Position numbers and translations under genes: made by a program
NCBI GenBank assembly: GCA_945867155.1
Contig: CAMBHL010000001.1
Location: forward strand, 310,001 to 374,000
Direction of reading: 5' to 3'
Source of the DNA: an uncultured Eubacteriaceae bacterium
Lineage (GTDB): Bacteria > Bacillota > Clostridia > Eubacteriales > Eubacteriaceae
DNA length: 64,000 bases
The notes under the pieces: model-generated
Seen by the model: the letters and a program-made list of their open reading frames with translations, nothing else
What the model was told of the DNA's origin: nothing
The model's database searches: none
In this document: positions 1-64,000 of the stretch, one piece after another
Numbering within the stretch: the stretch's first letter is position 1
Layout: each line of letters opens with the position of its first letter

Positions 1-122
1 GTCTTTTCCGCTTTTGCATTTTTTCTGCCTCTTTTCCCAATTGATACTTAAACTAAAAACATTATACGAGTTCCGACGGGCAAAATAAAGCGCCAATCTA
101 AAAGATGATTTTGTGAATGGGC

Positions 123-150
123 TTTTCCTGTTTTGTTTTTATGATATGAT
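123..150 (+). promoter_or_regulatory. Putative promoter of the MATE gene
   Basis: A TATGAT -10 (145-150) is preceded by TGA, an extended -10. The -35 region is a weak TTTTCC at 123-128. Bases 1-122 hold no gene I can support. Confidence 0.4.
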
Positions 151-194
151 AAGGGGCGTTCAAAATATAAAAACATTAAACAAGGAGGAATTTC

Positions 195-1568
195 ATGGAA
201 CAGGATATGACCCGGGGCCGCATTCTGCCGCTGATTGTCAAATTCACGATTCCTCTGCTCATCGGTGACGTCTTTCAAATGCTCTACAACATGGTCGACA
301 CCATCATCGTCGGCCGTTACGTTGGAGCCGACGCCCTCGCCGCGGTCGGCGCCACCGGCGGGCTCATGTACTTAATCAACGGTTTCGCCATCGGCATCAC
401 CGCCGGTTTTACGGTGTTGACTGCCCAGCGCTACGGTGCGAATGATCCGGACGGGGTGAAAAATTCTTTTGCCAGCGGCATCGAACTCGGCTTTGTGCTG
501 TCGCTGATGCTTACCTTTGTGTTCTACGGCTTCGCGCCCCAGATTCTGAGACTGATGAACACGCCGGCTGCCGTCTTTTCGATGTCCCTTTCCTACATCC
601 GGATCATCTGCCTCGGCACCATCTGCACGATCTTCTACAATCTGCTGTCAGCTTTTTTGAGGGCTCTCGGCAACAGCCGCGTGCCCCTCTATTTTTTGAT
701 CTTCTCAGCCTGTTTAAACGTCGTCCTCGATTTGCTCTTTATTCTCAAATTCCATGCAGAGGTAAGAGGTGCGGCTGAAGCTACGGTGCTCTCCCAGGGC
801 ATTTCGGCCGCGCTGTGCGCGCTCTACACAGTCCGCCGCGTGCCGCTGCTCATTCCCCAAAAAGAACACTGGCTGCCCAAGCGCCAGGTGATTCTGTTTC
901 AGATTAAAATGGGTCTGCCCATGGCTCTCCAATACGCGATCACCGACTCGGGGATCATGATCATGCAGGCGGCCATCAATTTGTTCGGCGCCAACGCCGT
1001 CGCTGCCTTCACTGCTGCGTCAAAAATTCAAAACATCCTGATGCAGGGCATGATCGCCATGGGGCAGACCATGGCCACTTTCTGCGGACAGAACGCCGGC
1101 GCCCGCAAACTCGACCGCATTCTTAAGGGTGTCAAATGCTCGGTTATCATCGAAATCCTCTATTCCCTCGCCGCGATGGCTCTGATGCTTCTGCCCCTGC
1201 GCACTTTTTTGAGCCTGTTCTTCCCGAGTGCGAAGGACTTGAGCGCCATGATGCCCTGGGCGCTGACCTACGCAAAGATTTCTATTCCTTGCTACATTTT
1301 CCTGGCCATGATCTTCATCTTCAGAAGCAGCATGGAAGGCTGCGGCTACGCCATGCTGCCCCTGATCTGCGGGCTGACTGAACTCGCGGCCCGGTCCTCA
1401 ATGGCTTTTCTCGGCATGCATCTGCATTCCTACGCCGTTTCCTGCGCCTGCGACCCAGCAGCGTGGCTCCTCGCCGGGATCATGTCCATTTTGATCTTTG
1501 TCTGGATGTACCGCGACATCAAGAAAAAATCTGAATTTTCAACAAAGGAGCATCAATCCTATGTCTAA
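195..1568 (+). CDS. MATE family multidrug/Na+ efflux transporter
   Basis: 457 aa, the usual length for a MATE exporter, with about twelve hydrophobic helices in two similar halves. The N-terminus (GRILPLIVKFTIPLLIGDVF, then YNMVDTIIVGRYVGADALAAVG) is the hallmark of the bacterial NorM/DinF-type MATE family, which exports cationic compounds using a Na+ or H+ gradient across the cytoplasmic membrane. The ATG start is preceded by AAGGAGGA at a good distance. Its last codons overlap the start of the next gene by 8 bases, so the two are probably co-translated. The substrate cannot be told from sequence. Confidence 0.93.
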   Translation: MEQDMTRGRILPLIVKFTIPLLIGDVFQMLYNMVDTIIVGRYVGADALAAVGATGGLMYLINGFAIGITAGFTVLTAQRYGANDPDGVKNSFASGIELGFVLSLMLTFVFYGFAPQILRLMNTPAAVFSMSLSYIRIICLGTICTIFYNLLSAFLRALGNSRVPLYFLIFSACLNVVLDLLFILKFHAEVRGAAEATVLSQGISAALCALYTVRRVPLLIPQKEHWLPKRQVILFQIKMGLPMALQYAITDSGIMIMQAAINLFGANAVAAFTAASKIQNILMQGMIAMGQTMATFCGQNAGARKLDRILKGVKCSVIIEILYSLAAMALMLLPLRTFLSLFFPSAKDLSAMMPWALTYAKISIPCYIFLAMIFIFRSSMEGCGYAMLPLICGLTELAARSSMAFLGMHLHSYAVSCACDPAAWLLAGIMSILIFVWMYRDIKKKSEFSTKEHQSYV

Positions 1569-2130
1569 CGCATTCACTATGGGCTTTGCCCACTTTAAAA
1601 CCATTACCCATCACAAATGGCTGGTCATGAAACACTGCTTCAAGGTCGGGCTTTACAAACAGGGCCTGCTCCACGACATGAGCAAATACAGCTGGACCGA
1701 GTTTTCAACGGGCATCCGCTACTACACCGGCACCCACAGTCCCAACGCGGAGGCCCGCCGCCAAACCGGGATCTCCCGGGCCTGGCTCCACCACAAAGGA
1801 CGCAACAAGCACCATTTCGAATACTGGATTGACGCAGACCTGAAAGACACCAGCAAAATGGTCGGCTTCCGCATGCCTTACAAATACGTGGCGGAGATGT
1901 TCTGCGACCGCGTCGCCGCCAGCAAAATTTACTTAAAAGACAAGTACACCGAAGATCAGCCCTGGCAGTATTATCAGCACATCGCGGGCTCTCCCTACAT
2001 GCACCCCGTCACCCATCAGGAACTGAGCTTTTTGCTCAAAAAATTAAAAGACGAAGGTGAAGCCAAGACTTTCGCTTGGCTGAAAGCCGAATTGAAGCGG
2101 CGAAAGAAAATTCACGATTATTATGATTGA
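1561..2130 (+). CDS. DUF5662 family protein
   Basis: 189 aa soluble protein. I start it at the ATG inside the end of the MATE gene (8-base overlap) because AAAGGAG lies just upstream at 1543-1549 and the protein then begins MSNAFTMGFAHFKTITHHKW. It is rich in His, Tyr and Trp (for example LLHDMSKYSW and HHKGRNKHHFEYW), a pattern typical of the DUF5662 family, whose members are sometimes loosely labelled catalase. The conserved HDMSKY and HHxxRNxHH motifs could bind a metal as in HD-type hydrolases, but this is inference. The function is unknown, and the coupling to a MATE exporter is the only context. Confidence 0.75.
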   Translation: MSNAFTMGFAHFKTITHHKWLVMKHCFKVGLYKQGLLHDMSKYSWTEFSTGIRYYTGTHSPNAEARRQTGISRAWLHHKGRNKHHFEYWIDADLKDTSKMVGFRMPYKYVAEMFCDRVAASKIYLKDKYTEDQPWQYYQHIAGSPYMHPVTHQELSFLLKKLKDEGEAKTFAWLKAELKRRKKIHDYYD

Positions 2131-2158
2131 TTTTAATTTGATTAAATCTAAAGTAGTA

Positions 2159-2177
2159 TAAGATTAATATTATCTTA
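2159..2177. promoter_or_regulatory. Inverted repeat upstream of desulfoferrodoxin, possible operator
   Basis: TAAGAT-N7-ATCTTA, a 6-base perfect inverted repeat, lies about 27 bases upstream of the -35 box of the desulfoferrodoxin promoter. It partly resembles AT-rich PerR/Fur-type boxes but is not a clear match. Confidence 0.3.
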
Positions 2178-2203
2178 AATGAAATTTATTTTACTGCGTA
2201 TGC

Positions 2204-2232
2204 TTTACAAAAATCATTGAACCTTCTATAAT
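2204..2232 (+). promoter_or_regulatory. Sigma-A promoter of desulfoferrodoxin
   Basis: TTTACA (2204-2209), a 17-base spacer, and TATAAT (2227-2232), about 40 bases before the start codon. Confidence 0.8.
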
Positions 2233-2273
2233 GAAATCAAAGATTATATGGCATACACTAGAAGGAGGCCAAT

Positions 2274-2648
2274 ATGAAAATTTATAAATGCTCAAAATGC
2301 GGTCAAATGGTTTACGTTCTTCAGGACAGCCCGTGCACCCCTGTCTGCTGCGGCGTTGATATGATCGAATTAACAGCGAACACCACCGATGCGGCAAAGG
2401 AAAAACACGTGCCGGTCATCACCCAGAACGGTTCCCACGTAGACGTCGTCGTCGGTTCTGTTGAACACCCGATGATCGAAAAACACTACATCCAGTTCAT
2501 CGCACTCGAAACCGCTCAGGGCGTTCAGGTGAAATACTTAAAACCTGGCGAAGCACCGAAGGCTTCTTTCGAATTATCCGCTGATGACAAACTGGTCGCC
2601 GCTTATGAATTCTGCAATCTTCACGGACTGTGGAAGGCTGAAGCTTAA
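2274..2648 (+). CDS. dfx: Desulfoferrodoxin (class I superoxide reductase)
   Basis: 124 aa. It reduces superoxide to hydrogen peroxide in the cytoplasm of anaerobes. The N-terminal desulforedoxin domain has the Fe(Cys)4 ligands C6, C9, C25 and C26 (CSKC and CC). The catalytic domain has H45, H65, H71, C114 and H117 as the Fe(His)4Cys centre II, and E43-K44 at the usual Glu/Lys position. The ATG is preceded by GAAGGAGG. It is a single gene with its own strong promoter and terminator, which fits a stand-alone oxidative stress function. A 6-base inverted repeat upstream may be a peroxide- or metal-regulated operator. Confidence 0.97.
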   Translation: MKIYKCSKCGQMVYVLQDSPCTPVCCGVDMIELTANTTDAAKEKHVPVITQNGSHVDVVVGSVEHPMIEKHYIQFIALETAQGVQVKYLKPGEAPKASFELSADDKLVAAYEFCNLHGLWKAEA

Positions 2649-2670
2649 TCGCGTTCCATCGCATTCAAAA

Positions 2671-2701
2671 AGTCGAAGTGCAATCACTTCGACTTTTTTT
2701 T
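2671..2701 (+). terminator. Intrinsic terminator of desulfoferrodoxin
   Basis: AGTCGAAGTG / CACTTCGACT stem with a CAAT loop, followed by an unbroken T run. The last codons and stop of the convergent helicase gene lie inside this hairpin. Confidence 0.9.
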
Positions 2702-4393
2702 GTTGGTTTTATGGGCTCGGTGTTTTTTACCGCTGCGCTTGTACTTCCTGTTTTTCTTGTCTTTTTTCTGGCCGGCGATGGAGGCGGAGACCACATGGCC
2801 TTTCACCCTGGCGCCATCCACACTGACCACCACCTTCGGCGCGCTGTCCTCAGCGATCACAGCTGTAGAGAAATGGCCATAGACGGCAATATCCCCGACT
2901 TCATCACTGGAAATCCCCGACTCGCCGCAGATCGCGCCGAGGATATCGCCCTTTTTCACGCCGTCTTTTTTGCCTGCGCTGATCATGACCCGCACGCCGT
3001 TTTCCAATTTGGCCTGGCGGGCGCGGCGGCGCTTCTTGTCTTTTTTATCTTGGACACTTTGAATCGATGCGTTGATATCAGCACCTGCTTCATTTTCAGC
3101 TGGCACAAACTGTCTGAGCAGAGCCTGTTCGATGACCGCATCGGAAAATCCCATTGCTTTTAAAGGGCCGATGATTTTCTTTTCGGCTTCTGTTGGTGCT
3201 GCCATTTCGGACACGATCCCGGCACAGTCCGACACCAGCTTGGCCCGCATGTGTTCGATCTTGAGGTTCATCATCTCTTCCCCTGTGGGAATGCGTTCGA
3301 GGGTCATGTTCTTTTTCGTGTACCGTTCGATTTTTTCAAGATGAAACCGGTCCCGGTTTTCGGCCAAAGTCAGGGACAGCCCCTTTCTTCCGGCGCGGCC
3401 GGTCCGGCCGATCCGGTGCACATAATTTTCCGGATTTTCCGGCACGTCATAATTGATGACCAGGTCGATGTCGTCGATATCGATGCCCCGGGCCGCCACA
3501 TCGGTCGCCACGAGGGCGCCTTGTCTTGCCCGGGTAAAGCGGCTGAGCACCGCCTGGCGCGTGCGCTGATCGATGTCGCCGTGCAGCTTGCTGACCGAGC
3601 AGCCTTCGTCGATGAGCTGCAGAGACACCTCGTCGACGGCGCGCTTGGTGTTGCAGAAAATCAGCGCCTTCTGCATCTGGAAAATGTCCAAAAGCCGGGA
3701 CAGGGCTTCGAGTTTTTTGCCCTTCTGCACCACGTAGAGCTGCTGTTCGATGCCCGAGGCGACCATCCGCTTCGGCGCCACTTCAATTTTGACGGGATCA
3801 TCCTGGAACTGTTTGGCCAGATCCAAAATCGGCTTGGGCATCGTCGCTGAAAACAGCGCAGTCTGGACCGGATGGCCGATCTGGGACAGGATGTTTTCAA
3901 TATCTTCCCTAAAGCCCATGTCTAACATTTCGTCGGCCTCATCTAAAACGGCCATGTTCAGGCTGTGCAGGTTCAAAGTTCCGCGCCGCAGATGGTCCAG
4001 GGTACGCCCCGGGGTTCCCACGACGATCTGGGCGCCGTTTTTCAGCGCCTTTAACTGATGATCAAAGCGTTCGCCGCCGAAGAGCAGCGCCACTTTGAGT
4101 CCCTGTTCAAACTGGGTCAGTTTCCGGAACTCCCCGGCAACCTGAATGGCCAGCTCCCGGGTTGGCAGCAGCACTAAAATCTGCGGCACGCGGTCCTTCT
4201 GAACGATCTTTTCCGCTGCCGGAATGGCAAAGGCCATGGTTTTGCCCGTGCCGGTCTGGGAGCGGCCGATGACGTCCCGCCCGTCGAGCATTTCGGGAAT
4301 CGCCTTTTCCTGAATCGGGGTCATCTCTGTGAGCGCCATCGCATCCAGAGCCTGAATCAAGGTTTTTCGAAGGGGTAAGGTCTTAAATTTCAT
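2684..4393 (-). CDS. DEAD-box ATP-dependent RNA helicase with DbpA-type RNA-binding domain
   Basis: 569 aa cytoplasmic RNA helicase. All DEAD-box motifs are visible in order: Q motif (TPIQEKAIP), I (SQTGTGKT), Ia (PTRELAIQ), Ib (TPGR), II (DEAD), III (SAT), IV (IFCNTK), V (TDVAARGID) and VI (HRIGRTGRAG). After the two RecA-like domains comes a linker, then a domain of about 75 aa (RVMISAGKKDGVKKGDILGA onward) typical of the DbpA RNA-binding module, and a Lys-rich tail. It is probably a ribosome-assembly or cold-adaptation helicase of the CshA/DbpA type. The 3' end overlaps the convergent desulfoferrodoxin terminator. Confidence 0.95.
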   Translation of the reverse strand: MKFKTLPLRKTLIQALDAMALTEMTPIQEKAIPEMLDGRDVIGRSQTGTGKTMAFAIPAAEKIVQKDRVPQILVLLPTRELAIQVAGEFRKLTQFEQGLKVALLFGGERFDHQLKALKNGAQIVVGTPGRTLDHLRRGTLNLHSLNMAVLDEADEMLDMGFREDIENILSQIGHPVQTALFSATMPKPILDLAKQFQDDPVKIEVAPKRMVASGIEQQLYVVQKGKKLEALSRLLDIFQMQKALIFCNTKRAVDEVSLQLIDEGCSVSKLHGDIDQRTRQAVLSRFTRARQGALVATDVAARGIDIDDIDLVINYDVPENPENYVHRIGRTGRAGRKGLSLTLAENRDRFHLEKIERYTKKNMTLERIPTGEEMMNLKIEHMRAKLVSDCAGIVSEMAAPTEAEKKIIGPLKAMGFSDAVIEQALLRQFVPAENEAGADINASIQSVQDKKDKKRRRARQAKLENGVRVMISAGKKDGVKKGDILGAICGESGISSDEVGDIAVYGHFSTAVIAEDSAPKVVVSVDGARVKGHVVSASIAGQKKDKKNRKYKRSGKKHRAHKTNKKKSK

Positions 4394-4418
4394 AAATCTC
4401 CTTTATTATATATACGCT

Positions 4419-4452
4419 TAAAAAAAAGTGCCAGACCCATGCCTGACACTTT
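4419..4452 (-). terminator. Terminator between the ECF S component and the helicase
   Basis: On the minus strand AGTGTCAG and CTGGCACT pair (one mismatch-tolerant stem) and are followed by a long T run. It ends the ECF transcript 35 bases after its stop. Confidence 0.8.
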
Positions 4453-4488
4453 GTCAATCACACTTTATCGCTATTTTTGTTTTTAGGG

Positions 4489-5124
4489 TTATCTTGTTGA
4501 ACGCTTGCGCATCGCCAAAAGGGCTTTGCCCACAATCATCACGATGATGGCCGTCACAATGGCTTCTGGAATCCCATTGACTGCGACGACGGACATGATG
4601 ATTTTAAACACGGCGCCGACAGACTTGCCGATGCTTTGCGCGTATTCTTTCGCTAAAAGCACGTAGATGCTGCCCATGACCAGCGCGGTGTTCGTCATCG
4701 CACCGGCTGCTCCTGTAATGGCCAGCGCCGGAATATCCGGCAGCTTGACTTTCTTAAAGGCACGCCAGAGCCATCCGGCAACCACACCGATCAAAATCCG
4801 GCAGCCCAAAGCGATCCAGACCGCTTTGACCGCACCTGCCCCATTCATCGCCATCGCCGGCGAAAAGGCAAAACTCATCGGTGTCGGTGCAATGGTCGCG
4901 TTCACCATCGAACAGATTCCGAACACGCCTCCGAGGACGGCACCCGCCAATGGGCCTAACAGAACCGCGCCGATGACGACGGGGATCTGAATGGTTGTCG
5001 CCTTGATGAACGAAACCGGAATCAAACCAAGAGGGGTGAATGCCAGCAGCACGATAATCGCGGCAAACATCGCCACACTCACAAGCCAACGTGTCTTTTG
5101 TTTTGAATTGTATGTTCTTTTCAT
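4489..5124 (-). CDS. ECF transporter S (substrate-binding) component
   Basis: 211 aa with about six membrane helices. The N-terminal pattern (LLAFTPLGLIPVSFIKATTIQIPVVIGAVLLGP split across helices 1-2, then GAVLGGVFGICSMVNA) is typical of the DUF3816/PF12822-like S components that bind vitamins and dock on a shared EcfAAT module in the membrane. The gene is monocistronic, as expected for group II ECF transporters whose energising module is encoded elsewhere. The substrate is not deducible. PanT-like pantothenate and riboflavin/folate carriers share this architecture, and I recognise no riboswitch in the leader. Confidence 0.85.
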   Translation of the reverse strand: MKRTYNSKQKTRWLVSVAMFAAIIVLLAFTPLGLIPVSFIKATTIQIPVVIGAVLLGPLAGAVLGGVFGICSMVNATIAPTPMSFAFSPAMAMNGAGAVKAVWIALGCRILIGVVAGWLWRAFKKVKLPDIPALAITGAAGAMTNTALVMGSIYVLLAKEYAQSIGKSVGAVFKIIMSVVAVNGIPEAIVTAIIVMIVGKALLAMRKRSTR

Positions 5125-5183
5125 TTTCTCCTCACTACCTTTTCGGTCCTTTCCGAATAAAGTGTGTTAATAAAACCGAGGAT

Positions 5184-5212
5184 ATTTTATTATAGGCTGA
5201 CCCATCTGTCAA
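5184..5212 (-). promoter_or_regulatory. Promoter of the ECF S component
   Basis: On the minus strand, TTGACA (5207-5212), 17-base spacer, TAAAAT (5184-5189). Confidence 0.75.
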
Positions 5213-5245
5213 TACTTAAACCTAACCCATAATTTTTACGATTTC

Positions 5246-5274
5246 TTGTCAAAGCCCGAAAATGATGATAAAAT
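5246..5274 (+). promoter_or_regulatory. Promoter of the GT2 gene
   Basis: TTGTCA (5246-5251), 17-base spacer, TAAAAT (5269-5274), about 55 bases before the start. Confidence 0.75.
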
Positions 5275-5328
5275 AACAGCGGTCATTCAGACCATCAAAA
5301 AAATTTTAATAAAATAAGGAAGGTTATT

Positions 5329-6612
5329 TTGCTTATGATGCTGCAGGATGAAATTCATCTGATCTTATTTATCTTGGGGCTGCCCTTTACCCTTTACGGC
5401 GCCTATTACATGATCGTCGGAATTATGGGGCTTTTCAAGCCCCGCACCTATCCCCACGCTGCGCCTCAAAAAAAATTTGCCGCGGTCATCGCGGCCAGAA
5501 ACGAAGCCGGCGTTGTGGGCAACCTGATCGATTCTCTGAAAGAACAGCATTATCCGAAAGCATTGTACGATATTTACGTGCTGCCCAACAACTGCACCGA
5601 CAACACGGAAGAAGTCGCACTGGCCCACGGTGCCCGCGTCTTTCACTGTTCTTCAAAGGTGCATTCCAAGGGCGGCGCTCTGGAAGAATTCTTTGATGAC
5701 ACTTTTGCCCACAACGACATTTACGACGCTTTCTGCGTTTTCGACGCGGACAACCTGGTCCAGCAGGATTTCTTCCAGGCCATGAACAACGCCTTGTGCG
5801 ACGGCGTCAAAATCGGTCAGGGCTACCGGGAAAGCAAAAACCCGAAAACATCCTGGGTGTCCGGCTGCCAGACGATTTTTTATTACGCGGTCAACCGCTT
5901 CATCAATCAAGCCCGCCAGAAAGTCGGCCTGTCCGCCGCGTTAAACGGCACGGGCTTCATGGTTTCTGCTGAAGTGCTCAAGAAAGACAATTCCGGTTTC
6001 CGGACTTTCAGCCTGACGGAAGACATCGAATTCACGACCCAGAACATCATCAAGGGCCAGGATGTCGCCTGGATTCCCGAAGCCCGGACTTACGACGAAC
6101 ACCCCATTGATTTCGCCACGTCCTGGAAACAGCGCAAGCGCTGGTCGACGGGCACCATTCAGTGTTTCTCCCGCTACGCACCTCAGCTTTGGGACAGCTT
6201 CAAAAAGACCCACCGCTTTGCGTGTCTCGACATGATCTTCTATCTGTCAGCACCTCTGTGGCAGGTGTGCTCCACCATCTTCGGCTTCGTTTCGTTCATC
6301 ATTTCCATTATGATTACAATCAACCTGCAGGTCGCACCGTCCCAGGAACTGCTCTCATTGGCCTCGGCTATTGTCGGCATCGGCTTGACCATTCAGTTTA
6401 CCCGCTGGCTCGTGCGCCACGAACACCATAAAAACAGTTCGGTCAAAACGTCTTCTTATTTCTCGTTCTGGTTCTTTATCGTTTCCTGGACGATCATCAA
6501 TTTTGACTGCATCATCAAGCCGTTAACGACCTGGGAACCCATCGCCCACACCGAAAGCTTCACGCTTTCTCAACTCAAATCCAATCTGCAGGTTGAAAAT
6601 TCCTCAAATTAA
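5329..6612 (+). CDS. Membrane-bound processive glycosyltransferase, family 2
   Basis: 427 aa. An N-terminal membrane helix (about 10-34) is followed by a GT-A domain with AAVIAARNEA (51-60), the UDP-sugar/metal motif FDADN (138-142), a TEDIEF acceptor motif and the QRKRW signature (QxxRW) of processive beta-glycosyltransferases. Several membrane helices then form the C-terminal pore region. This is the layout of BcsA/PgaC/hyaluronan synthase-like enzymes that build and extrude a polysaccharide. The start is uncertain: AAGGAAGG (5316-5323) best fits the TTG at 5329, but ATG codons at 5335 and 5338 are possible. No accessory synthase subunit is adjacent. The next genes concern the envelope too. 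Confidence 0.88.
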   Translation: MLMMLQDEIHLILFILGLPFTLYGAYYMIVGIMGLFKPRTYPHAAPQKKFAAVIAARNEAGVVGNLIDSLKEQHYPKALYDIYVLPNNCTDNTEEVALAHGARVFHCSSKVHSKGGALEEFFDDTFAHNDIYDAFCVFDADNLVQQDFFQAMNNALCDGVKIGQGYRESKNPKTSWVSGCQTIFYYAVNRFINQARQKVGLSAALNGTGFMVSAEVLKKDNSGFRTFSLTEDIEFTTQNIIKGQDVAWIPEARTYDEHPIDFATSWKQRKRWSTGTIQCFSRYAPQLWDSFKKTHRFACLDMIFYLSAPLWQVCSTIFGFVSFIISIMITINLQVAPSQELLSLASAIVGIGLTIQFTRWLVRHEHHKNSSVKTSSYFSFWFFIVSWTIINFDCIIKPLTTWEPIAHTESFTLSQLKSNLQVENSSN

Positions 6613-6638
6613 GACTTGAATTTAACGCAGACAGCACA

Positions 6639-6673
6639 AAAGGCACAGCTTTGGTTTAAGCTGTGCCTTTTTG
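6639..6673. terminator. Bidirectional terminator between convergent genes
   Basis: AAAGGCACAGCTT / AAGCTGTGCCTTT, a 13-base perfect stem flanked by A and T tracts, so it can serve both the GT2 gene and the convergent membrane protein gene. Confidence 0.93.
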
Positions 6674-6684
6674 ATTGGATTGTT

Positions 6685-8031
6685 TTAATGGTTCTTGTGT
6701 GCTTTCATGTAGCTTCTAATGAGTTCCAGATCTTCTTTTGAGATGATAATTTCCGAATCCCCGCTGTCGAGGAGCACTTCGCCGTCCTGAATATGGTAGT
6801 CGCTCTTTTTCACCCGGCGCGCTTCGATGGGTTTTTCAACGGTCGCATTGGGCGCTTCCACGACTTTTTCGACTTGTTCAATGGATTCGACCTGCTGGGC
6901 GATTTTGATGACGTTGTCGATCATGTCCGCGGTGACATCCTGCTGACTGTTGATCTTTTCAAGCTGCGCGACCAGCGTGCGGGACGTTGTGGCAAAGGGT
7001 TCTTCAAAGCGGTATTTTGAAAAGCCGGTGAGCGCTTCTGACAAATCATCGGATGCTTCGCGGTACGCGCGGTCTTCGGCATCTGTGCTCAAAATATCGA
7101 TGAAATGGTTCAGGGCCACTTCGACGTTCTGAGCGGCGTCTTCTTCTGTTTCTTCATCCTCTTCAACTTCTTCAGAAGGCTGCTGGATTTCCGGTTCCTG
7201 GGGTTCAAATTCAGGTGCCTGTTCTTCAGCGATTTCGTCCGGTGTTGTCTGAGGTTCGGCTTCGCTTTCACGTTCTGGTTCTTCAGAAGCTTCGGCTTCT
7301 TCATTGAAATCTGACTCTAACTCAGTTTCGGTGCTGTCGGCCGTTTCTGGAATTTCTTCTTCTGCTGCTTCTGAATTGGCTTCCCGGGTAAACAGGGATT
7401 CCGCTTCAAGATCTTCCAAATCTTCCTGATCGTCTTCCGGCATGTCATCGGCTTCGTCTTCAAGCCAGTCCTGGGCGGTGCCGCTGTCGGCTTCTTCTTC
7501 CAGAGGTGCTTCCGGCTGATCGTCCTCGTCTTCGAGGACGCTGCCCCGGAGCAGCCAGCTGACTTTTTCATCTTTCTGATCGTCTTGGTCTTCCGGCTGA
7601 TCTTCCTGATCGGCCGGTGCTTCTTCATGAACGGCATGATCATGCTGACTTTGAACCCGGACGGTCTTCATCCTGCGGGACCAGATCAGATGGGCCATCA
7701 AAACCAGCACCAGATCGATCCCGGCTGTCATGATCATGAGCCGCTGGGAGAGACCAAAGACCATGACGTATTCCACCGCCACGACACACACTTCCGCAAT
7801 GAACACCAGCAGAACCGTCCGCCAGATTTTCTGGCTGAATCCGGTGAAATCGCCGAAAGCCATAACCAAAAGGCGGATCGCCACCATAAACAGGATGATC
7901 ACCATCAGGTCTGTCCGGACCTCGGCGTGAAAGACAAATTTCGAAATGGCCAGTGCTAAACAGCTGCCGGCCACAACGGCAATACAGTCAAAAATATATA
8001 AAAGCCCCAAATGGCCTTTTTCATTCGGCAT
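6685..8031 (-). CDS. Four-helix membrane protein with long acidic cytoplasmic region, unknown function
   Basis: 448 aa, not recognised. Four membrane helices at about 10-30, 41-60, 72-93 and 99-117 resemble the N-terminal membrane unit found on some polysaccharide-biosynthesis proteins. A stretch of about 175 residues (130-305) composed mostly of Glu, Asp, Gln, Pro and Ala is surely disordered and very acidic. The C-terminal 140 residues are predicted mainly helical (SQQDVTADMIDNVIKIAQQV and so on) and end in a compact, charged tail. ATG with GAGGAG upstream. It is divergent from the LCP gene, whose cytoplasmic tail is equally long but strongly basic; see findings. Confidence 0.8.
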   Translation of the reverse strand: MPNEKGHLGLLYIFDCIAVVAGSCLALAISKFVFHAEVRTDLMVIILFMVAIRLLVMAFGDFTGFSQKIWRTVLLVFIAEVCVVAVEYVMVFGLSQRLMIMTAGIDLVLVLMAHLIWSRRMKTVRVQSQHDHAVHEEAPADQEDQPEDQDDQKDEKVSWLLRGSVLEDEDDQPEAPLEEEADSGTAQDWLEDEADDMPEDDQEDLEDLEAESLFTREANSEAAEEEIPETADSTETELESDFNEEAEASEEPERESEAEPQTTPDEIAEEQAPEFEPQEPEIQQPSEEVEEDEETEEDAAQNVEVALNHFIDILSTDAEDRAYREASDDLSEALTGFSKYRFEEPFATTSRTLVAQLEKINSQQDVTADMIDNVIKIAQQVESIEQVEKVVEAPNATVEKPIEARRVKKSDYHIQDGEVLLDSGDSEIIISKEDLELIRSYMKAHKNH

Positions 8032-8157
8032 AAATTCAACTCCTCATTTGTGAAACGTTATTGCTATTATAACAAATGATCTTGTAAATGTGTATGCTTT
8101 ATCAATAAAAATCGACTGGGCGCCGCTGTGTTGTTCCATGCAGTCCTTGACACTTCG

Positions 8158-8166
8158 TGTTATAAT
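8158..8166 (+). promoter_or_regulatory. Extended -10 promoter of the LCP gene
   Basis: TGTTATAAT, a perfect extended -10. A longer reading frame beginning at 8128 would place this promoter inside the gene, so the start at 8206 is preferred. Confidence 0.55.
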
Positions 8167-8205
8167 AGTTCAGTTAAAATAATTCCAATCAACATGGAGA
8201 AAATT

Positions 8206-9762
8206 GTGAAATCTCGTTATTCATCCCGAAGTGCTTCGGATTTAGAAAGACGCTCGGCAGTTCAGCCGCAGAAACGCCAACGGGTTCGCCAAAACACAGC
8301 CCCTTCTGCGCAGAGATCTTCTTCTCAGCGCAGCCGTTCAGCTGCCGCACGTCCCCGTTCTGCTGACGGCGAGACCCGCGTCTACCGCAGAACCACGTCA
8401 AAGCCGCCGAAAAGGCCGGTGCGGCCCGCACAGCGCAGTGCCGCCTCATCCCCTCAGGCTCAGAGAAGGGCGGCCTCTCAGGTTCACCGCTCCGCAGACG
8501 CAGCCCCAAGGCAACGCAGTGGCAGTCAGCCGCCAAAGCGCATCCGTCCCAGTGACGGCGAACGCGTGGTGCGCCGCACCACCGGGCGGATTCTCAGGCC
8601 CGAATCAGTGGGCCGGCGCCCAGCATCCTCTGCTCAGGAAAGACCCCGGCAGACAGCACGCCACAGACACGTTTCCGGAGGATCTGTTCCGCCCCGCCGC
8701 AGAGACGGATCGGGCCGCAGAAGACCTGCAGAGCCTTCCCGCCGCCGTCCTTCCCGGATACGGAGAAAAAGACGGCGTGTGAAACCCTTTGTGATCGTGG
8801 CCGCAGTGCTCGCGGTTTTTCTAATCGTCTCGTATATTTTCCTGACCCTGCCAAACTTTGTAACCATCAGCCCCTCCAAGGGCATCACCTTCCGCGCGGC
8901 CACAGAAGCCAGCGGCAAGCGCATCTACAACGTGGCCCTGTTCGGCATCGACGCCCGTTCTGACGTCGACGGCGCCCGGTCTGACTCGATGATGATCATC
9001 TCCAGCGACAACAAGCACAAAAAAATCAAAGCGACTTCGCTGATGCGGGACACCTATCTGTCCATTTCCGGCCACGGCTACGGCAAGCTCAATTCGGCCT
9101 ACGCCTACGGCGGCCCGTCTCTTGCTCTCAAGGCCATTAACACCAATTTCGACACGGCGGTTACGGACTACATCGTCGTCAACTTCAACGGCACCATCGC
9201 CATGGTCAACGCAGTCGGCGGCGTCAATATCGATCTCTCTTCCGATGAAGTCAGCGTCCTCAACGACTACGTCGACAACATCAACCGGACGAACAACACC
9301 AATGCGGGGCATGTCACCGGCAGCGGCACCAAACATTTAAACGGGGTTCAGGCCCTGGCCTATTCGCGCATCCGCTACGTCGGCAACGGCGATTTTGGCC
9401 GGACCCAGCGCCAGCGGACGGTGATGCAGAAAGTCCTCAAAAAGGCTGAAAAAATGAGTCTGTTCAAACAGTACAAACTCTACAAAACGATGAAGCCCTA
9501 CATTAAAACCAACATGTCCAACTTCAAAATGTTCAAATTCATCTTCAATGTGGCGCTGATTCGAAATTCTGAACTCCAGCAGCAGCAGATTCCAGATACC
9601 GGCGCCTTAAGTCTCGGCTATCTGCAGGGACAGTCGTACATTTTCCCCACATCCCTGACGGACAACGTCCAGACTCTGCACAAGTTCATTTACGAACACA
9701 GCTACACCCCGTCAGAAAAATGCCAGGATATCAGCAGTCACATCGACTCAGTCTGGCAGTAA
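8206..9762 (+). CDS. LytR-CpsA-Psr (LCP) family cell wall polymer ligase
   Basis: 518 aa if it starts at the GTG with GGAG six bases upstream. Residues 1-193 form a disordered cytoplasmic tail extremely rich in Arg, Ser, Pro and Ala, with a near-repeat (SADGETRVYRRTT, then PSDGERVVRRTT). One membrane helix follows at about 194-214. The extracellular LCP domain carries the conserved Arg/Asp motifs ALFGIDARSD, ARSDSMMII, SLMRDTYL and DFGRTQRQR that bind the polyprenyl pyrophosphate head group. LCP enzymes transfer teichoic acid or other glycopolymers from lipid carriers to peptidoglycan. The tail is far longer than the short cytoplasmic segment usual in the family. Confidence 0.93.
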   Translation: MKSRYSSRSASDLERRSAVQPQKRQRVRQNTAPSAQRSSSQRSRSAAARPRSADGETRVYRRTTSKPPKRPVRPAQRSAASSPQAQRRAASQVHRSADAAPRQRSGSQPPKRIRPSDGERVVRRTTGRILRPESVGRRPASSAQERPRQTARHRHVSGGSVPPRRRDGSGRRRPAEPSRRRPSRIRRKRRRVKPFVIVAAVLAVFLIVSYIFLTLPNFVTISPSKGITFRAATEASGKRIYNVALFGIDARSDVDGARSDSMMIISSDNKHKKIKATSLMRDTYLSISGHGYGKLNSAYAYGGPSLALKAINTNFDTAVTDYIVVNFNGTIAMVNAVGGVNIDLSSDEVSVLNDYVDNINRTNNTNAGHVTGSGTKHLNGVQALAYSRIRYVGNGDFGRTQRQRTVMQKVLKKAEKMSLFKQYKLYKTMKPYIKTNMSNFKMFKFIFNVALIRNSELQQQQIPDTGALSLGYLQGQSYIFPTSLTDNVQTLHKFIYEHSYTPSEKCQDISSHIDSVWQ

Positions 9763-9768
9763 AGAACC

Positions 9769-9809
9769 AAGCTCTCTGCGCCTATGCGTCAGAGGGCTTT
9801 TGATTTTTG
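9769..9809 (+). terminator. Terminator of the LCP gene
   Basis: AGCTCTCTG / CAGAGGGCT stem (one G-U pair) extended by CGC/GCG, then TTTTGATTTTT. Confidence 0.8.
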
Positions 9810-9910
9810 CTTAAACCTTTTGTAAATTTTTCATTAATTTTCTTAAAAGATGCCTTTTGCTTCTTTGTCCTGTGCTATGATGGTACAAGTTTAAATAAAG
9901 GAGTCTTGAC

Positions 9911-11362
9911 ATGCTGCGTTCCAATCGTTTCAGCCGATTGTTTAATCTCATATTGGGTCTTTATTTTGGCGTGACCCTCTTTCTCGGGGCCAGATGGTAT
10001 TTTTATTCTCTGTCGGCGCAGACTGCAAATCTCAACGCGCTGTTGCTTTTTGCGGTTACAATGGGCGCAGCTTCCGTCTTCTTTTGGCTTTTTGACCGCA
10101 TCGACCGGAATATCGAAAAATTCACCTTCGACCCTGTCCGGGCCTTTGTGATCCTGGATTTCTTTCTGCTCTCGGTTCAGCTCTTCATTGCGCGCAACAT
10201 GGCCTTCATGCCCCGCAACGATTTGGCCTACATCATTCACGGGGCCCAGAACCTCGTGCTCCACGGGCCCCATTACATCGACGCCGGATTGCCTAAATAC
10301 CACCATCATTATTTTTACACCTATCCCAACAACCAGATGATTCTCGTGATCATCGCCGGACTCTACAAAATCGAATACACCCTGACCGGCGGCTTTTCCA
10401 ACGCGGCGCCGACGCTTTTTAATGTGATGAACATCAATCTCAGCATCGTCTTTCTTTTCGCCACTGCCCAGAAAATTTACGGCGGCAAGCGCGCGCTGTG
10501 GTGTGTGCTCAAATGCCTGTGCTTTCTGCCTTTATTTTCATATATTCCGTTTTTCTACACGGACACCATGGCGATGCCGTGGCTCATGGGTGCCGTTTAC
10601 TTCTACATCGCCTGGCGTGTCCGCTGCGATCAAAAAGAAGCTTGCAGCCTGACCCCGGCGGCTTTCCTCTGTCTCGGCCTTTCGGCGGGGCTTTTGGTCG
10701 TCGCCTACAAAATCAAGGGCAGCGCCGGACTGATCCTGCCAGTGTTTATATGCGATCTGATCTTTCACAACACCAGGTTTAAAAACAAAATTCCCTGTCT
10801 CATTTACAGCCTCTATCTCATCGTCTTATTTGCAGCTATCCTCAAGCTCTTCAACATCGGCCTGATGAAAGGCCTCGAACTCAGCGAACGGGACGTGAAG
10901 CGCTACCAATTCCCGATGATTCACTGGATTATGATGAGCGCCAGCGGCAATGGCGGCTTCAGAAAAAAGGATTTTCTGTACACCTTAAAGCATCCCGGAC
11001 AGGCGGCCAAGACCAGCGCTGACTGGCGGCGGCTTTATAAGAAGCTGCGCTCTGCGCCGAAATTTTTAAGGCATATGGGTGTCAAAATCGGGCGCACCTG
11101 GGGCGATGGCACTTTCATGAGCGCCCACTACATGCCCCTGCTCCATCACCTGCGCTTTAAAATCACCGCCAACACCTTTTACTTTGCCATGTTTTTCAAT
11201 CTGGAATGGACCTTTGTCAGAGAAAAAACTTCGAAGCTTCGGATTCAGGGCCACAGCAATTTCTTCAAACTTGCGCTGTTTTTCCTCGCCCTGTTTCTTT
11301 TGATCTGGGAATCGAAAAGCCGTTATCTGGTCACCTTCCTACCCCTCTGGGCGCTAATCTAA
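9911..11362 (+). CDS. Multi-pass membrane protein, GT-C-like glycosyltransferase
   Basis: 483 aa with roughly ten or more membrane helices and few hydrophilic segments. The first large loop carries acidic and aromatic residues (MPRNDLAYIIHGAQN, KYHHHYFYTYPNNQ), a later loop has FYTDTMAMP, and the C-terminus has ESKSRYLVTFLP, all reminiscent of GT-C fold mannosyl/arabinosyl or lipid-linked sugar transferases. It lacks a family signature I can name with certainty. ATG with AAAGGAG upstream. It ends rather abruptly after the final helix, so the C-terminus may be slightly short for the family. It sits next to the LCP ligase, which supports a role in wall polymer decoration. Confidence 0.65.
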   Translation: MLRSNRFSRLFNLILGLYFGVTLFLGARWYFYSLSAQTANLNALLLFAVTMGAASVFFWLFDRIDRNIEKFTFDPVRAFVILDFFLLSVQLFIARNMAFMPRNDLAYIIHGAQNLVLHGPHYIDAGLPKYHHHYFYTYPNNQMILVIIAGLYKIEYTLTGGFSNAAPTLFNVMNINLSIVFLFATAQKIYGGKRALWCVLKCLCFLPLFSYIPFFYTDTMAMPWLMGAVYFYIAWRVRCDQKEACSLTPAAFLCLGLSAGLLVVAYKIKGSAGLILPVFICDLIFHNTRFKNKIPCLIYSLYLIVLFAAILKLFNIGLMKGLELSERDVKRYQFPMIHWIMMSASGNGGFRKKDFLYTLKHPGQAAKTSADWRRLYKKLRSAPKFLRHMGVKIGRTWGDGTFMSAHYMPLLHHLRFKITANTFYFAMFFNLEWTFVREKTSKLRIQGHSNFFKLALFFLALFLLIWESKSRYLVTFLPLWALI

Positions 11363-11401
11363 TTAAACTATCATATATGATTATAGAAGAGATAAAAATA
11401 A

Positions 11402-11433
11402 AGCGGGACAAGTTGACATCTTGTCCCGCTTTT
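11402..11433. terminator. Bidirectional terminator between convergent genes
   Basis: AGCGGGACAAG / CTTGTCCCGCT perfect 11-base stem with A tract before and T tract after. Confidence 0.93.
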
Positions 11434-11454
11434 GACTGACAGCCAATTAAAATA

Positions 11455-12000
11455 TTAAACCGTCAGCTGACGCAAAGTGCCGCCCTTTTGATAGCGGCGG
11501 AGATAACAGCTGGTGCACCGTCTGTATTTTGTAAAACAAGCCTTCGCCTTTTCCTCATCGCCGTAGACTTTCCAGCATCCCGAACACTTGTAATGCCGGC
11601 CTTTCTTTTCCATAAACGCACAGACATCGTCGATGGGATAGCCGAGAAAAACGCCGATTTCGTGGGGAAAATCTTCCTTTTGATTTAAATGCATCGACAA
11701 ATGGTCCAGTTTGGATTCGATCCCCCCTTCGGGATACGCCAGCCGGTCTAAGATCCGGGCCGCTTCAGGCTGCAGCATGCGCGCGTGCAGTGCCTTTGGC
11801 CGGTAAACGTAAATGAGCGCGGTTTCGCTGCGCTTTCTCAGGCAGCGGACAAAAACCCCTTTGTCGTTCAGCTCGCCGTTCCAGCGCTTTAGCCAATAGG
11901 CGATGCGCGCGGTCTCTCTCTCTTTTGTGCTGAACAAATTGGCGATTTTAATGCCGGCCAAAGTGGGCGCGCAGTTTCGAATGAGCTGCAAATCTGACAT
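11455..12000 (-). CDS. DUF3793 family protein
   Basis: 181 aa soluble protein. The N-terminal half (RNCAPTLAGIKIANLF) and the central segment ending HEIGVFLGYPIDDVCAFMEKKG are characteristic of DUF3793, a clostridial family of unknown function commonly found beside flavodoxin and iron transport genes. Cysteines are clustered near the C-terminus (CSGC, CFTKYRRCTSC), compatible with a metal or heme-related site. It lies 22 bases after the flavodoxin gene, in the same operon. Start at ATG with GAGGAG eight bases upstream. A role in iron or heme metabolism is inference from context. Confidence 0.85.
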   Translation of the reverse strand: MSDLQLIRNCAPTLAGIKIANLFSTKERETARIAYWLKRWNGELNDKGVFVRCLRKRSETALIYVYRPKALHARMLQPEAARILDRLAYPEGGIESKLDHLSMHLNQKEDFPHEIGVFLGYPIDDVCAFMEKKGRHYKCSGCWKVYGDEEKAKACFTKYRRCTSCYLRRYQKGGTLRQLTV

Positions 12001-12022
12001 GACCCGGATCTCCTCTCGACTT

Positions 12023-12454
12023 TTATTTTGCTTCTGTCAGTGCCGTCCCCAGTGCCTTGCAGGCTTCGAGGCCTTCATCGTCCGGGGTTTCGTTGCAGAT
12101 CACCGGCTCCGCAGCGCAGCTGATACCGGCGTCTTCACAGTCGCCTTCCCAGGTGCGCATCCATTCACCGTCGCCCCAGCCGTAAGAACCGAAGAGCACC
12201 ACTGGTTTGCCGCCCAGGCTGCCTTTGACATCATCGAACATCGGTTCAAATTCAGTTTCTTCGAGCTGTTCACTTCCCATGGACGGGCAGCCAAAAGCAA
12301 AGCCGTCGTAATCTGCCGTCTGATCTTTTGAGAAATCAGTCGCTTCGATCAGGTCTGCTTCCTGATTCGCGCCTTGAATCCCTTCTGCGACGGCTTTCGC
12401 CATCATTTCCGTATTGCCGGTTCCACTCCAATAAACCACTGCGTATTTTGCCAT
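12023..12454 (-). CDS. fld: Flavodoxin
   Basis: 143 aa, short-chain flavodoxin length. The FMN phosphate-binding loop SGTGNTE (10-16) follows the first beta strand, and the later FGSYGWGDGEWM segment is the usual isoalloxazine loop. It carries one electron at low potential and often replaces ferredoxin under iron limitation. It is transcribed with DUF3793 and lies downstream of the iron transport genes on the same strand. The RBS is AAAGGAGG. An ATTAGTTTTATCTAAC element at 12469-12484 sits just upstream of the RBS. Confidence 0.95.
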   Translation of the reverse strand: MAKYAVVYWSGTGNTEMMAKAVAEGIQGANQEADLIEATDFSKDQTADYDGFAFGCPSMGSEQLEETEFEPMFDDVKGSLGGKPVVLFGSYGWGDGEWMRTWEGDCEDAGISCAAEPVICNETPDDEGLEACKALGTALTEAK

Positions 12455-12468
12455 ACCGGGCCTCCTTT

Positions 12469-12484
12469 ATTAGTTTTATCTAAC
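12469..12484. promoter_or_regulatory. ATTAGTTTTATCTAAC element before flavodoxin
   Basis: Imperfect inverted repeat (TTAG / CTAA separated by six bases) immediately before the flavodoxin RBS. Related CTAAC / GTTTAG pairs occur upstream of feoA, so it may be a shared metalloregulator site. This is inference. Confidence 0.3.
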
Positions 12485-12580
12485 TTTTTGTGGCTTTTTT
12501 TTGCACGCCACAATCCTATCCCTTTGCTAAAAAAGATACGATTGTAACGTGCAAAGATTAAACACACTGTATCTGTAAAA

Positions 12581-14590
12581 TTAACGTTCCGGCAGCAGCC
12601 GGCTCATACTGTGAAGGCTGATCGCCACAGTGGACGTGTTGTGCAGCAGCGCTGCCAGTCCCGGCGGGAAAATGCCGGCAATACCGGCCATAATGACCCC
12701 GGAATTAAAGCCCACAATGACGCTGCGGTTGTGTTTCAAGCGTTTCATCAAAGCTTCTGAAAGAGCTCCTAAGACCAAAAGCTGCCGCAGATCATTTTGA
12801 GAAATCGTCACATCGGCGATCTGCTGGGCAATGTCAGCCCCTTCTTCAATCGCGATGCCCACATCGGCCTCTGAGAGGGCCGGCGAATCGTTGATGCCGT
12901 CGCCGATCATCAGCACCGTATGTCCTTGTTCTTTTTCTTTTTGGACATAATGGGCTTTGTCTTCGGGAAGCACCTCTGCATCATATTCCGAGATGCCGAC
13001 CTTATCGGCAATAGCCTTTGCCGTTCTCTCGTTGTCGCCGGTCATCATGACGCAGCGCACGCCGTTTTTCTGAAGAGCGCCGATGACATCTGCGGCTTCA
13101 TCCCGGAGGGGATCTGCGATGCAGATCACCGCAACCAGTCTGCCATCGATGCCCAGGTACAGATGAGAATATTCGTCGGAAATCTGTTCCAGGCGCTTTT
13201 GGCCGGCTTCGGAAACTTGAATCTTTTCATCTTCAAAAACGAAATGATAGCTCCCAATTACCGCCCGTTTGCCATCAATCGACGACGCAATGCCATGAGC
13301 GACGATGTATTCCACCTTGGAATGCATTTCGTCGTGGGACAGGCCCTGCTGTTTCGCTGCCTTAACGACCGCATTGGCCATGCTGTGAGGAAAATGTTCT
13401 TCAAGGCAGGCGGCCACGCGAAGGGCTTCGGTTTCCGGCAAATCATCTGTTGCAACCACTTCCTCAACTGTCGGCACCGCCTTGGTCAGTGTGCCGGTTT
13501 TATCGAAGATGATGGTGTCTGCACCGGCGATCTTTTCGAGAACCGAGCCGCCCTTTACCGTAATGTGATGGCCGCTCGCTTCCTGCATGGCCGACAAAAC
13601 GGAAATCGGCGCAGAGAGTTTAAGGGCGCACGAATAGTCGACCATCAAAGCTGAAAGGGCCTTGGTCACATCCCGGGTAATGATGTAAGTCAAAAGTGAA
13701 ATGCCGAAAGTATAGGGCACCAGCTGGTCGGCAAGATTTTCTGCCTGCACCTGGGCCTGGGATTTAAGCTTCTCTGAGTCTTCGATCATCGACATGATCT
13801 TTTCGTAGCGCGTGTCGCCCTGGGCTGTATTCACCTTGACGAGGAGATCGCCTGCCTCCAGAACCGTTCCGACAAAAACGGCGCCGCCTGCTTTCTTGGC
13901 CACTGGGATCGATTCCCCGGTCAGCGCCGCCTGATTGACCATGCCTTCTCCCGAGACGACAGTCCCGTCCAGGGGAATGGTTTTGCCCATTTGGATGTGG
14001 ATCAAATCCCCGGGGTCGATGTCCTGGAGGGGCACCGCTTCTTCCTGACTGTCCCTTTTCCGCCACACTTTGGTCACGTTCAGTTCCATCGCGTGGGCCA
14101 GATCCGCGACCGATTTGCGGTACGTCCAATTTTCGAGAATATCCCCGACTTTCAGCAAAAATGTGACAGAACCTGCCGTTGTGAAATCCTGGGTTGCAAT
14201 CGCTGCGGTCAAGGCTGAAGCGTCGAGGACTTCAACGGACAGTCTCTTCTTTGTAAACAGCTGCTTGATCCCTTTGATGACAAAGGGCACGGCGCGAATC
14301 ACCGCGAGGACATCCCGAACCGTGACCGGAAAGAAAATCCGTCTGAAAGCGCGGAATACGATCAGCGAAACGAGCTGGTCCCAGTATTGTGATGAGATCT
14401 CGATCCCGGAATCCGGTGCTTTTTCCAATAGGCTCTGATCCTCAAGATCAATTTGAAAGAGCATGTCAATGAGCTGACGCCGGGATAAATCGTGATAGGC
14501 GATGATAATGTCCGACGTTCGGATCAAAACCGACACTTTGTCAATTTTCGGCTTTTTCTTCAACGACCATTGAATCAGATCCGCCTGCAA
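12581..14590 (-). CDS. P1B-type metal-translocating ATPase, non-canonical SCALKL site, Feo-associated
   Basis: 669 aa from the TTG at 14590, though the true start is doubtful (see findings). P-type ATPase motifs are complete: TGES (224-227), FDKTGT with phosphorylated D363, and GDGINDSPAL. The metal-binding helix reads DYSCALKLSAP (319-329) in place of the CPC of copper or zinc pumps. The N-terminus has no CxxC heavy-metal domain. It follows a FeoA paralogue by 71 bases, so the pair is probably an iron-linked (or Mn) transport unit in the membrane; the metal is not known. This subtype with SCALKL beside FeoA is, as I recall, recurrent in Clostridia. Confidence 0.85.
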   Translation of the reverse strand: MQADLIQWSLKKKPKIDKVSVLIRTSDIIIAYHDLSRRQLIDMLFQIDLEDQSLLEKAPDSGIEISSQYWDQLVSLIVFRAFRRIFFPVTVRDVLAVIRAVPFVIKGIKQLFTKKRLSVEVLDASALTAAIATQDFTTAGSVTFLLKVGDILENWTYRKSVADLAHAMELNVTKVWRKRDSQEEAVPLQDIDPGDLIHIQMGKTIPLDGTVVSGEGMVNQAALTGESIPVAKKAGGAVFVGTVLEAGDLLVKVNTAQGDTRYEKIMSMIEDSEKLKSQAQVQAENLADQLVPYTFGISLLTYIITRDVTKALSALMVDYSCALKLSAPISVLSAMQEASGHHITVKGGSVLEKIAGADTIIFDKTGTLTKAVPTVEEVVATDDLPETEALRVAACLEEHFPHSMANAVVKAAKQQGLSHDEMHSKVEYIVAHGIASSIDGKRAVIGSYHFVFEDEKIQVSEAGQKRLEQISDEYSHLYLGIDGRLVAVICIADPLRDEAADVIGALQKNGVRCVMMTGDNERTAKAIADKVGISEYDAEVLPEDKAHYVQKEKEQGHTVLMIGDGINDSPALSEADVGIAIEEGADIAQQIADVTISQNDLRQLLVLGALSEALMKRLKHNRSVIVGFNSGVIMAGIAGIFPPGLAALLHNTSTVAISLHSMSRLLPER

Positions 14591-14661
14591 AAATACCGAT
14601 ATTTTTTCCTGTTTCTTTGTTGTTAGCCATTGCGTTTACCTTCTTTATTTATATTACCTAT

Positions 14662-14871
14662 TTATACAATAATGCGTTTTGCCATCGATTCATCAATGGC
14701 GATGCGGCTGTCTTTGACCGCGATGATAAAGTTGCCGTCGAGTTTCTGAACCGGTTTGATTTCAGCCCCCACCACAAAACCTAAATCGTTGATGTGCTTG
14801 ATGACTTTGTCATTGCCGCGAATAAATTTGATGATGTAGGTCTGATTGATTTTTGCAAAAATTAATGGCAT
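14662..14871 (-). CDS. FeoA family protein (second copy)
   Basis: 69 aa SH3-like FeoA domain (GFVVGAEIKPVQKLDGNFIIAVKDSRIAIDESMAKRI). Unlike the first FeoA it is not next to FeoB but directly before the P1B ATPase, suggesting it is an accessory of that pump. RBS AAAGGAG. It is preceded within about 35 bases by a strong hairpin with a T run, so its expression depends on readthrough or on antitermination. Confidence 0.88.
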   Translation of the reverse strand: MPLIFAKINQTYIIKFIRGNDKVIKHINDLGFVVGAEIKPVQKLDGNFIIAVKDSRIAIDESMAKRIIV

Positions 14872-15210
14872 GTTGATACTCCTTTGTTTTACACTTCTGA
14901 TGACTAAAAAACAGCCAGTCTGCCGGAAGCGGCAAAACTGGCTGATTCCCTGACATCAACCGGGATCTCGGATCTATGGATAATTGAATCGGTGTTTGTT
15001 TTTGATCCCTGTGACAAAGCCAATATACACTGAAAGAAGAGGAATCGTGTGATGTTCACAACGATGAAACGGATTTGAACTTTGTCCTTTTATTTTCCAA
15101 AAACCTGAATTGATGTCATGTCCTTTCCCTTTTTTATCATCAAAGAAGGAGGGCAGGCAGTTTAACTCACCTGCGTATTTATATATCATGTGGAGAATCC
15201 ACAGGGAAAG
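14872..15210 (-). other. 339-base untranslated leader with terminator-like hairpin before feoA2
   Basis: No gene can be supported here. A 71-codon frame (15189-14974) has no RBS or recognisable product. The minus strand holds small hairpins (TGTGGA/TCCACA near 15190-15204, TGTGA/TCACA near 15050-15060) and ends in a terminator. No riboswitch consensus I know fits, but a metal-sensing leader is possible. Confidence 0.4.
14905..14944 (-). terminator. Terminator or attenuator upstream of feoA2
   Basis: On the minus strand CAGCCAGT / ACTGGCTG with an inner GCCG / CGGC stem, followed by TTTTTT. It either ends the feoAB transcript or controls feoA2-ATPase expression. Confidence 0.85.
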
Positions 15211-15423
15211 CTAGTTTGCTTTGTGTTTCCGGCTGCTGTACGTGTTGATCCATTCGCGCTGTTCCGGCGTCGGACCTGCGTGACAGACGCCGTGGCAGGC
15301 ACCGGCGCTGGGACAGTCCCCGCACTGAATGGTGCCGCCGTTTTTGACGGATCGATACAAGGATCTCACTGCGGCGATCACAATCAAGGCGACAATGAGA
15401 CCAACAATGATACTGCCTAACAT
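15211..15423 (-). CDS. FeoB-associated Cys-rich membrane protein
   Basis: 70 aa if started at the ATG five bases after AGAGGTGG; a GTG three codons earlier overlaps that RBS. One N-terminal membrane helix (about 4-20) is followed by a cytosolic segment with C34, C37, C43 and C47. This is the standard layout of the FeoB-associated Cys-rich protein family (FeoC-like position), found after feoB in Firmicutes. The Cys cluster probably binds iron or an Fe-S cluster to modulate FeoB. It begins 42 bases after feoB. Confidence 0.88.
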   Translation of the reverse strand: MLGSIIVGLIVALIVIAAVRSLYRSVKNGGTIQCGDCPSAGACHGVCHAGPTPEQREWINTYSSRKHKAN

Positions 15424-15465
15424 ATCATCCACCTCTTTTATCTAAAATTAATGTTTTTGAATCAA

Positions 15466-17631
15466 TTAACCGATCGAAACATCCTGGGCTCTTGCGGCAT
15501 CCAGAAGCTTCTTGTTCGGGTCCGGTCTGACGAGCAGATAGACGAAGTCAATTACGATGACAATCGCGACTGCCGGTCCAATGCCAAAACCGTGTTCACC
15601 GGCGATGAGGCCGCCGATTTGATTGATGCACAGAGCCACACAATAAGCCAAAAGACATTCGTAGCCAATGGCTCTTGCTGTCCATTTGCCAGAATTCATT
15701 TCGGTGCGAATAGCGCCAATGGCTGCAAAGCAGGGTGCGCAAAGCAGGTTGAAAGCCAGGAAGGAATATGCCGTGATCGGTGTGTAGGACTGGGCCACTC
15801 TCGCCCACAGATGGGCGCTGCCCGCTTCGGCTTCAGAAGCTGCATGATACAGAATCCCGAAGGTGCCGACGACGTTTTCCTTGGCGATTAACCCGGTGAC
15901 GGTCGCCACAACCGGTTTCCAGGTTCCCCAGCCGAGAGGCTTGAAGATAAAGGCGATCGCGCCTCCGATGGCGGCCAGGATTGAATTGTTGATGTTCTGC
16001 ACCATGCCGAAGGTTCCGTTTTCGATGCCGAAGCCCTGGAGGAACCAGACGGCGATGGTGGCCAGCGTGATGATGGTGCCGGCTTTCTTTAAGAAATGGG
16101 AGGCTCTTTCCCAGACGGAACGGAGCACGTCCACCGGACGCGGCCAGTGATAGGCCGGAAGTTCCATAACAAAGGGTGCCGGATCACCTGCGAACATTTT
16201 GGTCTTTTTAAGGATGATCCCCGAGCAGACGATCGCGGCAATGCCCATGAAATAAGCGGAGGTGGCCACGGCGCCGCTGCCGCCGAATACCGCGCCTGAA
16301 ATCAGCGCGATAATCGGCAGTTTTGCCGAGCACGGAATAAAGGTTGTGGTCATAATCGTCATGCGCCGGTCGCGTTCATTTTCAATGGTCCGCGTCCCCA
16401 TGACCCCTGGAACGCCACATCCGGTTCCGATCAGAATTGGAATAAAGGATTTTCCTGACAGGCCGAATTTTCTGAAGATCCGGTCAAGGACGAAAGCGAT
16501 TCTGGCCATATAGCCGCAGCTTTCGAGGAGCGCCAGGAAGAAGAAGAACACCATCATCTGGGGCAAAAAGCCGATGACTGCGCCGACCCCGGCGATGATC
16601 CCGTCAACCACAAGGCCGGTGAGCCAAGGTGCGACGTGAGCCGCAGTCATGGCGCCCCGGACCCCGTTGGTGATCCAGTCGCCGACGAGGACATCGTTGA
16701 CCCAGTCTGTCGCCATGGTCCCAATCGTGGTGATCGAAATATAATAAACTAAAAACATGATGCCAACGAAAATCGGCAGCCCTAAAATACGATTGGTGAC
16801 GATCCGGTCGATCTTGTCTGAAATGGAAAGTTCCCCGGCGTGTTTCTTGACGTAGGCCCCTTTCACCCATTTTTCGATGATGTCGTAGCGTTCGCTGGTG
16901 ATAATGGATTCCGCATCGTCATCCATTTCCTTTTCACAGGCGATGACGTCTTCTCTGGCGTGAGCGACTTGTTTCAGATCTAATCGTAGGGGGGCTAATG
17001 CCTTTTCATCGTTTTCGAATACCTTGACCGAATACCAGCGCTGTTCTTCTTCCGGCAGATCGTGCAGCAAAGCCTCTTCGATGTGAGCCAGACAGTGCTC
17101 CACAGGTCCGGTAAAGCGATGGGGCGGCAGATATTTTCGACCCGATTCGGCCAGCTTGACCGCCGTTTCTGTGAGTTCGTTAATGCCGCGGCCCTTCAGC
17201 GCTGAAATCGGCACCACCGGGCATCCGGTCACTTTTGAAAGTTTCTTGTAGTCGATTTTGTCGCCAGCCTTTTCGATCAAATCCAGCATGTTCACGGCGA
17301 TGACCGTCGGAATCCCGCATTCCAGAACCTGGGTCGTGAGATACAGGTTTCTTTCCAGGTTGGAGCCGTCGATGATATTGATGATGGCATCCGGTCTTTC
17401 CTGAATGATGTAGTCCCGTGCGACCACTTCTTCCAAAGTGTAAGGCGATAAAGAATAAATCCCCGGCAAATCCGTAATCGTGATATCTTTATGGCCTTTT
17501 AAGCGGCCTTCTTTTTTTTCGACTGTAACCCCCGGCCAGTTACCCACGTACTGATTGGCCCCTGTCAGCGAATTGAACAGCGTGGTCTTCCCACAGTTTG
17601 GGTTGCCCGCCAAAGCGATGATCTTTGACAT
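15466..17631 (-). CDS. feoB: Ferrous iron transport protein B (FeoB)
   Basis: 721 aa. It imports Fe2+ across the cytoplasmic membrane. The N-terminal G domain has GNPNCGKT (9-16), the switch region with GNWPGVTVEKKEG, DLPG (54-57) and NMLD (114-117). A helical GDI-like domain follows, then two Gate domains (the second around GTGCGVPGVMGTRT) in a polytopic C-terminal half. Length and motif order are normal. It lies 18 bases after feoA and is followed by the Cys-rich accessory protein. Confidence 0.97.
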   Translation of the reverse strand: MSKIIALAGNPNCGKTTLFNSLTGANQYVGNWPGVTVEKKEGRLKGHKDITITDLPGIYSLSPYTLEEVVARDYIIQERPDAIINIIDGSNLERNLYLTTQVLECGIPTVIAVNMLDLIEKAGDKIDYKKLSKVTGCPVVPISALKGRGINELTETAVKLAESGRKYLPPHRFTGPVEHCLAHIEEALLHDLPEEEQRWYSVKVFENDEKALAPLRLDLKQVAHAREDVIACEKEMDDDAESIITSERYDIIEKWVKGAYVKKHAGELSISDKIDRIVTNRILGLPIFVGIMFLVYYISITTIGTMATDWVNDVLVGDWITNGVRGAMTAAHVAPWLTGLVVDGIIAGVGAVIGFLPQMMVFFFFLALLESCGYMARIAFVLDRIFRKFGLSGKSFIPILIGTGCGVPGVMGTRTIENERDRRMTIMTTTFIPCSAKLPIIALISGAVFGGSGAVATSAYFMGIAAIVCSGIILKKTKMFAGDPAPFVMELPAYHWPRPVDVLRSVWERASHFLKKAGTIITLATIAVWFLQGFGIENGTFGMVQNINNSILAAIGGAIAFIFKPLGWGTWKPVVATVTGLIAKENVVGTFGILYHAASEAEAGSAHLWARVAQSYTPITAYSFLAFNLLCAPCFAAIGAIRTEMNSGKWTARAIGYECLLAYCVALCINQIGGLIAGEHGFGIGPAVAIVIVIDFVYLLVRPDPNKKLLDAARAQDVSIG

Positions 17632-17649
17632 AATTCTCCTCTTTTCTCT

Positions 17650-17871
17650 CTATTCCACTTCAACCATTTTGGCGTCTTCTTTTCGAAGACTCAGTTCGTA
17701 GTTGCGCACGGTGATCTCGATGGGATCGCCCAAGGGCGCCACTTTCTGAACGTGAATCATCTGTCCTTTGGTTAAGCCCATATCCATGATTCTTTTCTTG
17801 ATCGGGCCCGCGCCGTGAATTTTTTTAATCTTCACGTCGCTGCCAACCTTCACGTCACTTAACGTTGCCAT
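17650..17871 (-). CDS. feoA: Ferrous iron transport protein A (FeoA)
   Basis: 73 aa SH3-like cytoplasmic protein, first gene of the feo operon, 18 bases before feoB. GPIKKRIMDMGLTKGQMIHV and the closing LRKEDAKMVEVE are typical FeoA. It acts with the FeoB G domain. RBS AAGGAGG. Confidence 0.94.
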   Translation of the reverse strand: MATLSDVKVGSDVKIKKIHGAGPIKKRIMDMGLTKGQMIHVQKVAPLGDPIEITVRNYELSLRKEDAKMVEVE

Positions 17872-17943
17872 AGCTTCCTCCTTCTTTTAAATACCCTTCG
17901 TATTGTGGTTGAAAAATGTTTGTTGTCCCTAACTGCATTTGAG

Positions 17944-17972
17944 AGTTTAGCACCTCTCACTTTGTTCGTCAA
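17944..17972 (-). promoter_or_regulatory. Promoter of feoAB with overlapping inverted repeat
   Basis: Minus strand TTGACG (17967-17972), 17-base spacer, TAAACT (17944-17949). TGAGAG / CTCTCA forms an inverted repeat around the -10, a likely operator. CTAAC (17929-17933) and GTTTAG (17945-17950), and again 18002-18006 and 18019-18024, form paired repeats across the intergenic region. Confidence 0.7.
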
Positions 17973-18134
17973 GACGTATTTATTGATTTTATTTGTTTTG
18001 TCTAACATTTACCCGTTTGTTTAGAATCTCTCTATTTTGGATTTTGTTTTAACTTTTATTCTCAAGTTTTTCTTAATTTTAAGATTCGCCTACTACAATA
18101 ATCAGTAATTAAGATCGAAAGTGAGGTGTTGATT

Positions 18135-18359
18135 TTGAATCAGCCAAAATCTATTTTAATTAAAGATACCACCCGGGAAGAACGGGAAAGAATCGTCGCC
18201 CAGGCTTTAAGCGGCTGCGGCGGCTCCTGCAAATTCTGCGGCGGATGCGGCAATTTGGGCAGCGGCCGGGTTGAGGCCATGTACGAACCCTATTTTGCCG
18301 GAGAAATGGAAATTTCAGAAATCAATATGGCCTTCAATGGCAATCTCGTCAAAGGCTGA
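18135..18359 (+). CDS. Small Cys-rich protein divergent from feoAB
   Basis: 74 aa if started at the TTG six bases after GAGGTG; in-frame GTG/TTG codons at 18126 and 18129 overlap the RBS. The protein has a charged N-terminal helix (DTTREERERIVAQAL), a tight Cys cluster CGGSCKFCGGC (C28, C32, C35, C38) and a C-terminal segment ending MYEPYFAGEMEISEINMAFN. I recall similar unnamed proteins in Clostridia but no function. Four closely spaced Cys suggest Fe, Zn or an Fe-S cluster, and the divergent position opposite feoAB suggests a role in iron handling. That is inference. Confidence 0.75.
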   Translation: MNQPKSILIKDTTREERERIVAQALSGCGGSCKFCGGCGNLGSGRVEAMYEPYFAGEMEISEINMAFNGNLVKG

Positions 18360-18374
18360 ACGGAATGCGCGCAA

Positions 18375-18415
18375 AAAATAAGCCCTGAGTCGAAAATCGA
18401 CTCAGGGCTTATTTT
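18375..18415. terminator. Strong bidirectional terminator
   Basis: AAATAAGCCCTGAGTCGA pairs with its complement across an AAA loop, ending in TTTT. Serves the Cys-rich gene and the convergent XRE gene. Confidence 0.95.
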
Positions 18416-18420
18416 GGTGT

Positions 18421-18687
18421 CTATGCTTCTTCCGGCTTGGACTCAAAGGTCAATCGAATGTGCCGGTTCAGCGCCTTCGCGAGGCGCATCAGGGTTTTGG
18501 CAGAAGGGTTGGCATTGCCGTTTTCGATCCGGCTGATGTCGCTTTGAGAAATCCCAGTGAGATTTGACAGTTCCTTTTGGGTCATGCCCAGGGCATGCCG
18601 GCTGTTGATAATTTCCTGGCTGATCTGTTCAATCAGTCCCGGCCATTCATCGCTCATTGTCCAGTCTGTGTCTTCCATTGTTTTCAT
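18421..18687 (-). CDS. XRE family helix-turn-helix regulator
   Basis: 88 aa from the ATG preceded by AAGGAAG (a TTG seven codons upstream lacks an RBS). After an acidic N-terminus, a Cro/C1-type HTH is plain: TQKELSNLTGISQSDISRIE followed by GNANPSAKTLMRLAKAL. The short C-terminal strand (RHIRLTFESK) is typical of HigA-like antitoxins, but no toxin gene lies next to it, so it is better called a stand-alone regulator. Targets unknown. Confidence 0.88.
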   Translation of the reverse strand: MKTMEDTDWTMSDEWPGLIEQISQEIINSRHALGMTQKELSNLTGISQSDISRIENGNANPSAKTLMRLAKALNRHIRLTFESKPEEA

Positions 18688-18808
18688 TCTACGCTTCCTT
18701 CTGTGCAATGCTCAAATTTTATTGCCATTTATTTTTTTATTATCATTTTCTTGTCCTATATTATATTAATTTTATTCTAAAAAAACAATATTATGCTTTT
18801 TGATTTTA

Positions 18809-19972
18809 TTAATTTTTAAGTTTATCCCCGATTTCGTCGATGCCGCTTTTAATTTTCGGGAGCCGGCTCTCGATCTCTTCCTGCCATTTTTCGCCGATCA
18901 CCGTCTGGCCGCTTTTAAAAAGATCAAAGACCACGCTCAAAAAGGGCTGCCTTTTTTCCGGGGGCAGCTGCCTGAGGGCACTGAAGCAGCGCCTTAAGGA
19001 CTGGATGCGCTTGTGGGACAAATCGTCGATCTGATCCAGGCTGTTCTCAAAGATTTCAAACAGGGCGTCCACAAACTGGCGCCTTTCTTCATCGCTCTCC
19101 CCTTCGATCCAGCGGCTCAGGGTGTCTTCGAAATATAGACTCACCGCCGTCCGCTCTCCGGGCTCGAAATGGGTGCCTAAAACCTGCCAGCTGAAGCCAT
19201 CGTGCTGGACAATGCCCTGGGCATCGCTTTTCACCACATGGCGCTCGGTCTCATTGTGCATCAAAACGCCGATGACGGACCCCGACGGGATCAAATGCAC
19301 GATTTTTTCCCGTATGGCCTGGTACCCGGCCCGCTTGACAAAGGCTTCCCGAAATCCCGGGCCATCGTTGTTGTAGATGGTCAAAATCCGTTCTCTGAGC
19401 CCCGGCGCTGCAGAGGCCGCCGCGTACACGGCAAAGTTGCCCCCTTTGGAGTGGCCGCCGATTGAAAGCACCCCGGCGCGGCCCGCAAACAAGCGATTGA
19501 GATACAGGCTCGCCCGGCGCTGACCCTCGGTTTCCCACAGATAAGAGAGATTGAAATCTTCTTTCCAGCCGATCATGGAATCGTCGGTTCCCCGGTAGGC
19601 CACATAATATTTTCCCGGCGCGGTCTCAAAGGTCACCGCCGCCATCTGCATTTCTGCCGAGTCGCTGACCTGGTTCACGAAGCTGTGGAGCCGCACGCCG
19701 CCGAAGCGCTTGGTCTCGGCCGCCTTTTGAAGCAGGGTCACAGCCTTTCGTTTGTAGACTGAAAAATCTGCTTCTTCCAAAGGGTCCGCCTGCTCGTGAT
19801 AACGGGCCGCCGCCGCTTTCAAAGTCAGGGACGCGTCCCAGTCCGCCGCCACCACATCATCTAAATCAATATACACCAGCTCTGAGAAAATCAGACTGTC
19901 GACCGCGTTGAAACCGTCGTATTCAAAGGGGACGTCCCCCCGCCATTTTAAATATTCAAATAAATTCGCCAT
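18809..19972 (-). CDS. Mbeg1-like (DUF2974) alpha/beta hydrolase
   Basis: 387 aa starting MANLFEYLKWRGDVPF, the usual family N-terminus; AGGAG lies seven bases before this ATG, and an in-frame ATG eleven codons upstream has no RBS. The lipase-like nucleophile elbow GGHSKGG (Ser within GHSKG) is present, followed by NNDGPGF. No signal peptide, so it is probably cytoplasmic. The substrate is unknown. The family is widespread in gut Firmicutes. A TGATATGAT extended -10 (20001-20009) overlaps the trp terminator and may be its promoter. Confidence 0.88.
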   Translation of the reverse strand: MANLFEYLKWRGDVPFEYDGFNAVDSLIFSELVYIDLDDVVAADWDASLTLKAAAARYHEQADPLEEADFSVYKRKAVTLLQKAAETKRFGGVRLHSFVNQVSDSAEMQMAAVTFETAPGKYYVAYRGTDDSMIGWKEDFNLSYLWETEGQRRASLYLNRLFAGRAGVLSIGGHSKGGNFAVYAAASAAPGLRERILTIYNNDGPGFREAFVKRAGYQAIREKIVHLIPSGSVIGVLMHNETERHVVKSDAQGIVQHDGFSWQVLGTHFEPGERTAVSLYFEDTLSRWIEGESDEERRQFVDALFEIFENSLDQIDDLSHKRIQSLRRCFSALRQLPPEKRQPFLSVVFDLFKSGQTVIGEKWQEEIESRLPKIKSGIDEIGDKLKN

Positions 19973-20008
19973 CGGATTGCTCCTGATTATTGATAAGCCT
20001 ATCATATC

Positions 20009-20048
20009 AAAAAAAACGCCTTTGAAAATAAAAATTTCAAAAGCGTTT
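20009..20048 (-). terminator. Terminator of the trp operon
   Basis: Minus strand AAACGCTTTTGAAA pairs with TTTCAAAGGCGTTT (G-U tolerated) and runs into eight T residues, 22 bases after the trpA stop. Confidence 0.9.
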
Positions 20049-20069
20049 GTGAGGGGGAATAAAAATGGA

Positions 20070-20858
20070 TTAAAGATCCTTGATGGCGTCCTTCATGGAT
20101 TTGACGTATGCGCCGACAGGGCCGGACGCGTCTTTGCCGTACTGGTCCAGGCGTTTTACGATCGCCGAGCCGACGATGACGCCGTCGGCCTTCTGGGCCA
20201 TGGTCCGCGCCTGATCCGGGGTCGAAATCCCGAAGCCGATGGCGCACGGGATGTCGGTGTTCTTTTTCACCACGTCCACAATAGCGCCGACGTCGGTAGT
20301 GATGGACTGGCGTTCCCCGGTCACCCCGAGACTCGAGACAATGTAGAGAAAACCTTCTGCTTCTTTTGCGATCATGGCGATGCGGTCGTGGGAGGTCGGC
20401 GCGATCATCGAGATCAGGCTCAGGCCGTATTTTTTGCAGGTCGGCTGGAAATCGGCCTTTTCTTCGTAGGGCACGTCGGGCAGGATCAGGCCGTCGATGC
20501 CGATTTCACTGCAGATCTTCACAAATTTTTCGGTGCCGTAGGAAAAGACCACGTTGGCGTAGGTCATGAACACCATGGGAATGGTGACGTCTTTTCTCAG
20601 TTCCCGGACAAAATCGAAGATCTTGTCGGTGGTCACGCCGCCCTTCAGGGCTCTGATATTCGCGCCCTGGATCACCGGACCTTCGGCCGTCGGGTCGGAA
20701 AAAGGAATGCCGAGTTCGATGAGATCCGCGCCGTTTTTGACGGCTTCCCGCACCACCTTGCCGGTGGTTTCAAGATCCGGATCGCCGCAGGTGATAAAGG
20801 CGACAAAGGCCTTTCCATTTTCGAAGGCGCTGGCAATTCTGTTTGGTTGATTAGTCAT
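20070..20858 (-). CDS. trpA: Tryptophan synthase alpha subunit
   Basis: 262 aa from the ATG overlapping the trpB stop by 8 bases, with GGAGG inside trpB as RBS. It cleaves indole-3-glycerol phosphate to indole and glyceraldehyde 3-phosphate. The TIM-barrel motif [14 protein letters not shown] carries catalytic Glu48; the second acid, normally Asp60 in ADGP, is Glu59 here (AEGP). The phosphate-binding GFGIS loop is present. Last gene of the trp operon. Confidence 0.96.
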
Positions 20859-22041
20859 AGAGATCCTCCCCTCTGTAGCGGGCAATGGCGGCGACGTCCT
20901 TGTCCCCGCGTCCTGAAATGGTGATGACGATGATTTGGTCTTTGTCCATCTTCGGCGCGATCTTCATCGCGTAAGCGACGGCGTGGGCCGATTCGATCGC
21001 CGGAATGATGCCTTCGATGCGTGACAGGTATTCAAAGGCCTGGACCGCTTCTTCGTCGGTAACCGGCACGTATTCGGCGCGGCCGATGTCATGCAGATGG
21101 GCGTGTTCCGGCCCGATGCCCGGGTAGTCGAGTCCGGCTGAGATGGAATACACCGGCGCGATCTGCCCGTATTTGTCCTGGCAGAAATAGGACTTCATGC
21201 CGTGGAAGATGCCCAGACGGCCGGTGTTGATGGTCGCGGCCGTTTCAAAGGTGTCGATGCCCCGGCCTGCCGCTTCGCAGCCGATGAGCTTCACGGACGG
21301 GTCGTCGATGAAATTGTAGAAAGAGCCGATGGCGTTGGAGCCGCCGCCGACGCAGGCGATGACCGCGTCCGGAAGCCGCCCTTCTTTTTCCATGAGCTGT
21401 TCCTTGATTTCTTTGGAGATCACGGCCTGGAAATCCCGGACAATGGTCGGAAACGGATGAGGCCCCATGACCGAGCCCAGGCAGTAATGGGTGTCGGCGA
21501 TCCGGCTCGTCCATTCCCGCATGGCTTCGGACACGGCGTCTTTTAAGGTTCCCGTTCCCGATGTGACCGGCACCACGTCAGCGCCGAGGAGCTTCATCCG
21601 GTACACGTTTAAGGCCTGGCGCTTCGTGTCTTCAATGCCCATGAAGACCACGCATTCCATGCCCAGAAGCGCCGCGACGGTGGCCGTCGCGACCCCGTGC
21701 TGGCCGGCGCCGGTTTCAGCGATGAGCCGGGTCTTGCCCATTTTCTTCGCGAGGAGGGCCTGTCCGAGCACGTTGTTGATTTTGTGCGCCCCGGTGTGGT
21801 TGAGGTCTTCCCGTTTGAGATAGATTTTCGCGCCGCCGAGATCTTCGGTCATGTGCTTGGCTTCGTACAAAAGCGACGGCCGTCCCGCGTAATTTGCGAA
21901 CAAGTCGTTCAGTTCCGCGTTGAATTCGGGATCATCTTTATAGTGATCGTAGGCAGCTTCAAGTTCGATGACGGCATTCATCAATGTTTCCGGGATGTAC
22001 TGTCCCCCGTGAATGCCAAAGCGTCCCCTTGGATTTGTCAT
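20851..22041 (-). CDS. trpB: Tryptophan synthase beta subunit
   Basis: 396 aa. Condenses indole with serine using PLP. Lys87 in HTGAHKINN is the PLP lysine, and GGGSNAIG binds the cofactor phosphate. Length and motifs are those of the TrpB1 type. Overlaps trpA by 8 bases (translational coupling) and lies 19 bases after trpF. Confidence 0.98.
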
Positions 22042-22060
22042 AATGTTTTTCCTTTCTGTT

Positions 22061-22684
22061 CTATTTCATGTGATCGTAATGCCGGACCCGATCCACAAAG
22101 CGGCGGATCTTGGTCCCGTCTTTTTGGCCATTCGTTTCGATGCCGGAGCTGACGTCGACGCCCCAGGGCGACAGGGTCTTAAGGGCTTCTGTGATGTTTT
22201 CAGGCGAGAGTCCCCCGGCCAGAAGATAAGGCCGGCTGACGTCTTTCGCGAGTTTCCAGTTGAAGGTTTCGCCGCTGCCGCCGCCCTTGGCGTCGAGGAG
22301 AATGAGATCTGCGGCGCTGGCTTCGGCCCGCTTCACATCTTCTGCGTTTCTCACGGCGACGGCCTGGAGAACCGGTGTGCCTTCGGGAATCAGAGTCCTG
22401 AGTGCTTGAATCGTTTGATTCGTCTCATGACCGTGGAGCTGAATGCCGTCGGCAATGCCTTCTTTAATATAAGCGGCCATGGCCTCAGGCGCCGCGTCGA
22501 CGAACACGCCGACAGTCCGGATGCCCGGCGCAAGCTGCGCTTTAAGTCTTAAGGCCTTTTCCCAGCTCACGTACCGGCGGCTCTTTTCTGCGAAGATGAA
22601 GCCGATCATGTCCGGCTTTACGGCGTTGATCTGCGCGATGTCTTCATCCCGCATCATGCCGCAGAGTTTGATTCGGGTGGTCAT
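22061..22684 (-). CDS. trpF: Phosphoribosylanthranilate isomerase
   Basis: 207 aa TIM barrel. [11 protein letters not shown] at the N-terminus holds the catalytic Cys, VGVFVDA carries the conserved strand, and [15 protein letters not shown] contains the catalytic Asp. Start overlaps the trpC stop as ATGA. Converts PRA to CdRP. Confidence 0.96.
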
Positions 22685-23469
22685 GAAGCTTCCCCTCTGA
22701 GGGCCTTCAGAGCCTGGGTCTTATCATCCGCCCGCATCAGGGCTTCCCCCACGAGCACGGCGTCAGCGCCAAAGGCCCGGATATTTTCGACGTCTTCCGG
22801 CGTTTTGACGCCAGATTCCGAAATAAAGGCCACGTCCTCCGGCACCAGATCCCGCAGGGCCCGGCTGTTGTCGGTATTGACCGAAAAATCTTTGAGGTTC
22901 CGGTTGTTGACCCCGACGATCCGGGCGCCGACGCCGAGGGCTGTCTTAATTTCGGCTGCGTCGTGGGCTTCGACCACCGCCGAAAGGCCCAGGGCGTCGC
23001 ACCGGCCGAGATAACGCTTCAAATCGGCTTTTTCCGTGATCGCGACGATGAGGAGCACCGCCGAGGCCCCCATGACTTTCGCCTGATCGATCATGTAATC
23101 ATCGACCGTAAAATCTTTTCGAAGGACCGGAATCTTTACGTTTTTCACGATCTCTTCGAGATAGGCGTCCTGGCCTAAGAACCATTTGGGCTCGGTCAGG
23201 CATGAGATCGCGTCGGCACCGGCTGTCTCATAATCCTTGGCGATGTCGAGATACGGGAAGTCCGGGGCGATGAGCCCTTTGGACGGCGAGGCCTTCTTGC
23301 ACTCGCAGATGAAGGACAGCCCCGGCTTTCTCAAGGCCTTTTCAAAGGCGAAGTCCCCGGCGGGCAGCTGATCGGCCATGTCCCGAAGGACTTCCGGCGG
23401 TCTTTGTTTCTTGGCTTCAGCCACCCGGACCCTCGCGTAATCGGCCAGCTGATCTAAGATATTTTTCAT
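22681..23469 (-). CDS. trpC: Indole-3-glycerol phosphate synthase
   Basis: 262 aa. Motifs FICECKKASPSKG (catalytic Lys), LTEPKWF, VLRKDF and VGVNNRNLKDF, then SESGV, are those of a monofunctional TrpC. Starts one base after the trpD stop and overlaps trpF by four bases. Confidence 0.97.
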   Translation of the reverse strand: MKNILDQLADYARVRVAEAKKQRPPEVLRDMADQLPAGDFAFEKALRKPGLSFICECKKASPSKGLIAPDFPYLDIAKDYETAGADAISCLTEPKWFLGQDAYLEEIVKNVKIPVLRKDFTVDDYMIDQAKVMGASAVLLIVAITEKADLKRYLGRCDALGLSAVVEAHDAAEIKTALGVGARIVGVNNRNLKDFSVNTDNSRALRDLVPEDVAFISESGVKTPEDVENIRAFGADAVLVGEALMRADDKTQALKALRGEAS

Positions 23470-23470
23470 C

Positions 23471-24490
23471 TCACACCTGGCTGGTCTTGACGATCAGGTC
23501 GAGCTGAGCGCTGGCCTTTCCGGTATCGATGAGGGCTTCAGCCTGTTTGACCCCGTCAGCGAGGGTGTCCGCCTTTTGGGCGATGACGAGGGCCGCGCCG
23601 GCGTTGAGTACCGCCGCATCCCGTTTGGCGCCTTTTTCCTTGCCGGCCAGGATGTTTCTCAGGATCGCCGCGTTTTCAGCGGGATCGCCCCCTTTGATGT
23701 CGGCCTTGGTCCCGCGCTTGAGGCCGAAGTCTTCGGGCGCAATCGTCGTCGACCGGTACCACCCGTCTTTAAATTCGCAGATGTGGGTCGGGGCGGAAAT
23801 GGAGATTTCATCGAGTCTGTCGGTGCCGTAGACCACCATGCCCCGCTTGACGCCGAGCTTGGTCATGACCTGGGCCAGAGGTTCGACAAGGTAGTCGTCG
23901 TACACCCCGAGGAGCTGCATATCCGGGCGGCACGGGTTGGTCAGAGGCCCCAAGATATTGAACACGGTCCGAAATCCCAGTTCCTTGCGGATCGGCCCGA
24001 CGTATTTCATGGATTTGTGGTATTTCTGGGCGAAGAAGAAGCACATATTCGCCTTTTCGATCATATCCTTCACTTTGTCCGGGTCCTGTTCGATGTTGAC
24101 GCCAAGGGCTTCGAGGCAGTCGGCAGTGCCGCATTTGGACGACGCGGCCCGGTTGCCGTGTTTGGCGACTTTGACGCCCCCTGCTGCGGCGATAATGGCC
24201 GCGGTGGTCGAGATGTTAAAGCTCTGGGCGTTGTCCCCGCCGGTGCCGACGATTTCAAGCACCGGTTCATCAAATTGAACCGCTGTCGCGTGTTCCCGCA
24301 TGGCTGCCGCACAGCCCGAGATTTCTTCGATGGTTTCCGCCCGGGTGCTCTTCGTCGACAGTGCCGCCAAAAACGCCGCGTTCTGGGTCGGCGTGGTTTC
24401 GCCGCTCATGATTTCATTCATGACGGTGTAGGCTTCGTCGTAGGTTAAATCTTCTTTGTTGACAATTTTAATAATGGCTTCTTTAATCAT
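23471..24490 (-). CDS. trpD: Anthranilate phosphoribosyltransferase
   Basis: 339 aa from the ATG preceded by GAGGAG seven bases upstream; an in-frame frame extends further but lacks an [17 protein letters not shown] is the PRPP/Mg site, KHGNRAASS and GPLTNP are conserved. Not fused to TrpG, unlike in enteric bacteria. Confidence 0.97.
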
Positions 24491-24512
24491 TTTGGTCTCC
24501 TCTATTCTCTGC

Positions 24513-25088
24513 CTATTTTTCGGCAATCGCTAAAAAGTTTTTGAGAATTTGTCTGCCCTGGGGGGTGAGAATCGATTCCGGATGGAACTGAATGCCGTAC
24601 ACTTTATTGTTGTCGTCGCCGACGGCCATGACTTCCCGGTCTTCGGTTTCGGCGATAACTTTAAGACTCGCCGGCAGGGTAGCCCGATCGATGGCCAGGG
24701 AGTGGTAGCGCCCGGCCTGAATGACCTTCGGGCAGTTTGCAAACAGCGGCGAGTTTTTGTCCAAGGTCACCGCCGAAGCCTTGCCGTGCATGAGCTTTTT
24801 CGCGTAGGTGACCGTGGCGCCCCGGGATTCGCCGATGGCCTGATGGCCGAGGCAGATGCCGAGAATCGGAATCTTGCCGCCGAGCCCTTTCACTACGTCT
24901 TCGATGACGCCGGCATCTTTGGGACGGCCCGGCCCCGGGGACAGGATGATCGCGTCCGGGGCCATGGCTTCGATTGCCTCAACCGTCTTTTCGTCGTTGC
25001 GAATGACCTGAATATCGGGATTAAGGCTCCCCACCACCTGATATAAGTTGTACGAAAAACTGTCGTAATTGTCGATCAGCAGAATCAT
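24513..25088 (-). CDS. trpG: Anthranilate synthase component II (glutamine amidotransferase)
   Basis: 191 aa. Class I amidotransferase: [13 protein letters not shown] holds the nucleophile Cys, QFHPESIL the His and Glu of the triad. Provides ammonia to TrpE. Its ATG overlaps the trpE stop as ATGA. No para-aminobenzoate genes are near, so the main role is tryptophan synthesis, although it may be shared with PabB. Confidence 0.95.
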
Positions 25089-26551
25089 GCGTCAACCTCC
25101 TCTGCGATTTTCAGGGCCTCGACGACGGCCTTGGCCTTGTTCAGGCATTCCTGATATTCCCGTTCAGGGACCGAGTCGGCCACGATGCCGGCGCCGCTTC
25201 TCACGAAGACTTTGCCGCCCCGCTTGTAGGCCAGCCGGATGGCGATGCCCACGTCCATGTTCCCGGTGAAGTCGATGTAGCCGATGGCGCCGCCGTAAAT
25301 GCCGCGCTTCTGCCCTTCGAGCTCGCCGATGATCTGGCAGGCCCGAATTTTCGGCGCCCCGGACAGGGTGCCCGCCGGCAGCGCCGCCGAAATGGCGTCG
25401 AGGGCATCCTTGCCGGCCTTGATCTTGCCCCGCACCGTGGAGCCGATGTGCATCACGTGGGAATAGCGTTCGATGACGTGGAGCTTTTCGACTTTCACCG
25501 TCCCGAATTCTGAGATGCGGCCCAGATCGTTTCGGCCGAGGTCCACGAGCATGTCGTGTTCGGCGAGTTCCTTTTCATCTTTTCTCAGTTCTGCTTCCAG
25601 GGCTTCATCTTCGGCTTCGGTCTTGCCCCTGGGCCGGGTGCCCGCCAGCGGGAATGTGTGGAGCACCCCGTCTTTGAGCTTGACCAAAGTTTCCGGGGAC
25701 GCCCCGGCGATTTCCACGTCGGTGCCGGAGAAATAGAACATGTAGGGCGAAGGATTCGTCGCCCGGAGCACCCGGTAGGTGTTGAGGAGACTGCCTTCGT
25801 AAGGAGCGGTGAAGCCGTTGCCGATGACCGCCTGGAAGATATCCCCTTCCCGGATGTAGTGCTTCGTCTTTTCGACCATTTCGCAGTACTGTTCTTCATC
25901 AAACATCGGGGTGAGTTCTCCTTTGAGCCGGCCGGGTTTTTCGTCTTTCTTGACCCCGTATTTGATGAGCTCTGCGAGGTTTTTCACGTCCAGCGCCGCT
26001 TTTCTGTAGCCCGTTTCCGGATCTTTGAGGTCGGCGTTGGCGATGAGGATGATTTTCTGGGCGATGTGATCGAAGGCGATGACCTTGTCGAAAAGCATGA
26101 CGTCGATGTCGTTGAAGTTTTCGGGATCGGCCTTGGCCGTCCGGATTCTCGGTTCCACGTAGCCGTAGCTTTCAAAGGCGAAGTAGCCGACAAGGCCGCC
26201 GGTGAAGGACGGAAAGTCGTCAAGCTTCGGGCTTTTGTACTTCGAGAGGACATCCCGGAGCACCGCCGACGGATCGTCGGTCTTAAGGCTCACGTCCCCC
26301 ACCTGCATTTTTCCGTCCTTGCACGTGATGGCCAGTTTCGGGTCGAAGCCCAAAAACGTGTACTGTCCCCAATTTTCCCGGTGCACCACTGACTCGAGCA
26401 CGTAGCAGTGAGCGGAGACGTTCTTTAAAATCTTAAGCGCCTCGATCGGCGTGCAGCGGTCTGCGAGAATTTCTGTTTTCACCGGGCAGACTTTGTAGTC
26501 GCCGGATGCGGCAATGGCCTTTACTTCTTCCAATTTCGGATACACTTCCAT
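25085..26551 (-). CDS. trpE: Anthranilate synthase component I
   Basis: 488 aa chorismate-binding enzyme. C-terminal motifs GDIFQAVIGNGF, PSPYMFYF, GTRPRGKTEAED, DLGRNDLGRI and SGAPKIRACQIIGELE are all present. The N-terminal half has the ALKILKNVSAHCYVLESV feature near the tryptophan feedback site. First gene of the operon, about 45 bases after the T-box terminator. Confidence 0.97.
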   Translation of the reverse strand: MEVYPKLEEVKAIAASGDYKVCPVKTEILADRCTPIEALKILKNVSAHCYVLESVVHRENWGQYTFLGFDPKLAITCKDGKMQVGDVSLKTDDPSAVLRDVLSKYKSPKLDDFPSFTGGLVGYFAFESYGYVEPRIRTAKADPENFNDIDVMLFDKVIAFDHIAQKIILIANADLKDPETGYRKAALDVKNLAELIKYGVKKDEKPGRLKGELTPMFDEEQYCEMVEKTKHYIREGDIFQAVIGNGFTAPYEGSLLNTYRVLRATNPSPYMFYFSGTDVEIAGASPETLVKLKDGVLHTFPLAGTRPRGKTEAEDEALEAELRKDEKELAEHDMLVDLGRNDLGRISEFGTVKVEKLHVIERYSHVMHIGSTVRGKIKAGKDALDAISAALPAGTLSGAPKIRACQIIGELEGQKRGIYGGAIGYIDFTGNMDVGIAIRLAYKRGGKVFVRSGAGIVADSVPEREYQECLNKAKAVVEALKIAEEVDA

Positions 26552-26589
26552 GTGCGTTCTCCCTTTCGTTTTTTCTGCCCGGTTTTTTT

Positions 26590-26875
26590 TTCAATAAAAA
26601 AGTCCCTGACAGAAGATTTCTGTCAAGGACGAATAAACTATCCGCGTTGCCACCTTGATTCACAGATTTGCACCTGTGCCCTTAGCGAAGTACCAACATA
26701 CTCCCGGCAACTCACGTATGCCCACACGTCGCAGAATACTCGGCCCACGCCTTTCACTGCGCCCTCAACGGTCCATTTGCTCAGCTTGTTTTCTCCCCGG
26801 TTCTCAGCACTCCAGAGTCTCTGTATGAGCATCACTGATGTTATCTCCGTCTCGACGGTTTAGGTTGCTTATTAG
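26590..26875 (-). promoter_or_regulatory. T-box riboswitch leader of the trp operon (Trp specifier)
   Basis: The T-box core AAGGTGGCAACGCGG (minus strand of 26642-26656) is followed by the terminator/antiterminator region. A TGG followed by A at 26773-26775 lies in the right part of stem I to be the tryptophan specifier. Uncharged tRNA-Trp would stabilise the antiterminator and turn on trpEGDCFBA. Confidence 0.92.
26595..26630 (-). terminator. T-box regulatory terminator
   Basis: Minus strand GTCCTTGACAGAA / TTCTGTCAGGGAC stem followed by TTTTTT, competing with the T-box antiterminator. Confidence 0.92.
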
Positions 26876-26885
26876 GTTTGTATAC

Positions 26886-26914
26886 AATATAGCATGAATG
26901 CTTCACTTTGTCAA
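26886..26914 (-). promoter_or_regulatory. Promoter of the trp operon
   Basis: Minus strand TTGACA (26909-26914), 17-base spacer, TATATT (26886-26891), directly before the T-box leader. Confidence 0.85.
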
Positions 26915-26980
26915 AGCCTAATTTTATTTTCTCCCCGGTTTGTGTATAATAAAAAGATCAACTGATCCGAGGTGAATTTT

Positions 26981-27304
26981 ATGAAATCCAAATCCATACT
27001 CATTTCCGCCCTGCTTGGCGTCTTGTCTATTTTGGGCGGCTTTTTAACCTTTCAGGCCATTCACACAAATGCCGGCCGCCCGGCAATTATCCTGGGCTTT
27101 GTGGTGGTCGCGGCGGCGGTCTTCGTGGGCATGCTGTGGCTGTTTCGCATCAGCCGCAAAGAAGAAAGCGCCAAGGTGTTCCGCGCCTGCGCTGTCATCT
27201 GGCTGGTGTCTTTGCTCCTCACCCTCGTTTTTCTCGTCTTCGGCCTGGCTTCCGCCGTCAGCACAAAAAAAATCAGCTGGGCGGTGACCCGGCTGATCGC
27301 ATAA
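26981..27304 (+). CDS. Small membrane protein, unknown function
   Basis: 107 aa from the ATG six bases after GAGGTG. Three hydrophobic segments (about 7-25, 36-57 and 73-95) separated by a short basic loop with RISRKEESAKVFR. No family recognised. A TATAAT (26945-26950) lies upstream. Divergent from the trp operon and convergent with the next small gene. Confidence 0.65.
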   Translation: MKSKSILISALLGVLSILGGFLTFQAIHTNAGRPAIILGFVVVAAAVFVGMLWLFRISRKEESAKVFRACAVIWLVSLLLTLVFLVFGLASAVSTKKISWAVTRLIA

Positions 27305-27313
27305 AGACAAAGC

Positions 27314-27502
27314 TTAAGCTCTGGCTTCAAACATTTCGGTCTGAACGGCTGCAGGCGTCCTGAACCACGCGGTTTTGGACGTCTTTTTTGTGGACGAAAA
27401 ATGCCGGTAGCAGGCCAGCCCGATGATGAGGACAAACACAATGGCGCAGCCGATGAGCAGATTGCGCATGCTGTCCGGATCACGATTTTGATTCTGATTC
27501 AT
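27314..27502 (-). CDS. Small single-pass membrane protein, unknown function
   Basis: 62 aa: hydrophilic N-terminus, one helix (LLIGCAIVFVLIIGLACY, about 15-32), basic C-terminal tail with FRTPAAVQTEMFEARA. AAAGGAG precedes the ATG. Follows the 75-aa gene by 15 bases, so the two are probably co-transcribed. No family recognised. Confidence 0.6.
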   Translation of the reverse strand: MNQNQNRDPDSMRNLLIGCAIVFVLIIGLACYRHFSSTKKTSKTAWFRTPAAVQTEMFEARA

Positions 27503-27517
27503 ATTGATTTTTCTCCT

Positions 27518-27745
27518 TTATTGGCTTTTTCCCCGCCGTTTCGGCTTGCGGGATACGGGCCATTCCCCGTCTTCGATCTCAAGTTCTGCGCTCAGCACTT
27601 TCAAAACCTCGGCGTAAGCCACGGATTTCCCCTGATAAAAGAAATTGTACGGGTTTTTTCGAAGCTTTTTTTCTGTACATTCTCTTTGTTTTAAAATCTG
27701 AGTGAGAAGCGCCCGGATCTCGTCGCCGGATAAATCTGTTTTCAT
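27518..27745 (-). CDS. Small soluble protein, unknown function
   Basis: 75 aa from the ATG seven bases after AAAGGA. Mostly helical and charged, with KKLRKNPYNFFYQGKSVAYAEVLKVL in the middle and a basic C-terminus (RKPKRRGKSQ). No family recognised. In operon with the following membrane protein. Confidence 0.6.
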   Translation of the reverse strand: MKTDLSGDEIRALLTQILKQRECTEKKLRKNPYNFFYQGKSVAYAEVLKVLSAELEIEDGEWPVSRKPKRRGKSQ

Positions 27746-27784
27746 GGCGGTTTCCTTTGTCGATAGACTTTTTCTATTATAACA

Positions 27785-27816
27785 TAAAAAAAGCAGCATT
27801 CCTAATGGCATGCTGC
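27785..27816 (-). terminator. Terminator of the threonate operon
   Basis: Minus strand GCAGCAT / ATGCTGC stem followed by seven T residues, just after the DeoR gene. Confidence 0.88.
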
Positions 27817-27823
27817 GTAAGGA

Positions 27824-28621
27824 TTAAGCTTCTTCCGGGGCGGTCTGCGCCACCTCGAGGGGCACTTTCTCCGCCTCGGCCCGCTTTAAGTTTTTTTCTG
27901 AAATTTTGTCATCAGTGATGATTTTGTCCACAGCACCGATGGGGCAGATCACGGCCAGGTAGCCGTTCTCGAACTTGCTGCTGTCGGCGAGCACGATCAC
28001 GTGCTTGGACGCCTGGAGGATCGCCTGCTTGATCTGCATCTGGGGAGTCGCGATGGACGTCAGGCCCACGTCAAAATTGATGCTGTGGACGCCTATGAAG
28101 GCCTTGTCGATTTTAAAGCCCTTGATGCTTGCCACGGCGTTGTCCCCCATGGACGCGGCCAGAAAGCCGTCGACGTAGCCGCCGATCATGTACAGTTCCA
28201 CGTGGTCCACGCTGGACAGTTCGTTGGCGGCCGGCACGGAGTTGGTCACCACATTGATCCGCTTTTCCGCGTGATCCCGGATATAAACGGCGAGATAAAA
28301 GCTCGTGGTCGAATCGTCGATGAGGATCACGTCTCCGCTTTCGATATAGGCGTAGGCAGCCTTGGCGATGGCCTTTTTTTCGGCGACTTTCTGGTCCAGA
28401 TGGTCGCTGTTGTACTTGGTCTTAAAGCCTTCGGAGACGGCGGAATCAGACGCTGCCACGGCGCCGCCCCGGACACGGACGAGCTTGCCTTCATCGGCAA
28501 GCTCCCGGATCTTCGTGCGGATCGTGACCTTTGAGCAGCCCAGGGCTTCACTCAAGGTGCTTACGTCCACCCGGCCCTTTTCCTGAAGCTGCTGCATGAT
28601 ATAAAGTTTTTTATCGTCCAA
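27824..28621 (-). CDS. DeoR/GlpR family transcriptional regulator
   Basis: 265 aa. N-terminal winged HTH (GRVDVSTLSEALGCSKVTIRTKIRELADEGKLVRVRGGA) and a C-terminal DeoR sensor domain (ILIDDSTTSFYLA, VVTNSVPAANEL, ADSSKF) that senses a phosphorylated sugar. Start is a TTG after AGAGGG. Last gene of the pdxA2-kinase-permease operon, so it probably represses that operon in response to a phosphorylated four-carbon acid. This is inference. Confidence 0.92.
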   Translation of the reverse strand: MDDKKLYIMQQLQEKGRVDVSTLSEALGCSKVTIRTKIRELADEGKLVRVRGGAVAASDSAVSEGFKTKYNSDHLDQKVAEKKAIAKAAYAYIESGDVILIDDSTTSFYLAVYIRDHAEKRINVVTNSVPAANELSSVDHVELYMIGGYVDGFLAASMGDNAVASIKGFKIDKAFIGVHSINFDVGLTSIATPQMQIKQAILQASKHVIVLADSSKFENGYLAVICPIGAVDKIITDDKISEKNLKRAEAEKVPLEVAQTAPEEA

Positions 28622-28648
28622 TTCTCCCTCTGCCGCCTTTCGGCCTTT

Positions 28649-29206
28649 CTATCTCATTCTGACGTTTTTCAGTCCCAGCTGTTTCGTAATCATCATAAAC
28701 GCGGGCACGAACTGGTCCCCAAAACTCGGTTTCGGAAGGATGATGGCTTCATCGTCTTTCAGATAGATGCCGATGGTCTTCGGGGTCACCACAGCCCGTT
28801 CCATTGCGGTCCACGGATAGGTACTCTCATGGTTTCCTTGTTTTTTAATCATACCATACTTTTCAGAAAGTGTCACCTGGGTCAAACATTCTGCATCCGT
28901 TTTCTGTGCCATGGCTTTTTTGGCGCGGCGCTTGAGCATGAAGGGGGTGTAGCCGAGAAAGACGGCCGATGCTGCGACATAGGCCACACAGGCGAGGACG
29001 CCGATCTGATGATTGGCGTACTGGAAGAGCCCGGTAAAGGCCACGGCCAGGCCCAGCAGGTTCACGAGGAACCCGCTGAGTTTGGAATAGGCGTGATACA
29101 GGAAGAAGTCAAACAAATAGTTTTCTTCCATTTTGACGTCAAAGGTGACGTCCTGAATTTTTTCCGGAATGGGAATGGCTGATTCTGAAACATGAGAGGT
29201 TTTCAT
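28649..29206 (-). CDS. YcxB-like membrane protein
   Basis: 185 aa. Two adjacent membrane helices (about 45-62 and 68-88) follow an N-terminal cytoplasmic part, and the C-terminal half (LSEKYGMIKKQGNHESTYPWTAMERAVVTPKTIGIYL) matches the YcxB-like domain, a PH-like fold of unknown role. It lies between kdgT and deoR in the same operon, yet nothing in it suggests a metabolic function. Confidence 0.75.
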   Translation of the reverse strand: MKTSHVSESAIPIPEKIQDVTFDVKMEENYLFDFFLYHAYSKLSGFLVNLLGLAVAFTGLFQYANHQIGVLACVAYVAASAVFLGYTPFMLKRRAKKAMAQKTDAECLTQVTLSEKYGMIKKQGNHESTYPWTAMERAVVTPKTIGIYLKDDEAIILPKPSFGDQFVPAFMMITKQLGLKNVRMR

Positions 29207-29248
29207 TTGGATTTATCCTTTATTAACGATCAAAAGCGATCAACACAC

Positions 29249-30331
29249 TTATTTGGCCATATCTGCGATGGTCTGGAGGCCTTTTTCGTATGCCCAGCCT
29301 TCGGGGCTGTAGATGCCTTTCTGGTGTTTCATCATGTAGCGGTCAAAGGCTGCAGTGATGAAGGGGCACAGGAACAGGGTAATGATGGACGCGGTGGCGC
29401 ACTGTGCGGTAGCCATACCGGTGTATTTCTTCATGGACGGGTCGGCTTCTCCGACGGCGGCCGGGGTCATGGCGGAGTTCAGAGCCGTGGTCCCGATGGC
29501 AGCGCCCATGGCGTTTCTTTCTTTCTTTGGCAGAAGCAGGTTGATGATGAAGAAGAAGATGACGGCCGTTGCGGCGGAGATCAGGCCTAAGATGATGCCC
29601 GATGCGCCGGCGGTTAAAATGGTCTTCAGGTCGGTTTTCGCGCCGATGGAAATGGTCATGAAGAAGGTGACGATCGGCTGCGCCGCCTTGCAGGCCTTTC
29701 TGAAGTGGCTGTCGAGGTTCCCCCAGACGAAGCCGATCAAAATCGGAATGATGACGGCGACGAGGGACATGAACGGAATGCTCGCGAGACCGGTGGCGCC
29801 GAGGGCGACCAGGGTGAAGAACGGGCCGTCATTTAAGGACAGAATGGAAATGGCGCCGGTGTCGGTGGCATTCCCGAACTGGGAAGACAGGGAAATGTAC
29901 AAAGAGCCGTTGGAATTCGTGATGGCGGCGATCCACACAAAGGGCGCGATGCCGAGGAAGCCGGCCGGTCCGCAGAGTTTGCCGACGACGAGCCCGACGA
30001 TGACGCCGAGGACAAATTTGACGCCGGTCATTGCGACCCCTTTGTACAAGGGCATTCCGACTTGTTTGATGTCGATCATGGACCCGCAGACGATGAGGAA
30101 GAAGCCCATCATGCAGGCGTTGCCTTCGTAGAACAAGGCGGTGACGTAGCCGCCGATCTGGAAGAATCCAGGGGCAATCGTCGCGATCACCACGGCAATG
30201 ACCAATGGGATGATGACCAGCCCCCCGGGCAGTTCGCTCATCTTTTTAAGAATCTGAAAATCTCTTCTCTTTTTTTCTGGCTCGCCGGCTGGCTGAGCGG
30301 TCTGGGCAGTTTTGACTTCGTTTTCGTTCAT
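29249..30331 (-). CDS. 2-keto-3-deoxygluconate permease family (KdgT-type) transporter
   Basis: 360 aa with about ten membrane helices, after a hydrophilic N-terminal tail of about 25 residues. ELPGGLVIIPLVIAVVIATI and the TGIKF-like, AAITNSNGSLYISL and FFMTISIGAKTDLKT segments are characteristic of the KdgT family (H+ symporters of sugar acids). In this operon, with a four-carbon acid sugar kinase, the natural substrate is more likely threonate or erythronate than ketodeoxygluconate. Specificity is inferred only from context. Confidence 0.9.
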   Translation of the reverse strand: MNENEVKTAQTAQPAGEPEKKRRDFQILKKMSELPGGLVIIPLVIAVVIATIAPGFFQIGGYVTALFYEGNACMMGFFLIVCGSMIDIKQVGMPLYKGVAMTGVKFVLGVIVGLVVGKLCGPAGFLGIAPFVWIAAITNSNGSLYISLSSQFGNATDTGAISILSLNDGPFFTLVALGATGLASIPFMSLVAVIIPILIGFVWGNLDSHFRKACKAAQPIVTFFMTISIGAKTDLKTILTAGASGIILGLISAATAVIFFFIINLLLPKKERNAMGAAIGTTALNSAMTPAAVGEADPSMKKYTGMATAQCATASIITLFLCPFITAAFDRYMMKHQKGIYSPEGWAYEKGLQTIADMAK

Positions 30332-30386
30332 TGTTTTCTCCTACTCTCCATCTCTTTTATTGTATTTTTTATTTGGAATTGCATGT

Positions 30387-31733
30387 TTAACGGTAACGGG
30401 CGGCTTCAAGACAGAGCCGGCCGATGATTTTTTCAGCGATGTGATCGTCCCCGGTCAGGCCCCCTTTGCCCACAATGGGCAGGCCTGCGTACTTGCCAGT
30501 GAGGAAGCTCACGTCGGTCTGGGGAATGACGTAGTCGATCATTTCCAGGCAGCTGACCCCGAGGTGGTAGCACACGTTGACCATGGTGTCGCCGCCGGTG
30601 GCGTAGAGTCCGGCGATTTTGTCCTTGCCGGCTGTTTCGATGACGTCGGCGACGATGGTCCCGAGGCCGCCGTTGATGCTTTCGGCGCTCATGCCCTTGG
30701 CGTAGCCGTGGCGCTTGTCTTCGGCGTCGAGGTCTAAAAGATCGCCGTGAAGGGCGGTTTCCATGAGAATCGCCTTCGGCGGGATAGGCTGGCGCAGCAT
30801 CCCCACCGCGAGCTTGGCCACCCGGGCGATTTCTGCGTTGGCCGAATCGGCCCCGTGAATCAGGGCCAGCGGGTCGACTTCGATGCGCCGCACCTGATCG
30901 TCTTCACACAGCACTTCCATCTGGCGCTTGGTCACCGGGGTGGCGCTGCCCGCCGCGATGAGCACGGTCTTTCCGCTCACGGGCTTGACGTCGGGAATGT
31001 TCGGCTGTTCCACTTCGATGATGCCCCGGCAGAAGGCCATCTTCGCCGTAAACGGCCCCGGGTCCACCGCGAGCACCGGCCGGCCGAGAGTCATGGCGGC
31101 CTTGGCGATCACTTCCACGTCGTCGATCGAAATCGCGTCGATCACGAGGATTTCGGCCCCGTCTGCGATCTTCTGCTGCATCGCTTCGGCAATTTTTGCT
31201 TCCCCGGCGAGGATATCTTCGAGAAAGACCGCGTCGACTTTTCGCTTGCTCTGGGACTGGATCAGCTTCGGAATGTAGTTTTCTCTAACCGGCGTTCTGA
31301 CGTCCTGGGCCACCGGCGTTTTGATCAGGGCGACGTTGTCGATGACCGAGTAGCCGCCGACTAAAATCCGTCTCGACTGGGGCATCGCCGGCACGACCAT
31401 GGCAACGGTGTCTTCCCCCAAAGTGTCGAGCATCGCGTCGATTTCGGTGCCGATGCCGCCCCGGAGGGTCGTATCGATGCGCTTCGAGAAATACTTGACG
31501 CCGGCGTTTTTGAGCACGGCGGTCGCCTTGCTCACCCGCTGGTACGCGTCTTTTTTCGGAAGCGGTCTTGAATTGCTGCTGATGAGCACCGCGTCCAGAT
31601 CACTTAAACCTTCGTAATTGGCGGCTGCCGCGTCGTCAAAGAACACGGCGGTTTTGGCCTTCGACCGCGCCAGGAGCACCCCTGTCGTGGTCGCGCCGGT
31701 CAAATCGTCCGCCACAACTCCTATCTTTGCCAT
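30387..31733 (-). CDS. Four-carbon acid sugar kinase family protein (DUF1537)
   Basis: 448 aa two-domain kinase. N-terminal ADDLTGATTTGVLLA carries the substrate-site Asp pair of the family; the C-terminal part has YATGGDTMVNVCYHLG as nucleotide-binding motif. Members phosphorylate D-threonate, D-erythronate or related acids at O4 with ATP. The PdxA-type dehydrogenase next to it, and the lack of an NAD-dependent LtnD-like dehydrogenase or aldolase, point to D-threonate/D-erythronate kinase (DtnK type). Confidence 0.9.
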   Translation of the reverse strand: MAKIGVVADDLTGATTTGVLLARSKAKTAVFFDDAAAANYEGLSDLDAVLISSNSRPLPKKDAYQRVSKATAVLKNAGVKYFSKRIDTTLRGGIGTEIDAMLDTLGEDTVAMVVPAMPQSRRILVGGYSVIDNVALIKTPVAQDVRTPVRENYIPKLIQSQSKRKVDAVFLEDILAGEAKIAEAMQQKIADGAEILVIDAISIDDVEVIAKAAMTLGRPVLAVDPGPFTAKMAFCRGIIEVEQPNIPDVKPVSGKTVLIAAGSATPVTKRQMEVLCEDDQVRRIEVDPLALIHGADSANAEIARVAKLAVGMLRQPIPPKAILMETALHGDLLDLDAEDKRHGYAKGMSAESINGGLGTIVADVIETAGKDKIAGLYATGGDTMVNVCYHLGVSCLEMIDYVIPQTDVSFLTGKYAGLPIVGKGGLTGDDHIAEKIIGRLCLEAARYR

Positions 31734-31751
31734 ATTTTCCCCTCTTTTTCC

Positions 31752-32771
31752 TTACTTCGCGTTCATGTTGTGCTTGCGCACCGCGTATTCCGCACAGACT
31801 TTCGTGGATTCGATGAGGCTCACGTCGTTGGCGATGCCTTTGCCGGCGATGTCGAAGGCGGTGCCGTGGTCCACGGAGCCGCGGATAAAGGGCAGGCCCC
31901 AGGTGATGGTGACCGATTTTTCGAAGTCCAAAGTCTTGCAGGCGATGTGGCCCTGATCGTGATATTCGGACAAAATCGCGTCGAATTTGCCGCTCTTGCC
32001 GATGTTGAAGATCGAATCCGCCGGGATCGGCCCGACAGCGTTGATGCCTTCGGCCTGAGCCGCCTTAACGGCCGGTTCGATTTCGTCGATTTCTTCACGG
32101 CCGAAGAGCCCGTTGTCGCCGTTGTGGGGGTTGATCCCCGCCACAGCGATCAGCGGGTTTTCGATGCCGACACCCCGGAGTTCCTTGTCGATATTTTCGA
32201 TATAAGACAGGACCACGTCTTTGGTCGCGTAATGAATCGCGTCGATCAGGGACATGTGGCGGCTGACGAAGAAGACCCGCAGCTTGTGGCACGAGAACAT
32301 CGTGAGGGCGTAGGGCGAGTTGGTCGCGTGCTGGTAGATTTCCGTGTGGCCCGGTTCCTTGACGCCTACGAGCTTGATCGCCTGTTTGTTGATCGGCGTG
32401 GTGGAAACGGCGTCAACCTTGCCGGCCATGCCCAGTTCGATGGACTTCATGATGAAGTCGACGGCCATCTGCCCCGCGAGCTTCTGAACCTTGCCCCATT
32501 CGATCGAATCGGTGTCGTAGTCCCCGGTTTCGATGACGTCGATGACGCCCTTTTCGAATTTCGCTTCAGCGGGGTCTGAAATCTTGTTGAATTTCACGTC
32601 TTGGTTCAAAACCTTCGCCGCCTTTTCGAGAATGGCGATGCTGCCGATCACAAAGGGTTTGCAGCACGCGTGAATTTCGTCGTTTAACATCGTGCCGATG
32701 GTGGTTTCCGGCCCGATCCCTGCGGGGTCGCCCATCGTAATGGCCATAACGGGTTTAAATTGTTCTTCCAT
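31752..32771 (-). CDS. pdxA2: PdxA family 4-phospho-D-threonate/erythronate dehydrogenase
   Basis: 339 aa. MGDPAGIGPE at the N-terminus, GHTEIYQ-like, NPHNGDNGLFG and EYHDQGHIACK motifs are those of the PdxA fold, including the metal-binding His residues. Because it opens an operon with a four-carbon acid kinase and permease and no other B6 genes are near, it is best read as the PdxA2 paralogue that oxidises 4-phospho-D-threonate and decarboxylates it to DHAP. A true vitamin B6 role cannot be excluded by sequence alone. Confidence 0.88.
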   Translation of the reverse strand: MEEQFKPVMAITMGDPAGIGPETTIGTMLNDEIHACCKPFVIGSIAILEKAAKVLNQDVKFNKISDPAEAKFEKGVIDVIETGDYDTDSIEWGKVQKLAGQMAVDFIMKSIELGMAGKVDAVSTTPINKQAIKLVGVKEPGHTEIYQHATNSPYALTMFSCHKLRVFFVSRHMSLIDAIHYATKDVVLSYIENIDKELRGVGIENPLIAVAGINPHNGDNGLFGREEIDEIEPAVKAAQAEGINAVGPIPADSIFNIGKSGKFDAILSEYHDQGHIACKTLDFEKSVTITWGLPFIRGSVDHGTAFDIAGKGIANDVSLIESTKVCAEYAVRKHNMNAK

Positions 32772-32852
32772 AAGTTTTCCTCAATTTTGCCTTTCTAAAA
32801 CTTTATTTTTCTTTTCTTTCGTTTTGCTTTTGTTTATTTTCTTTATGTTCTT

Positions 32853-32881
32853 ATCGTAAACCGTTTCACATCGAAAGTCAA
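32853..32881 (-). promoter_or_regulatory. Promoter of the threonate operon
   Basis: Minus strand TTGACT (32876-32881), 17-base spacer, TACGAT (32853-32858). The transcribed side (32775-32850) and the upstream side are purine-rich with recurring AAAAnAAAAC/AAGAAAA steps that could be DeoR sites. Confidence 0.7.
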
Positions 32882-32955
32882 GCATTATTTTTCTTTTTGT
32901 TTACTTTTTCTTTCTTTTATTTGCATATAAAAGAAAAAAACAAAAATAGAACAAA

Positions 32956-32988
32956 AATAAAAAAAGCCGATGCTTTTTTGCATCAGCT
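32956..32988 (-). terminator. Terminator after lysR
   Basis: Minus strand AGCTGATGC / GCATCGGCT stem (one G-U), loop of six A, then a long T run. Ends the sulfate operon. Confidence 0.88.
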
Positions 32989-33009
32989 TTCTTTTAAATA
33001 TATATATAT

Positions 33010-33930
33010 TCACTTTTTAAAATACTGCCCAATGGCTTCGACGTACACCTGGGCGGTCGGGGTCCGAAGCTCCCCGATGCGCTCGACGATGCCGATTTCC
33101 ATTTCCTGGTTCGGGTTGCCGAAATCGGCCTGGAACGGGATGCAGCGGTAGTCTTCCCCGTTGTAGTCCCGGTGGATGATGCCGGAGCACAGGGTGTAGC
33201 CCAAAAGGCCCACCATAAAATTGAGCATCGAGGCCCGGTCCCGGACGACGACCCGTCTCGGGTAGCGCCGGTCGCTTAGAATTTCTTCGGCCATGTAGGC
33301 GGTTTCCGGCCCGTCCTGCTCGAAGCACAGGCACGGATAGGGCTCGAGGTCGGCGAAGGAAATGGCCTTCTTCTTCGCCAGGGGATGTCCAGCCCACAGG
33401 TAGACGTAGGCCTGGCTCTTGACGATCGGCGTAAAGCGCAGATGATGGTCCACGAGGAGCCGGTCGATGACCCGCTCGTTAAAGGGCGAGCGGTACAGAA
33501 TGCCGAGCTCGCTGCGCCCGTCCGCCACGTCGTCGATGACGGCAGCGGTGGTCGTTTCCCGGTAGGCAAAATCGTAGTTCAGAGTCCCGAATTCCTTGAC
33601 CATGTCCACGAAGGCCTTGGCCGCAAAGGAATAATGCTGGGTGGAGACCCCGAACTGCTTGCGGCCCTTATCTTCGGCTTTCTGATATTTGGCCATGAGC
33701 CCGTGGTACTGGTTGTACACCTGGCGGATGTCTGCGGCGAAGGCTTCGCCCCGCTCGGTGAGGGCCACGCCCCGGTTGCTGCGGATGAAGATGGGAAAGC
33801 CGATTTCGTCTTCGGTTTCCTGGATGGCCTTGGTGAGGGTCGGCTGGGAAATAAAGAGCTTTTCGGCGGCTTTGTTCATCGAGCCGGTTTTGGCCACTTC
33901 GAGGACGTAGTACATCTGCTGGAGGGTCAT
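33010..33930 (-). CDS. LysR family transcriptional regulator of the sulfate operon
   Basis: 306 aa. N-terminal HTH (TGSMNKAAEKLFISQPTLTKAIQETEDEIG) followed by a LysR effector domain. It starts 10 bases after the cysN stop with AAGGAG inside the gap, so it is the last gene of the sulfate operon and followed by a terminator. A CysB-like role, sensing a sulfur metabolite and activating the chrA promoter at 40.1 kb, is the simplest reading. The divergence of the effector domain prevents a firmer name. Confidence 0.9.
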   Translation of the reverse strand: MTLQQMYYVLEVAKTGSMNKAAEKLFISQPTLTKAIQETEDEIGFPIFIRSNRGVALTERGEAFAADIRQVYNQYHGLMAKYQKAEDKGRKQFGVSTQHYSFAAKAFVDMVKEFGTLNYDFAYRETTTAAVIDDVADGRSELGILYRSPFNERVIDRLLVDHHLRFTPIVKSQAYVYLWAGHPLAKKKAISFADLEPYPCLCFEQDGPETAYMAEEILSDRRYPRRVVVRDRASMLNFMVGLLGYTLCSGIIHRDYNGEDYRCIPFQADFGNPNQEMEIGIVERIGELRTPTAQVYVEAIGQYFKK

Positions 33931-33940
33931 AGCGTGCTCC

Positions 33941-35590
33941 TTAAATTAAAATCGCAGGTTCTCTGTAAGCGGCTGAAGTGGACAGATCCAGATCGGATTT
34001 TTCGAGGATGAAGTCGGCGATGGCGGCGGCGTTCAGTTCCACTTCGTCTTCCCAGCCGGCGTAGAAGCCGTTGATTTCCGCGAATTTTTCGGTTGGAACG
34101 ATCTCGGTATCCAAAGCCAAAAGCACGATGATCCCGGCACGGTTCAGATGGCGCACGACGTTCGGGGCGTCTTCGAAGTTCGGCTTGTAGAGATAGGTGT
34201 GGCGGCCGGCGTGATACAGGCGTTTTTCCACGTCCTGAATCAGCCCTTCGGTGATGCCGTCCTTGCGCAGCGGGAAGGCGATGGTCACGGCGTTCTGGCC
34301 CTTCTGGAGCTTTCTTAAATCCGGGTTGATGGTCGTTTCTTTCCAGGCTTCCTTGGCGACTTTGCGCACGACCCCGCAGGCGGAGGTGGCGTTGGTGACC
34401 CGGTCGATTAAAATCAGCGAGCCCATGGTCTGGTGGGCGTCAAAGGTGTCGACGACCACGTTGTCGGCGAAGCGCAGTCCCGCCACGGCGATTTCGTTTT
34501 TCTTGAGGGTGTCGGCGTTCTGGTGTTCGCCGGTGTTGATGTCGATCTTGTAGTCGATGGCGCTGACTTCCCCTGGGATCAGCTTCGTGCCCAGCTTGAC
34601 GAAGAAGCCGGTGCCCGGGGTCAGGGGCTGGTCGTCCATCCACAGCATTTCGGCGGTGACGCCGGAGGACACCTTCAGGTCGGCGCCTTCCCCGACGAGG
34701 ACGCAGCCGCGGGAGACGTCCACTTCTTTATTCAAACAGATCGTAACCGGCTGGCCGGTGACGGCGTGATCCACCTCCTTGTCGCCGACGAGGATGGTCT
34801 TGACCTCGGCCTTTTCCTTGGACGGCAGGGTTTCGATGGTGTCGCCGACGGCGATGTTCCCCGAGGCGATCTGCCCCTGGAAGCCGCGGAAAGCGTGGTT
34901 CGGGCGGCAGACCCGCTGCACCGGCATCACAAAGCCCCTTTCCTTGTCGGCGGCCACGTCCACGGTTTCCAGCTCGCCGAGGATGGTCGGCCCGGTGTAC
35001 CACGGCATGTTGGCGCTCTTTTTCGTGACGTTGTCCCCTTCGGTGGCGGACACCGGGATGATGACGACGTGTTCCAGGCCGAGTTCGCCTGAGAGGGCCT
35101 GGATGTCCCCCGCGATGGCGTCAAACCGGGCCTGATCGTAATCCACCAGGTCCATCTTGTTGACGGCGAAGACGAAGTACTTGATCCCCATCAGCGCGCA
35201 GATGCGGGCGTGGCGCTTGGTCTGGATCAAGACGCCCTGGGAGGCGTCGGTCAGGATCACGGCGAGGTCGGCGAAGGAGGCGCCGACGGCCATGTTCCGG
35301 GTGTATTCCTCGTGGCCCGGGGTGTCGGCGACGATGAAGGAGCGGGCGTCAGTGGTAAAGTAGCGGTAGGCCACGTCGATGGTGATCCCCTGCTCCCGCT
35401 CTTCGGTGAGTCCGTCGAGCAACAGCGAATAGTCGATGGCCCCGCCCCGGGAGCCGACTTTGGAATCCAGTTCCAGCGCCCGTTCCTGGTCGGCGTAGAG
35501 CAGTTTCGAATCGTACAGGATGTGGCCGATTAGCGTGGACTTGCCGTCGTCGACGCTGCCGCAGGTGATAAATTTGAGTAAATCGTTCAT
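33941..35590 (-). CDS. cysN: Sulfate adenylyltransferase GTPase subunit
   Basis: 549 aa EF-Tu-like GTPase: GSVDDGKSTLIGHIL (G1), DTPGHEEY (G3) and NKMDLVDY (G4). With CysD it forms APS from sulfate and ATP, driven by GTP hydrolysis. The region after the translation-factor domains has no APS kinase P-loop of CysNC type, and the length agrees with CysN alone. One base after cysD. Confidence 0.96.
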   Translation of the reverse strand: MNDLLKFITCGSVDDGKSTLIGHILYDSKLLYADQERALELDSKVGSRGGAIDYSLLLDGLTEEREQGITIDVAYRYFTTDARSFIVADTPGHEEYTRNMAVGASFADLAVILTDASQGVLIQTKRHARICALMGIKYFVFAVNKMDLVDYDQARFDAIAGDIQALSGELGLEHVVIIPVSATEGDNVTKKSANMPWYTGPTILGELETVDVAADKERGFVMPVQRVCRPNHAFRGFQGQIASGNIAVGDTIETLPSKEKAEVKTILVGDKEVDHAVTGQPVTICLNKEVDVSRGCVLVGEGADLKVSSGVTAEMLWMDDQPLTPGTGFFVKLGTKLIPGEVSAIDYKIDINTGEHQNADTLKKNEIAVAGLRFADNVVVDTFDAHQTMGSLILIDRVTNATSACGVVRKVAKEAWKETTINPDLRKLQKGQNAVTIAFPLRKDGITEGLIQDVEKRLYHAGRHTYLYKPNFEDAPNVVRHLNRAGIIVLLALDTEIVPTEKFAEINGFYAGWEDEVELNAAAIADFILEKSDLDLSTSAAYREPAILI

Positions 35591-35591
35591 T

Positions 35592-36491
35592 TTAGAAATA
35601 GCCCTCTTTCTTCCGTCTTTCCATGCTGCCGGTTTCTTCGTGGTCGATGACCCGGCTCGTCCGTTCGGATTCCACCGCGGCGAGTGTTTCGTCGATGATT
35701 TTGTCCAGTGTATCGGCGTCGGATTCGATGCCGCCGGTCAGCGGATAACACCCGAGGGTTCTGAAGCGGATCTTCTTCATTTCCGGCTTTTCGCCAGGTT
35801 CTAAGCGCATGCGGTCGTCGTCCACCATGATGATGTTGCCGTCCCGGTAGACCACCGGGCGTTCCTTCGCGAAGTACAGATCGACGATTTCGATGTTTTC
35901 CCGCCGAATGTATTCCCAGATGTCTTTTTCGGTCCAGTTTGAAATCGGGAAAACCCGGATGGATTCCCCTTTGTGAAGGCGCGTGTTGTAAAGCTTCCAC
36001 ATTTCCGGGCGCTGGTTCTTCGGGTCCCAGGCCTGGGCTTCGTTTCTGAACGAGAAGATCCGTTCTTTGGCCCGGGATTTTTCTTCGTCCCGGCGCCCGC
36101 CGCCGAAGGCTGCGGTGAAGCCGTATTTCTTTAAGGCCGCTTTTAAGGCCTGGGTCTTCATGATGTCGGTGTAGGCGCTGCCGTAGTCAAAGGGATTCAC
36201 GCCTTTTCTCACCCCGTCCATGTTGGTGTAAGTGAGCATCTTGATGCCGTTTTCCTTGGCGACCCGGTCTCTGAATTCGATCATTTCGTGGAATTTCCAC
36301 GTGGTATCGATGTGTAGAAACGGAAACGGCGGCTTTTCGGGATAGAAGGCCTTGAGGGCCAGGTGGAGCATCACCGAGCTGTCCTTTCCGATGGAATAGA
36401 GCATCACGGGATTTTCGCACTCTGCGGCGACTTCCCGGATGATGTAAATCGCCTCTGCTTCCAGGGCGTCTAAATGGGATAATGATGCCAT
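35592..36491 (-). CDS. cysD: Sulfate adenylyltransferase small subunit
   Basis: 299 aa PP-loop enzyme of the adenylyltransferase family: [14 protein letters not shown] nucleotide loop, [17 protein letters not shown], and [12 protein letters not shown]. Activates sulfate to APS together with CysN. Directly between aprB and cysN. Confidence 0.97.
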
Positions 36492-36511
36492 AATGTCATC
36501 TCCTTCTGTTT

Positions 36512-36826
36512 TTAATACTGGTTGGCTTGTTTCGCGTCTAGGCCGATGGTCTCTCGGGTGCCGTCCCGGCGGGTCACGGTCCAGCGGACCGCGTCGCCCT
36601 GCTTTTTGTAAGACAGGGTCGCGCCCCGGCCGCCGATGTCGGCGCCCAGGAAAAAGGCGACGGCCCCGGTCGGGCAGGCCTTGAGGCAGGCGGTGCAGCC
36701 CCAGCAGTCTTTGGGGTGGCGCTGTTCGGCTTTGCCTTTGGCGTTCATTTTAATCAAATTGCCCGGGCAGGCTTCGACGCAGCGCCCGCAGCCGATGCAT
36801 TTGTCTTGTTTAATTGCAATACTCAT
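36512..36826 (-). CDS. aprB: Adenylylsulfate reductase beta subunit (AprB-like ferredoxin)
   Basis: 104 aa. Two [4Fe-4S] motifs: C10-x2-C13-x2-C16-x3-C20 and C41-x2-C44-x2-C47-x3-C51. The spacing and the [13 protein letters not shown] wording match AprB. It is shorter than AprB of dissimilatory sulfate reducers (about 150 aa), which fits the assimilatory clostridial type. It passes electrons to AprA. Three bases after aprA. Confidence 0.9.
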
Positions 36827-36829
36827 CTC

Positions 36830-38482
36830 TCACCTCAAAGCTCTCTTGATGATTTGAATTTCGCCGTCTTTTTCAATCGAATTAATATAGCATGCGTATG
36901 CTTCATCTTTTTCGGGATAATCCGCGTTTTCGGCGAAGCTGTGCCAGCGGGTTTCCTTCCGGGCGCCAAGATGAGCGATGACCACCGGACAGACGGTGAG
37001 CCGGTCGAGAAGTTCGTAGAGCCGAAGCAAGCCGTCCATGTCCGAAACTTTGAGATCTTTTGCAAGTTCGCTCAGCTCGGCGATTTTGTTTTTCGCGATC
37101 TCAAGGCGCGCTGCGTTGTACTGATACCCTTGGGTGATGCCCCCGGCGTATTCGTCCATGATCTTCTGCATCGCTTCTTCGAGCTGTTCGGTATTCATCA
37201 GGCCAGAATCATCATCCGCAAACCAATGATCGTAATCCGGGCGCTGCGCTGCATCTTCTGCGTGAAGGTCCAAATCTTTGAGATCGTCTAAAATCGACTC
37301 GGCGGCGATTTCCCCCTCGGCAAGGGCCCCGGTGACGTATTTCTGGGGGGCGCCCCCGGCGACGTCTCCCCCGGCGTAAAGGCCCTTTAGGGTGGTGCGC
37401 CGTCCGGCGTCGACCCAGTAGCCGCTGGCGGTGTGGCCGCCGACGATGTAGGGCTCGGTGCCTTCGACCTCGACGTCTTCGCCGTCGGGGCCCCGGCCGC
37501 TTTCGAGCCATCTTAAGGTCTGGCTCGGGGCCATGTTGAGGTAGGCTTTGTAGAGATCTTCTTCGGCGGCTTCCCCGATGCCTGTGGTTTTCAGGGTGCA
37601 CGGGCCGCGGCCTTCGCGGTTTTCGACCACGGTGCCGTACAGGCGCTCAGAGGTGGTGTGGCCGTATTTCGCTTCGTACTTTTCCCCTTTGGCGTTGACC
37701 TGGGGCGCGCCGACCCCCTGGGCGATGGTGCCCGTCGGGGCGATGGTGTCCTTGCAGCGCAGGGCGATGAAGCGCATTTCGAAGGTCGTCATCTCGGCGC
37801 CGGCGCGGATGCCCATGGCGTAGCCGGCCCCGGTGTTAAAGGGCGGGTACCACATCTTATGGCGGGAAAAGCCCGGGTTGTTCGGCCGGTAGAGTCCTGC
37901 GGCGCCGCCGGTGGCGACGAACACCGCCTTGGCCCGGATCGCGTAGGCGATCGGCTCGTTCACCGAAAAGCCGTAGGCGCCGATGACCTGGCCGTCTTTT
38001 CGCATCAAATCCGTGATGTTCACGTGGTTGATGACGTTCACGTTCGGCTGGGCGAGGGCGGCGTCAGCCAATAACGGCTTGATGTTTTCCCCGTTGATTT
38101 TAATGTTCCGCGGGCCTCTCGTGACGTATTCCCCGTTTTCGTCTTTTAAGATCACGAGGCCGAAGTCTTCGAGTTCTTTTGTGACGTGATTGAGGCGTTC
38201 GGACATGGTGGTGAGCAGATCCCGTCTCGCGATGCCGTCGGCGTCTTTCAGACAATAATTCACATAAAATTCAGGGTCATGGCCCTTGGTGATGTAGGCG
38301 TTCAAGGCGTTGACCCCGGCGGCGAGGCAGCCGCTTCTTTTGATATTCGCTTTTTCGGCGATCACCACCGAGACGTCCCCGGTTTTGCCGAGGGTGTAGG
38401 CGGCGAAGCACCCGGCGGTGCCGCCCCCGACAATCAGGACGTCGGTGTCAAGGGTCTGCCATTTTATTTTTGATTCTTCCAT
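36830..38482 (-). CDS. aprA: Adenylylsulfate reductase alpha subunit (AprA-like flavoprotein)
   Basis: 550 aa FAD protein of the succinate dehydrogenase/fumarate reductase fold. LIVGGGTAGCFAAY is the dinucleotide loop, FVATGGAAGLYRPN and LYAGGDVAGGAPQKYVTGALAEG close the FAD site. Reduces APS to sulfite and AMP in the cytoplasm. Shorter than dissimilatory AprA (about 660 aa). Grouping with CysDN rather than with Sat, QmoABC or Dsr supports assimilation rather than respiration. Confidence 0.92.
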   Translation of the reverse strand: MEESKIKWQTLDTDVLIVGGGTAGCFAAYTLGKTGDVSVVIAEKANIKRSGCLAAGVNALNAYITKGHDPEFYVNYCLKDADGIARRDLLTTMSERLNHVTKELEDFGLVILKDENGEYVTRGPRNIKINGENIKPLLADAALAQPNVNVINHVNITDLMRKDGQVIGAYGFSVNEPIAYAIRAKAVFVATGGAAGLYRPNNPGFSRHKMWYPPFNTGAGYAMGIRAGAEMTTFEMRFIALRCKDTIAPTGTIAQGVGAPQVNAKGEKYEAKYGHTTSERLYGTVVENREGRGPCTLKTTGIGEAAEEDLYKAYLNMAPSQTLRWLESGRGPDGEDVEVEGTEPYIVGGHTASGYWVDAGRRTTLKGLYAGGDVAGGAPQKYVTGALAEGEIAAESILDDLKDLDLHAEDAAQRPDYDHWFADDDSGLMNTEQLEEAMQKIMDEYAGGITQGYQYNAARLEIAKNKIAELSELAKDLKVSDMDGLLRLYELLDRLTVCPVVIAHLGARKETRWHSFAENADYPEKDEAYACYINSIEKDGEIQIIKRALR

Positions 38483-38519
38483 AACTTTTCTTTCTATCTC
38501 AAATGATTCTCAAATGATT

Positions 38520-39989
38520 TTATAACAAGACCAGGGAGCCGGCGGTGAGCATGCCGGCCACGGCCGAAAACACGATCATCACGCCGGAACGCGCCCGGCG
38601 GCGGTAGAGCAGCGTCAGGTTGATGCCGAGGATGCCCGCGGTGATGGCTGCCGCTGCCCCTGAGGAGATCCCCAGGGTGACCCCGGTAGAGAGGTTCTGG
38701 CTGATTAAGGACAGGCAGATGTTTAAGAGCAGACCCGCAACGATGGGGCGGATCCACTTGGACAGGCATTTAAACACGTCGAGCTCTGACAGGCTTTCGT
38801 AGATCAGCCGCACGGTGCCAAAGGTGAAGCCGCTGCCGGCCACGGCGACAAGAAAGCCCGCGAACCAGAGGAGCCCCGCATCGAACAGCGAATGGCGCAC
38901 CCCGTAGCCGACATAGTAGCCGGTGCCCGAAAGGACTTTGCACAGAATCGAACCGGGCAGGAGATTTGAAACCGGGATTAAATTGCCGTAAAAATGGCCG
39001 GCGCTGATGGTCCCGGTCTGGACAAACAGCCCTTCTGCGACGGACAGATACGCGTCGCCGCCCCCGAAGGACATCAGAGAGGACAACAGCCCTTTCAAGA
39101 CGAAGACGGGATTTTTTCCGGTGACGATCAAGGTCAAAATCAGGGCTGTGAGAATCAGGCCGCCCCACACGGCCATTTCTTTCAGCCATTTGTGGAAAAT
39201 CGTCTTCGGTTCTTCGATTTCGCTCCGGGCGCGTTTCACTTCAGGGACCAGTCCCCAGGCCCCGAGGGCCGCCATCGCAAAGCCGAAAATGTGGTGCAGG
39301 CGGCCTTTGGTGAAAATAAAGGCCAGCCCCACGGCGGCCGCGACGGCGATCTTTCTCACGTCCCGGCGTCCCCGGGTGAAGAAAATCCCGAAGAAGGCCA
39401 GGCCCAAAACCGACAGGGTATCCAGCGTGAACAGCGGGCTGCCCGGGAGGTTTAAAATCTTGAAGAGGTTCTTCCCGCAGGTGAGGACGAAGACCCCGGC
39501 GATCACGGCGATGGCCGCGATCCGGCTCCCCCGCTTCCCGTCCGCCGCCGCGTCCCGGTAGGTCGAGGTGACGTAGGCAATGAGCAGTGTGCAGATGAAG
39601 GCAGTGATGCCGATGGACAGGCAGTCGGTGATCGTAAGCACCAGCCGGTTGACACCGGACAGCACCGCGAGGATGATGAAGGTGAACAGGCACCCGGGCA
39701 GGGCCATGAGCAGCGCCGCCGAGAGCATCCCGGACAATCCTCCCACTTCCTTGCCGAGGCCCGCGGCGATTTCCACCGGCAGGGCGCCGGGGGTGATGGC
39801 CGCCGCGACCACGTCCTTGTCGTAGGCTTCTTTCGAAACGAAGTGATGCGCCTTCGTCACTTCTTCTTCGATGACCGGGATGAGCGCCGTCCCGCCCCCG
39901 AAACCGATGACGCCGATTTTAAACATACACCTGAAAAAGCGCCCTTTATCCGCTTTTGTGGCTGATTTTGATTCGGCAGTCTTTTTCAT
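38520..39989 (-). CDS. CHR (chromate/sulfate) family transporter, two-domain type
   Basis: 489 aa with two homologous membrane halves. The first has FKIGVIGFGGGTALIPVIEEEV and ITPGALPVEIA, the second SSLMSFGGGDAYLSVAEGLFV and NLIPVSNLLPGSIL, the paired GGG motifs of the CHR family. It opens the sulfate operon, and no CysPTWA or SulP gene is present in the window. CHR proteins are known as chromate exporters, but chromate is a sulfate analogue; here the likely task is sulfate uptake or exchange. The function is inferred. Confidence 0.88.
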   Translation of the reverse strand: MKKTAESKSATKADKGRFFRCMFKIGVIGFGGGTALIPVIEEEVTKAHHFVSKEAYDKDVVAAAITPGALPVEIAAGLGKEVGGLSGMLSAALLMALPGCLFTFIILAVLSGVNRLVLTITDCLSIGITAFICTLLIAYVTSTYRDAAADGKRGSRIAAIAVIAGVFVLTCGKNLFKILNLPGSPLFTLDTLSVLGLAFFGIFFTRGRRDVRKIAVAAAVGLAFIFTKGRLHHIFGFAMAALGAWGLVPEVKRARSEIEEPKTIFHKWLKEMAVWGGLILTALILTLIVTGKNPVFVLKGLLSSLMSFGGGDAYLSVAEGLFVQTGTISAGHFYGNLIPVSNLLPGSILCKVLSGTGYYVGYGVRHSLFDAGLLWFAGFLVAVAGSGFTFGTVRLIYESLSELDVFKCLSKWIRPIVAGLLLNICLSLISQNLSTGVTLGISSGAAAAITAGILGINLTLLYRRRARSGVMIVFSAVAGMLTAGSLVLL

Positions 39990-40048
39990 GGTGGTCCCCC
40001 TTCGTTTAAAATATAGTGTGGTAATATGTTTAGTATGTTTATGCCTAT

Positions 40049-40077
40049 ATTTTAACCCGCGCGCTTAATTTAGTCAA
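40049..40077 (-). promoter_or_regulatory. Promoter of the sulfate operon
   Basis: Minus strand TTGACT (40072-40077), 17-base spacer, TAAAAT (40049-40054), about 60 bases before the CHR gene. Confidence 0.75.
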
Positions 40078-40080
40078 TTC

Positions 40081-40128
40081 CTATTTATAAAATAGGTTAT
40101 AGGGATTTCATATAAACCGTTATATGAA
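40081..40128. promoter_or_regulatory. Putative LysR-type operator region of the sulfate operon
   Basis: CTATTT-ATA-AAATAG (40081-40095) abuts the -35 box. TTCATATAA-ACCG-TTATATGAA (40107-40128), a 9-base perfect inverted repeat, lies 29 bases upstream of it. Further TTATA(A)CC half-sites occur at about 40094-40103 and 40131-40140. The arrangement suits a LysR-type activator. Confidence 0.55.
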
Positions 40129-40145
40129 TTTGTTATAACCACGCA

Positions 40146-40173
40146 TAAAAAAAATGCCCCGTGTAGGGGCAAA
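40146..40173 (-). terminator. Terminator of the AEC gene
   Basis: Minus strand GCCCC / GGGGC stem with TACAC loop, followed by eight T residues. Confidence 0.8.
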
Positions 40174-40197
40174 AACTTGTCTGATTGACTGTATTTA

Positions 40198-41142
40198 TCA
40201 GCTTAAGACCACCATGAGAAACGGAATCGTGATGAACATGCCGATCATGGTGAGGATCGTCCCACAGGCGGCGTAGTTTTCATCAGCGCCGTAGTTGCCC
40301 GCCATGATGGTGATCTGTGACACCGACGGCAGGGCCGCTTCGACGATAAAGACGGGCCGGGCGAGGCCGGTGACGTGAAAGATCAGGCACAAGCCCGCGC
40401 AGATAGCCGGGGCCACAATCAGCCTTAGGATCAAAAGTGTGGGCATGCCCTTAATCAATTTCACGTTCTTGATCCCCATATCGTACACAACGTAGCCGCA
40501 GTAGATGAGCGCCAGGGGGGTCACCGTGTCTCCGAGGTAGCCCGCGAAATCCATCGCGAAGGCCGGAAGATGTATGCCTAAAATTAAAATTAAATACGCA
40601 GCGATAACGCCGATAATCGGCGGCTTGGTTAAAATGCTCTTAAGAAGGCCAGCCGCGGTCATTTTCGTCTCCTCGCCTTCCCCGGAATGGACGACGAGCA
40701 TTAAAGCAACAGATTGGGTGAAGACGGTGCTGACCATGTAGTAGACCATGACCCACGGCACCGATACGGCGCCGAAGAGTTCTTTTGACATGGGAAGCCC
40801 GATGAATAAAGTGTTCGAAATAAAAGCTAAAGCGATGAAAACGCCCCGCTGCCGCCTGGGCAGCTTTAACAGCTTTGCCGCGGCGGCGCTCAGAGCTAAA
40901 CAGATGAGAATCGTGAGCAGGGGCACGGGGAAAAGCCGCACCATCCGGCCGAGATCCTTGTGGGACAGATGCCCGAGAATCCCGGTGAGGCAGTTCATCG
41001 GCACGGCGATGTTGATGACGAACCGGCTCAAAAACCTCTTCTCTTTCTCGCCGATCCAGCCCAGACGGCCGAGGAAAATCCCCACGGCCATGAGGGCGAA
41101 AATCATCGCCACCGCCGCCACCGCGTTTAGAAATGCTGTCAT
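40198..41142 (-). CDS. AEC (auxin efflux carrier) family transporter
   Basis: 314 aa from the ATG preceded by AAGGAGG. About ten membrane helices in two five-helix units: PMSKELFG... in the middle loop, and LPSVSQITIMAGNYGAD in the last crossover, are family features. AEC proteins such as MleP/YfdV carry malate or other carboxylates. Substrate unknown. Neither neighbour indicates a pathway. Confidence 0.88.
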   Translation of the reverse strand: MTAFLNAVAAVAMIFALMAVGIFLGRLGWIGEKEKRFLSRFVINIAVPMNCLTGILGHLSHKDLGRMVRLFPVPLLTILICLALSAAAAKLLKLPRRQRGVFIALAFISNTLFIGLPMSKELFGAVSVPWVMVYYMVSTVFTQSVALMLVVHSGEGEETKMTAAGLLKSILTKPPIIGVIAAYLILILGIHLPAFAMDFAGYLGDTVTPLALIYCGYVVYDMGIKNVKLIKGMPTLLILRLIVAPAICAGLCLIFHVTGLARPVFIVEAALPSVSQITIMAGNYGADENYAACGTILTMIGMFITIPFLMVVLS

Positions 41143-41258
41143 CCTGCCCTCCTTCTTTGAAAACACCTCTACTCTAACGCAAAAGGCGGGAGGGCGCAAG
41201 AAAAAAAGTTGGAGAAAAATCTCGCTTTTATTTTTCCAAGATCAGCCCCAAACTGCAA

Positions 41259-41873
41259 TCACGCCTTTGATTCAGCTTCTTGATTTTCCTGGTTCTCTTT
41301 CTTCTCCTCATCTTCTTTTTTATTTTTCTCCCGCATCTTCTGATCTAAATTCTGAAGAAGCTTTCGCATTCTCGGATCCTCTCCGCCATTTTCAAGCTTT
41401 TTGTTTTGCGTTTGATCATCCGGAGCCTGAGCCGGGACATCGCCCTTAAAACACTTAAAGAACCGCGTCTGATAGGCCTCGTACTCCCCGGACGAATAGG
41501 GCGTCGTCGCGAGGTATTTGAGGGTCGCCGGGGAATTCACATAGGCGCGAACCGCCGGGGAGAGCTTCTCGAACTCGGTCTTGCTGTCCCGGCCTGCGTT
41601 TTTGAGGGCCCCCTCGATCTCCTGCCAGCCCTCGGCCGCCGTCATCCCCGGGTTTTTGTCGGCGATGATCTTCTTGATCTGCCCCACCGTCGGCGCGAAA
41701 CTGTGGTCGCCGTCGATGTACTCGCCCACGGCCTCGAACACCACCTCGAAGGGCGTGTCCTTGAACCGCCACAGCCACATGTCCATGATGTCCGCGGGGC
41801 TCGCGTTGTTGTCGAAGTTGGGATAAGCGGCCTTGAGCATCTTCATGATGCGCGCCGCACCTTGTTTGTTCAT
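41259..41873 (-). CDS. Phage-type replicative helicase loader/inhibitor (G39P-like)
   Basis: 204 aa. The N-terminal 75 residues (RIMKMLKAAYPNF, MWLWRFKDTPFEVVFEAVGEYI, FAPTVGQIKKII) resemble the Inhibitor_G39P family, which loads the phage replicative helicase. The C-terminal third is Lys/Glu/Gln-rich and probably disordered. ATG overlaps the stop of the upstream gene (ATGA), so the pair is a unit. No other phage gene is close. Confidence 0.75.
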   Translation of the reverse strand: MNKQGAARIMKMLKAAYPNFDNNASPADIMDMWLWRFKDTPFEVVFEAVGEYIDGDHSFAPTVGQIKKIIADKNPGMTAAEGWQEIEGALKNAGRDSKTEFEKLSPAVRAYVNSPATLKYLATTPYSSGEYEAYQTRFFKCFKGDVPAQAPDDQTQNKKLENGGEDPRMRKLLQNLDQKMREKNKKEDEEKKENQENQEAESKA

Positions 41874-42751
41874 TCTATGCCTCCTTTGATAATCTTATCA
41901 TAATAGCTTTCGTTGGACGCCTGCTTCGGGTTGTCGTAGCGCCCTTCGGCGATTTTCTGAAAATTCTCGGCTTTTAAGACCCAGTCGAAATCCGCCTGCC
42001 ATTTGCCGGAGCGCCCCGTTAAAAAATCCGAGGCGCAGACCCGGTCGAAGGTGTCGAGAATCCCCCGCTCACCTTTTTCCGCAAGGCGCGACTGCACCGC
42101 CTGTCTGCGCTTCTTATTCCAGCACGCTGGTTTTTTAACCGAGCTTAAGCCTGCCGGTTCTGCCACATGATGATTCCAATAATCACAGATCATTAAAGAG
42201 ATATCGTGGGGCCCTTCGGGACCCACAGCGCCGGTTTCCGGCGCCCACTCTTTATCTATCTCTTTCCCTTTCGGTTTCAGTTTATCTTTCTGTTTTATTT
42301 GCGTATTTCTTCTGGAAGTTATGCCGATTTTGTCAACAGATGCTTCAGTTTTGCCGACATCCTGATGCACGAGATCAAAGCGTTCGTCAATTTTCGTTTC
42401 GGCGCGCTTTTTCGTGATCCGCAGGAACTGGGCCTGAATCCCATGGGACGTGAGGATTTGATATTTTTCGTATATTTCCCGGGAAAACAGGCCGCGGTCA
42501 AGGCACCAGTCCGTGACTTCGTCGACGAGTGCCCGCTCATCCTCCCGAATGTTCTGATCGCTGCAGAACAGCAGCTTCGCATCTGCGTCCCACTCGCCGT
42601 AATATCCGTGCTGCCCGTAAATATATTGGTAGAGTTTGATAAAAACGGCGTATCCGGCAAGGCCGAAGCGAATGTCGAGAAGCCTGACATCGGTGTCCAT
42701 CACCACGTCTAACGGAAAATAGTCAACTTTGTCTTTGTGTTTTCTAGCCAT
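41870..42751 (-). CDS. Phage replisome organizer-like protein (DUF4373 / Lin1244-type)
   Basis: 293 aa. The N-terminal 125 residues (DYFPLDVVMDTDVRLLDIRFGLAGYAVFIKLYQYIY, split here by description) match the Lin1244/Lin1753-like replisome organizer domain that recognises an origin. A hydrophilic linker (about 130-175) leads to a C-terminal region (ICDYWNHHV, FDRVCASDFLTG, DWVLKAENFQKIAEGRYDN) usual for phage and ICE replication proteins. It lies 237 bases from the 3' end of tRNA-Thr, a typical integration spot. No integrase seen. Confidence 0.8.
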   Translation of the reverse strand: MARKHKDKVDYFPLDVVMDTDVRLLDIRFGLAGYAVFIKLYQYIYGQHGYYGEWDADAKLLFCSDQNIREDERALVDEVTDWCLDRGLFSREIYEKYQILTSHGIQAQFLRITKKRAETKIDERFDLVHQDVGKTEASVDKIGITSRRNTQIKQKDKLKPKGKEIDKEWAPETGAVGPEGPHDISLMICDYWNHHVAEPAGLSSVKKPACWNKKRRQAVQSRLAEKGERGILDTFDRVCASDFLTGRSGKWQADFDWVLKAENFQKIAEGRYDNPKQASNESYYDKIIKGGIE

Positions 42752-42947
42752 GTGTTCTTTTTAACTTCTCCTTATGTGAATACCAAGATCACCTCATGAC
42801 CTATTATGCCACAAAGTGAAATCAATGTGAAGCCTATTTTTGAATTTTTTTAATATTTTGGGGCTCGTCTATATCATTCCGAAAAATCCAAAAAGATCCC
42901 ATATTTTTTAAAAAAAATAAATAAATTTAAGGAAATATAAAGTAAAA

Positions 42948-42976
42948 TAAAAAAAACCCAGAACATAAGTTCTGGG
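42948..42976 (-). terminator. Terminator of the tRNA operon
   Basis: Minus strand CCCAGAAC / GTTCTGGG stem with TTAT loop, then eight T. Bases 42752-42947 are very AT-rich and hold nothing I recognise besides the likely start region of the phage-type pair. Confidence 0.88.
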
Positions 42977-42988
42977 CATTCTCTCAAC

Positions 42989-43064
42989 TGGAGCTATTGA
43001 CCGGATTTGAACCGGTGACCCCCACCTTACCGAGGTGGTGCTCTACCTACTGAGCTACAATAGC
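42989..43064 (-). tRNA. tRNA-Thr (GGT anticodon)
   Basis: 76 bases including an encoded 3' CCA. Acceptor GCTATTG / CAATAGC, D loop AGCTCAGTAGGTAGAGC, anticodon stem-loop CCACC-TCGGTAA-GGTGG, T arm CCGGTTCAAATCCGG. Confidence 0.96.
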
Positions 43065-43067
43065 ACA

Positions 43068-43152
43068 TGGTGGGGAAAGATGGATTCGAACCATCGTAGA
43101 CTAAGTCAACGGATTTACAGTCCGCCCCCTTTAGCCACTCGGGCATTTCCCC
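43068..43152 (-). tRNA. tRNA-Tyr (GTA anticodon)
   Basis: 85 bases including encoded CCA and a long variable arm (class II). Acceptor GGGGAAA / TTTCCCC, anticodon loop ACTGTAAAT between GG and CC stem bases, T arm GATGGTTCGAATCCATC. Three bases before tRNA-Thr, same transcript. Confidence 0.96.
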
Positions 43153-43167
43153 GTCAAGAACTTCTTT

Positions 43168-43196
43168 ATCTTACCTAATTTTAATCTAAATGTCAA
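43168..43196 (-). promoter_or_regulatory. Promoter of the tRNA-Tyr/Thr operon
   Basis: Minus strand TTGACA (43191-43196), 17-base spacer, TAAGAT (43168-43173). Confidence 0.85.
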
Positions 43197-43205
43197 GCGT
43201 TATTT

Positions 43206-43238
43206 ATAAAAAAAATTGGAGCCGGCAAAACCGGCTCC
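43206..43238 (-). terminator. Terminator of the transketolase-transaldolase operon
   Basis: Minus strand GGAGCCGG / CCGGCTCC perfect stem, TTTTG loop, then AATTTTTTTT. Confidence 0.92.
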
Positions 43239-43257
43239 TGTGGGGTTTAATTATCGC

Positions 43258-43914
43258 TTACTTGTCGCCGAATACCGCGATGTAGTCGCGCTGGAAATTC
43301 TTGATGCCGATGTCGGTTAACGGATGATGGGTCATCTGTTCGACAACCTTCATCGGGATCGTGCAGATGTCGGCGCCGGCGGCTGCGCAGTCGACCACGT
43401 GGATCGGGTTGCGGATGGACGCGGCGATGATTTCGGTTTCGATGCCCTGAACTTCAAAGACCTGGGCGATGGTTTCGACCAGTTCGATGCCAGGGGTCGC
43501 GATGTCGTCGAGACGGCCTAAGAACGGTGAAACGTAGGCGGCGCCGGCCAGCGCTGCGAGAATGGCCTGAGCCGGTGAGAAGATCAGCGTCACGTTGCAT
43601 TTGATGCCTTCGGAAGACAGCACCTTGGTTGCCTTGAGGCCTTCTTCGGTCATCGGGATCTTCACGACCATGTTCGGGTGAATTTTGGCGATTTCCCGGC
43701 CTTCAGCGATCATGCCTTCGGCGTCGGTGGTCGTCGCTTTGACTTCCCCGGAAATCGGGCCGTCGACAATCGACGTGATTTCCTTGATGACTTCGTTGAA
43801 GTCCCGGCCTTCCTTGGCGATTAAGGACGGGTTGGTGGTGACCCCCTGAATCACGCCCATGTCGTTGGCGCGGCGGATGTCGTCTACATTAGCGGTGTCG
43901 AGAAAAAATTTCAT
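43258..43914 (-). CDS. tal: Transaldolase (FSA/short type)
   Basis: 218 aa single-domain TIM barrel. The Schiff-base lysine is K85 in [17 protein letters not shown] and [11 protein letters not shown] are class signatures. Transfers dihydroxyacetone between sugars in the non-oxidative pentose phosphate pathway, probably with the adjacent transketolase. A fructose-6-phosphate aldolase activity is possible in this short family. Confidence 0.94.
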
Positions 43915-43942
43915 AATTTAAATACGCTCCTCTCTTGCGTTA

Positions 43943-44878
43943 TTATTTGCGGGAAATGGCTTTTTTCGCAGCTTCTGCGATGTGTTCAGCGGTGAGACCG
44001 TAGTGTTCGAGCACTTCCAGGGCCTTTCCGGACTGGCCGAAGACGTCGTTCACGCCGACTTTTTCAACCGGGCAGGCCGTCGTTTCCGCGAGGGTTTCGC
44101 AGACCGCGCCGGCGAGGCCGCCGATGACGGAGTGTTCTTCTGCGGTGACGATGGCGCCGGTTTCTTTAGCCGCCGCTTCGATGGCCGCTTTGTCGATCGG
44201 CTTGATGGAGCCCATGTTGAGAACTCTGGCGGAGATGCCTTCTTTTTCGAGGGTTTCCGCGGCTTCGAGGGCCCGTTCGACCATGAGGCCGATGGCCATG
44301 ATGGTGACGTCAGAACCCTTTTTGAGTTCAACGGCTTTGCCTGGGACAAATTCGTAGTCTTCCGGCAGGACGACGTTGGTGGCCAGGCGGCACAGACGGA
44401 TGTAGCACGGGCCGTCGATGTTGAGCGCCGCGTCGATCATCTTGCGGGTTTCCACCGCGTCAGCCGGGACAAAAACGTGCATGTTCGGCAGCACCCGCAT
44501 CAGGGCGATGTCTTCGATGGACTGGTGGGAGCCCCCGTCTTCCCCGACGGAAAGACCCGCGTGGGTGCAGCAGATGTTGACGTTAAGATTTGAATAGCAG
44601 ATGCTGTTGCGGATGATTTCAAAGGCGCGGCCTGCGCCGAAAATGGCGAAGGTGCTCGCGAAAGGGATGAGCCCGGTGGTGGAAATCCCAGCGGCCATGC
44701 CCATGAGGTCCGCTTCGGCGATCCCGGCGTTAAAGTGACGGTCCGGGAATTCGGCTCTGAAATACGACGTCTTGGTGGCGCCGGACAAGTCCCCGTCAAA
44801 GACGACGATTTTCGGATTCTTCTTGCCCAGTTCGACAAGATATTTCCCATATGCTTCTCTAGTGGCGATTTTTTCCAT
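43943..44878 (-). CDS. Transketolase C-terminal subunit
   Basis: 311 aa: Pyr-binding and C-terminal domains of transketolase. TREAYGKYLVELGKKNP, HAGLSVGEDGGSHQSIED and VTAEEHSVIGGLAG are typical. Encoded separately from the PP-binding half, as in many Firmicutes and Archaea. 27 bases after the N-terminal half. Confidence 0.96.
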   Translation of the reverse strand: MEKIATREAYGKYLVELGKKNPKIVVFDGDLSGATKTSYFRAEFPDRHFNAGIAEADLMGMAAGISTTGLIPFASTFAIFGAGRAFEIIRNSICYSNLNVNICCTHAGLSVGEDGGSHQSIEDIALMRVLPNMHVFVPADAVETRKMIDAALNIDGPCYIRLCRLATNVVLPEDYEFVPGKAVELKKGSDVTIMAIGLMVERALEAAETLEKEGISARVLNMGSIKPIDKAAIEAAAKETGAIVTAEEHSVIGGLAGAVCETLAETTACPVEKVGVNDVFGQSGKALEVLEHYGLTAEHIAEAAKKAISRK

Positions 44879-44905
44879 TCTATATTCTCCTCTATTCGAA
44901 CCCGA

Positions 44906-45709
44906 TTATGCCAAATCCTTCAGGGCCTGTTCGACCTGTTCCGGATTCGGTCCCTTGCCGTGCCAGCCCACTTCATTTTCCATGAAGGAGACGCCTTTGC
45001 CCTTGACCGTCTTGCAGACGAGCACTGATGGCTTGTCGGTGCAGGCTTCTGCGAGGGTGAGCGCCGCGCGGAGCTGATCAAAATCGTTGCCGTCGGCCAC
45101 GTCGATGACGTTCCAGCCGAAAGCCTTGAATTTTTCGTCGATCGGGTACGGATTCATGACGTCAGACACGGCCCCGTCGATCTGGAGGTTGTTGTTGTCC
45201 ACAAAGGCGGTCAAGTTGGACAGGCCGTAGTTGGAAGCCGCCATCGCCGCTTCCCAGACGATGCCTTCTTCGATTTCCCCGTCGCCGAGGAGGACGTAGG
45301 TGTGCCATTTTGCGCCCTGGTGTTTCGCGCCGAGGGCCATTCCCACAGCCGTCGAAAAGCCCTGGCCGAGGGAACCGGTCGCCATGTCAACCCCAGGGGT
45401 GTGCATGGAAGGATGTCCCTGAAGCATCGCCCCGACCTGGCGCAGGTGATCGAGTTCTTCCTTCGGGAAATAGCCCTTGCTCGCCAGTGTCGCGTAAAGT
45501 GCCGGCGCCGCATGCCCTTTGGAGAGGACGAAGCGGTCCCGGTCTTCCATTTTCGGGTTTTTCGGATCCACATTCATCTTTTCGTAATACAAAAGGGTCA
45601 AAATTTCGACTGCCGAAAGAGACCCGCCTGGGTGGCCAGAAGCCGCTTTTCCAATGCTTTTCACAATATCACGGCGGATTTCTTTAGCAATGGCTTTCAG
45701 ATCTTCCAT
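44906..45709 (-). CDS. Transketolase N-terminal subunit
   Basis: 267 aa, TPP diphosphate-binding half. GHPGGSLS, DRFVLSKGHAAPALYA, and GDGEIEEGIVWEAAMAASNYGLSNL with NN following (the GDG-N TPP motif). Together with the next gene it forms one transketolase. Confidence 0.96.
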   Translation of the reverse strand: MEDLKAIAKEIRRDIVKSIGKAASGHPGGSLSAVEILTLLYYEKMNVDPKNPKMEDRDRFVLSKGHAAPALYATLASKGYFPKEELDHLRQVGAMLQGHPSMHTPGVDMATGSLGQGFSTAVGMALGAKHQGAKWHTYVLLGDGEIEEGIVWEAAMAASNYGLSNLTAFVDNNNLQIDGAVSDVMNPYPIDEKFKAFGWNVIDVADGNDFDQLRAALTLAEACTDKPSVLVCKTVKGKGVSFMENEVGWHGKGPNPEQVEQALKDLA

Positions 45710-45792
45710 AAAATTCTCCTTTAAATTTAATCTTAATCCAACAGGTCTTTTACATTATTTCAGTAATAAGTACCCTGTTCACTATGTGTTTA

Positions 45793-45821
45793 ATTATACG
45801 CCGCCTTTTTTGCCTTGTCCA
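45793..45821 (-). promoter_or_regulatory. Promoter of the transketolase-transaldolase operon
   Basis: Minus strand TGGACA (45816-45821), 17-base spacer, TATAAT (45793-45798). Confidence 0.75.
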
Positions 45822-45897
45822 CGGCATTTTTGATAATTTTTCATCTTTTACATAATTTCAAAAATTCCGAAAGAAAACGTTTATTTACGGCGGCGTT

Positions 45898-46467
45898 TCA
45901 TTTATTTTCTTTAATATCCGACTTGCGCATGGCGTCGAGGATGTCCCGGACGTCCCCGGCCATATTTTCACTTAAACGGTTGTGGTGGGGTGCGGCAGGC
46001 TTAATCGCGTGGGCGGCCTTCGCCCGTTTCTTCACGTTTTTGATATCGATCAAAAGTTCTCTCGACGACATCCGGGTCGCCCCGCCCCCGAGGACGATCT
46101 GCTGAACGGCATTGTCAGACGACACAACTTCGACTCTTAAATTTCGCCGATATTTGCGCGCGTCCCGGTGGGCCCCCATAATCGCGTACACGAGCCCTTC
46201 GATGAAGCTGTCCGCGGTCTCCCCGAAGGGGGTGAAGATAACGGAAATGCCGCTGACGGAAAATTCCCGCTTCTCGAAGTCTTTGCGGTTGTAGGCGTCG
46301 AAGACCACCACCGTCTCGATCCCCCGGTAGCCGCTGTAGTCGGCGAGGGTGTCGACGAGCCATTTGCGCTCGTTTTCGAGGTCCCCCACCGGCCGGTTTG
46401 CCTCACTCGCCCGCTCGTAGATGACGTTGTAGCCGTCCACGATGAGGGTCGGCTGATCACCGTTCAT
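45898..46467 (-). CDS. NYN domain (YacP-like) RNA endonuclease
   Basis: 189 aa from the ATG that overlaps the rlmB end; a GTG seven codons earlier is also in frame. PTLIVDGYNVIYE opens the PIN-like NYN fold with its catalytic Asp; VVVFDAY, and SSDNAVQQIVLGGGATRMSSREL supply further acids. B. subtilis YacP (Rae1) cleaves mRNA on the ribosome. Its position directly after rlmB is the conserved Firmicutes order. Confidence 0.9.
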   Translation of the reverse strand: MNGDQPTLIVDGYNVIYERASEANRPVGDLENERKWLVDTLADYSGYRGIETVVVFDAYNRKDFEKREFSVSGISVIFTPFGETADSFIEGLVYAIMGAHRDARKYRRNLRVEVVSSDNAVQQIVLGGGATRMSSRELLIDIKNVKKRAKAAHAIKPAAPHHNRLSENMAGDVRDILDAMRKSDIKENK

Positions 46468-47263
46468 GGCGCTGGCGGGCCGCTTCACAGAGGAGCACTC
46501 CGGCCGCCACCGAGGCGTTGAAGGAATCGACCGTGCCGTAGTTCGGAATCGACGCGGTGAAGTCGCAGTGCTTTCTCACGTTCGGGCTGATCCCGGCCCC
46601 TTCGTTGCCGATAACCAGCGCCATCTTCCCCTTCCAGTCGATTTTTTCGTAGGGCTCGCCGTCCATGTCGGCGCAGGCGATCCAGTACCCGGCATCCTTT
46701 AAGGTTTCGATCACCTGGGAGAGGTTTGCGGCCTTGACCATCGGGGTCGCGTTCATGGCCCCGGCGGAGGCCTTCATGGACACCGCCGACACCGACGCCG
46801 AACGCCTTTCGGGGAAGATCACCGCCGCGGCGCCGCACAGGTTCGCCGAGCGGACGATGGCCCCGAAATTGTGGGGATCGACGATGTGGTCGAGAATCAC
46901 GAAGAGGCCGTCCCCGGCGTCCCTAATCACCGTGTTGAGGTCGGCGAAATCGAAGGGCGCCATCATCGCGGCGATGCCCTGGTGGTTCGTGTTTTCAAAG
47001 CCGGCGTTCCGGGCGATCTGATTCAGTTTCTGCTTTTCGACCGAGTGAATCACGATGCCCTTTTTCTTGGCCTGGGCCGTGATGTCCCCGAGGACGTGGT
47101 CCCGGTTGTCCTTCATGACGTAGATCCGGTCGATCTGGCGGTCTTCCCGAAGGGCTTCCTTCACCGGGTTCTTGCCGATGATCACGAAGCCTGTGCCTGC
47201 AGATTCAAAGTTTTCCCCGCGGTGCCGTGCGGTTTTGGGCCGATGGGCTGGTTTATTTTTCAT
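46457..47263 (-). CDS. rlmB: 23S rRNA (guanosine-2'-O)-methyltransferase RlmB family (SPOUT)
   Basis: 268 aa from the ATG after AAGGGAG, overlapping the upstream gene by 11 bases. N-terminal substrate-binding domain (GKNPVKEAL) and TrmH-type knotted domain (LDHIVDPHNFGAIVRSA, VIGNEGAGIS, SIPNYGTVDSFNASVAAGV). Methylates 23S rRNA or tRNA ribose; RlmB is the likeliest from gene order with yacP. Confidence 0.92.
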   Translation of the reverse strand: MKNKPAHRPKTARHRGENFESAGTGFVIIGKNPVKEALREDRQIDRIYVMKDNRDHVLGDITAQAKKKGIVIHSVEKQKLNQIARNAGFENTNHQGIAAMMAPFDFADLNTVIRDAGDGLFVILDHIVDPHNFGAIVRSANLCGAAAVIFPERRSASVSAVSMKASAGAMNATPMVKAANLSQVIETLKDAGYWIACADMDGEPYEKIDWKGKMALVIGNEGAGISPNVRKHCDFTASIPNYGTVDSFNASVAAGVLLCEAARQRHER

Positions 47264-48434
47264 GGTTGACTCCCTTGTTTCCGGCGATCGCTTCAAGACG
47301 CCCGCGGCGGGGCGGAAGCGGCCCGTAATACTGATAAAAATACGTTTTGATCATGCTGTTGTAGAGCTTGCGGTTCTTCGTCGCCCGCTGTCCGAAATCT
47401 TTTTCAAAGTCTTCGTAGCCGCTTAAGATAAAATACGACCAGTCGGGCAGGGCGCGAAACACCTCGCCCATGTCCTTCGTAAGTTCCGAAACTTGATCAT
47501 GATCGAGAAGGCGGCTGCCGTAGGGCGGGTTCGTGACGATGACCCCGTAGCGGCGGCGGGTCCTCACCTCCTGCACCGGCAGGCGCTGAAAGGCCGTGTA
47601 ATCGGAAACCCCGGCCAGGTCCGCATTAAGGCGCGCCTGCTTTAAGGCCTTCGGGTCGATGTCGCTGCCGAGGACTCTGAAATTCGGCGAACGCTTTAAA
47701 ACATCTTGGGCTTCTTCCCTCGCCTGATCCCAGAGGAGGCGGCCCACTTCAGGCCAGGCTTCGCTGTCAAAGTGCCGGTGCATCCCCGGGGCCTGATTTC
47801 GGCCGATCATCGCCGCTTCGATGACGATGGTGCCCGAGCCGCACAGGGGATCTAAGAAAAACCGGTCCGGCCGCCACCGGGAGAGCTTCACGAGGGCCGC
47901 CGCCAGCGTCTCCTTAAGGGGCGCCCCGTTGCCGTGGGCCCTATAGCCCCGCTTGTTGAGCCCCGGCCCGCTGGTGTTGATCGCGAGGGTCACCTGGTCT
48001 TTTAAGAGCTTGATGTAGATGGGGTACGCCGCCCCGGTCTCCGGCAGATGCCCCTCTCCGTAGGCCTCGCCGAGGCGCACGGCCACGGCCTTTTTCACGA
48101 TGCGCTGGCCGTCGGACTTGCTGAACAGCTTCGACTTCACAGACGAGATCTTCGCCGCGGGAAAGGCCCCGTCTTCGGGGATGTAGTCTTCCCAGGGCAG
48201 GGCGCGGGTCTTTTCGAACAGCTCGTCGAAGGTGACAGCCGTGAAGTTTCCGACACTGAGGAGCACCCGGTCGGCGCAGCGCAGCCACAAATTCGCCCGG
48301 GGAATCGCCCGGGCATCCCCTTCAAAATGGACCCGGCCGTCTTCGACTTTGGTAATCGCGTAGCCCAGCTCCTTAATCTCCTGCTTGACGACGCTCTCGA
48401 GTCCGAAGGCGGTGGTGGCAATGAGTTCGAGCAT
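47253..48434 (-). CDS. Class I SAM-dependent rRNA methyltransferase with THUMP domain (RlmL/YpsC type)
   Basis: 393 aa. THUMP domain at about 45-160, then a Rossmann methyltransferase domain with DPLCGSGTIVIEAAMIGRN and the base-methylation motif VTNPPYGSRL, so an N-methyltransferase acting on guanine (N2-G2445 in the E. coli RlmL N-terminal half). Starts one base after the hisS stop. Confidence 0.93.
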   Translation of the reverse strand: MLELIATTAFGLESVVKQEIKELGYAITKVEDGRVHFEGDARAIPRANLWLRCADRVLLSVGNFTAVTFDELFEKTRALPWEDYIPEDGAFPAAKISSVKSKLFSKSDGQRIVKKAVAVRLGEAYGEGHLPETGAAYPIYIKLLKDQVTLAINTSGPGLNKRGYRAHGNGAPLKETLAAALVKLSRWRPDRFFLDPLCGSGTIVIEAAMIGRNQAPGMHRHFDSEAWPEVGRLLWDQAREEAQDVLKRSPNFRVLGSDIDPKALKQARLNADLAGVSDYTAFQRLPVQEVRTRRRYGVIVTNPPYGSRLLDHDQVSELTKDMGEVFRALPDWSYFILSGYEDFEKDFGQRATKNRKLYNSMIKTYFYQYYGPLPPRRGRLEAIAGNKGVNHEK

Positions 48435-48435
48435 C

Positions 48436-49686
48436 TTAATGATCTTCGCCGAAGAATCGGATTTCGAGATCCCGGCCGTAGACCATGAAGCCCGCGTAGC
48501 CGTGTGCTTCGCAGTGATTAATCTGCTTGCCGATCTTCTTCTTTTCGGTGATGAGGTTCACCGCATAGCCTTGTTCTCTCAAGGCGTCCGCTTTTCTGAT
48601 CACATCGGCCATGTCGGCGTTTTTCTGGTGGAACAGGGCGATTTTCTTCACCGGATTCTTCAGATGCGCGCCTTTTTCCATCAAAAGCCCGACGATGCGT
48701 TCAAAGCCGATGGAGAAGCCCACCGCCGGTACCGACTGCTTCATGTACTTGCCGACCATGTTGTCGTAGCGGCCGCCCCCGGCGATGGAGTAGCCCACGT
48801 CGCCCCAGCGCACTTCAAACACTTCCCCGGTGTAGTAGCCCATGCCCCGGATCAGGTTGAAGTCGAATTCGATTTTGTAGCGCCCTTCCGCGAGTTCCGT
48901 CGAGGTGGCGATGACCCGCTTGAGGTCGGCCACGGCGTCCGGGGCGTCCACTTTTTCGTCGACGTTGTCGAGATTGACGCCGGCCACGGCATCCACAAAC
49001 TGATCGATCATGGCCGCGTCATAACCCTTTTCGACGAGTTCCTTCTTGATGCCGTCGGTGCCGATCTTGTCGACCTTATCGAGAGAAATACAGACCGAGC
49101 CCACATCTTCGGCCTTAAAGCCCGCCTGGAGGATAAACTGGGTCAAAAGCCTGCGGTCATTGACTTTGATCACGAAATCCGAGAACCCTGCCGCGAGCAG
49201 CGCCGTCGCCGTGGTGTTGATGAGTTCGATTTCCGCGGTGATGTTCGGGTCGCCGATGATGTCGATGTCGCACTGCTTAAAGGAGCGGAAGCGGCCCTGC
49301 TGGGGGCGTTCCGCCCGGAAGACGTTGCCGATCTGAATCGCCTTGAAGGGCATTTCCAGTTCTTCCGCGTGGTTGGCGTAAAACCGGGACAAAGGCAGGG
49401 TCAAGTCGTAGCGCAGCCCCATGTCGCACAGGTCGTGGGGCGTCGAATTTTCCGCGGGCTTAAACTTCCGCCCCCGTTTTAAGACCGTAAAGAGCATCTT
49501 GAGGTTGTCCCCGCCGTCGGAGCCTAAGAGCAGGTCGATGTTTTCCAGGGCCGGGGTTTCAATGCGGGAGAAGCCGTGGGCCTTGTAGATGCCCGCGATG
49601 GTGTGTTCCAGTTCGTCGCGGATGCGCATTTCTTCGGGGAGAATGTCCCGGGTGCCGCGGACCGGATTCGATGATATTTTTTCCAT
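48436..49686 (-). CDS. hisS: Histidine-tRNA ligase
   Basis: 416 aa from the second ATG; the first (three codons earlier) sits only one base from AAAGGA. Class II synthetase: SNPVRGTRDILPEE at the N-terminus, RYDLTLPLSRF, FRAERPQQGRFRSFKQCDIDIIG (motif 2), YSIAGGGRYDN and SIGFERI (motif 3), then an anticodon-binding domain. No T-box precedes it, unlike many Firmicutes synthetases. Confidence 0.97.
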   Translation of the reverse strand: MEKISSNPVRGTRDILPEEMRIRDELEHTIAGIYKAHGFSRIETPALENIDLLLGSDGGDNLKMLFTVLKRGRKFKPAENSTPHDLCDMGLRYDLTLPLSRFYANHAEELEMPFKAIQIGNVFRAERPQQGRFRSFKQCDIDIIGDPNITAEIELINTTATALLAAGFSDFVIKVNDRRLLTQFILQAGFKAEDVGSVCISLDKVDKIGTDGIKKELVEKGYDAAMIDQFVDAVAGVNLDNVDEKVDAPDAVADLKRVIATSTELAEGRYKIEFDFNLIRGMGYYTGEVFEVRWGDVGYSIAGGGRYDNMVGKYMKQSVPAVGFSIGFERIVGLLMEKGAHLKNPVKKIALFHQKNADMADVIRKADALREQGYAVNLITEKKKIGKQINHCEAHGYAGFMVYGRDLEIRFFGEDH

Positions 49687-49732
49687 AATTTTCATTCCTT
49701 TATCTATAAATTTATATTTTTGGCTGTCTTGT

Positions 49733-49761
49733 AGTTTATCATTTTATCCCATGAGTTTCAA
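49733..49761 (-). promoter_or_regulatory. Promoter of the hisS operon
   Basis: Minus strand TTGAAA (49756-49761), 17-base spacer, TAAACT (49733-49738). Confidence 0.65.
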
Positions 49762-49786
49762 TAAAACCCCGAAGGGATTTGGTTTG

Positions 49787-49795
49787 TGATATACT
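49787..49795 (+). promoter_or_regulatory. Extended -10 promoter of lspA
   Basis: TGATATACT; no good -35. Confidence 0.5.
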
Positions 49796-49823
49796 AGCGG
49801 CATACCACAGGAGGTTTTATCTT

Positions 49824-50285
49824 ATGCTCATGTACATACTGCTCATCGGCCTGTGCCTGACCGCCGACCAGATCACCAAGGTGCTGGCCGTGCGTTTTCT
49901 CGCGCCGATCACCACCGTGCCCATCATCCCCCGGGTGTTTCACCTGACCTACATCGAAAACACCGGCGCCGCTTTCAGCATCTTCGCCGGAAAATCCGTG
50001 TTCTTGATTTTGTTCACCTCGGTTTTGATCGCTTTTCTGATCTGGCTTTTATACCGTCTGCCGAAGACCAAGGCGTATTTGAGTCTCAACACCGCGTTCT
50101 GCCTCGTCATCGGCGGGGCCCTCGGCAATCTCGTGGACCGGATTCATTACGGCTACGTCGTCGATTTCTTCGACTTCCGCCTCATCGGCTTCGCGATCTT
50201 CAACGTCGCCGACTGTTTCGTCGTCATCGGCTGCATCTTCATCATCGTAAAGGTGATCCAAAACAGCCTAAACGCGCCGGATTAA
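49824..50285 (+). CDS. lspA: Lipoprotein signal peptidase (signal peptidase II)
   Basis: 153 aa from the ATG after AGGAGGT. Four membrane helices. IENTGAAFSI, GGALGNLVDRI and FNVADCFVVIG carry the conserved catalytic Asp pair of the aspartic protease LspA. Removes signal peptides from diacylated prolipoproteins. Converges on, and overlaps by 18 bases, the UvrD-like helicase gene. Confidence 0.96.
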   Translation: MLMYILLIGLCLTADQITKVLAVRFLAPITTVPIIPRVFHLTYIENTGAAFSIFAGKSVFLILFTSVLIAFLIWLLYRLPKTKAYLSLNTAFCLVIGGALGNLVDRIHYGYVVDFFDFRLIGFAIFNVADCFVVIGCIFIIVKVIQNSLNAPD

Positions 50286-52418
50286 GTGTTTGCCCTCGCA
50301 CACCGCGAGGTCGATCTGCCGGGTTTTGCCCGAAAAAATCACCGACGCCGTCGTCCCGTCGATGGCCGTGATCGTCCCCTCGCCGAATTTGGTGTGCACG
50401 AGCCGGTCCCCGGGGTGCCACCGGGCCGCCCGCTTCGCGCTGACTTCCCGCATGTGGCTTAAAGCTTTTCTGCGCGTCACCGCCGCCTGAACCGCCCCGA
50501 GGGACGGCAGCTTCCGGGCGGCTTTTGCTTTTTTGATTTTCTTTTTCTCGCCGAGATACACCGGAACGAACCGGGATTCCTTCCGGCCCTTCACCGACAC
50601 GATTTCCACTTCTTTCTTCGCCCGGGTCACCCCGACATAAAACAGCCGCACTTCTTCGTTATACAGGGCCTTCCCTTCTTCTGAGTCCTCTAATGCCGAT
50701 TGGGTCGGAAATTCCCCGTCCACCGCGTCGATGAGATACACCTTGTCAAATTCCAGGCCCTTGCTTGAATGGATGGTCGACAGGGTCACCGGGCCGGTGG
50801 GATCGGTTTTGTGGTGGGCGATCAAGGATTTAAGGTCCGTGAGGCGGTCGAAAAAGGCCTCCTGGGTTGGCTCCCGGCCCGCGAGAATCTGCAAAATGTT
50901 GAGCTTCTGGACGACGGTCTCTTCCCGGTAGCCGTTTCTCACCCGAAAGGCCAGGTGCTCTCGATAACCGAGTTCGTCCACGATAAAATGCACCCCGGGC
51001 CCCGGGGCCATGTCCGCGAGCTGCTTTAATCCCTTTTCTTCTTTTATCCATTTGTCCGCCATCCAGTCCTTGAGTCCCGGCAGGGCGAGCAGCGCGTCGA
51101 AGACCGAGACCTTCGGGCGCATCCGGCACACCATTTCCATCTGCTGCTTCGAGATGCCGCAGTCCATTTTGTAATACAGATTTCTAAATAATTCCAGATT
51201 CGAAAGATCGTGGGCGAAGGCGAAGAAATCCGCAATATCTCTGACAACAAAGTGCGAGAAAAACGTCGGCTCGTGTTCTTTTAATCGATAGCGCAGGTGT
51301 TCCCGCTCGAAGCGGTCGATTAAGGGAATCGCCGAGTCGTTGTTGCGGTACAGTATCGCCGTGTGCTTGCCCTCCTGGCGCACCGCCGTGCCGAGATAGG
51401 CGTACTGGGCCTCGATGGACGGGAACACCCGTCTCACGGGCTTTAGCCCCTCGGGATTCTTCGTGACCATGTGCTTCGGGTAACGCTCTTTGTTGAGCTT
51501 GATGAACCGGTCCGCCGCCGCGACCAAAGCCGCCGTGGAGCGTCGGTTTTCTTCCATGAGGAGGACCTGGCCCTTAGGGTAGATTTTCTGAAACTGAAGC
51601 AGGGCCTTGGGGCTCGCCCCCCGGAAGCCGTAGATGCTCTGGTCTTCGTCCCCGACGACGAGGAGGTTGCCGGTTTTCCCAGTTAAAAGGCGGATGATCG
51701 CAAACTGGAGGGTCGACGTGTCCTGGGCTTCATCGATGTTGAGATAATGGTAGCGGTCCTTAAAATCATTTAAGAGCCTTTTGTGCTTTTTTAATAATTT
51801 GTAAGCGTAGACCAGCATGTCGTCGAAGTCCATGAGACGGGCCCGGCGCTTGTACCGGCGGTAGGCCTCATAAAGCCTTTCAATGGATAAATCCCCTACC
51901 TTGATTTCGGCGATCTCCGCCGGCGTCATCATGCGGTTGGAAATCAGCGACAGGGCCGATTCGATGTCCGTCATGTCGCTATCCGAGGGCCAGGTGTGGT
52001 AAATCCTGTGATACAGCTCCCGGATCACCCGTCCGCTGTCCTCGAGGACGTCGAAGGCCTTTTTGCCGTACAGCCCTTCGTACCGGCGGATCACCGACAG
52101 GGCGAAGCTGTGGATCGTCGAAAACCGCGGCTCACAGGCGCTGTGTCCGCAAAGCTCCCGGTAGCGGTTTAAGAGATCGAAAGCCCCGGAACGGGAGAAC
52201 GTCAGGGTCAGAATCGCCCCGGGGTCGATGCCCCGGGCCTCGATCATGTAGGCCAGACGGCAGATGATCACCGTGGTCTTGCCGCTTCCGGGCACGGCGA
52301 GGAGCAAAGTCTGGCCCTCGGTTCTGGCTGCGGCGGCGAGCTGCTGGGGCCCCAGGGCGATGGGCCGGCGGATGCCCCCTGATTTTAAAAATTGGTCGAT
52401 CGCGGCAGTCTCTGACAT
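50268..52418 (-). CDS. UvrD/PcrA-like superfamily 1 DNA helicase
   Basis: 716 aa. Walker A AVPGSGKTTV (41-50), LTFSRSGAFDLLNR, LNIDEAQDTSTLQ (Walker B), DEDQSIYGFRGA, and STIHSSKGLEFDKVYLID plus VGVTRAKKEV. A small C-terminal Tudor-like domain (RLVHTKFGEGTITAI onward) is like that of PcrA, which contacts RNA polymerase. It is clearly shorter and more divergent than PcrA itself, so a UvrD-like repair helicase is the safe name. Confidence 0.93.
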   Translation of the reverse strand: MSETAAIDQFLKSGGIRRPIALGPQQLAAAARTEGQTLLLAVPGSGKTTVIICRLAYMIEARGIDPGAILTLTFSRSGAFDLLNRYRELCGHSACEPRFSTIHSFALSVIRRYEGLYGKKAFDVLEDSGRVIRELYHRIYHTWPSDSDMTDIESALSLISNRMMTPAEIAEIKVGDLSIERLYEAYRRYKRRARLMDFDDMLVYAYKLLKKHKRLLNDFKDRYHYLNIDEAQDTSTLQFAIIRLLTGKTGNLLVVGDEDQSIYGFRGASPKALLQFQKIYPKGQVLLMEENRRSTAALVAAADRFIKLNKERYPKHMVTKNPEGLKPVRRVFPSIEAQYAYLGTAVRQEGKHTAILYRNNDSAIPLIDRFEREHLRYRLKEHEPTFFSHFVVRDIADFFAFAHDLSNLELFRNLYYKMDCGISKQQMEMVCRMRPKVSVFDALLALPGLKDWMADKWIKEEKGLKQLADMAPGPGVHFIVDELGYREHLAFRVRNGYREETVVQKLNILQILAGREPTQEAFFDRLTDLKSLIAHHKTDPTGPVTLSTIHSSKGLEFDKVYLIDAVDGEFPTQSALEDSEEGKALYNEEVRLFYVGVTRAKKEVEIVSVKGRKESRFVPVYLGEKKKIKKAKAARKLPSLGAVQAAVTRRKALSHMREVSAKRAARWHPGDRLVHTKFGEGTITAIDGTTASVIFSGKTRQIDLAVCEGKHLIRRV

Positions 52419-52472
52419 GGCGGCGCTCCTTTCCTTTGAATTTACACACTCAGTTTACGCTCTATTTTAACA

Positions 52473-52508
52473 CAAAAAAAGCCCCCGTCAGAAAAACCTG
52501 ACAGGAGC
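52473..52508 (-). terminator. Terminator of the alcohol dehydrogenase gene
   Basis: Minus strand GCTCCTGTCAG / CTGACGGGGGC stem (two G-U pairs) followed by seven T. Confidence 0.88.
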
Positions 52509-52529
52509 GTAAGGTCTAAAGCTTAAGGC

Positions 52530-53693
52530 TTAAAAGACGCCGTGGCAGACCATGTCGAGCATGGTGCCCATGTCTTCTGCGGAAGGCTGGACCGGATTGG
52601 TCTTGAGTGTCGCGTCGGCCATGGCTTTTTTGATCAAAGTCGGGCGGACCTGATCGTAATCCGAGGTGTCGGAGCGGCTTTCGTCGAGGCACAGGGGCAG
52701 CTTCATGGATTTCATGAGGGTGACCACCATTCTCACGAGGGTCGCGGCGGCGGTGCGCCCTTCGTCCTTGTGGACGCCGATGGCGTGGAGCAGCCGTTCG
52801 TACAGGTGTTCGGCCCGGTCGTCAATGCCGTTGTAGGAAATGACGTAAGGCAGCGCGATAGCACAGGCCATGCCGTGGGGCATGTGGTACTGAGCGCCGA
52901 CGGTGTGGGCGATGGCGTGAGCCATGCCGAGTCCTGCGCTGTTGAAGGCGATGCCGGCCATGGTTGAGGCGATCTGCATGCTGGCCTTGCTTTCGAGGTC
53001 GTGGCCGTCATCGTAGCAGGCCTTGAGGCTCTTGAACACCAGTTCCGTCGCCTTGGAGGCGTAGCATCTCGAGAACGGGTTGTTGCCCGTGGAGACGTAG
53101 GCTTCGATGGCGTGGGTCAGGACGTCCATCCCGGTTGCGGCGGTGGCGCCGGCGGGAACGGATTCGATCAGGCGGGGTTCGAGGATGGCCGTATCCGGCA
53201 TCATCATCGATTCCGTCAACGGAATCTTCGTGCCTGTTTCCACATCGGTGAGGACCGCGTAGTCCGTGACTTCGGAACCGGTTCCGGCTGTGGTCGGAAT
53301 GGCGATGAAGTGTGGGTTGATCACGAACTGCGGGTCTAAGAAAATCTGCTTGAAATTATTGGTGTAGTAAATGATGCCCTTCGCCGTGTCGATCGAAGAG
53401 CCGCCGCCCAAGGCGATCAGGGCCTGCGGTCTTTCCGTCAGCATGTGGGCCACGCCCTTTTCGACGATATCTGTCGTCGGGTTGGGCTTGACATCATCAA
53501 AGACATGGTAGGTCACGCCGGCTTCGTCGAGCACTTCCGTGATCTTGTCGAGCAGGCCGAATTTTACCATATCTTTATCCGTAACGATACAGACTTTGCT
53601 GCACCCAAAGTCTGCGAGTTTTTTAATCGATCCAATACCGTACCAAATCTGCGGCTTCACCTGGAATCCGCGGACGGTATTCATTTTACTCAT
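52530..53693 (-). CDS. Iron-containing alcohol dehydrogenase
   Basis: 387 aa. NAD(P) motif GGGSSIDTAK (96-105), then metal ligands D190, H194, H259 and H273 (GMDVLTHAIEAY and HMPHGMA). Reduces aldehydes to alcohols (ethanol, butanol, 1-propanol or 1,3-propanediol type) at the expense of NADH. Alone in its transcript; the leader has cre-like and Rex-like elements, consistent with catabolite and redox control. Confidence 0.95.
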   Translation of the reverse strand: MSKMNTVRGFQVKPQIWYGIGSIKKLADFGCSKVCIVTDKDMVKFGLLDKITEVLDEAGVTYHVFDDVKPNPTTDIVEKGVAHMLTERPQALIALGGGSSIDTAKGIIYYTNNFKQIFLDPQFVINPHFIAIPTTAGTGSEVTDYAVLTDVETGTKIPLTESMMMPDTAILEPRLIESVPAGATAATGMDVLTHAIEAYVSTGNNPFSRCYASKATELVFKSLKACYDDGHDLESKASMQIASTMAGIAFNSAGLGMAHAIAHTVGAQYHMPHGMACAIALPYVISYNGIDDRAEHLYERLLHAIGVHKDEGRTAAATLVRMVVTLMKSMKLPLCLDESRSDTSDYDQVRPTLIKKAMADATLKTNPVQPSAEDMGTMLDMVCHGVF

Positions 53694-53724
53694 CGGTTAC
53701 CCCTTTCTATGGTTGAACACAGCG

Positions 53725-53738
53725 TGAAAACGCTTTGG
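53725..53738. promoter_or_regulatory. cre-like element in the alcohol dehydrogenase leader
   Basis: On the minus strand CCAAAGCGTTTTCA matches a CcpA consensus-type sequence at 12 of 14 positions (first two differ). It lies between promoter and start codon, a roadblock position. Confidence 0.35.
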
Positions 53739-53757
53739 TTGTAAACGATCATCACAA
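53739..53757. promoter_or_regulatory. Rex-like element in the alcohol dehydrogenase leader
   Basis: TTGTAA-N7-TCACAA. Rex boxes are usually TTGTGA-N6-TCACAA or close, so the spacing is one base too long. Position downstream of the -10 suits repression. Confidence 0.25.
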
Positions 53758-53771
53758 ATTTATCCACATAA

Positions 53772-53800
53772 ATTATAACAGCTTTTGGAAGGGGTTTAAA
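53772..53800 (-). promoter_or_regulatory. Promoter of the alcohol dehydrogenase gene
   Basis: Minus strand TTTAAA (53795-53800), 17-base spacer ending in TGT, TATAAT (53772-53777): extended -10. Confidence 0.6.
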
Positions 53801-53847
53801 CATCATGGCAATAATTTACTGATAAAGTGCTATTTAATATCTTAGGC

Positions 53848-53880
53848 ATAAAAATAACGGGCAGGATGTTCTCCTGCCCG
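53848..53880 (-). terminator. Terminator of the SRP RNA gene
   Basis: Minus strand CGGGCAGGA / TCCTGCCCG perfect stem, GAACA loop, then TTATTTTTAT. Confidence 0.9.
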
Positions 53881-53897
53881 CCGTTAAGTCTCTAAAA

Positions 53898-54165
53898 AGA
53901 ACACACACCCCGCTTTGAAAACGGCTTTCGACCGTCCGCCGAGCAGTTAACTCGGGCCAGATGGTTCTGCGGCACATAAGGTTGCCTGCTTACTGCTGCT
54001 TCCTTCCGGACCTGACAGGATTCACAGGGTCTTATTGCGCAGAGTCCAGCCTTCAACGCCACTTACCCGTCGACTGGCATCAATCACCGTTCCCGCATTG
54101 GGGAATTCAACCCTGCTATAGCGGATTGCAGGTTACAGAGCGCCGCTACTGCTCCGTCTAGTGTG
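53898..54165 (-). ncRNA. ffs: Signal recognition particle RNA, large Gram-positive type (with Alu domain)
   Basis: The S domain core GTCAGGTCCGGAAGGAAGCAGC is shown here only by its ends: GTCAGGTCCGG and GGAAGGAAGCAGC. The 5' part has the Alu-domain sequences GGAGCAGTAGCGG, TGTAACCTGCAATCCGC and TAGCAGGG, very similar to B. subtilis scRNA. About 268 bases. The ends are estimated from the promoter and terminator. It binds Ffh to target proteins to the membrane. Confidence 0.94.
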
Positions 54166-54171
54166 AAGATT

Positions 54172-54201
54172 ATTATACTTGATATAAGACGCCCCTGTCA
54201 A
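54172..54201 (-). promoter_or_regulatory. Promoter of the SRP RNA gene
   Basis: Minus strand TTGACA (54196-54201), 18-base spacer, TATAAT (54172-54177), both perfect. Confidence 0.88.
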
Positions 54202-54217
54202 GGCTTTCTTAGACCGC

Positions 54218-54859
54218 CTATTCGATATAGGGGGTGTAGTCCCAGTCCTTGGCCGCGCTTAAGCATCGCGCGATGAGGTCCCGGCTGACTTTCCGGGTCA
54301 AAGGCGGCAGCTCTCCGAGGGCAAAATAAGCGGCGCTTTCGGTTTCCGCGTTGTCGGCGAAGTGGCCGGCTCCCACAGGTTCGCACAGCATCACCATTTT
54401 GTACATCGAAAACGGCGCGTCCTTGTAGCTTTTCAGCCAGTTGTAGATCGCGACGAGACGGGTCGCCTTGGTGTCGAGGCCCGCTTCCTCCCGGACTTCT
54501 TTCTCGATGTTTTCCTTGAGAGACAGCCCCACATCGGCCCAGCCTCCAGGCAGGGACCAGCAGTCGTCATTGAGCTTTTCCTGAACGAGGAGGATCTTGC
54601 CCTGCTTCACGACGGCGCCCCGGACGTCGACCTTCGGGGTCTGATAGCCGGTTTCGTTTGCAAACATCGAGCGCACCTTGTCCATGCCCGCTTCGGTGTA
54701 GGTGTTCATAATGTCCACGGAAAGGTCCCGCAGTTTTTCGTAGCGTTCAATGTCGAAGGGATTGGTCGCGTAAGCCAGCCCGCTCTGGGCTTCGGCCTGA
54801 AGGGTCTGGGCCCATTTTATCCATTTTTTCGGTTCAATCTGATCACGATCTGCCATCAT
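54218..54859 (-). CDS. NUDIX hydrolase
   Basis: 213 aa. An N-terminal helical extension of about 70 residues (KKWIKWAQTLQAEAQSGLAY, FDIERYEKLRDLS) precedes the NUDIX fold. The box GGWADVGLSLKENIEKEVREEAGL (about 105-128) has E121, E124 and E125 but Lys120 instead of the usual Arg. The extension resembles that of ADP-ribose/nucleoside diphosphate hydrolases with an N-terminal oligomerisation domain (Nudt_N). Substrate unknown. Monocistronic. Confidence 0.9.
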   Translation of the reverse strand: MMADRDQIEPKKWIKWAQTLQAEAQSGLAYATNPFDIERYEKLRDLSVDIMNTYTEAGMDKVRSMFANETGYQTPKVDVRGAVVKQGKILLVQEKLNDDCWSLPGGWADVGLSLKENIEKEVREEAGLDTKATRLVAIYNWLKSYKDAPFSMYKMVMLCEPVGAGHFADNAETESAAYFALGELPPLTRKVSRDLIARCLSAAKDWDYTPYIE

Positions 54860-54951
54860 CCGGTCTCCTCTCTAAGATTAATAAAATTCATGCTTTTCCT
54901 ATTATAAAATATTTTTAAAAATTTGTCCTGTAATCTTTTACGCTCTGACAT

Positions 54952-54978
54952 CAAAAAAAAGACCTGCCGGAGCAGGTC
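54952..54978 (-). terminator. Terminator of rplJL
   Basis: Minus strand GACCTGC / GCAGGTC stem with TCCG loop, followed by eight T. Ends the operon directly after rplL. Confidence 0.92.
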
Positions 54979-55006
54979 TCGTTTTTGATCGCAATCGTTA
55001 AACCGA

Positions 55007-55384
55007 TTATTTGAGTTCGACAGTAGCGCCGACTTCTTCGATCTTCGCTTTCATTTCTTCAGCTTCGTCCTTGGCAACGCCTTCTTTGACGGTCTTCGGT
55101 GCGCCGTCAACTAAAGCTTTAGCGTCTTTCAGGCCTAAGCCGGTGAGTTCGCGGACAACTTTGATGACTTTGATCTTCTGATCGCCGATTTCTTTCAGGA
55201 CGACGTCGAATTCAGTCTTTTCAGCAGCAGCATCGCCGCCAGCAGCACCAGGAGCAGCTGCAACAGCAACAGGAGCAGCAGCGCTGACACCGAATTCATC
55301 TTCTAATGCAGAAACTAATTCTGATAATTCCAGAACTGTTAAACCTTTAACTTCTTCGATTAAATTTTCGACTTTTTCGCTCAT
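55007..55384 (-). CDS. rplL: 50S ribosomal protein L7/L12
   Basis: 125 aa. N-terminal dimer domain, Ala/Gly-rich hinge (about 36-55) and C-terminal domain with [28 protein letters not shown]. Forms the ribosomal stalk and recruits translation GTPases. Last gene before a strong terminator. Confidence 0.98.
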
Positions 55385-55432
55385 GATAATCCTCCAAATT
55401 AAATTTGTAATTGGTATTCCGTTAGAAACGGA

Positions 55433-55966
55433 TTAAGCAGCTTCTTCTTCTTTTTTCTTGTCGGCAATCGCAGACAGTGCGACGACGAGTCCCTTGATCG
55501 TGCCGTTAAGCACATTGACGAATCCCTGAATCGGTGAGTTGAGACCTCTGAGGGTCTGTGCGATGAGTTCTTCGCGGCTCGGGAGTTTAGCCAGGGCATC
55601 AATTTCAGAGACGCTGACGACTTTGCCGTCAACCGCACCGGATTTGACTTCCAGCTTTTCGTGATCCTTTGCAAAATCGACCATTAATTTAGCCGGAGCA
55701 ATTGGATCAGCTTCGCAGAATGCGATGGCAGTCGGTCCTTTAAGGGCTTCTAAAAGACCTTCCAGACCAGCTTCTTTTGCGGCGAAGCGCAGGGTTGAAT
55801 TCTTGTAGACCTTGTATTCAATTCCCTGTTCACGGGCTTTGTTTCTCAATTCGGTGACTTCCGCAACCGTCAGGCCGCGGTAATCGACGATGATCGTTCC
55901 CTGTGAAGCTTTCAGCTTTTCCGCAACTTCAGCGACCAGCGCTTTTTTTGCTTCGAGATTGGGCAT
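55433..55966 (-). CDS. rplJ: 50S ribosomal protein L10
   Basis: 177 aa from the ATG after AAAGGAGG; a 19-codon in-frame extension upstream has no RBS and lies in the leader. AKKALVAEVAEKL, VDYRGLTVAEVTELR and GPTAIAFCE are typical. Base of the L7/L12 stalk. Autoregulated through the upstream leader. Confidence 0.97.
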   Translation of the reverse strand: MPNLEAKKALVAEVAEKLKASQGTIIVDYRGLTVAEVTELRNKAREQGIEYKVYKNSTLRFAAKEAGLEGLLEALKGPTAIAFCEADPIAPAKLMVDFAKDHEKLEVKSGAVDGKVVSVSEIDALAKLPSREELIAQTLRGLNSPIQGFVNVLNGTIKGLVVALSAIADKKKEEEAA

Positions 55967-56024
55967 ATTTTCCTCCTTTTTTAGATTTTTAACAAAAATC
56001 AGATGCAGAAGGCTTTCTGACATT

Positions 56025-56165
56025 TGCTGTCAAAAAATAAGGCTCTCTCCACCCAGGTGAAGAAAGCCTAATAATTCTTGCTTGCGACACCCTCGGCAGG
56101 CTTTTTAAACGTGTGTCCCTGCTGTCTATGGATGAATGATATTCAATTTCCTTATCTCAGACTAG
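56025..56165 (-). promoter_or_regulatory. Ribosomal protein L10 leader
   Basis: On the minus strand the AGACAGCAGGGACA ... AAGCCTGCCGAGGGTGTCGC segment has the pairing and sequence of the L10 leader found upstream of rplJ in Firmicutes. The L10-L12 complex binds it to repress. It is followed by a terminator hairpin. Confidence 0.8.
56031..56069 (-). terminator. Attenuator hairpin in the rplJL leader
   Basis: Minus strand AGGCTTTCTTCACC pairs with GGAGAGAGCCT (with G-U pairs), then TATTTTTT. Lies between promoter and rplJ. Confidence 0.8.
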
Positions 56166-56168
56166 AGT

Positions 56169-56197
56169 AGTTTATCACGACTCTCTGAGGATGTCAA
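56169..56197 (-). promoter_or_regulatory. Promoter of rplJL
   Basis: Minus strand TTGACA (56192-56197), 17-base spacer, TAAACT (56169-56174), just after rplA. Confidence 0.8.
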
Positions 56198-56207
56198 GTC
56201 AAATTTG

Positions 56208-56897
56208 TTAGATTCTTGCCGGGTTGATCTTGACCCCTGGGCCCATGGTAGATGCCAGTGTGACAGATCTGAAGTACTGTCCTTTGGCGGCTGCCGGTTT
56301 GGCCTTCTTGAGGGCGTCAAGGAGAACGGTTAAGTTCTGGGTCAGCTGTTCTTCCGTGAAGGAAGCTTTCCCGATGATGACGTGGATGATGTTGGCCTTG
56401 TCCAGACGGTATTCGACTTTCCCAGCTTTGGTGTCTTTAACGGCCTTTTCAATGTCCATGGTGACAGTGCCGGATTTCGGGTTTGGCATCAAGCCCTTCG
56501 GCCCGAGCACGCGGCCCAGACGGCCGACCTTGCCCATCATGTCCGGTGTGGCAATCAGAACGTCGAAATCGAACCAGTTTTCTTTCTGGATCTTTTCGAT
56601 CATTTCTTCTTCGCCGAAGAAGTCAGCGCCTGCTGCTTCCGCTTCTTTCAGTTTGTCGCCCTTGGCGATAACCAAAACGCGAACCGTATTCCCGGTGCCG
56701 TTCGGCAGAACGACAGACCCGCGGACCTGCTGGTCAGCGTGACGGGAATCAACACCGAGGCGTGCGTGAAGTTCAACGGTTTCGTCGAAGTTCGCGGTTG
56801 CCATTTTTTTGACCTGTGCCACAGCGGCATCCAGATCAAACAGCTCAGACTTGTCAAAAGTCTTCGCATTATCCTGGTATTTTTTTCCTCTTTTCAT
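56208..56897 (-). CDS. rplA: 50S ribosomal protein L1
   Basis: 229 aa. [54 protein letters not shown] and the C-terminal [11 protein letters not shown] are family signatures. Binds 23S rRNA at the E-site stalk and its own mRNA. Follows rplK by about 93 bases without a clear terminator. Confidence 0.98.
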
Positions 56898-56990
56898 CTT
56901 TCCTCCTGTGGTCTTAACGGATAAAATCCTCCCACTTAAGGTTCTTCTTCAAATTTAACTTTTAGATTAATTGTGTTTTATACGTAAAGA

Positions 56991-57416
56991 TTATTCTTCG
57001 ACCGTAATGCCCATCGAACGTGCTGTTCCGGCAACCATGCTGGCAGCGGCGTCCAAGTCAGCGGCATTTAAGTCAGGCATCTTGGTCTGTGCAATTTCAC
57101 GAACCTGATCCATTGTGACAGATGCGACTTTGTTTTTATTCGGTTCCCCAGATGCTTTGTCGATGCCGGCTGCTTTCTTAAGCAGAACAGCGGCTGGCGG
57201 TGTTTTGGTAATGAACGTGAAAGAATGATCCTGGAAAACAGTGATGACGACAGGAATGATCATCCCCGCCTGATCCGCAGTTTTCGCGTTGAATTCTTTA
57301 CAGAAGCCCATAATATTGACACCGTGCTGGCCTAAAGCTGGCCCAACTGGCGGCGCCGGAGACGCTTTGCCCGCCGGGATCTGAAGTTTAATCAGCCCAA
57401 TTACTTTTTTAGCCAT
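56991..57416 (-). CDS. rplK: 50S ribosomal protein L11
   Basis: 141 aa. [27 protein letters not shown] and the C-terminal [25 protein letters not shown]. Part of the GTPase-associated centre. The 151-base gap to nusG holds two small hairpins (CGCCC/GGGCG near 57510-57526 and CGATC/GATCG near 57442-57457) but no clear terminator or promoter. Confidence 0.98.
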
Positions 57417-57567
57417 AGTGACACCTCCTCGTTAGTCTCGATCTTTTGTGATCGGTCAAAATTGTAAGGTTGAAGAATGGATTCCCTTAAGTGTTAATTT
57501 ATTTAAACGCCCTGTGCGGGCGAATAAAGCAATGCTTTTAATTTTTTGAATTTAAAATCACACAGCT

Positions 57568-58104
57568 TTAGCCGTTGATTTTTTCGACCTGGTCGAATTC
57601 CAGTTCAGTTGGAGTATCCCGGCCGAACATCGACAGGTCGACCACCATCTTGCCCTGATCGGCGTTGATGGTTGCGATCTTGCCGGCAATGCCTTCAAAA
57701 GGCCCGGCGGTCACTTTCACCTGATCCCCGACCGCGAAGTCGATATTGTAGGTGGTTCGGCGGATGCCGAGTTTTTTCAGTTCTTCTTCGGTCAAAGGCA
57801 CCGGTTTGGACGCCGGTCCGACAAAGCCCGTCACCCCGCGGGTGTTGCGCACCACGTACCAGGATTCGTCAGTCATGTACATCTTGACGATGACATAACC
57901 CGGGAACAGTTTCTTTTCCTTGACGACTTTCTTGCCGTCTTTCTGTTCCACCACATCCTGCACCGGCACTTCGACGTCGAAAATGACGTCCTGCATGTTG
58001 CGGTGTTCGACGGTGGCTTCGATGCTGTCCTTGACTTTATTTTCGTAGCCCGAATAGGTATGTGCCACATACCACTGCGGCTGATCTGCGTTTTCGTATT
58101 CCAT
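57568..58104 (-). CDS. nusG: Transcription termination/antitermination protein NusG
   Basis: 178 aa. N-terminal NGN domain (PQWYVAHTYSGYENKVKDSIEA, FPGYVIVKMYMTDESWYVVRNTRGVTGFVG) and C-terminal KOW domain (GDQVKVTAGPFEGIAGKIATIN). Standard order secE-nusG-rplK-rplA. Confidence 0.97.
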   Translation of the reverse strand: MEYENADQPQWYVAHTYSGYENKVKDSIEATVEHRNMQDVIFDVEVPVQDVVEQKDGKKVVKEKKLFPGYVIVKMYMTDESWYVVRNTRGVTGFVGPASKPVPLTEEELKKLGIRRTTYNIDFAVGDQVKVTAGPFEGIAGKIATINADQGKMVVDLSMFGRDTPTELEFDQVEKING

Positions 58105-58122
58105 GTCTTGCCTCCGTCCGGG

Positions 58123-58617
58123 TTATCTGCCCAGGAAAAGTGCAGCCAAAGCACCAAATCCGCTGTCAACCAGCCAGGTCAGGACTGTGAAGACAATCAC
58201 GATGCCGAAGACGACACCGCTTGAGCGCATGAGCTCATCGCGGGACAGCCAGTTGACCTTTTTCAGTTCGACGCCGACTTCGTTGAAAAAGTTTCCGATT
58301 CTTCTGAAAAAGCCGGGGCGTTTTTCTTTCTTTTCTTTTTTAGCCGCAGCCTTTTTGGCGGCTCTCTTTTCCTTCGAGGCCTGGGCAGCGGCTTTTTCGT
58401 CAAAGTGGTCCTTGGCTGGCGCATCGGCTTTTACGCCGGCAGCGGCTTCACTGTCTTCAGTCTTCTTGCCGGCTTCGTGGGCCATGGCGCGGGCACGGGC
58501 CGCCTGCATCTTTTCTTCTTGTTTTTCCGCCGCTCTGGCTTCTGATTTCTTTTTCAGTTCAGCAAGTCTGGCTTCTTCAGCCCGGCGTTCCTGTCTGTTT
58601 TTCTTTTTTTTCGCCAT
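58123..58617 (-). CDS. secE: Preprotein translocase subunit SecE with long charged N-terminal extension
   Basis: 164 aa. The C-terminal 60 residues (FFNEVGVELKKVNWLSRDELMRSSGVVFGIVIVFTVLTW split in mind: EVGVELKKVNWLSRDEL then one membrane helix) are SecE. About 100 preceding residues are rich in Lys, Ala, Glu and Arg and likely helical or disordered; most SecE proteins are 60-75 aa. Essential partner of SecY. The extension is cytoplasmic. Confidence 0.93.
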   Translation of the reverse strand: MAKKKKNRQERRAEEARLAELKKKSEARAAEKQEEKMQAARARAMAHEAGKKTEDSEAAAGVKADAPAKDHFDEKAAAQASKEKRAAKKAAAKKEKKEKRPGFFRRIGNFFNEVGVELKKVNWLSRDELMRSSGVVFGIVIVFTVLTWLVDSGFGALAALFLGR

Positions 58618-58644
58618 ATCCGCGTGCTCTCAAACCCGCTTTAA

Positions 58645-58794
58645 TTAGCGTGTTTCCTTGTGTAACGTGTGTTTCTTGCAGAACGGGCAGTATTTCTTAA
58701 GCTCAATACGATCCGGGTTGTTGCGTTTGTTCTTCATGGTATCGTAATTGCGCTGTTTGCATTCTGTACAGGCTAATGTAACTTTGGTTCTCAT
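58645..58794 (-). CDS. rpmG: 50S ribosomal protein L33
   Basis: 49 aa, shorter than common ORF cutoffs. Reads [20 protein letters not shown], continues [19 protein letters not shown] and ends [10 protein letters not shown]. The zinc-binding Cys pairs CTEC and CPFC are present, so this is the zinc (C+) form. AGGAGGTAG lies upstream. First gene of the rpmG-secE-nusG group. Confidence 0.97.
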
Positions 58795-58856
58795 CCGACT
58801 ACCTCCATATAGGGTTTAACTCTTATTTTTTTCATGATTTCGGCTTTCGCCCACAA

Positions 58857-58878
58857 TAAAAAAAGGCGGAAAGCCTTT
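58857..58878 (-). terminator. Short hairpin with T run between GNAT and rpmG
   Basis: Minus strand AAAGGC / GCCTTT stem, TTTCC loop, then seven T. Likely ends the GNAT transcript, but it lies just downstream of the putative rpmG promoter. Confidence 0.65.
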
Positions 58879-58887
58879 ATGAAATTT

Positions 58888-58916
58888 ATTATAGCAACTG
58901 TGTCCCGAAAGATCAA
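58888..58916 (-). promoter_or_regulatory. Putative promoter of rpmG-secE-nusG
   Basis: Minus strand TTGATC (58911-58916), 17-base spacer, TATAAT (58888-58893). Confidence 0.6.
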
Positions 58917-58931
58917 GGTTTTTTTCGATTT

Positions 58932-59486
58932 TTACAAATCCCGCCCCATTTGCAGACAGTCCTGGATGTGCCCGTCGATGTCCACGATGTTCGGGAAGCG
59001 TCCCCACACCGTAAAGCCGAATTTCCGTGCCAGGCCCTGGGACGGCAGATTGTGTTCAAAGATGATGAGCAGCACGTGGCAGTACCCCAGGGTCCTGCAC
59101 GTGTCCAGGGCGTGGGCCATGAGGGCCGAGCCGATGCCCTGATGGCGGCAGCTTCGGTCGAGGTAGTAGCTCAGCTCGCAGGTCTTAGAGAACCCTTCCC
59201 GTCCGCCCCGGTACGGGGTCACCGCCATCCAGCCCAGGACTTCCCCGTCCCGTTCAGCCACGAAAATCGGATAGCGGGGATCTTCGTGCATGGCAAACCA
59301 GTCCCGCCGCGCCGCCATCGTCGCCGGCGTCAGCTGCGCCGTCACCTTGCGCTCGACGATGGACTGGTTGAGGACTTCTAAAATACGCGGTTCGTCTTTT
59401 TCTGAAAAAAGGCGGCAGTTCACAGGGCTTGGCGCCCGTTCGGTCTGGGATTGGCTGCTCATTTGCTTTACACTTCTTTCTGTCAT
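58932..59486 (-). CDS. GNAT family N-acetyltransferase
   Basis: 184 aa; an alternative ATG eight codons in (59462) is equally possible since neither has a strong RBS. Acetyl-CoA site RSCRHQGIGSALMAHALDTC (R/Q-x-x-G-x-G/A motif), and LGYCHVLLIIFEHNLPSQGLARKFGF near the end, resemble phosphinothricin acetyltransferase-like members. Substrate unknown. Confidence 0.88.
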   Translation of the reverse strand: MTERSVKQMSSQSQTERAPSPVNCRLFSEKDEPRILEVLNQSIVERKVTAQLTPATMAARRDWFAMHEDPRYPIFVAERDGEVLGWMAVTPYRGGREGFSKTCELSYYLDRSCRHQGIGSALMAHALDTCRTLGYCHVLLIIFEHNLPSQGLARKFGFTVWGRFPNIVDIDGHIQDCLQMGRDL

Positions 59487-59542
59487 GTTTAAATTAGCTT
59501 TCAGTATAGTTCAACGTCTTCTCAGGTGCAATCTTTTTTGCG

Positions 59543-59577
59543 AAAAAAAATCCCGCTGATGATGCGTCAGCAGGATT
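59543..59577 (-). terminator. Terminator of the cooS-TDT operon
   Basis: Minus strand AATCCTGCTGA / TCAGCGGGATT stem (one G-U) followed by eight T. Confidence 0.9.
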
Positions 59578-59582
59578 GGTGT

Positions 59583-60524
59583 TTATGGATGCAAAAAGAT
59601 ATGGCCCATGTAGCGGCTGTACACGTACACGACGAAAAAGACCGCCGCGATCGTTTCAATCATAATGAAAGGCTTGAGGGCCCCGAGGGACACCCCCAAA
59701 CCCGCCGCGCAGGCGACACCTTGCTTCAAGGCGTTGGCCGAAATGACCAGGGGAAAGGTCATGGCCGCAAAGCTCGGATAAAAGGGCAGGCGCAGGCAGC
59801 CCACGGCGTAAATCAGCGCTGCCGCGTATATCGCGGCCGAAACGGCCATCAGGACCAAAAGCACCGTCAGGTTCTTCGGCATCACCGACTGCACATAGGC
59901 GACGGTGCACAAAGACAGCGGCGCGGCGTAAATGACCCCCAGGGGCTTAAAGGGCGTTTCCGGCGGATACTTCACATAACGGCAGGTCACCACAAAGAAC
60001 AGCAGCACAAAAGCGATCAGTCCGAACCAGAAAGAAAAGGTGCCGACGGTCGCCGTGTATCCGAAAACCGGCGCCGTCACGCCGGCGACGGCGATGCCCA
60101 CGTAGACGATGTAAATGACCGCGTAAATCTGCTTCAGCTTAAAGTGCAGAACAAAGCACCAGGTAAACCAGAGGATCAGCGCGAAGTGCAGAGTCACGGC
60201 GCAGAGCCAAAGGCCGCGGCCAAAAGCCAAAAGCCCGGTGTACTGGGCGAGATACACCGCGAAAAACATCAGCCCCATGGTGAAAGTCCCGGCGATGCCG
60301 GCGGTGACCGGCTGATTCAAATCCTGGATCAGCGCCTTGGGAAAACACGCGATTTTGAGGACGATGAGGGCGAACAGGAAGACCGCGGCCGCGCCGCAGG
60401 CCATCCGCCACCCTTCGCCAAAGCTCCGGACCAGGTTGCCCAAAGCGAAGCAGCCGAGCATCACGCCGCTTAAATTGATGGGCACCTTCTGAATCGCAGC
60501 TTTAAAAGCGGATTCGCGGGCCAT
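59583..60524 (-). CDS. TDT family (tellurite resistance/dicarboxylate/sulfite) transporter
   Basis: 313 aa from the ATG overlapping the cooS stop by one base (TGATG); frames opening further upstream lie inside cooS. About ten membrane helices. KVPINLSGVMLGCFALGNL at the N-terminus and FAAMTFPLVISANALKQ near the end are signatures of the TDT family (TehA, Mae1, SSU1), which move monovalent anions or dicarboxylates. Translationally coupled to the CODH-like gene, so it probably carries a substrate or product of that enzyme. Specific ligand unknown. Confidence 0.88.
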   Translation of the reverse strand: MARESAFKAAIQKVPINLSGVMLGCFALGNLVRSFGEGWRMACGAAAVFLFALIVLKIACFPKALIQDLNQPVTAGIAGTFTMGLMFFAVYLAQYTGLLAFGRGLWLCAVTLHFALILWFTWCFVLHFKLKQIYAVIYIVYVGIAVAGVTAPVFGYTATVGTFSFWFGLIAFVLLFFVVTCRYVKYPPETPFKPLGVIYAAPLSLCTVAYVQSVMPKNLTVLLVLMAVSAAIYAAALIYAVGCLRLPFYPSFAAMTFPLVISANALKQGVACAAGLGVSLGALKPFIMIETIAAVFFVVYVYSRYMGHIFLHP

Positions 60525-62635
60525 CAGTCCCATCCCAGAGCTTTGCGCTTCGCCTCCAGATCCCGGACGCATTTTTCACCCAGGGCCTTCGGGTCCGCAT
60601 CGACGACCATGACCGAGCCCAAAGTTTTCTTCGAATCGTACTTCATGTAGGCCGTGACCTTTTCAGAGCCGTAAATCGGCGCTTCCACGCAGTGATAGGA
60701 GCTGATGCCGAAAAGCCGGAAGGCCAGCGCCGCATCGAGGCCTTTTTCATTGGCCCATTCCGGCGATGCAAAGCCGTAGGGCATGTCTTTGATCGCAATG
60801 CCGAGCGCCCCGGCGATGCCGCCGAAGAACGCAGTCGAGCGCGCGTTGTCGATGCATTCGCCCACGTGGAGCACCGGCGGCAGGTTGTGGGCCTTAAGCC
60901 ACCCCTTCAGGGAATCGCCGCAGTGATCCCAGGCCGCGTCCGTCGTCTGGGCGTAGCCAAGCTTGATCAGCGGATAAGACGCGCAGCCGTTGGTGAGAAT
61001 CAGGTAGTTGTTTTTGAGCATCACGTTGGTGTAGTCCACAATGGTCTTTTCGTAGACGACCCGCGGGTTCGTGCAGCCCACGAGGTTGATAATGCCCCGG
61101 ATGGTGCCGTCCTTGAGCGCATCTATCAGCACGTCCAGACCGCCGAAGGCCTTTTTGAAGTATTCCACCGAGAAGCCAACATCCGCCGTGATTTCGTAGG
61201 GCGGAATGGACACCGGCACATCCTTGCGGTTTTCGAAGCTTTCGATGGCGCGGTTTACGATCTTTTCGGCGATCTGCTTCGTTTCGCCGATGTTGGTGTG
61301 GTGGTGGTCGTAGCCGATGTGTTCAGCCCCGGGGAGACGGCCGGAATCGTGGGTCGTCACGACCGTGGTTTTGAAGCACCGGGCCACGTCCATGATCGCC
61401 GGGTACACTTCCTGCACGTCGGCCACCCACAGGTCCAGGGCCCCGGTGGTGATGACCATTTCCGCGCTGATCGCGTTGGACAGCGGAATGACCCCGTCGT
61501 AGCGGTACATGGCCGACAGGCCGCTGCAGCAGATGCCGTAGAACTGGATGCCCTTGGCGCCGGCCGCCTTCGCCTTGTCGATGAACTTCTGGGTCTGGCC
61601 CGTCCGGACGATTTCCCGCACCAGCATCGGCAGGTGGCCGTGGACCGCGATGTTGACGTAATCCTTCTTCAGTGCGCCGACGTTGACCTTCGCCGTTGCC
61701 CGGTCGCCAATGCCGAGGAGCCCGTCTGTGACGATGGACGTCCCGAGCACCGTGCTGAAGGTGAAGGCGAGGCCGTTGCGGAGCATCTGCTGCATGACAC
61801 TCTGCCAGTCGCCGTTGACCCCGACCCCGGTGATGTGATTGGATTCAAAAGTTTCGTGATAGGCGCTCACCGGGATGATGTCCAGGTCCCTCCAGACTTT
61901 CTGGCGTTCCGGCGGTGCGCAGGCGGCGATGGTTTTGTACTGGCCCGGATATGGCGTCGACAAATCGTCAAGCAGCACCTTGCACAAGTCGATGGTGATG
62001 TTCTTGAGCTGACGGTTCTTCGTCTTGATCCCAAATTGTTCGGCCATCGCGCGGATCTTGTATTCCCCTTCGATGGGCACGTCGAGCTTGCCTTCAGCTG
62101 CCCACATCAAATTGAGAATGACTTCCCGTTCGTGCATGCCGTGCTGGGCCACTCCGGCGGCGGCCATCCGGCAGAGGTTCCGGGCGACGATGAGGTCAGC
62201 GTCAGCGCCGCAGACCCCCTTGGGGCTTTTCGGGGTGATCCGGCACGGGCCCATCTGGCAGTTCTTGCAGCAGATCCCCGCGATGCCGAAACTGCACTGG
62301 GGCTTCTGGGCGTCAAAGCGGTCGAAGACGTTGTCGATGCCCAGATCGTCCATCCGGCGCATCAGTTCCCGGATGGCCGGGTCCGGCGTTTCTTCCATCT
62401 GCTGCTTTTTATCCGGGAAGGTCTTTTTATACGCGGCGACCGCCTGCATGTAGTCGTCCTGATAGTCCGCGTCCGTCGTGTGATCGTGTTCGTGGTCGAC
62501 CACCTTCGGAATGCCGTTTTTGTCAAAGCGGATGATCGGCCGGTGGCTGTGATCCCCCGGCGCGTGTTCATGGCCTTTTAAATATTCTGCTTCGTTTTTC
62601 GGATTAAATCCGTGATGATGATGTGTAGTACTCAT
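60524..62635 (-). CDS. Anaerobic CO dehydrogenase (CooS)-like protein with altered C-cluster site
   Basis: 703 aa, about 75 longer than typical CooS. Residues 1-60 are rich in His (HHHH at 5-8, further HxH pairs). Fe-S ligands for D and B clusters: C114, C122, C123, C126, C131, C142. C-cluster ligands by alignment to C. hydrogenoformans CooS-II: H332 (HGH), C370 (GICC), C521 (GCTN), C551 (NGC) and C594 (GEC) are present, and Lys631 and His165 too, but the DVQC cysteine is Glu409 (DVQEVYP). No CooC, CooF or ACS genes adjoin it. It is either a CODH with modified cluster or a hybrid-cluster-like oxidoreductase; CO oxidation is not assured. Confidence 0.85.
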   Translation of the reverse strand: MSTTHHHHGFNPKNEAEYLKGHEHAPGDHSHRPIIRFDKNGIPKVVDHEHDHTTDADYQDDYMQAVAAYKKTFPDKKQQMEETPDPAIRELMRRMDDLGIDNVFDRFDAQKPQCSFGIAGICCKNCQMGPCRITPKSPKGVCGADADLIVARNLCRMAAAGVAQHGMHEREVILNLMWAAEGKLDVPIEGEYKIRAMAEQFGIKTKNRQLKNITIDLCKVLLDDLSTPYPGQYKTIAACAPPERQKVWRDLDIIPVSAYHETFESNHITGVGVNGDWQSVMQQMLRNGLAFTFSTVLGTSIVTDGLLGIGDRATAKVNVGALKKDYVNIAVHGHLPMLVREIVRTGQTQKFIDKAKAAGAKGIQFYGICCSGLSAMYRYDGVIPLSNAISAEMVITTGALDLWVADVQEVYPAIMDVARCFKTTVVTTHDSGRLPGAEHIGYDHHHTNIGETKQIAEKIVNRAIESFENRKDVPVSIPPYEITADVGFSVEYFKKAFGGLDVLIDALKDGTIRGIINLVGCTNPRVVYEKTIVDYTNVMLKNNYLILTNGCASYPLIKLGYAQTTDAAWDHCGDSLKGWLKAHNLPPVLHVGECIDNARSTAFFGGIAGALGIAIKDMPYGFASPEWANEKGLDAALAFRLFGISSYHCVEAPIYGSEKVTAYMKYDSKKTLGSVMVVDADPKALGEKCVRDLEAKRKALGWD

Positions 62636-62682
62636 GTTCTCCTCTTCTCGTTAATCTCATTCAAAATAAAATCTACTATTTG

Positions 62683-62726
62683 ACTATATTTTCTATATTA
62701 TTCCAGTGTCTGTCAACCTTTTGACA
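62683..62726 (-). promoter_or_regulatory. Class II-type activator-dependent promoter of the CooS-like gene
   Basis: TGTCA-ACCTTT-TGACA (62711-62726) is a perfect 5+5 palindrome with N6, the geometry of CRP/CooA sites (CooA: TGTCR-N6-YGACA). A TATAGT -10 (minus strand of 62683-62688) places the start near 62676, so the palindrome is centred about 42 bases upstream, and no normally spaced -35/-10 pair exists. Confidence 0.6.
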
Positions 62727-62770
62727 AAATAATACCCGTCATTTCAGATTGATTCGATTTTTTTTACAAA

Positions 62771-62801
62771 ATAAAAAGACTGCCATTAATTTGACAGTCT
62801 T
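62771..62801 (-). terminator. Terminator after the small membrane protein gene
   Basis: Minus strand AAGACTGTCA / TGGCAGTCTT stem (one G-U) then TTTATTTT. Confidence 0.88.
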
Positions 62802-62808
62802 GATGCGT

Positions 62809-63009
62809 TCAGCGCCTGGGCTTGCCCCGGCCGATGCCGTTTTTCCAGGCGATCACAGCTGAAGCCCCGATGAGCACGACGACAAGCACCAGAAGCACCC
62901 GGGGCGAGCGAATCACCGCGATGCCCACCACCCCGAGAATCAGCGGCACGAGAATCGCCGCGAGGAGCAGCGCGCCGATGAGGGCCAGGCCCTTCTTGTG
63001 ATCATTCAT
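62809..63009 (-). CDS. Small membrane protein, unknown function
   Basis: 66 aa from the ATG overlapping the stop of the upstream gene (ATGA-like), with AGGAGG nine bases upstream. Two hydrophobic helices (about 8-29 and 36-53) and a basic C-terminus (GIGRGKPRR). No family recognised. Co-transcribed with the dehydrogenase. Confidence 0.65.
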   Translation of the reverse strand: MNDHKKGLALIGALLLAAILVPLILGVVGIAVIRSPRVLLVLVVVLIGASAVIAWKNGIGRGKPRR

Positions 63010-63913
63010 CAAAGGGGTCCTCCTGGCCTTTGGCGTCGTAATAGGCGATGAGGGCCTGGGTGCCCAGTTCCCCCATGTCCTGTCTTCTCAAATCCTTGTA
63101 CATGGACAGCACGGTCTTGAGCACCACAAGGTGCAGATCCCGGTCTTCAGCTTCCGTGTCCGCAATGGTGAGATCCTTGACCAGGTGCTTGATGAAAAAG
63201 CCCGGCGCGTAATCCCCGACGGCCATTTTCGGGCCGAGGTTGTTCATCTGCCAGCTGCCGGCCGCGCCGCCGCCGATGCTCTTTAACATCTGGTCCGGAT
63301 CGAGACCGACGGTCTTGCCGTATTTCACCGCTTCGCAGACCCCAGCGACGGTGCCTGCCAAGGCGATCTGATTGGCCATCTTCGTGTGCTGACCTGCGCC
63401 CGGGCCCCCTTCTCTTAAAATCTGGGTGCCCAGATGGGAAAGCACCGGTTCCGCTGCTTCGACTGCTTCTTCACTGCCCCCGGCCATGATGGACAAGGTG
63501 CCGGCCTTGGCGCCCACATCCCCGCCGGAAACCGGCGCGTCGATGGCGGCACAGCCCGCTGCTTCAGCGGCCTTGGCGATGTCCACTGACAGGCTCGGGC
63601 GGGTCGTCGTCATGTCCACAAAAAGGGTGCCTGCGTCCGCCGCAGCGATGATGCCGTCCTTGCCTTCTTCACCGAAGTAAACTTCTTCCACATCTTTGGG
63701 ATATCCCACCATGGTGAACACCATGTCCTGCCCCTTCGCACAGGCTTCGGGGCCGTCTGCCCAAACGGCGCCTTTCGCAATTAACGGTTCTGCTTTCGCC
63801 TTCGTCCGGTTGTAAACCGTCAGGGTATAACCGGCCTCCATCAGGCGCTGTGCCATGGGCGCACCCATGACGCCAGTGCCGATCCATCCTATCTTTTGAA
63901 TTTTTTTATTCAT
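63002..63913 (-). CDS. NAD(P)-dependent beta-hydroxyacid dehydrogenase (HIBADH family)
   Basis: 303 aa. N-terminal Rossmann motif GWIGTGVMGAPMA, substrate-binding DAPVSGGDVGA, and GPGAGQHTKMANQ with the catalytic Lys. This family includes 3-hydroxyisobutyrate, tartronate semialdehyde and 2-(hydroxymethyl)glutarate dehydrogenases (the last from Eubacterium barkeri). Without pathway neighbours the substrate cannot be named. Confidence 0.93.
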   Translation of the reverse strand: MNKKIQKIGWIGTGVMGAPMAQRLMEAGYTLTVYNRTKAKAEPLIAKGAVWADGPEACAKGQDMVFTMVGYPKDVEEVYFGEEGKDGIIAAADAGTLFVDMTTTRPSLSVDIAKAAEAAGCAAIDAPVSGGDVGAKAGTLSIMAGGSEEAVEAAEPVLSHLGTQILREGGPGAGQHTKMANQIALAGTVAGVCEAVKYGKTVGLDPDQMLKSIGGGAAGSWQMNNLGPKMAVGDYAPGFFIKHLVKDLTIADTEAEDRDLHLVVLKTVLSMYKDLRRQDMGELGTQALIAYYDAKGQEDPFDE

Positions 63914-63944
63914 GATATTTCGCCTCTTCTTTAAATTTCCGGCT

Positions 63945-63973
63945 AGTCTATCACATTCCTAGTCAAATTGCAA
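63945..63973 (-). promoter_or_regulatory. Promoter of the hydroxyacid dehydrogenase gene
   Basis: Minus strand TTGCAA (63968-63973), 17-base spacer, TAGACT (63945-63950). Confidence 0.55.
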
Positions 63974-64000
63974 TAAATTGCCGCCGGAACCAAAAAACAG

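Follow-up and report, generated by a model that had tools for sequence, protein, structure and literature searches.

A carboxylate in place of a C-cluster cysteine in a clade B CODH of Pseudoramibacter and its relatives, with a possible link to sulfur acquisition

A CODH-like protein encoded in the genome of an uncultured Eubacteriaceae bacterium carries a glutamate where a cysteine ligand of the C-cluster is expected, which raises the question of whether such a protein can still hold a nickel-containing cluster and what reaction it might then serve. We analysed the gene, its surroundings and its homologues starting from a stretch of 64,000 nucleotides (contig CAMBHL010000001.1, positions 310,001 to 374,000), referred to here as the window. 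The host genus is Pseudoramibacter, since the window CODH shares 91% identity with its P. porci counterpart. The features discussed below, all on the minus strand, are as follows.

60524..62635, minus strand: CODH-like gene, 703 aa, CooS-type, clade B structural group B-1 (TIGR01702, PF03063, tree)
62480..62626, minus strand: His-rich N-terminal tail, residues 4-52, with HHHH, HEH, HSH and HEHDH (sequence)
62210..62296, minus strand: D-cluster C114 and C122 (type II spacing, C-x7-CC) and B-cluster C123, C126, C131 and C142 (MAFFT alignment)
61634..61636, minus strand: His334, unique-Fe ligand, equal to H261 (alignment)
61526..61531, minus strand: Cys370, unique-Fe ligand, equal to C295, and Cys369, equivalent of the D. 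vulgaris Ni-incorporation Cys (alignment, PMC6168284)
61409..61411, minus strand: codon GAA, Glu409, replacing C-cluster Cys333 in CODH-II numbering (alignments)
61073-61075, minus strand: Cys521 (alignment)
60983-60985, minus strand: Cys551 (alignment)
60854..60856, minus strand: Cys594, Ni ligand, equal to C526 (alignment)
60731..60751, minus strand: second-shell segment N629-E-K631-G-L-D-A635 (alignment)
59583..60572, minus strand: SLAC1-family anion channel gene, 329 aa (PF03595, 57.6 bits against a cut-off of 27.9)

The CODH-like gene and its product

The open reading frame begins with ATG and is free of internal stops. Its product matches PF03063 in a Pfam profile search and TIGR01702 with 496.5 bits, against a curated cut-off of 478. 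An AlphaFold model of the protein (mean pLDDT 86.8, pTM 0.88) aligned with CooS-type CODH structures with Z scores of 44–49 and an rmsd of 1.7–2.0 over roughly 590–630 residues, and its closest structural matches were true CODHs. The D-cluster pattern C114-x7-C122-C123 is of type II, and the acid-base pair corresponds to H165/K631 in the MAFFT alignment. We also noted a His-rich N-terminal tail that had been overlooked in the initial annotation; it places 11 His within the first 80 residues, and residues 1-32 are predicted to be disordered (AlphaFold pLDDT <50).

Neither a second CODH nor a match to the ACS catalytic subunit (PF03598) was found in the window genome. A role in the acetyl-CoA pathway or a CODH/ACS complex was rejected because the genome has no ACS, and the lack of both genes makes it probable that the protein acts outside ordinary CO metabolism. 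A few kb downstream of the CODH gene lie a large SRP RNA gene (53901-54166, minus strand) and a ribosomal protein L10 leader (56027-56149, minus strand), both of ordinary appearance.

Glu409 occupies the position of a C-cluster cysteine

The initial annotation had placed Glu409, in a clean GAA codon of an intact frame, at the Cys of the DVQC motif, and this placement was confirmed by the reading frame, the codon and gap-free alignments. The plus strand reads ttc at 61409-61411, which gives GAA for codon 409; phmmer aligned DVQEVYP with DVQC of CODH-IV and with DYQC of both CODH-II and Thermococcus CODH2 with no gap nearby; and in the MAFFT alignment Glu409 shares a column with CODH-II Cys333. 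The same annotation had considered the five other C-cluster ligands to be in register, which is correct for C370, C521, C551 and C594; the His ligand, however, is H334, the second His of HGH, and not H332, the first.

Homologues were collected from GTDB genomes and from named genome contigs. A carboxylate was found at the Cys333 column in all 103 of them (79 Asp and 24 Glu; 56–100% identity), a set that includes the window protein and in which some entries are the same gene from two collections. The other five C-cluster ligands were kept in 103/103 of these sequences, and Cys was found at the Cys333 column in 24/24 other CODHs of the same alignment. Chance or sequencing error at Glu409 was rejected on these grounds, as was a pseudogene, since the residue class is fixed throughout the clade.

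A quick maximum-likelihood tree, calculated without bootstrap, grouped the carboxylate proteins into a single clade (SH-aLRT 100), with a Cys-bearing group as its sister (support 96). The exchange of Cys for a carboxylate thus defines one clade, a question that the initial annotation had left to an alignment and tree of this kind. The simplest history would be a single change from Cys to Asp followed by two changes from Asp to Glu, one in a 22-row clade that includes the window protein and one in [Clostridium] polysaccharolyticum.

The variant itself is already known as the mark of structural group B-1 of the clade B Ni-CODHs, which was described by Inoue et al. (2019) as having a type II D-cluster and a carboxylate (Asp or Glu) at the position of the second C-cluster Cys, together with a retained acid-base His and Lys and a His-rich N-terminus (PMC6344411). 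Our use of the clade B label rests on these group features and on our own tree, not on a published reference tree. Clade B CODHs occur widely among fermenters of the gut, rumen and mouth, including Lachnospiraceae, Selenomonas, Veillonella, Prevotella and Clostridium. Their role is called unknown in recent surveys (PMC13056359, PMC13240472), and according to Bohm and Land no clade B CODH has been biochemically characterised (PMC13056359).

Nickel-related residues are kept in an altered pocket

In the D. vulgaris CODH, nickel is held by Cys519 and the unique iron by His266 and Cys302, while Cys340 binds Fe1 of the cubane and Cys301 is required for nickel incorporation (PMC6168284). The ligand replaced in the window protein corresponds to Cys340, and the counterparts of Cys519, His266, Cys302 and Cys301 (C594, H334, C370 and C369, respectively) are invariant. 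The earlier expectation that loss of the Cys should prevent a normal Ni-Fe-S cluster is not supported by this pattern. With the nickel, unique-iron and nickel-incorporation residues intact, a Ni-Fe-S cluster in which one cubane iron is ligated by a carboxylate appears the likelier reading.

Several loci suggest that the carboxylate enzymes still receive nickel. One carboxylate-type CODH has no His tail, and there a CooC-like P-loop ATPase gene overlaps the CODH start (L162 1991-4853), as if chaperone and tail replaced each other. The Ni/Co uptake component CbiM adjoins the CODH-ABC genes in three loci (L091, L120 and L122), hypD and a hypE-like gene lie downstream of CODH in another (L105), and two CbiM genes are present in the window genome. 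The His tail would likewise point to nickel handling.

The pocket around the cluster is altered. Ala replaces Ile567 and Asn replaces His561 in all carboxylate members in which the second-shell segment is present, the acid-base Lys (K631) being retained within it, and in the proton relay His99 is nearly always Glu and His102 hydrophobic. Judging by these replacements, a change of substrate or of rate is likely.

An anion channel gene stands in for the ABC importer

The SLAC1-family gene lies downstream of CODH and overlaps its 3′ end by 49 bases. It is the only SLAC1 copy found in the window genome, and its product has no sequence relatives in the PDB at E up to 1. No SBP of the clade B ABC subfamily was found in the window genome at E 1e-35. 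A survey of 77 named-contig loci, some of them with short flanks, gave 59 with NitT/TauT ABC genes, nine with SLAC1, nine with neither and none with both. The SLAC1 loci fall into two separate clades, one of Pseudoramibacter and Anaerostipes and the other of seven loci from Oscillospiraceae and others, and the position of the gene relative to CODH varies (downstream, upstream or divergent). Similarity to SLAC1 is weak at some loci: it is 29% at L112, and the L109 protein has no Pfam match at 1e-5. SLAC1 proteins carry anions, and since SLAC1 stands in for the ABC importer in two clades, the natural reading is that both types of transporter would serve a common small anion. The replacement of ABC by SLAC1 in two clades, never with both at one locus, is new here.

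The clade B ABC was proposed by Inoue et al. to import a metal such as Ni2+ (PMC6344411). The transporter swap speaks against this, although 3un6 and the locus L152 leave room for it. The clade B SBP is related, after 3un6 as the closest solved SBP, to sulfonate- and nitrate-binding proteins, and Inoue et al. regarded 3un6 itself as a homologue of a metal-binding protein (PMC6344411). At L152 (2136-6886) the same ABC subfamily occurs in the absence of CODH and adjoins an acyl-CoA-dehydrogenase-like gene with a weak match to SfnB of sulfur acquisition; a protein matching the nickel-responsive SCO4226-like family also lies beside this ABC.

Other neighbours vary. A strain with a 99%-identical CODH (L165 / G035:C1:1200253-1203100) has no SLAC1, a GNAT gene following CODH directly, and thus no transporter of either type beside CODH. 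Neither ABC nor SLAC1 is present at two Veillonella loci (L107 2774-8834 and L115), where inspection by eye showed CODH near narK-like, Crp/Fnr-like regulator and nitrate reductase-like genes on opposite strands. The Ruminococcus-type CODH is repeatedly flanked by a pair of small proteins (about 130 and 100 aa) predicted to lie in the membrane (L062, L063, L071, L077 and L080), and an FmdE-domain protein and a 170-aa membrane protein lie near CODH/ABC in the Prevotella-type loci L116, L119, L121, L123 and L126.

Sulfur-linked neighbourhoods among the relatives

CODH is immediately preceded by a SAM riboswitch in Clostridium luticellarii (L103/L036) and in Clostridium sp. D53t1 (L090), the latter locus having no ABC or SLAC1 beside the gene. 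A scan of roughly 0.8 Mb of clade B loci gave no other SAM riboswitch, and by a rough estimate the chance that two elements placed at random would each lie no more than 400 bases upstream and in the correct orientation is a few in 10,000. No riboswitch was found by the window CODH, and an Rfam scan of the cysK-type loci gave no match.

Genes of cysteine and methionine metabolism adjoin CODH in several lineages. The gene orders ridA-metY-metY-CODH, ridA-metY-patB-CODH and CODH-ABC-metY-patB were found in Caldicoprobacter (L128), Acetivibrio mesophilus (L129) and Sporobacter (L106), respectively, where metY (metY/metB) denotes membership of the Cys/Met-metabolism PLP family PF01053 rather than an exact activity. 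Elsewhere cysK follows the ABC genes (L062) or a metY-like gene lies upstream (L121). One genome (G347, L175) carries on one strand, over about 17 kb, metY, CODH-ABC, siroheme synthesis genes, a ThiF/MoeB-like gene, a sulfite reductase homologue and a second metY, and another locus (L130) contains a CymR-like regulator, metY, cysK and a sulfite reductase domain inside one 17 kb. In the sister Cys-type group, nine loci have cysK directly before CODH and the ABC genes after it; cysK takes this position in L050, and in L154 two metY-like genes come next in the run.

An earlier study described the cysK-ABC setting for cooS4 of Calderihabitans, a gene that CO did not significantly induce (PMC7306483). 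In a literature search limited to main articles, we found none that proposes a role in sulfur metabolism for clade B, whether from this setting or otherwise. An earlier mention of the SAM-riboswitch link may be contained in the work of Rodionov (2004) on S-box regulons. The link of the clade B CODH relatives to sulfur metabolism through riboswitches, neighbouring genes and the siroheme island is new here.

This link has clear bounds. Sulfur genes adjoin only a minority of the carboxylate CODHs, their enrichment within loci is not significant (8/283 vs 5/376, p = 0.14), and many neighbour types were inspected, so that single cases are to be weighed accordingly. Within the window CODH has no sulfur-gene neighbour; elsewhere the window genome contains metY-sulfite reductase and metY-cysK clusters. 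A larger share of clade B genomes than of others has sulfite/nitrite reductase domains (13/21 vs 85/370, p = 2.5e-4, uncorrected for ancestry), which leaves the idea of CODH as a stand-in for sulfite reductase unsupported. Sister-group genomes often carry sulfite reductases, and given apparent dsrAB pairs in several of them, sulfide would not be short there.

Proposed function and rival explanations

The reading that we favour, though tentatively, is that the clade B CODH is a nickel enzyme for sulfur acquisition that acts on a small imported anion. The enzyme's own His tail would assist in loading nickel, giving a Ni-Fe-S C-cluster in which Glu409, or Asp in most relatives, would ligate one cubane iron. 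The reaction would be other than bulk CO metabolism, and its substrate would be a small, probably sulfur-containing anion, entering via SLAC1 here and via an Ssu-like NitT/TauT ABC importer in most relatives. Electrons would pass through the B and D clusters, and sulfite or sulfide would be released for the synthesis of cysteine and methionine. A non-CO role is plausible, and a role in sulfur acquisition has moderate support across the clade and less for the window protein. The more specific proposal that carboxylate C-cluster nickel enzymes reductively free sulfite or sulfide from an imported sulfur anion is doubtful at present, and the exact substrate and chemistry are a guess, the candidates being sulfite, thiocyanate, thiocarbonate or a short sulfonate. 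To our knowledge there is no precedent for the use of a CODH scaffold in sulfur acquisition. The initial annotation had envisaged a CODH scaffold turned to another redox reaction, such as reduction of a small N- or S-compound; it stands insofar as the protein probably lies outside ordinary CO metabolism and a small S-compound fits the neighbourhoods of the relatives.

Somewhat less probable still is that the protein remains a CO/CO2 enzyme, a carboxylate-tuned Ni-CODH that oxidises trace CO and supplies ferredoxin with low-potential electrons that could go, for example, to sulfite reduction; the products of the sulfur genes would then draw on these electrons. The retained Ni ligand, unique-iron ligands and acid-base His and Lys, the TIGR01702 score above the curated cut-off and the true CODHs as closest matches of the model are all in keeping with this, but Ile567 and His561 are replaced clade-wide, the His relay is partly lost, the genome is without ACS and without a second CODH, CO needs no anion transporter, and the Calderihabitans cooS4 in its cysK-ABC setting was not significantly CO-induced (PMC7306483). 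The analogy with HCP and CODH-V drawn in the initial annotation leads to an improbable alternative, an enzyme whose Fe-S-O cluster lacks nickel and which would reduce hydroxylamine, NO or a comparable N-compound. A carboxylate does replace one Cys ligand, and CODH C-cluster variants gain hydroxylamine reductase activity (cited in PMC6344411). However, the Glu of CODH-V lies at the Cys295 position (PMC10502027, PMC6344411) and in HCP the counterparts of Cys295 and His561 are Glu ligands and that of Cys333 is Cys (PMC10502027), whereas the window protein has Cys370 and Asn629 at the first two, and a cluster of the HCP or CODH-V kind was rejected on this ligand register. The nickel-related residues and the His tail are also kept, and a true HCP of the hydroxylamine reductase family (TIGR01703) is separately encoded in the window genome (G000:C2:182405-184055; L168 4406-6055).

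We regard it as equally improbable that the NitT/TauT ABC imports nickel and that the clade represents a CODH remnant which handles or stores nickel and is not an enzyme of sulfur acquisition, an explanation that we developed from the metal-import proposal of Inoue et al. 2019. The His tail, the relation of the SBP to 3un6, homologous to a metal-binding protein per Inoue et al., and the nickel-responsive family match near the ABC in L152 would fit such a remnant, but an anion channel stands in for the ABC in two clades and three loci (L091, L120 and L122) carry CbiM besides the ABC. That catalysis has been lost altogether, leaving a degenerate protein or a redox sensor, is very unlikely: degenerated function has been raised as possible for clade B (PMC13056359) and the gene persists without a transporter in the G035 strain, but with very few exceptions about 100 sequences retain the C-cluster ligands, the cysteines of the B-cluster and the acid-base pair, a degree of conservation not expected of a degenerate enzyme.

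The transporter swap and the sulfur-linked loci make the question of the clade B role testable. If sulfur acquisition is indeed the function, genomes counted as CO users from their clade B genes would have been misread, and the enzymes would represent new nickel chemistry. The fixed carboxylate also provides a naturally occurring model for a C-cluster iron with an oxygen ligand.

Comparison with known systems

HCP, CODH-V and the window protein belong to a common superfamily, and all have a carboxylate at a cluster-ligand position. A class III HCP matched the AlphaFold model with a Z score of 26, far below the CODHs, whereas CODH-V reached 46, equal to other CODHs; as CODH-V fits equally well, the fold alone is silent on the type of cluster. 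CODH-V belongs to group D-1, with Glu at C295 and Tyr at the acid-base His, where the window protein has Cys370 and His165. CODH-II of Carboxydothermus hydrogenoformans (clade F) has the same fold (Z about 46-47) and shares the five other C-cluster ligands, H93 and K563 with the window protein, from which it differs in having Cys333, Ile567 and His561 and no His tail, at about 33% identity. The nearest clade in the tree is the sister Cys-type group, which matches group B-4 and includes cooS4 of Calderihabitans maritimus (PMC7306483). It shares Asn561 and the same ABC subfamily with the carboxylate clade, but retains Cys333 and has Gln567, no His tail and cysK directly upstream, at 36–39% identity. 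Compared with group B-1, the window protein shows every defining feature and departs in its neighbour, a SLAC1 anion channel in place of the NitT/TauT ABC.
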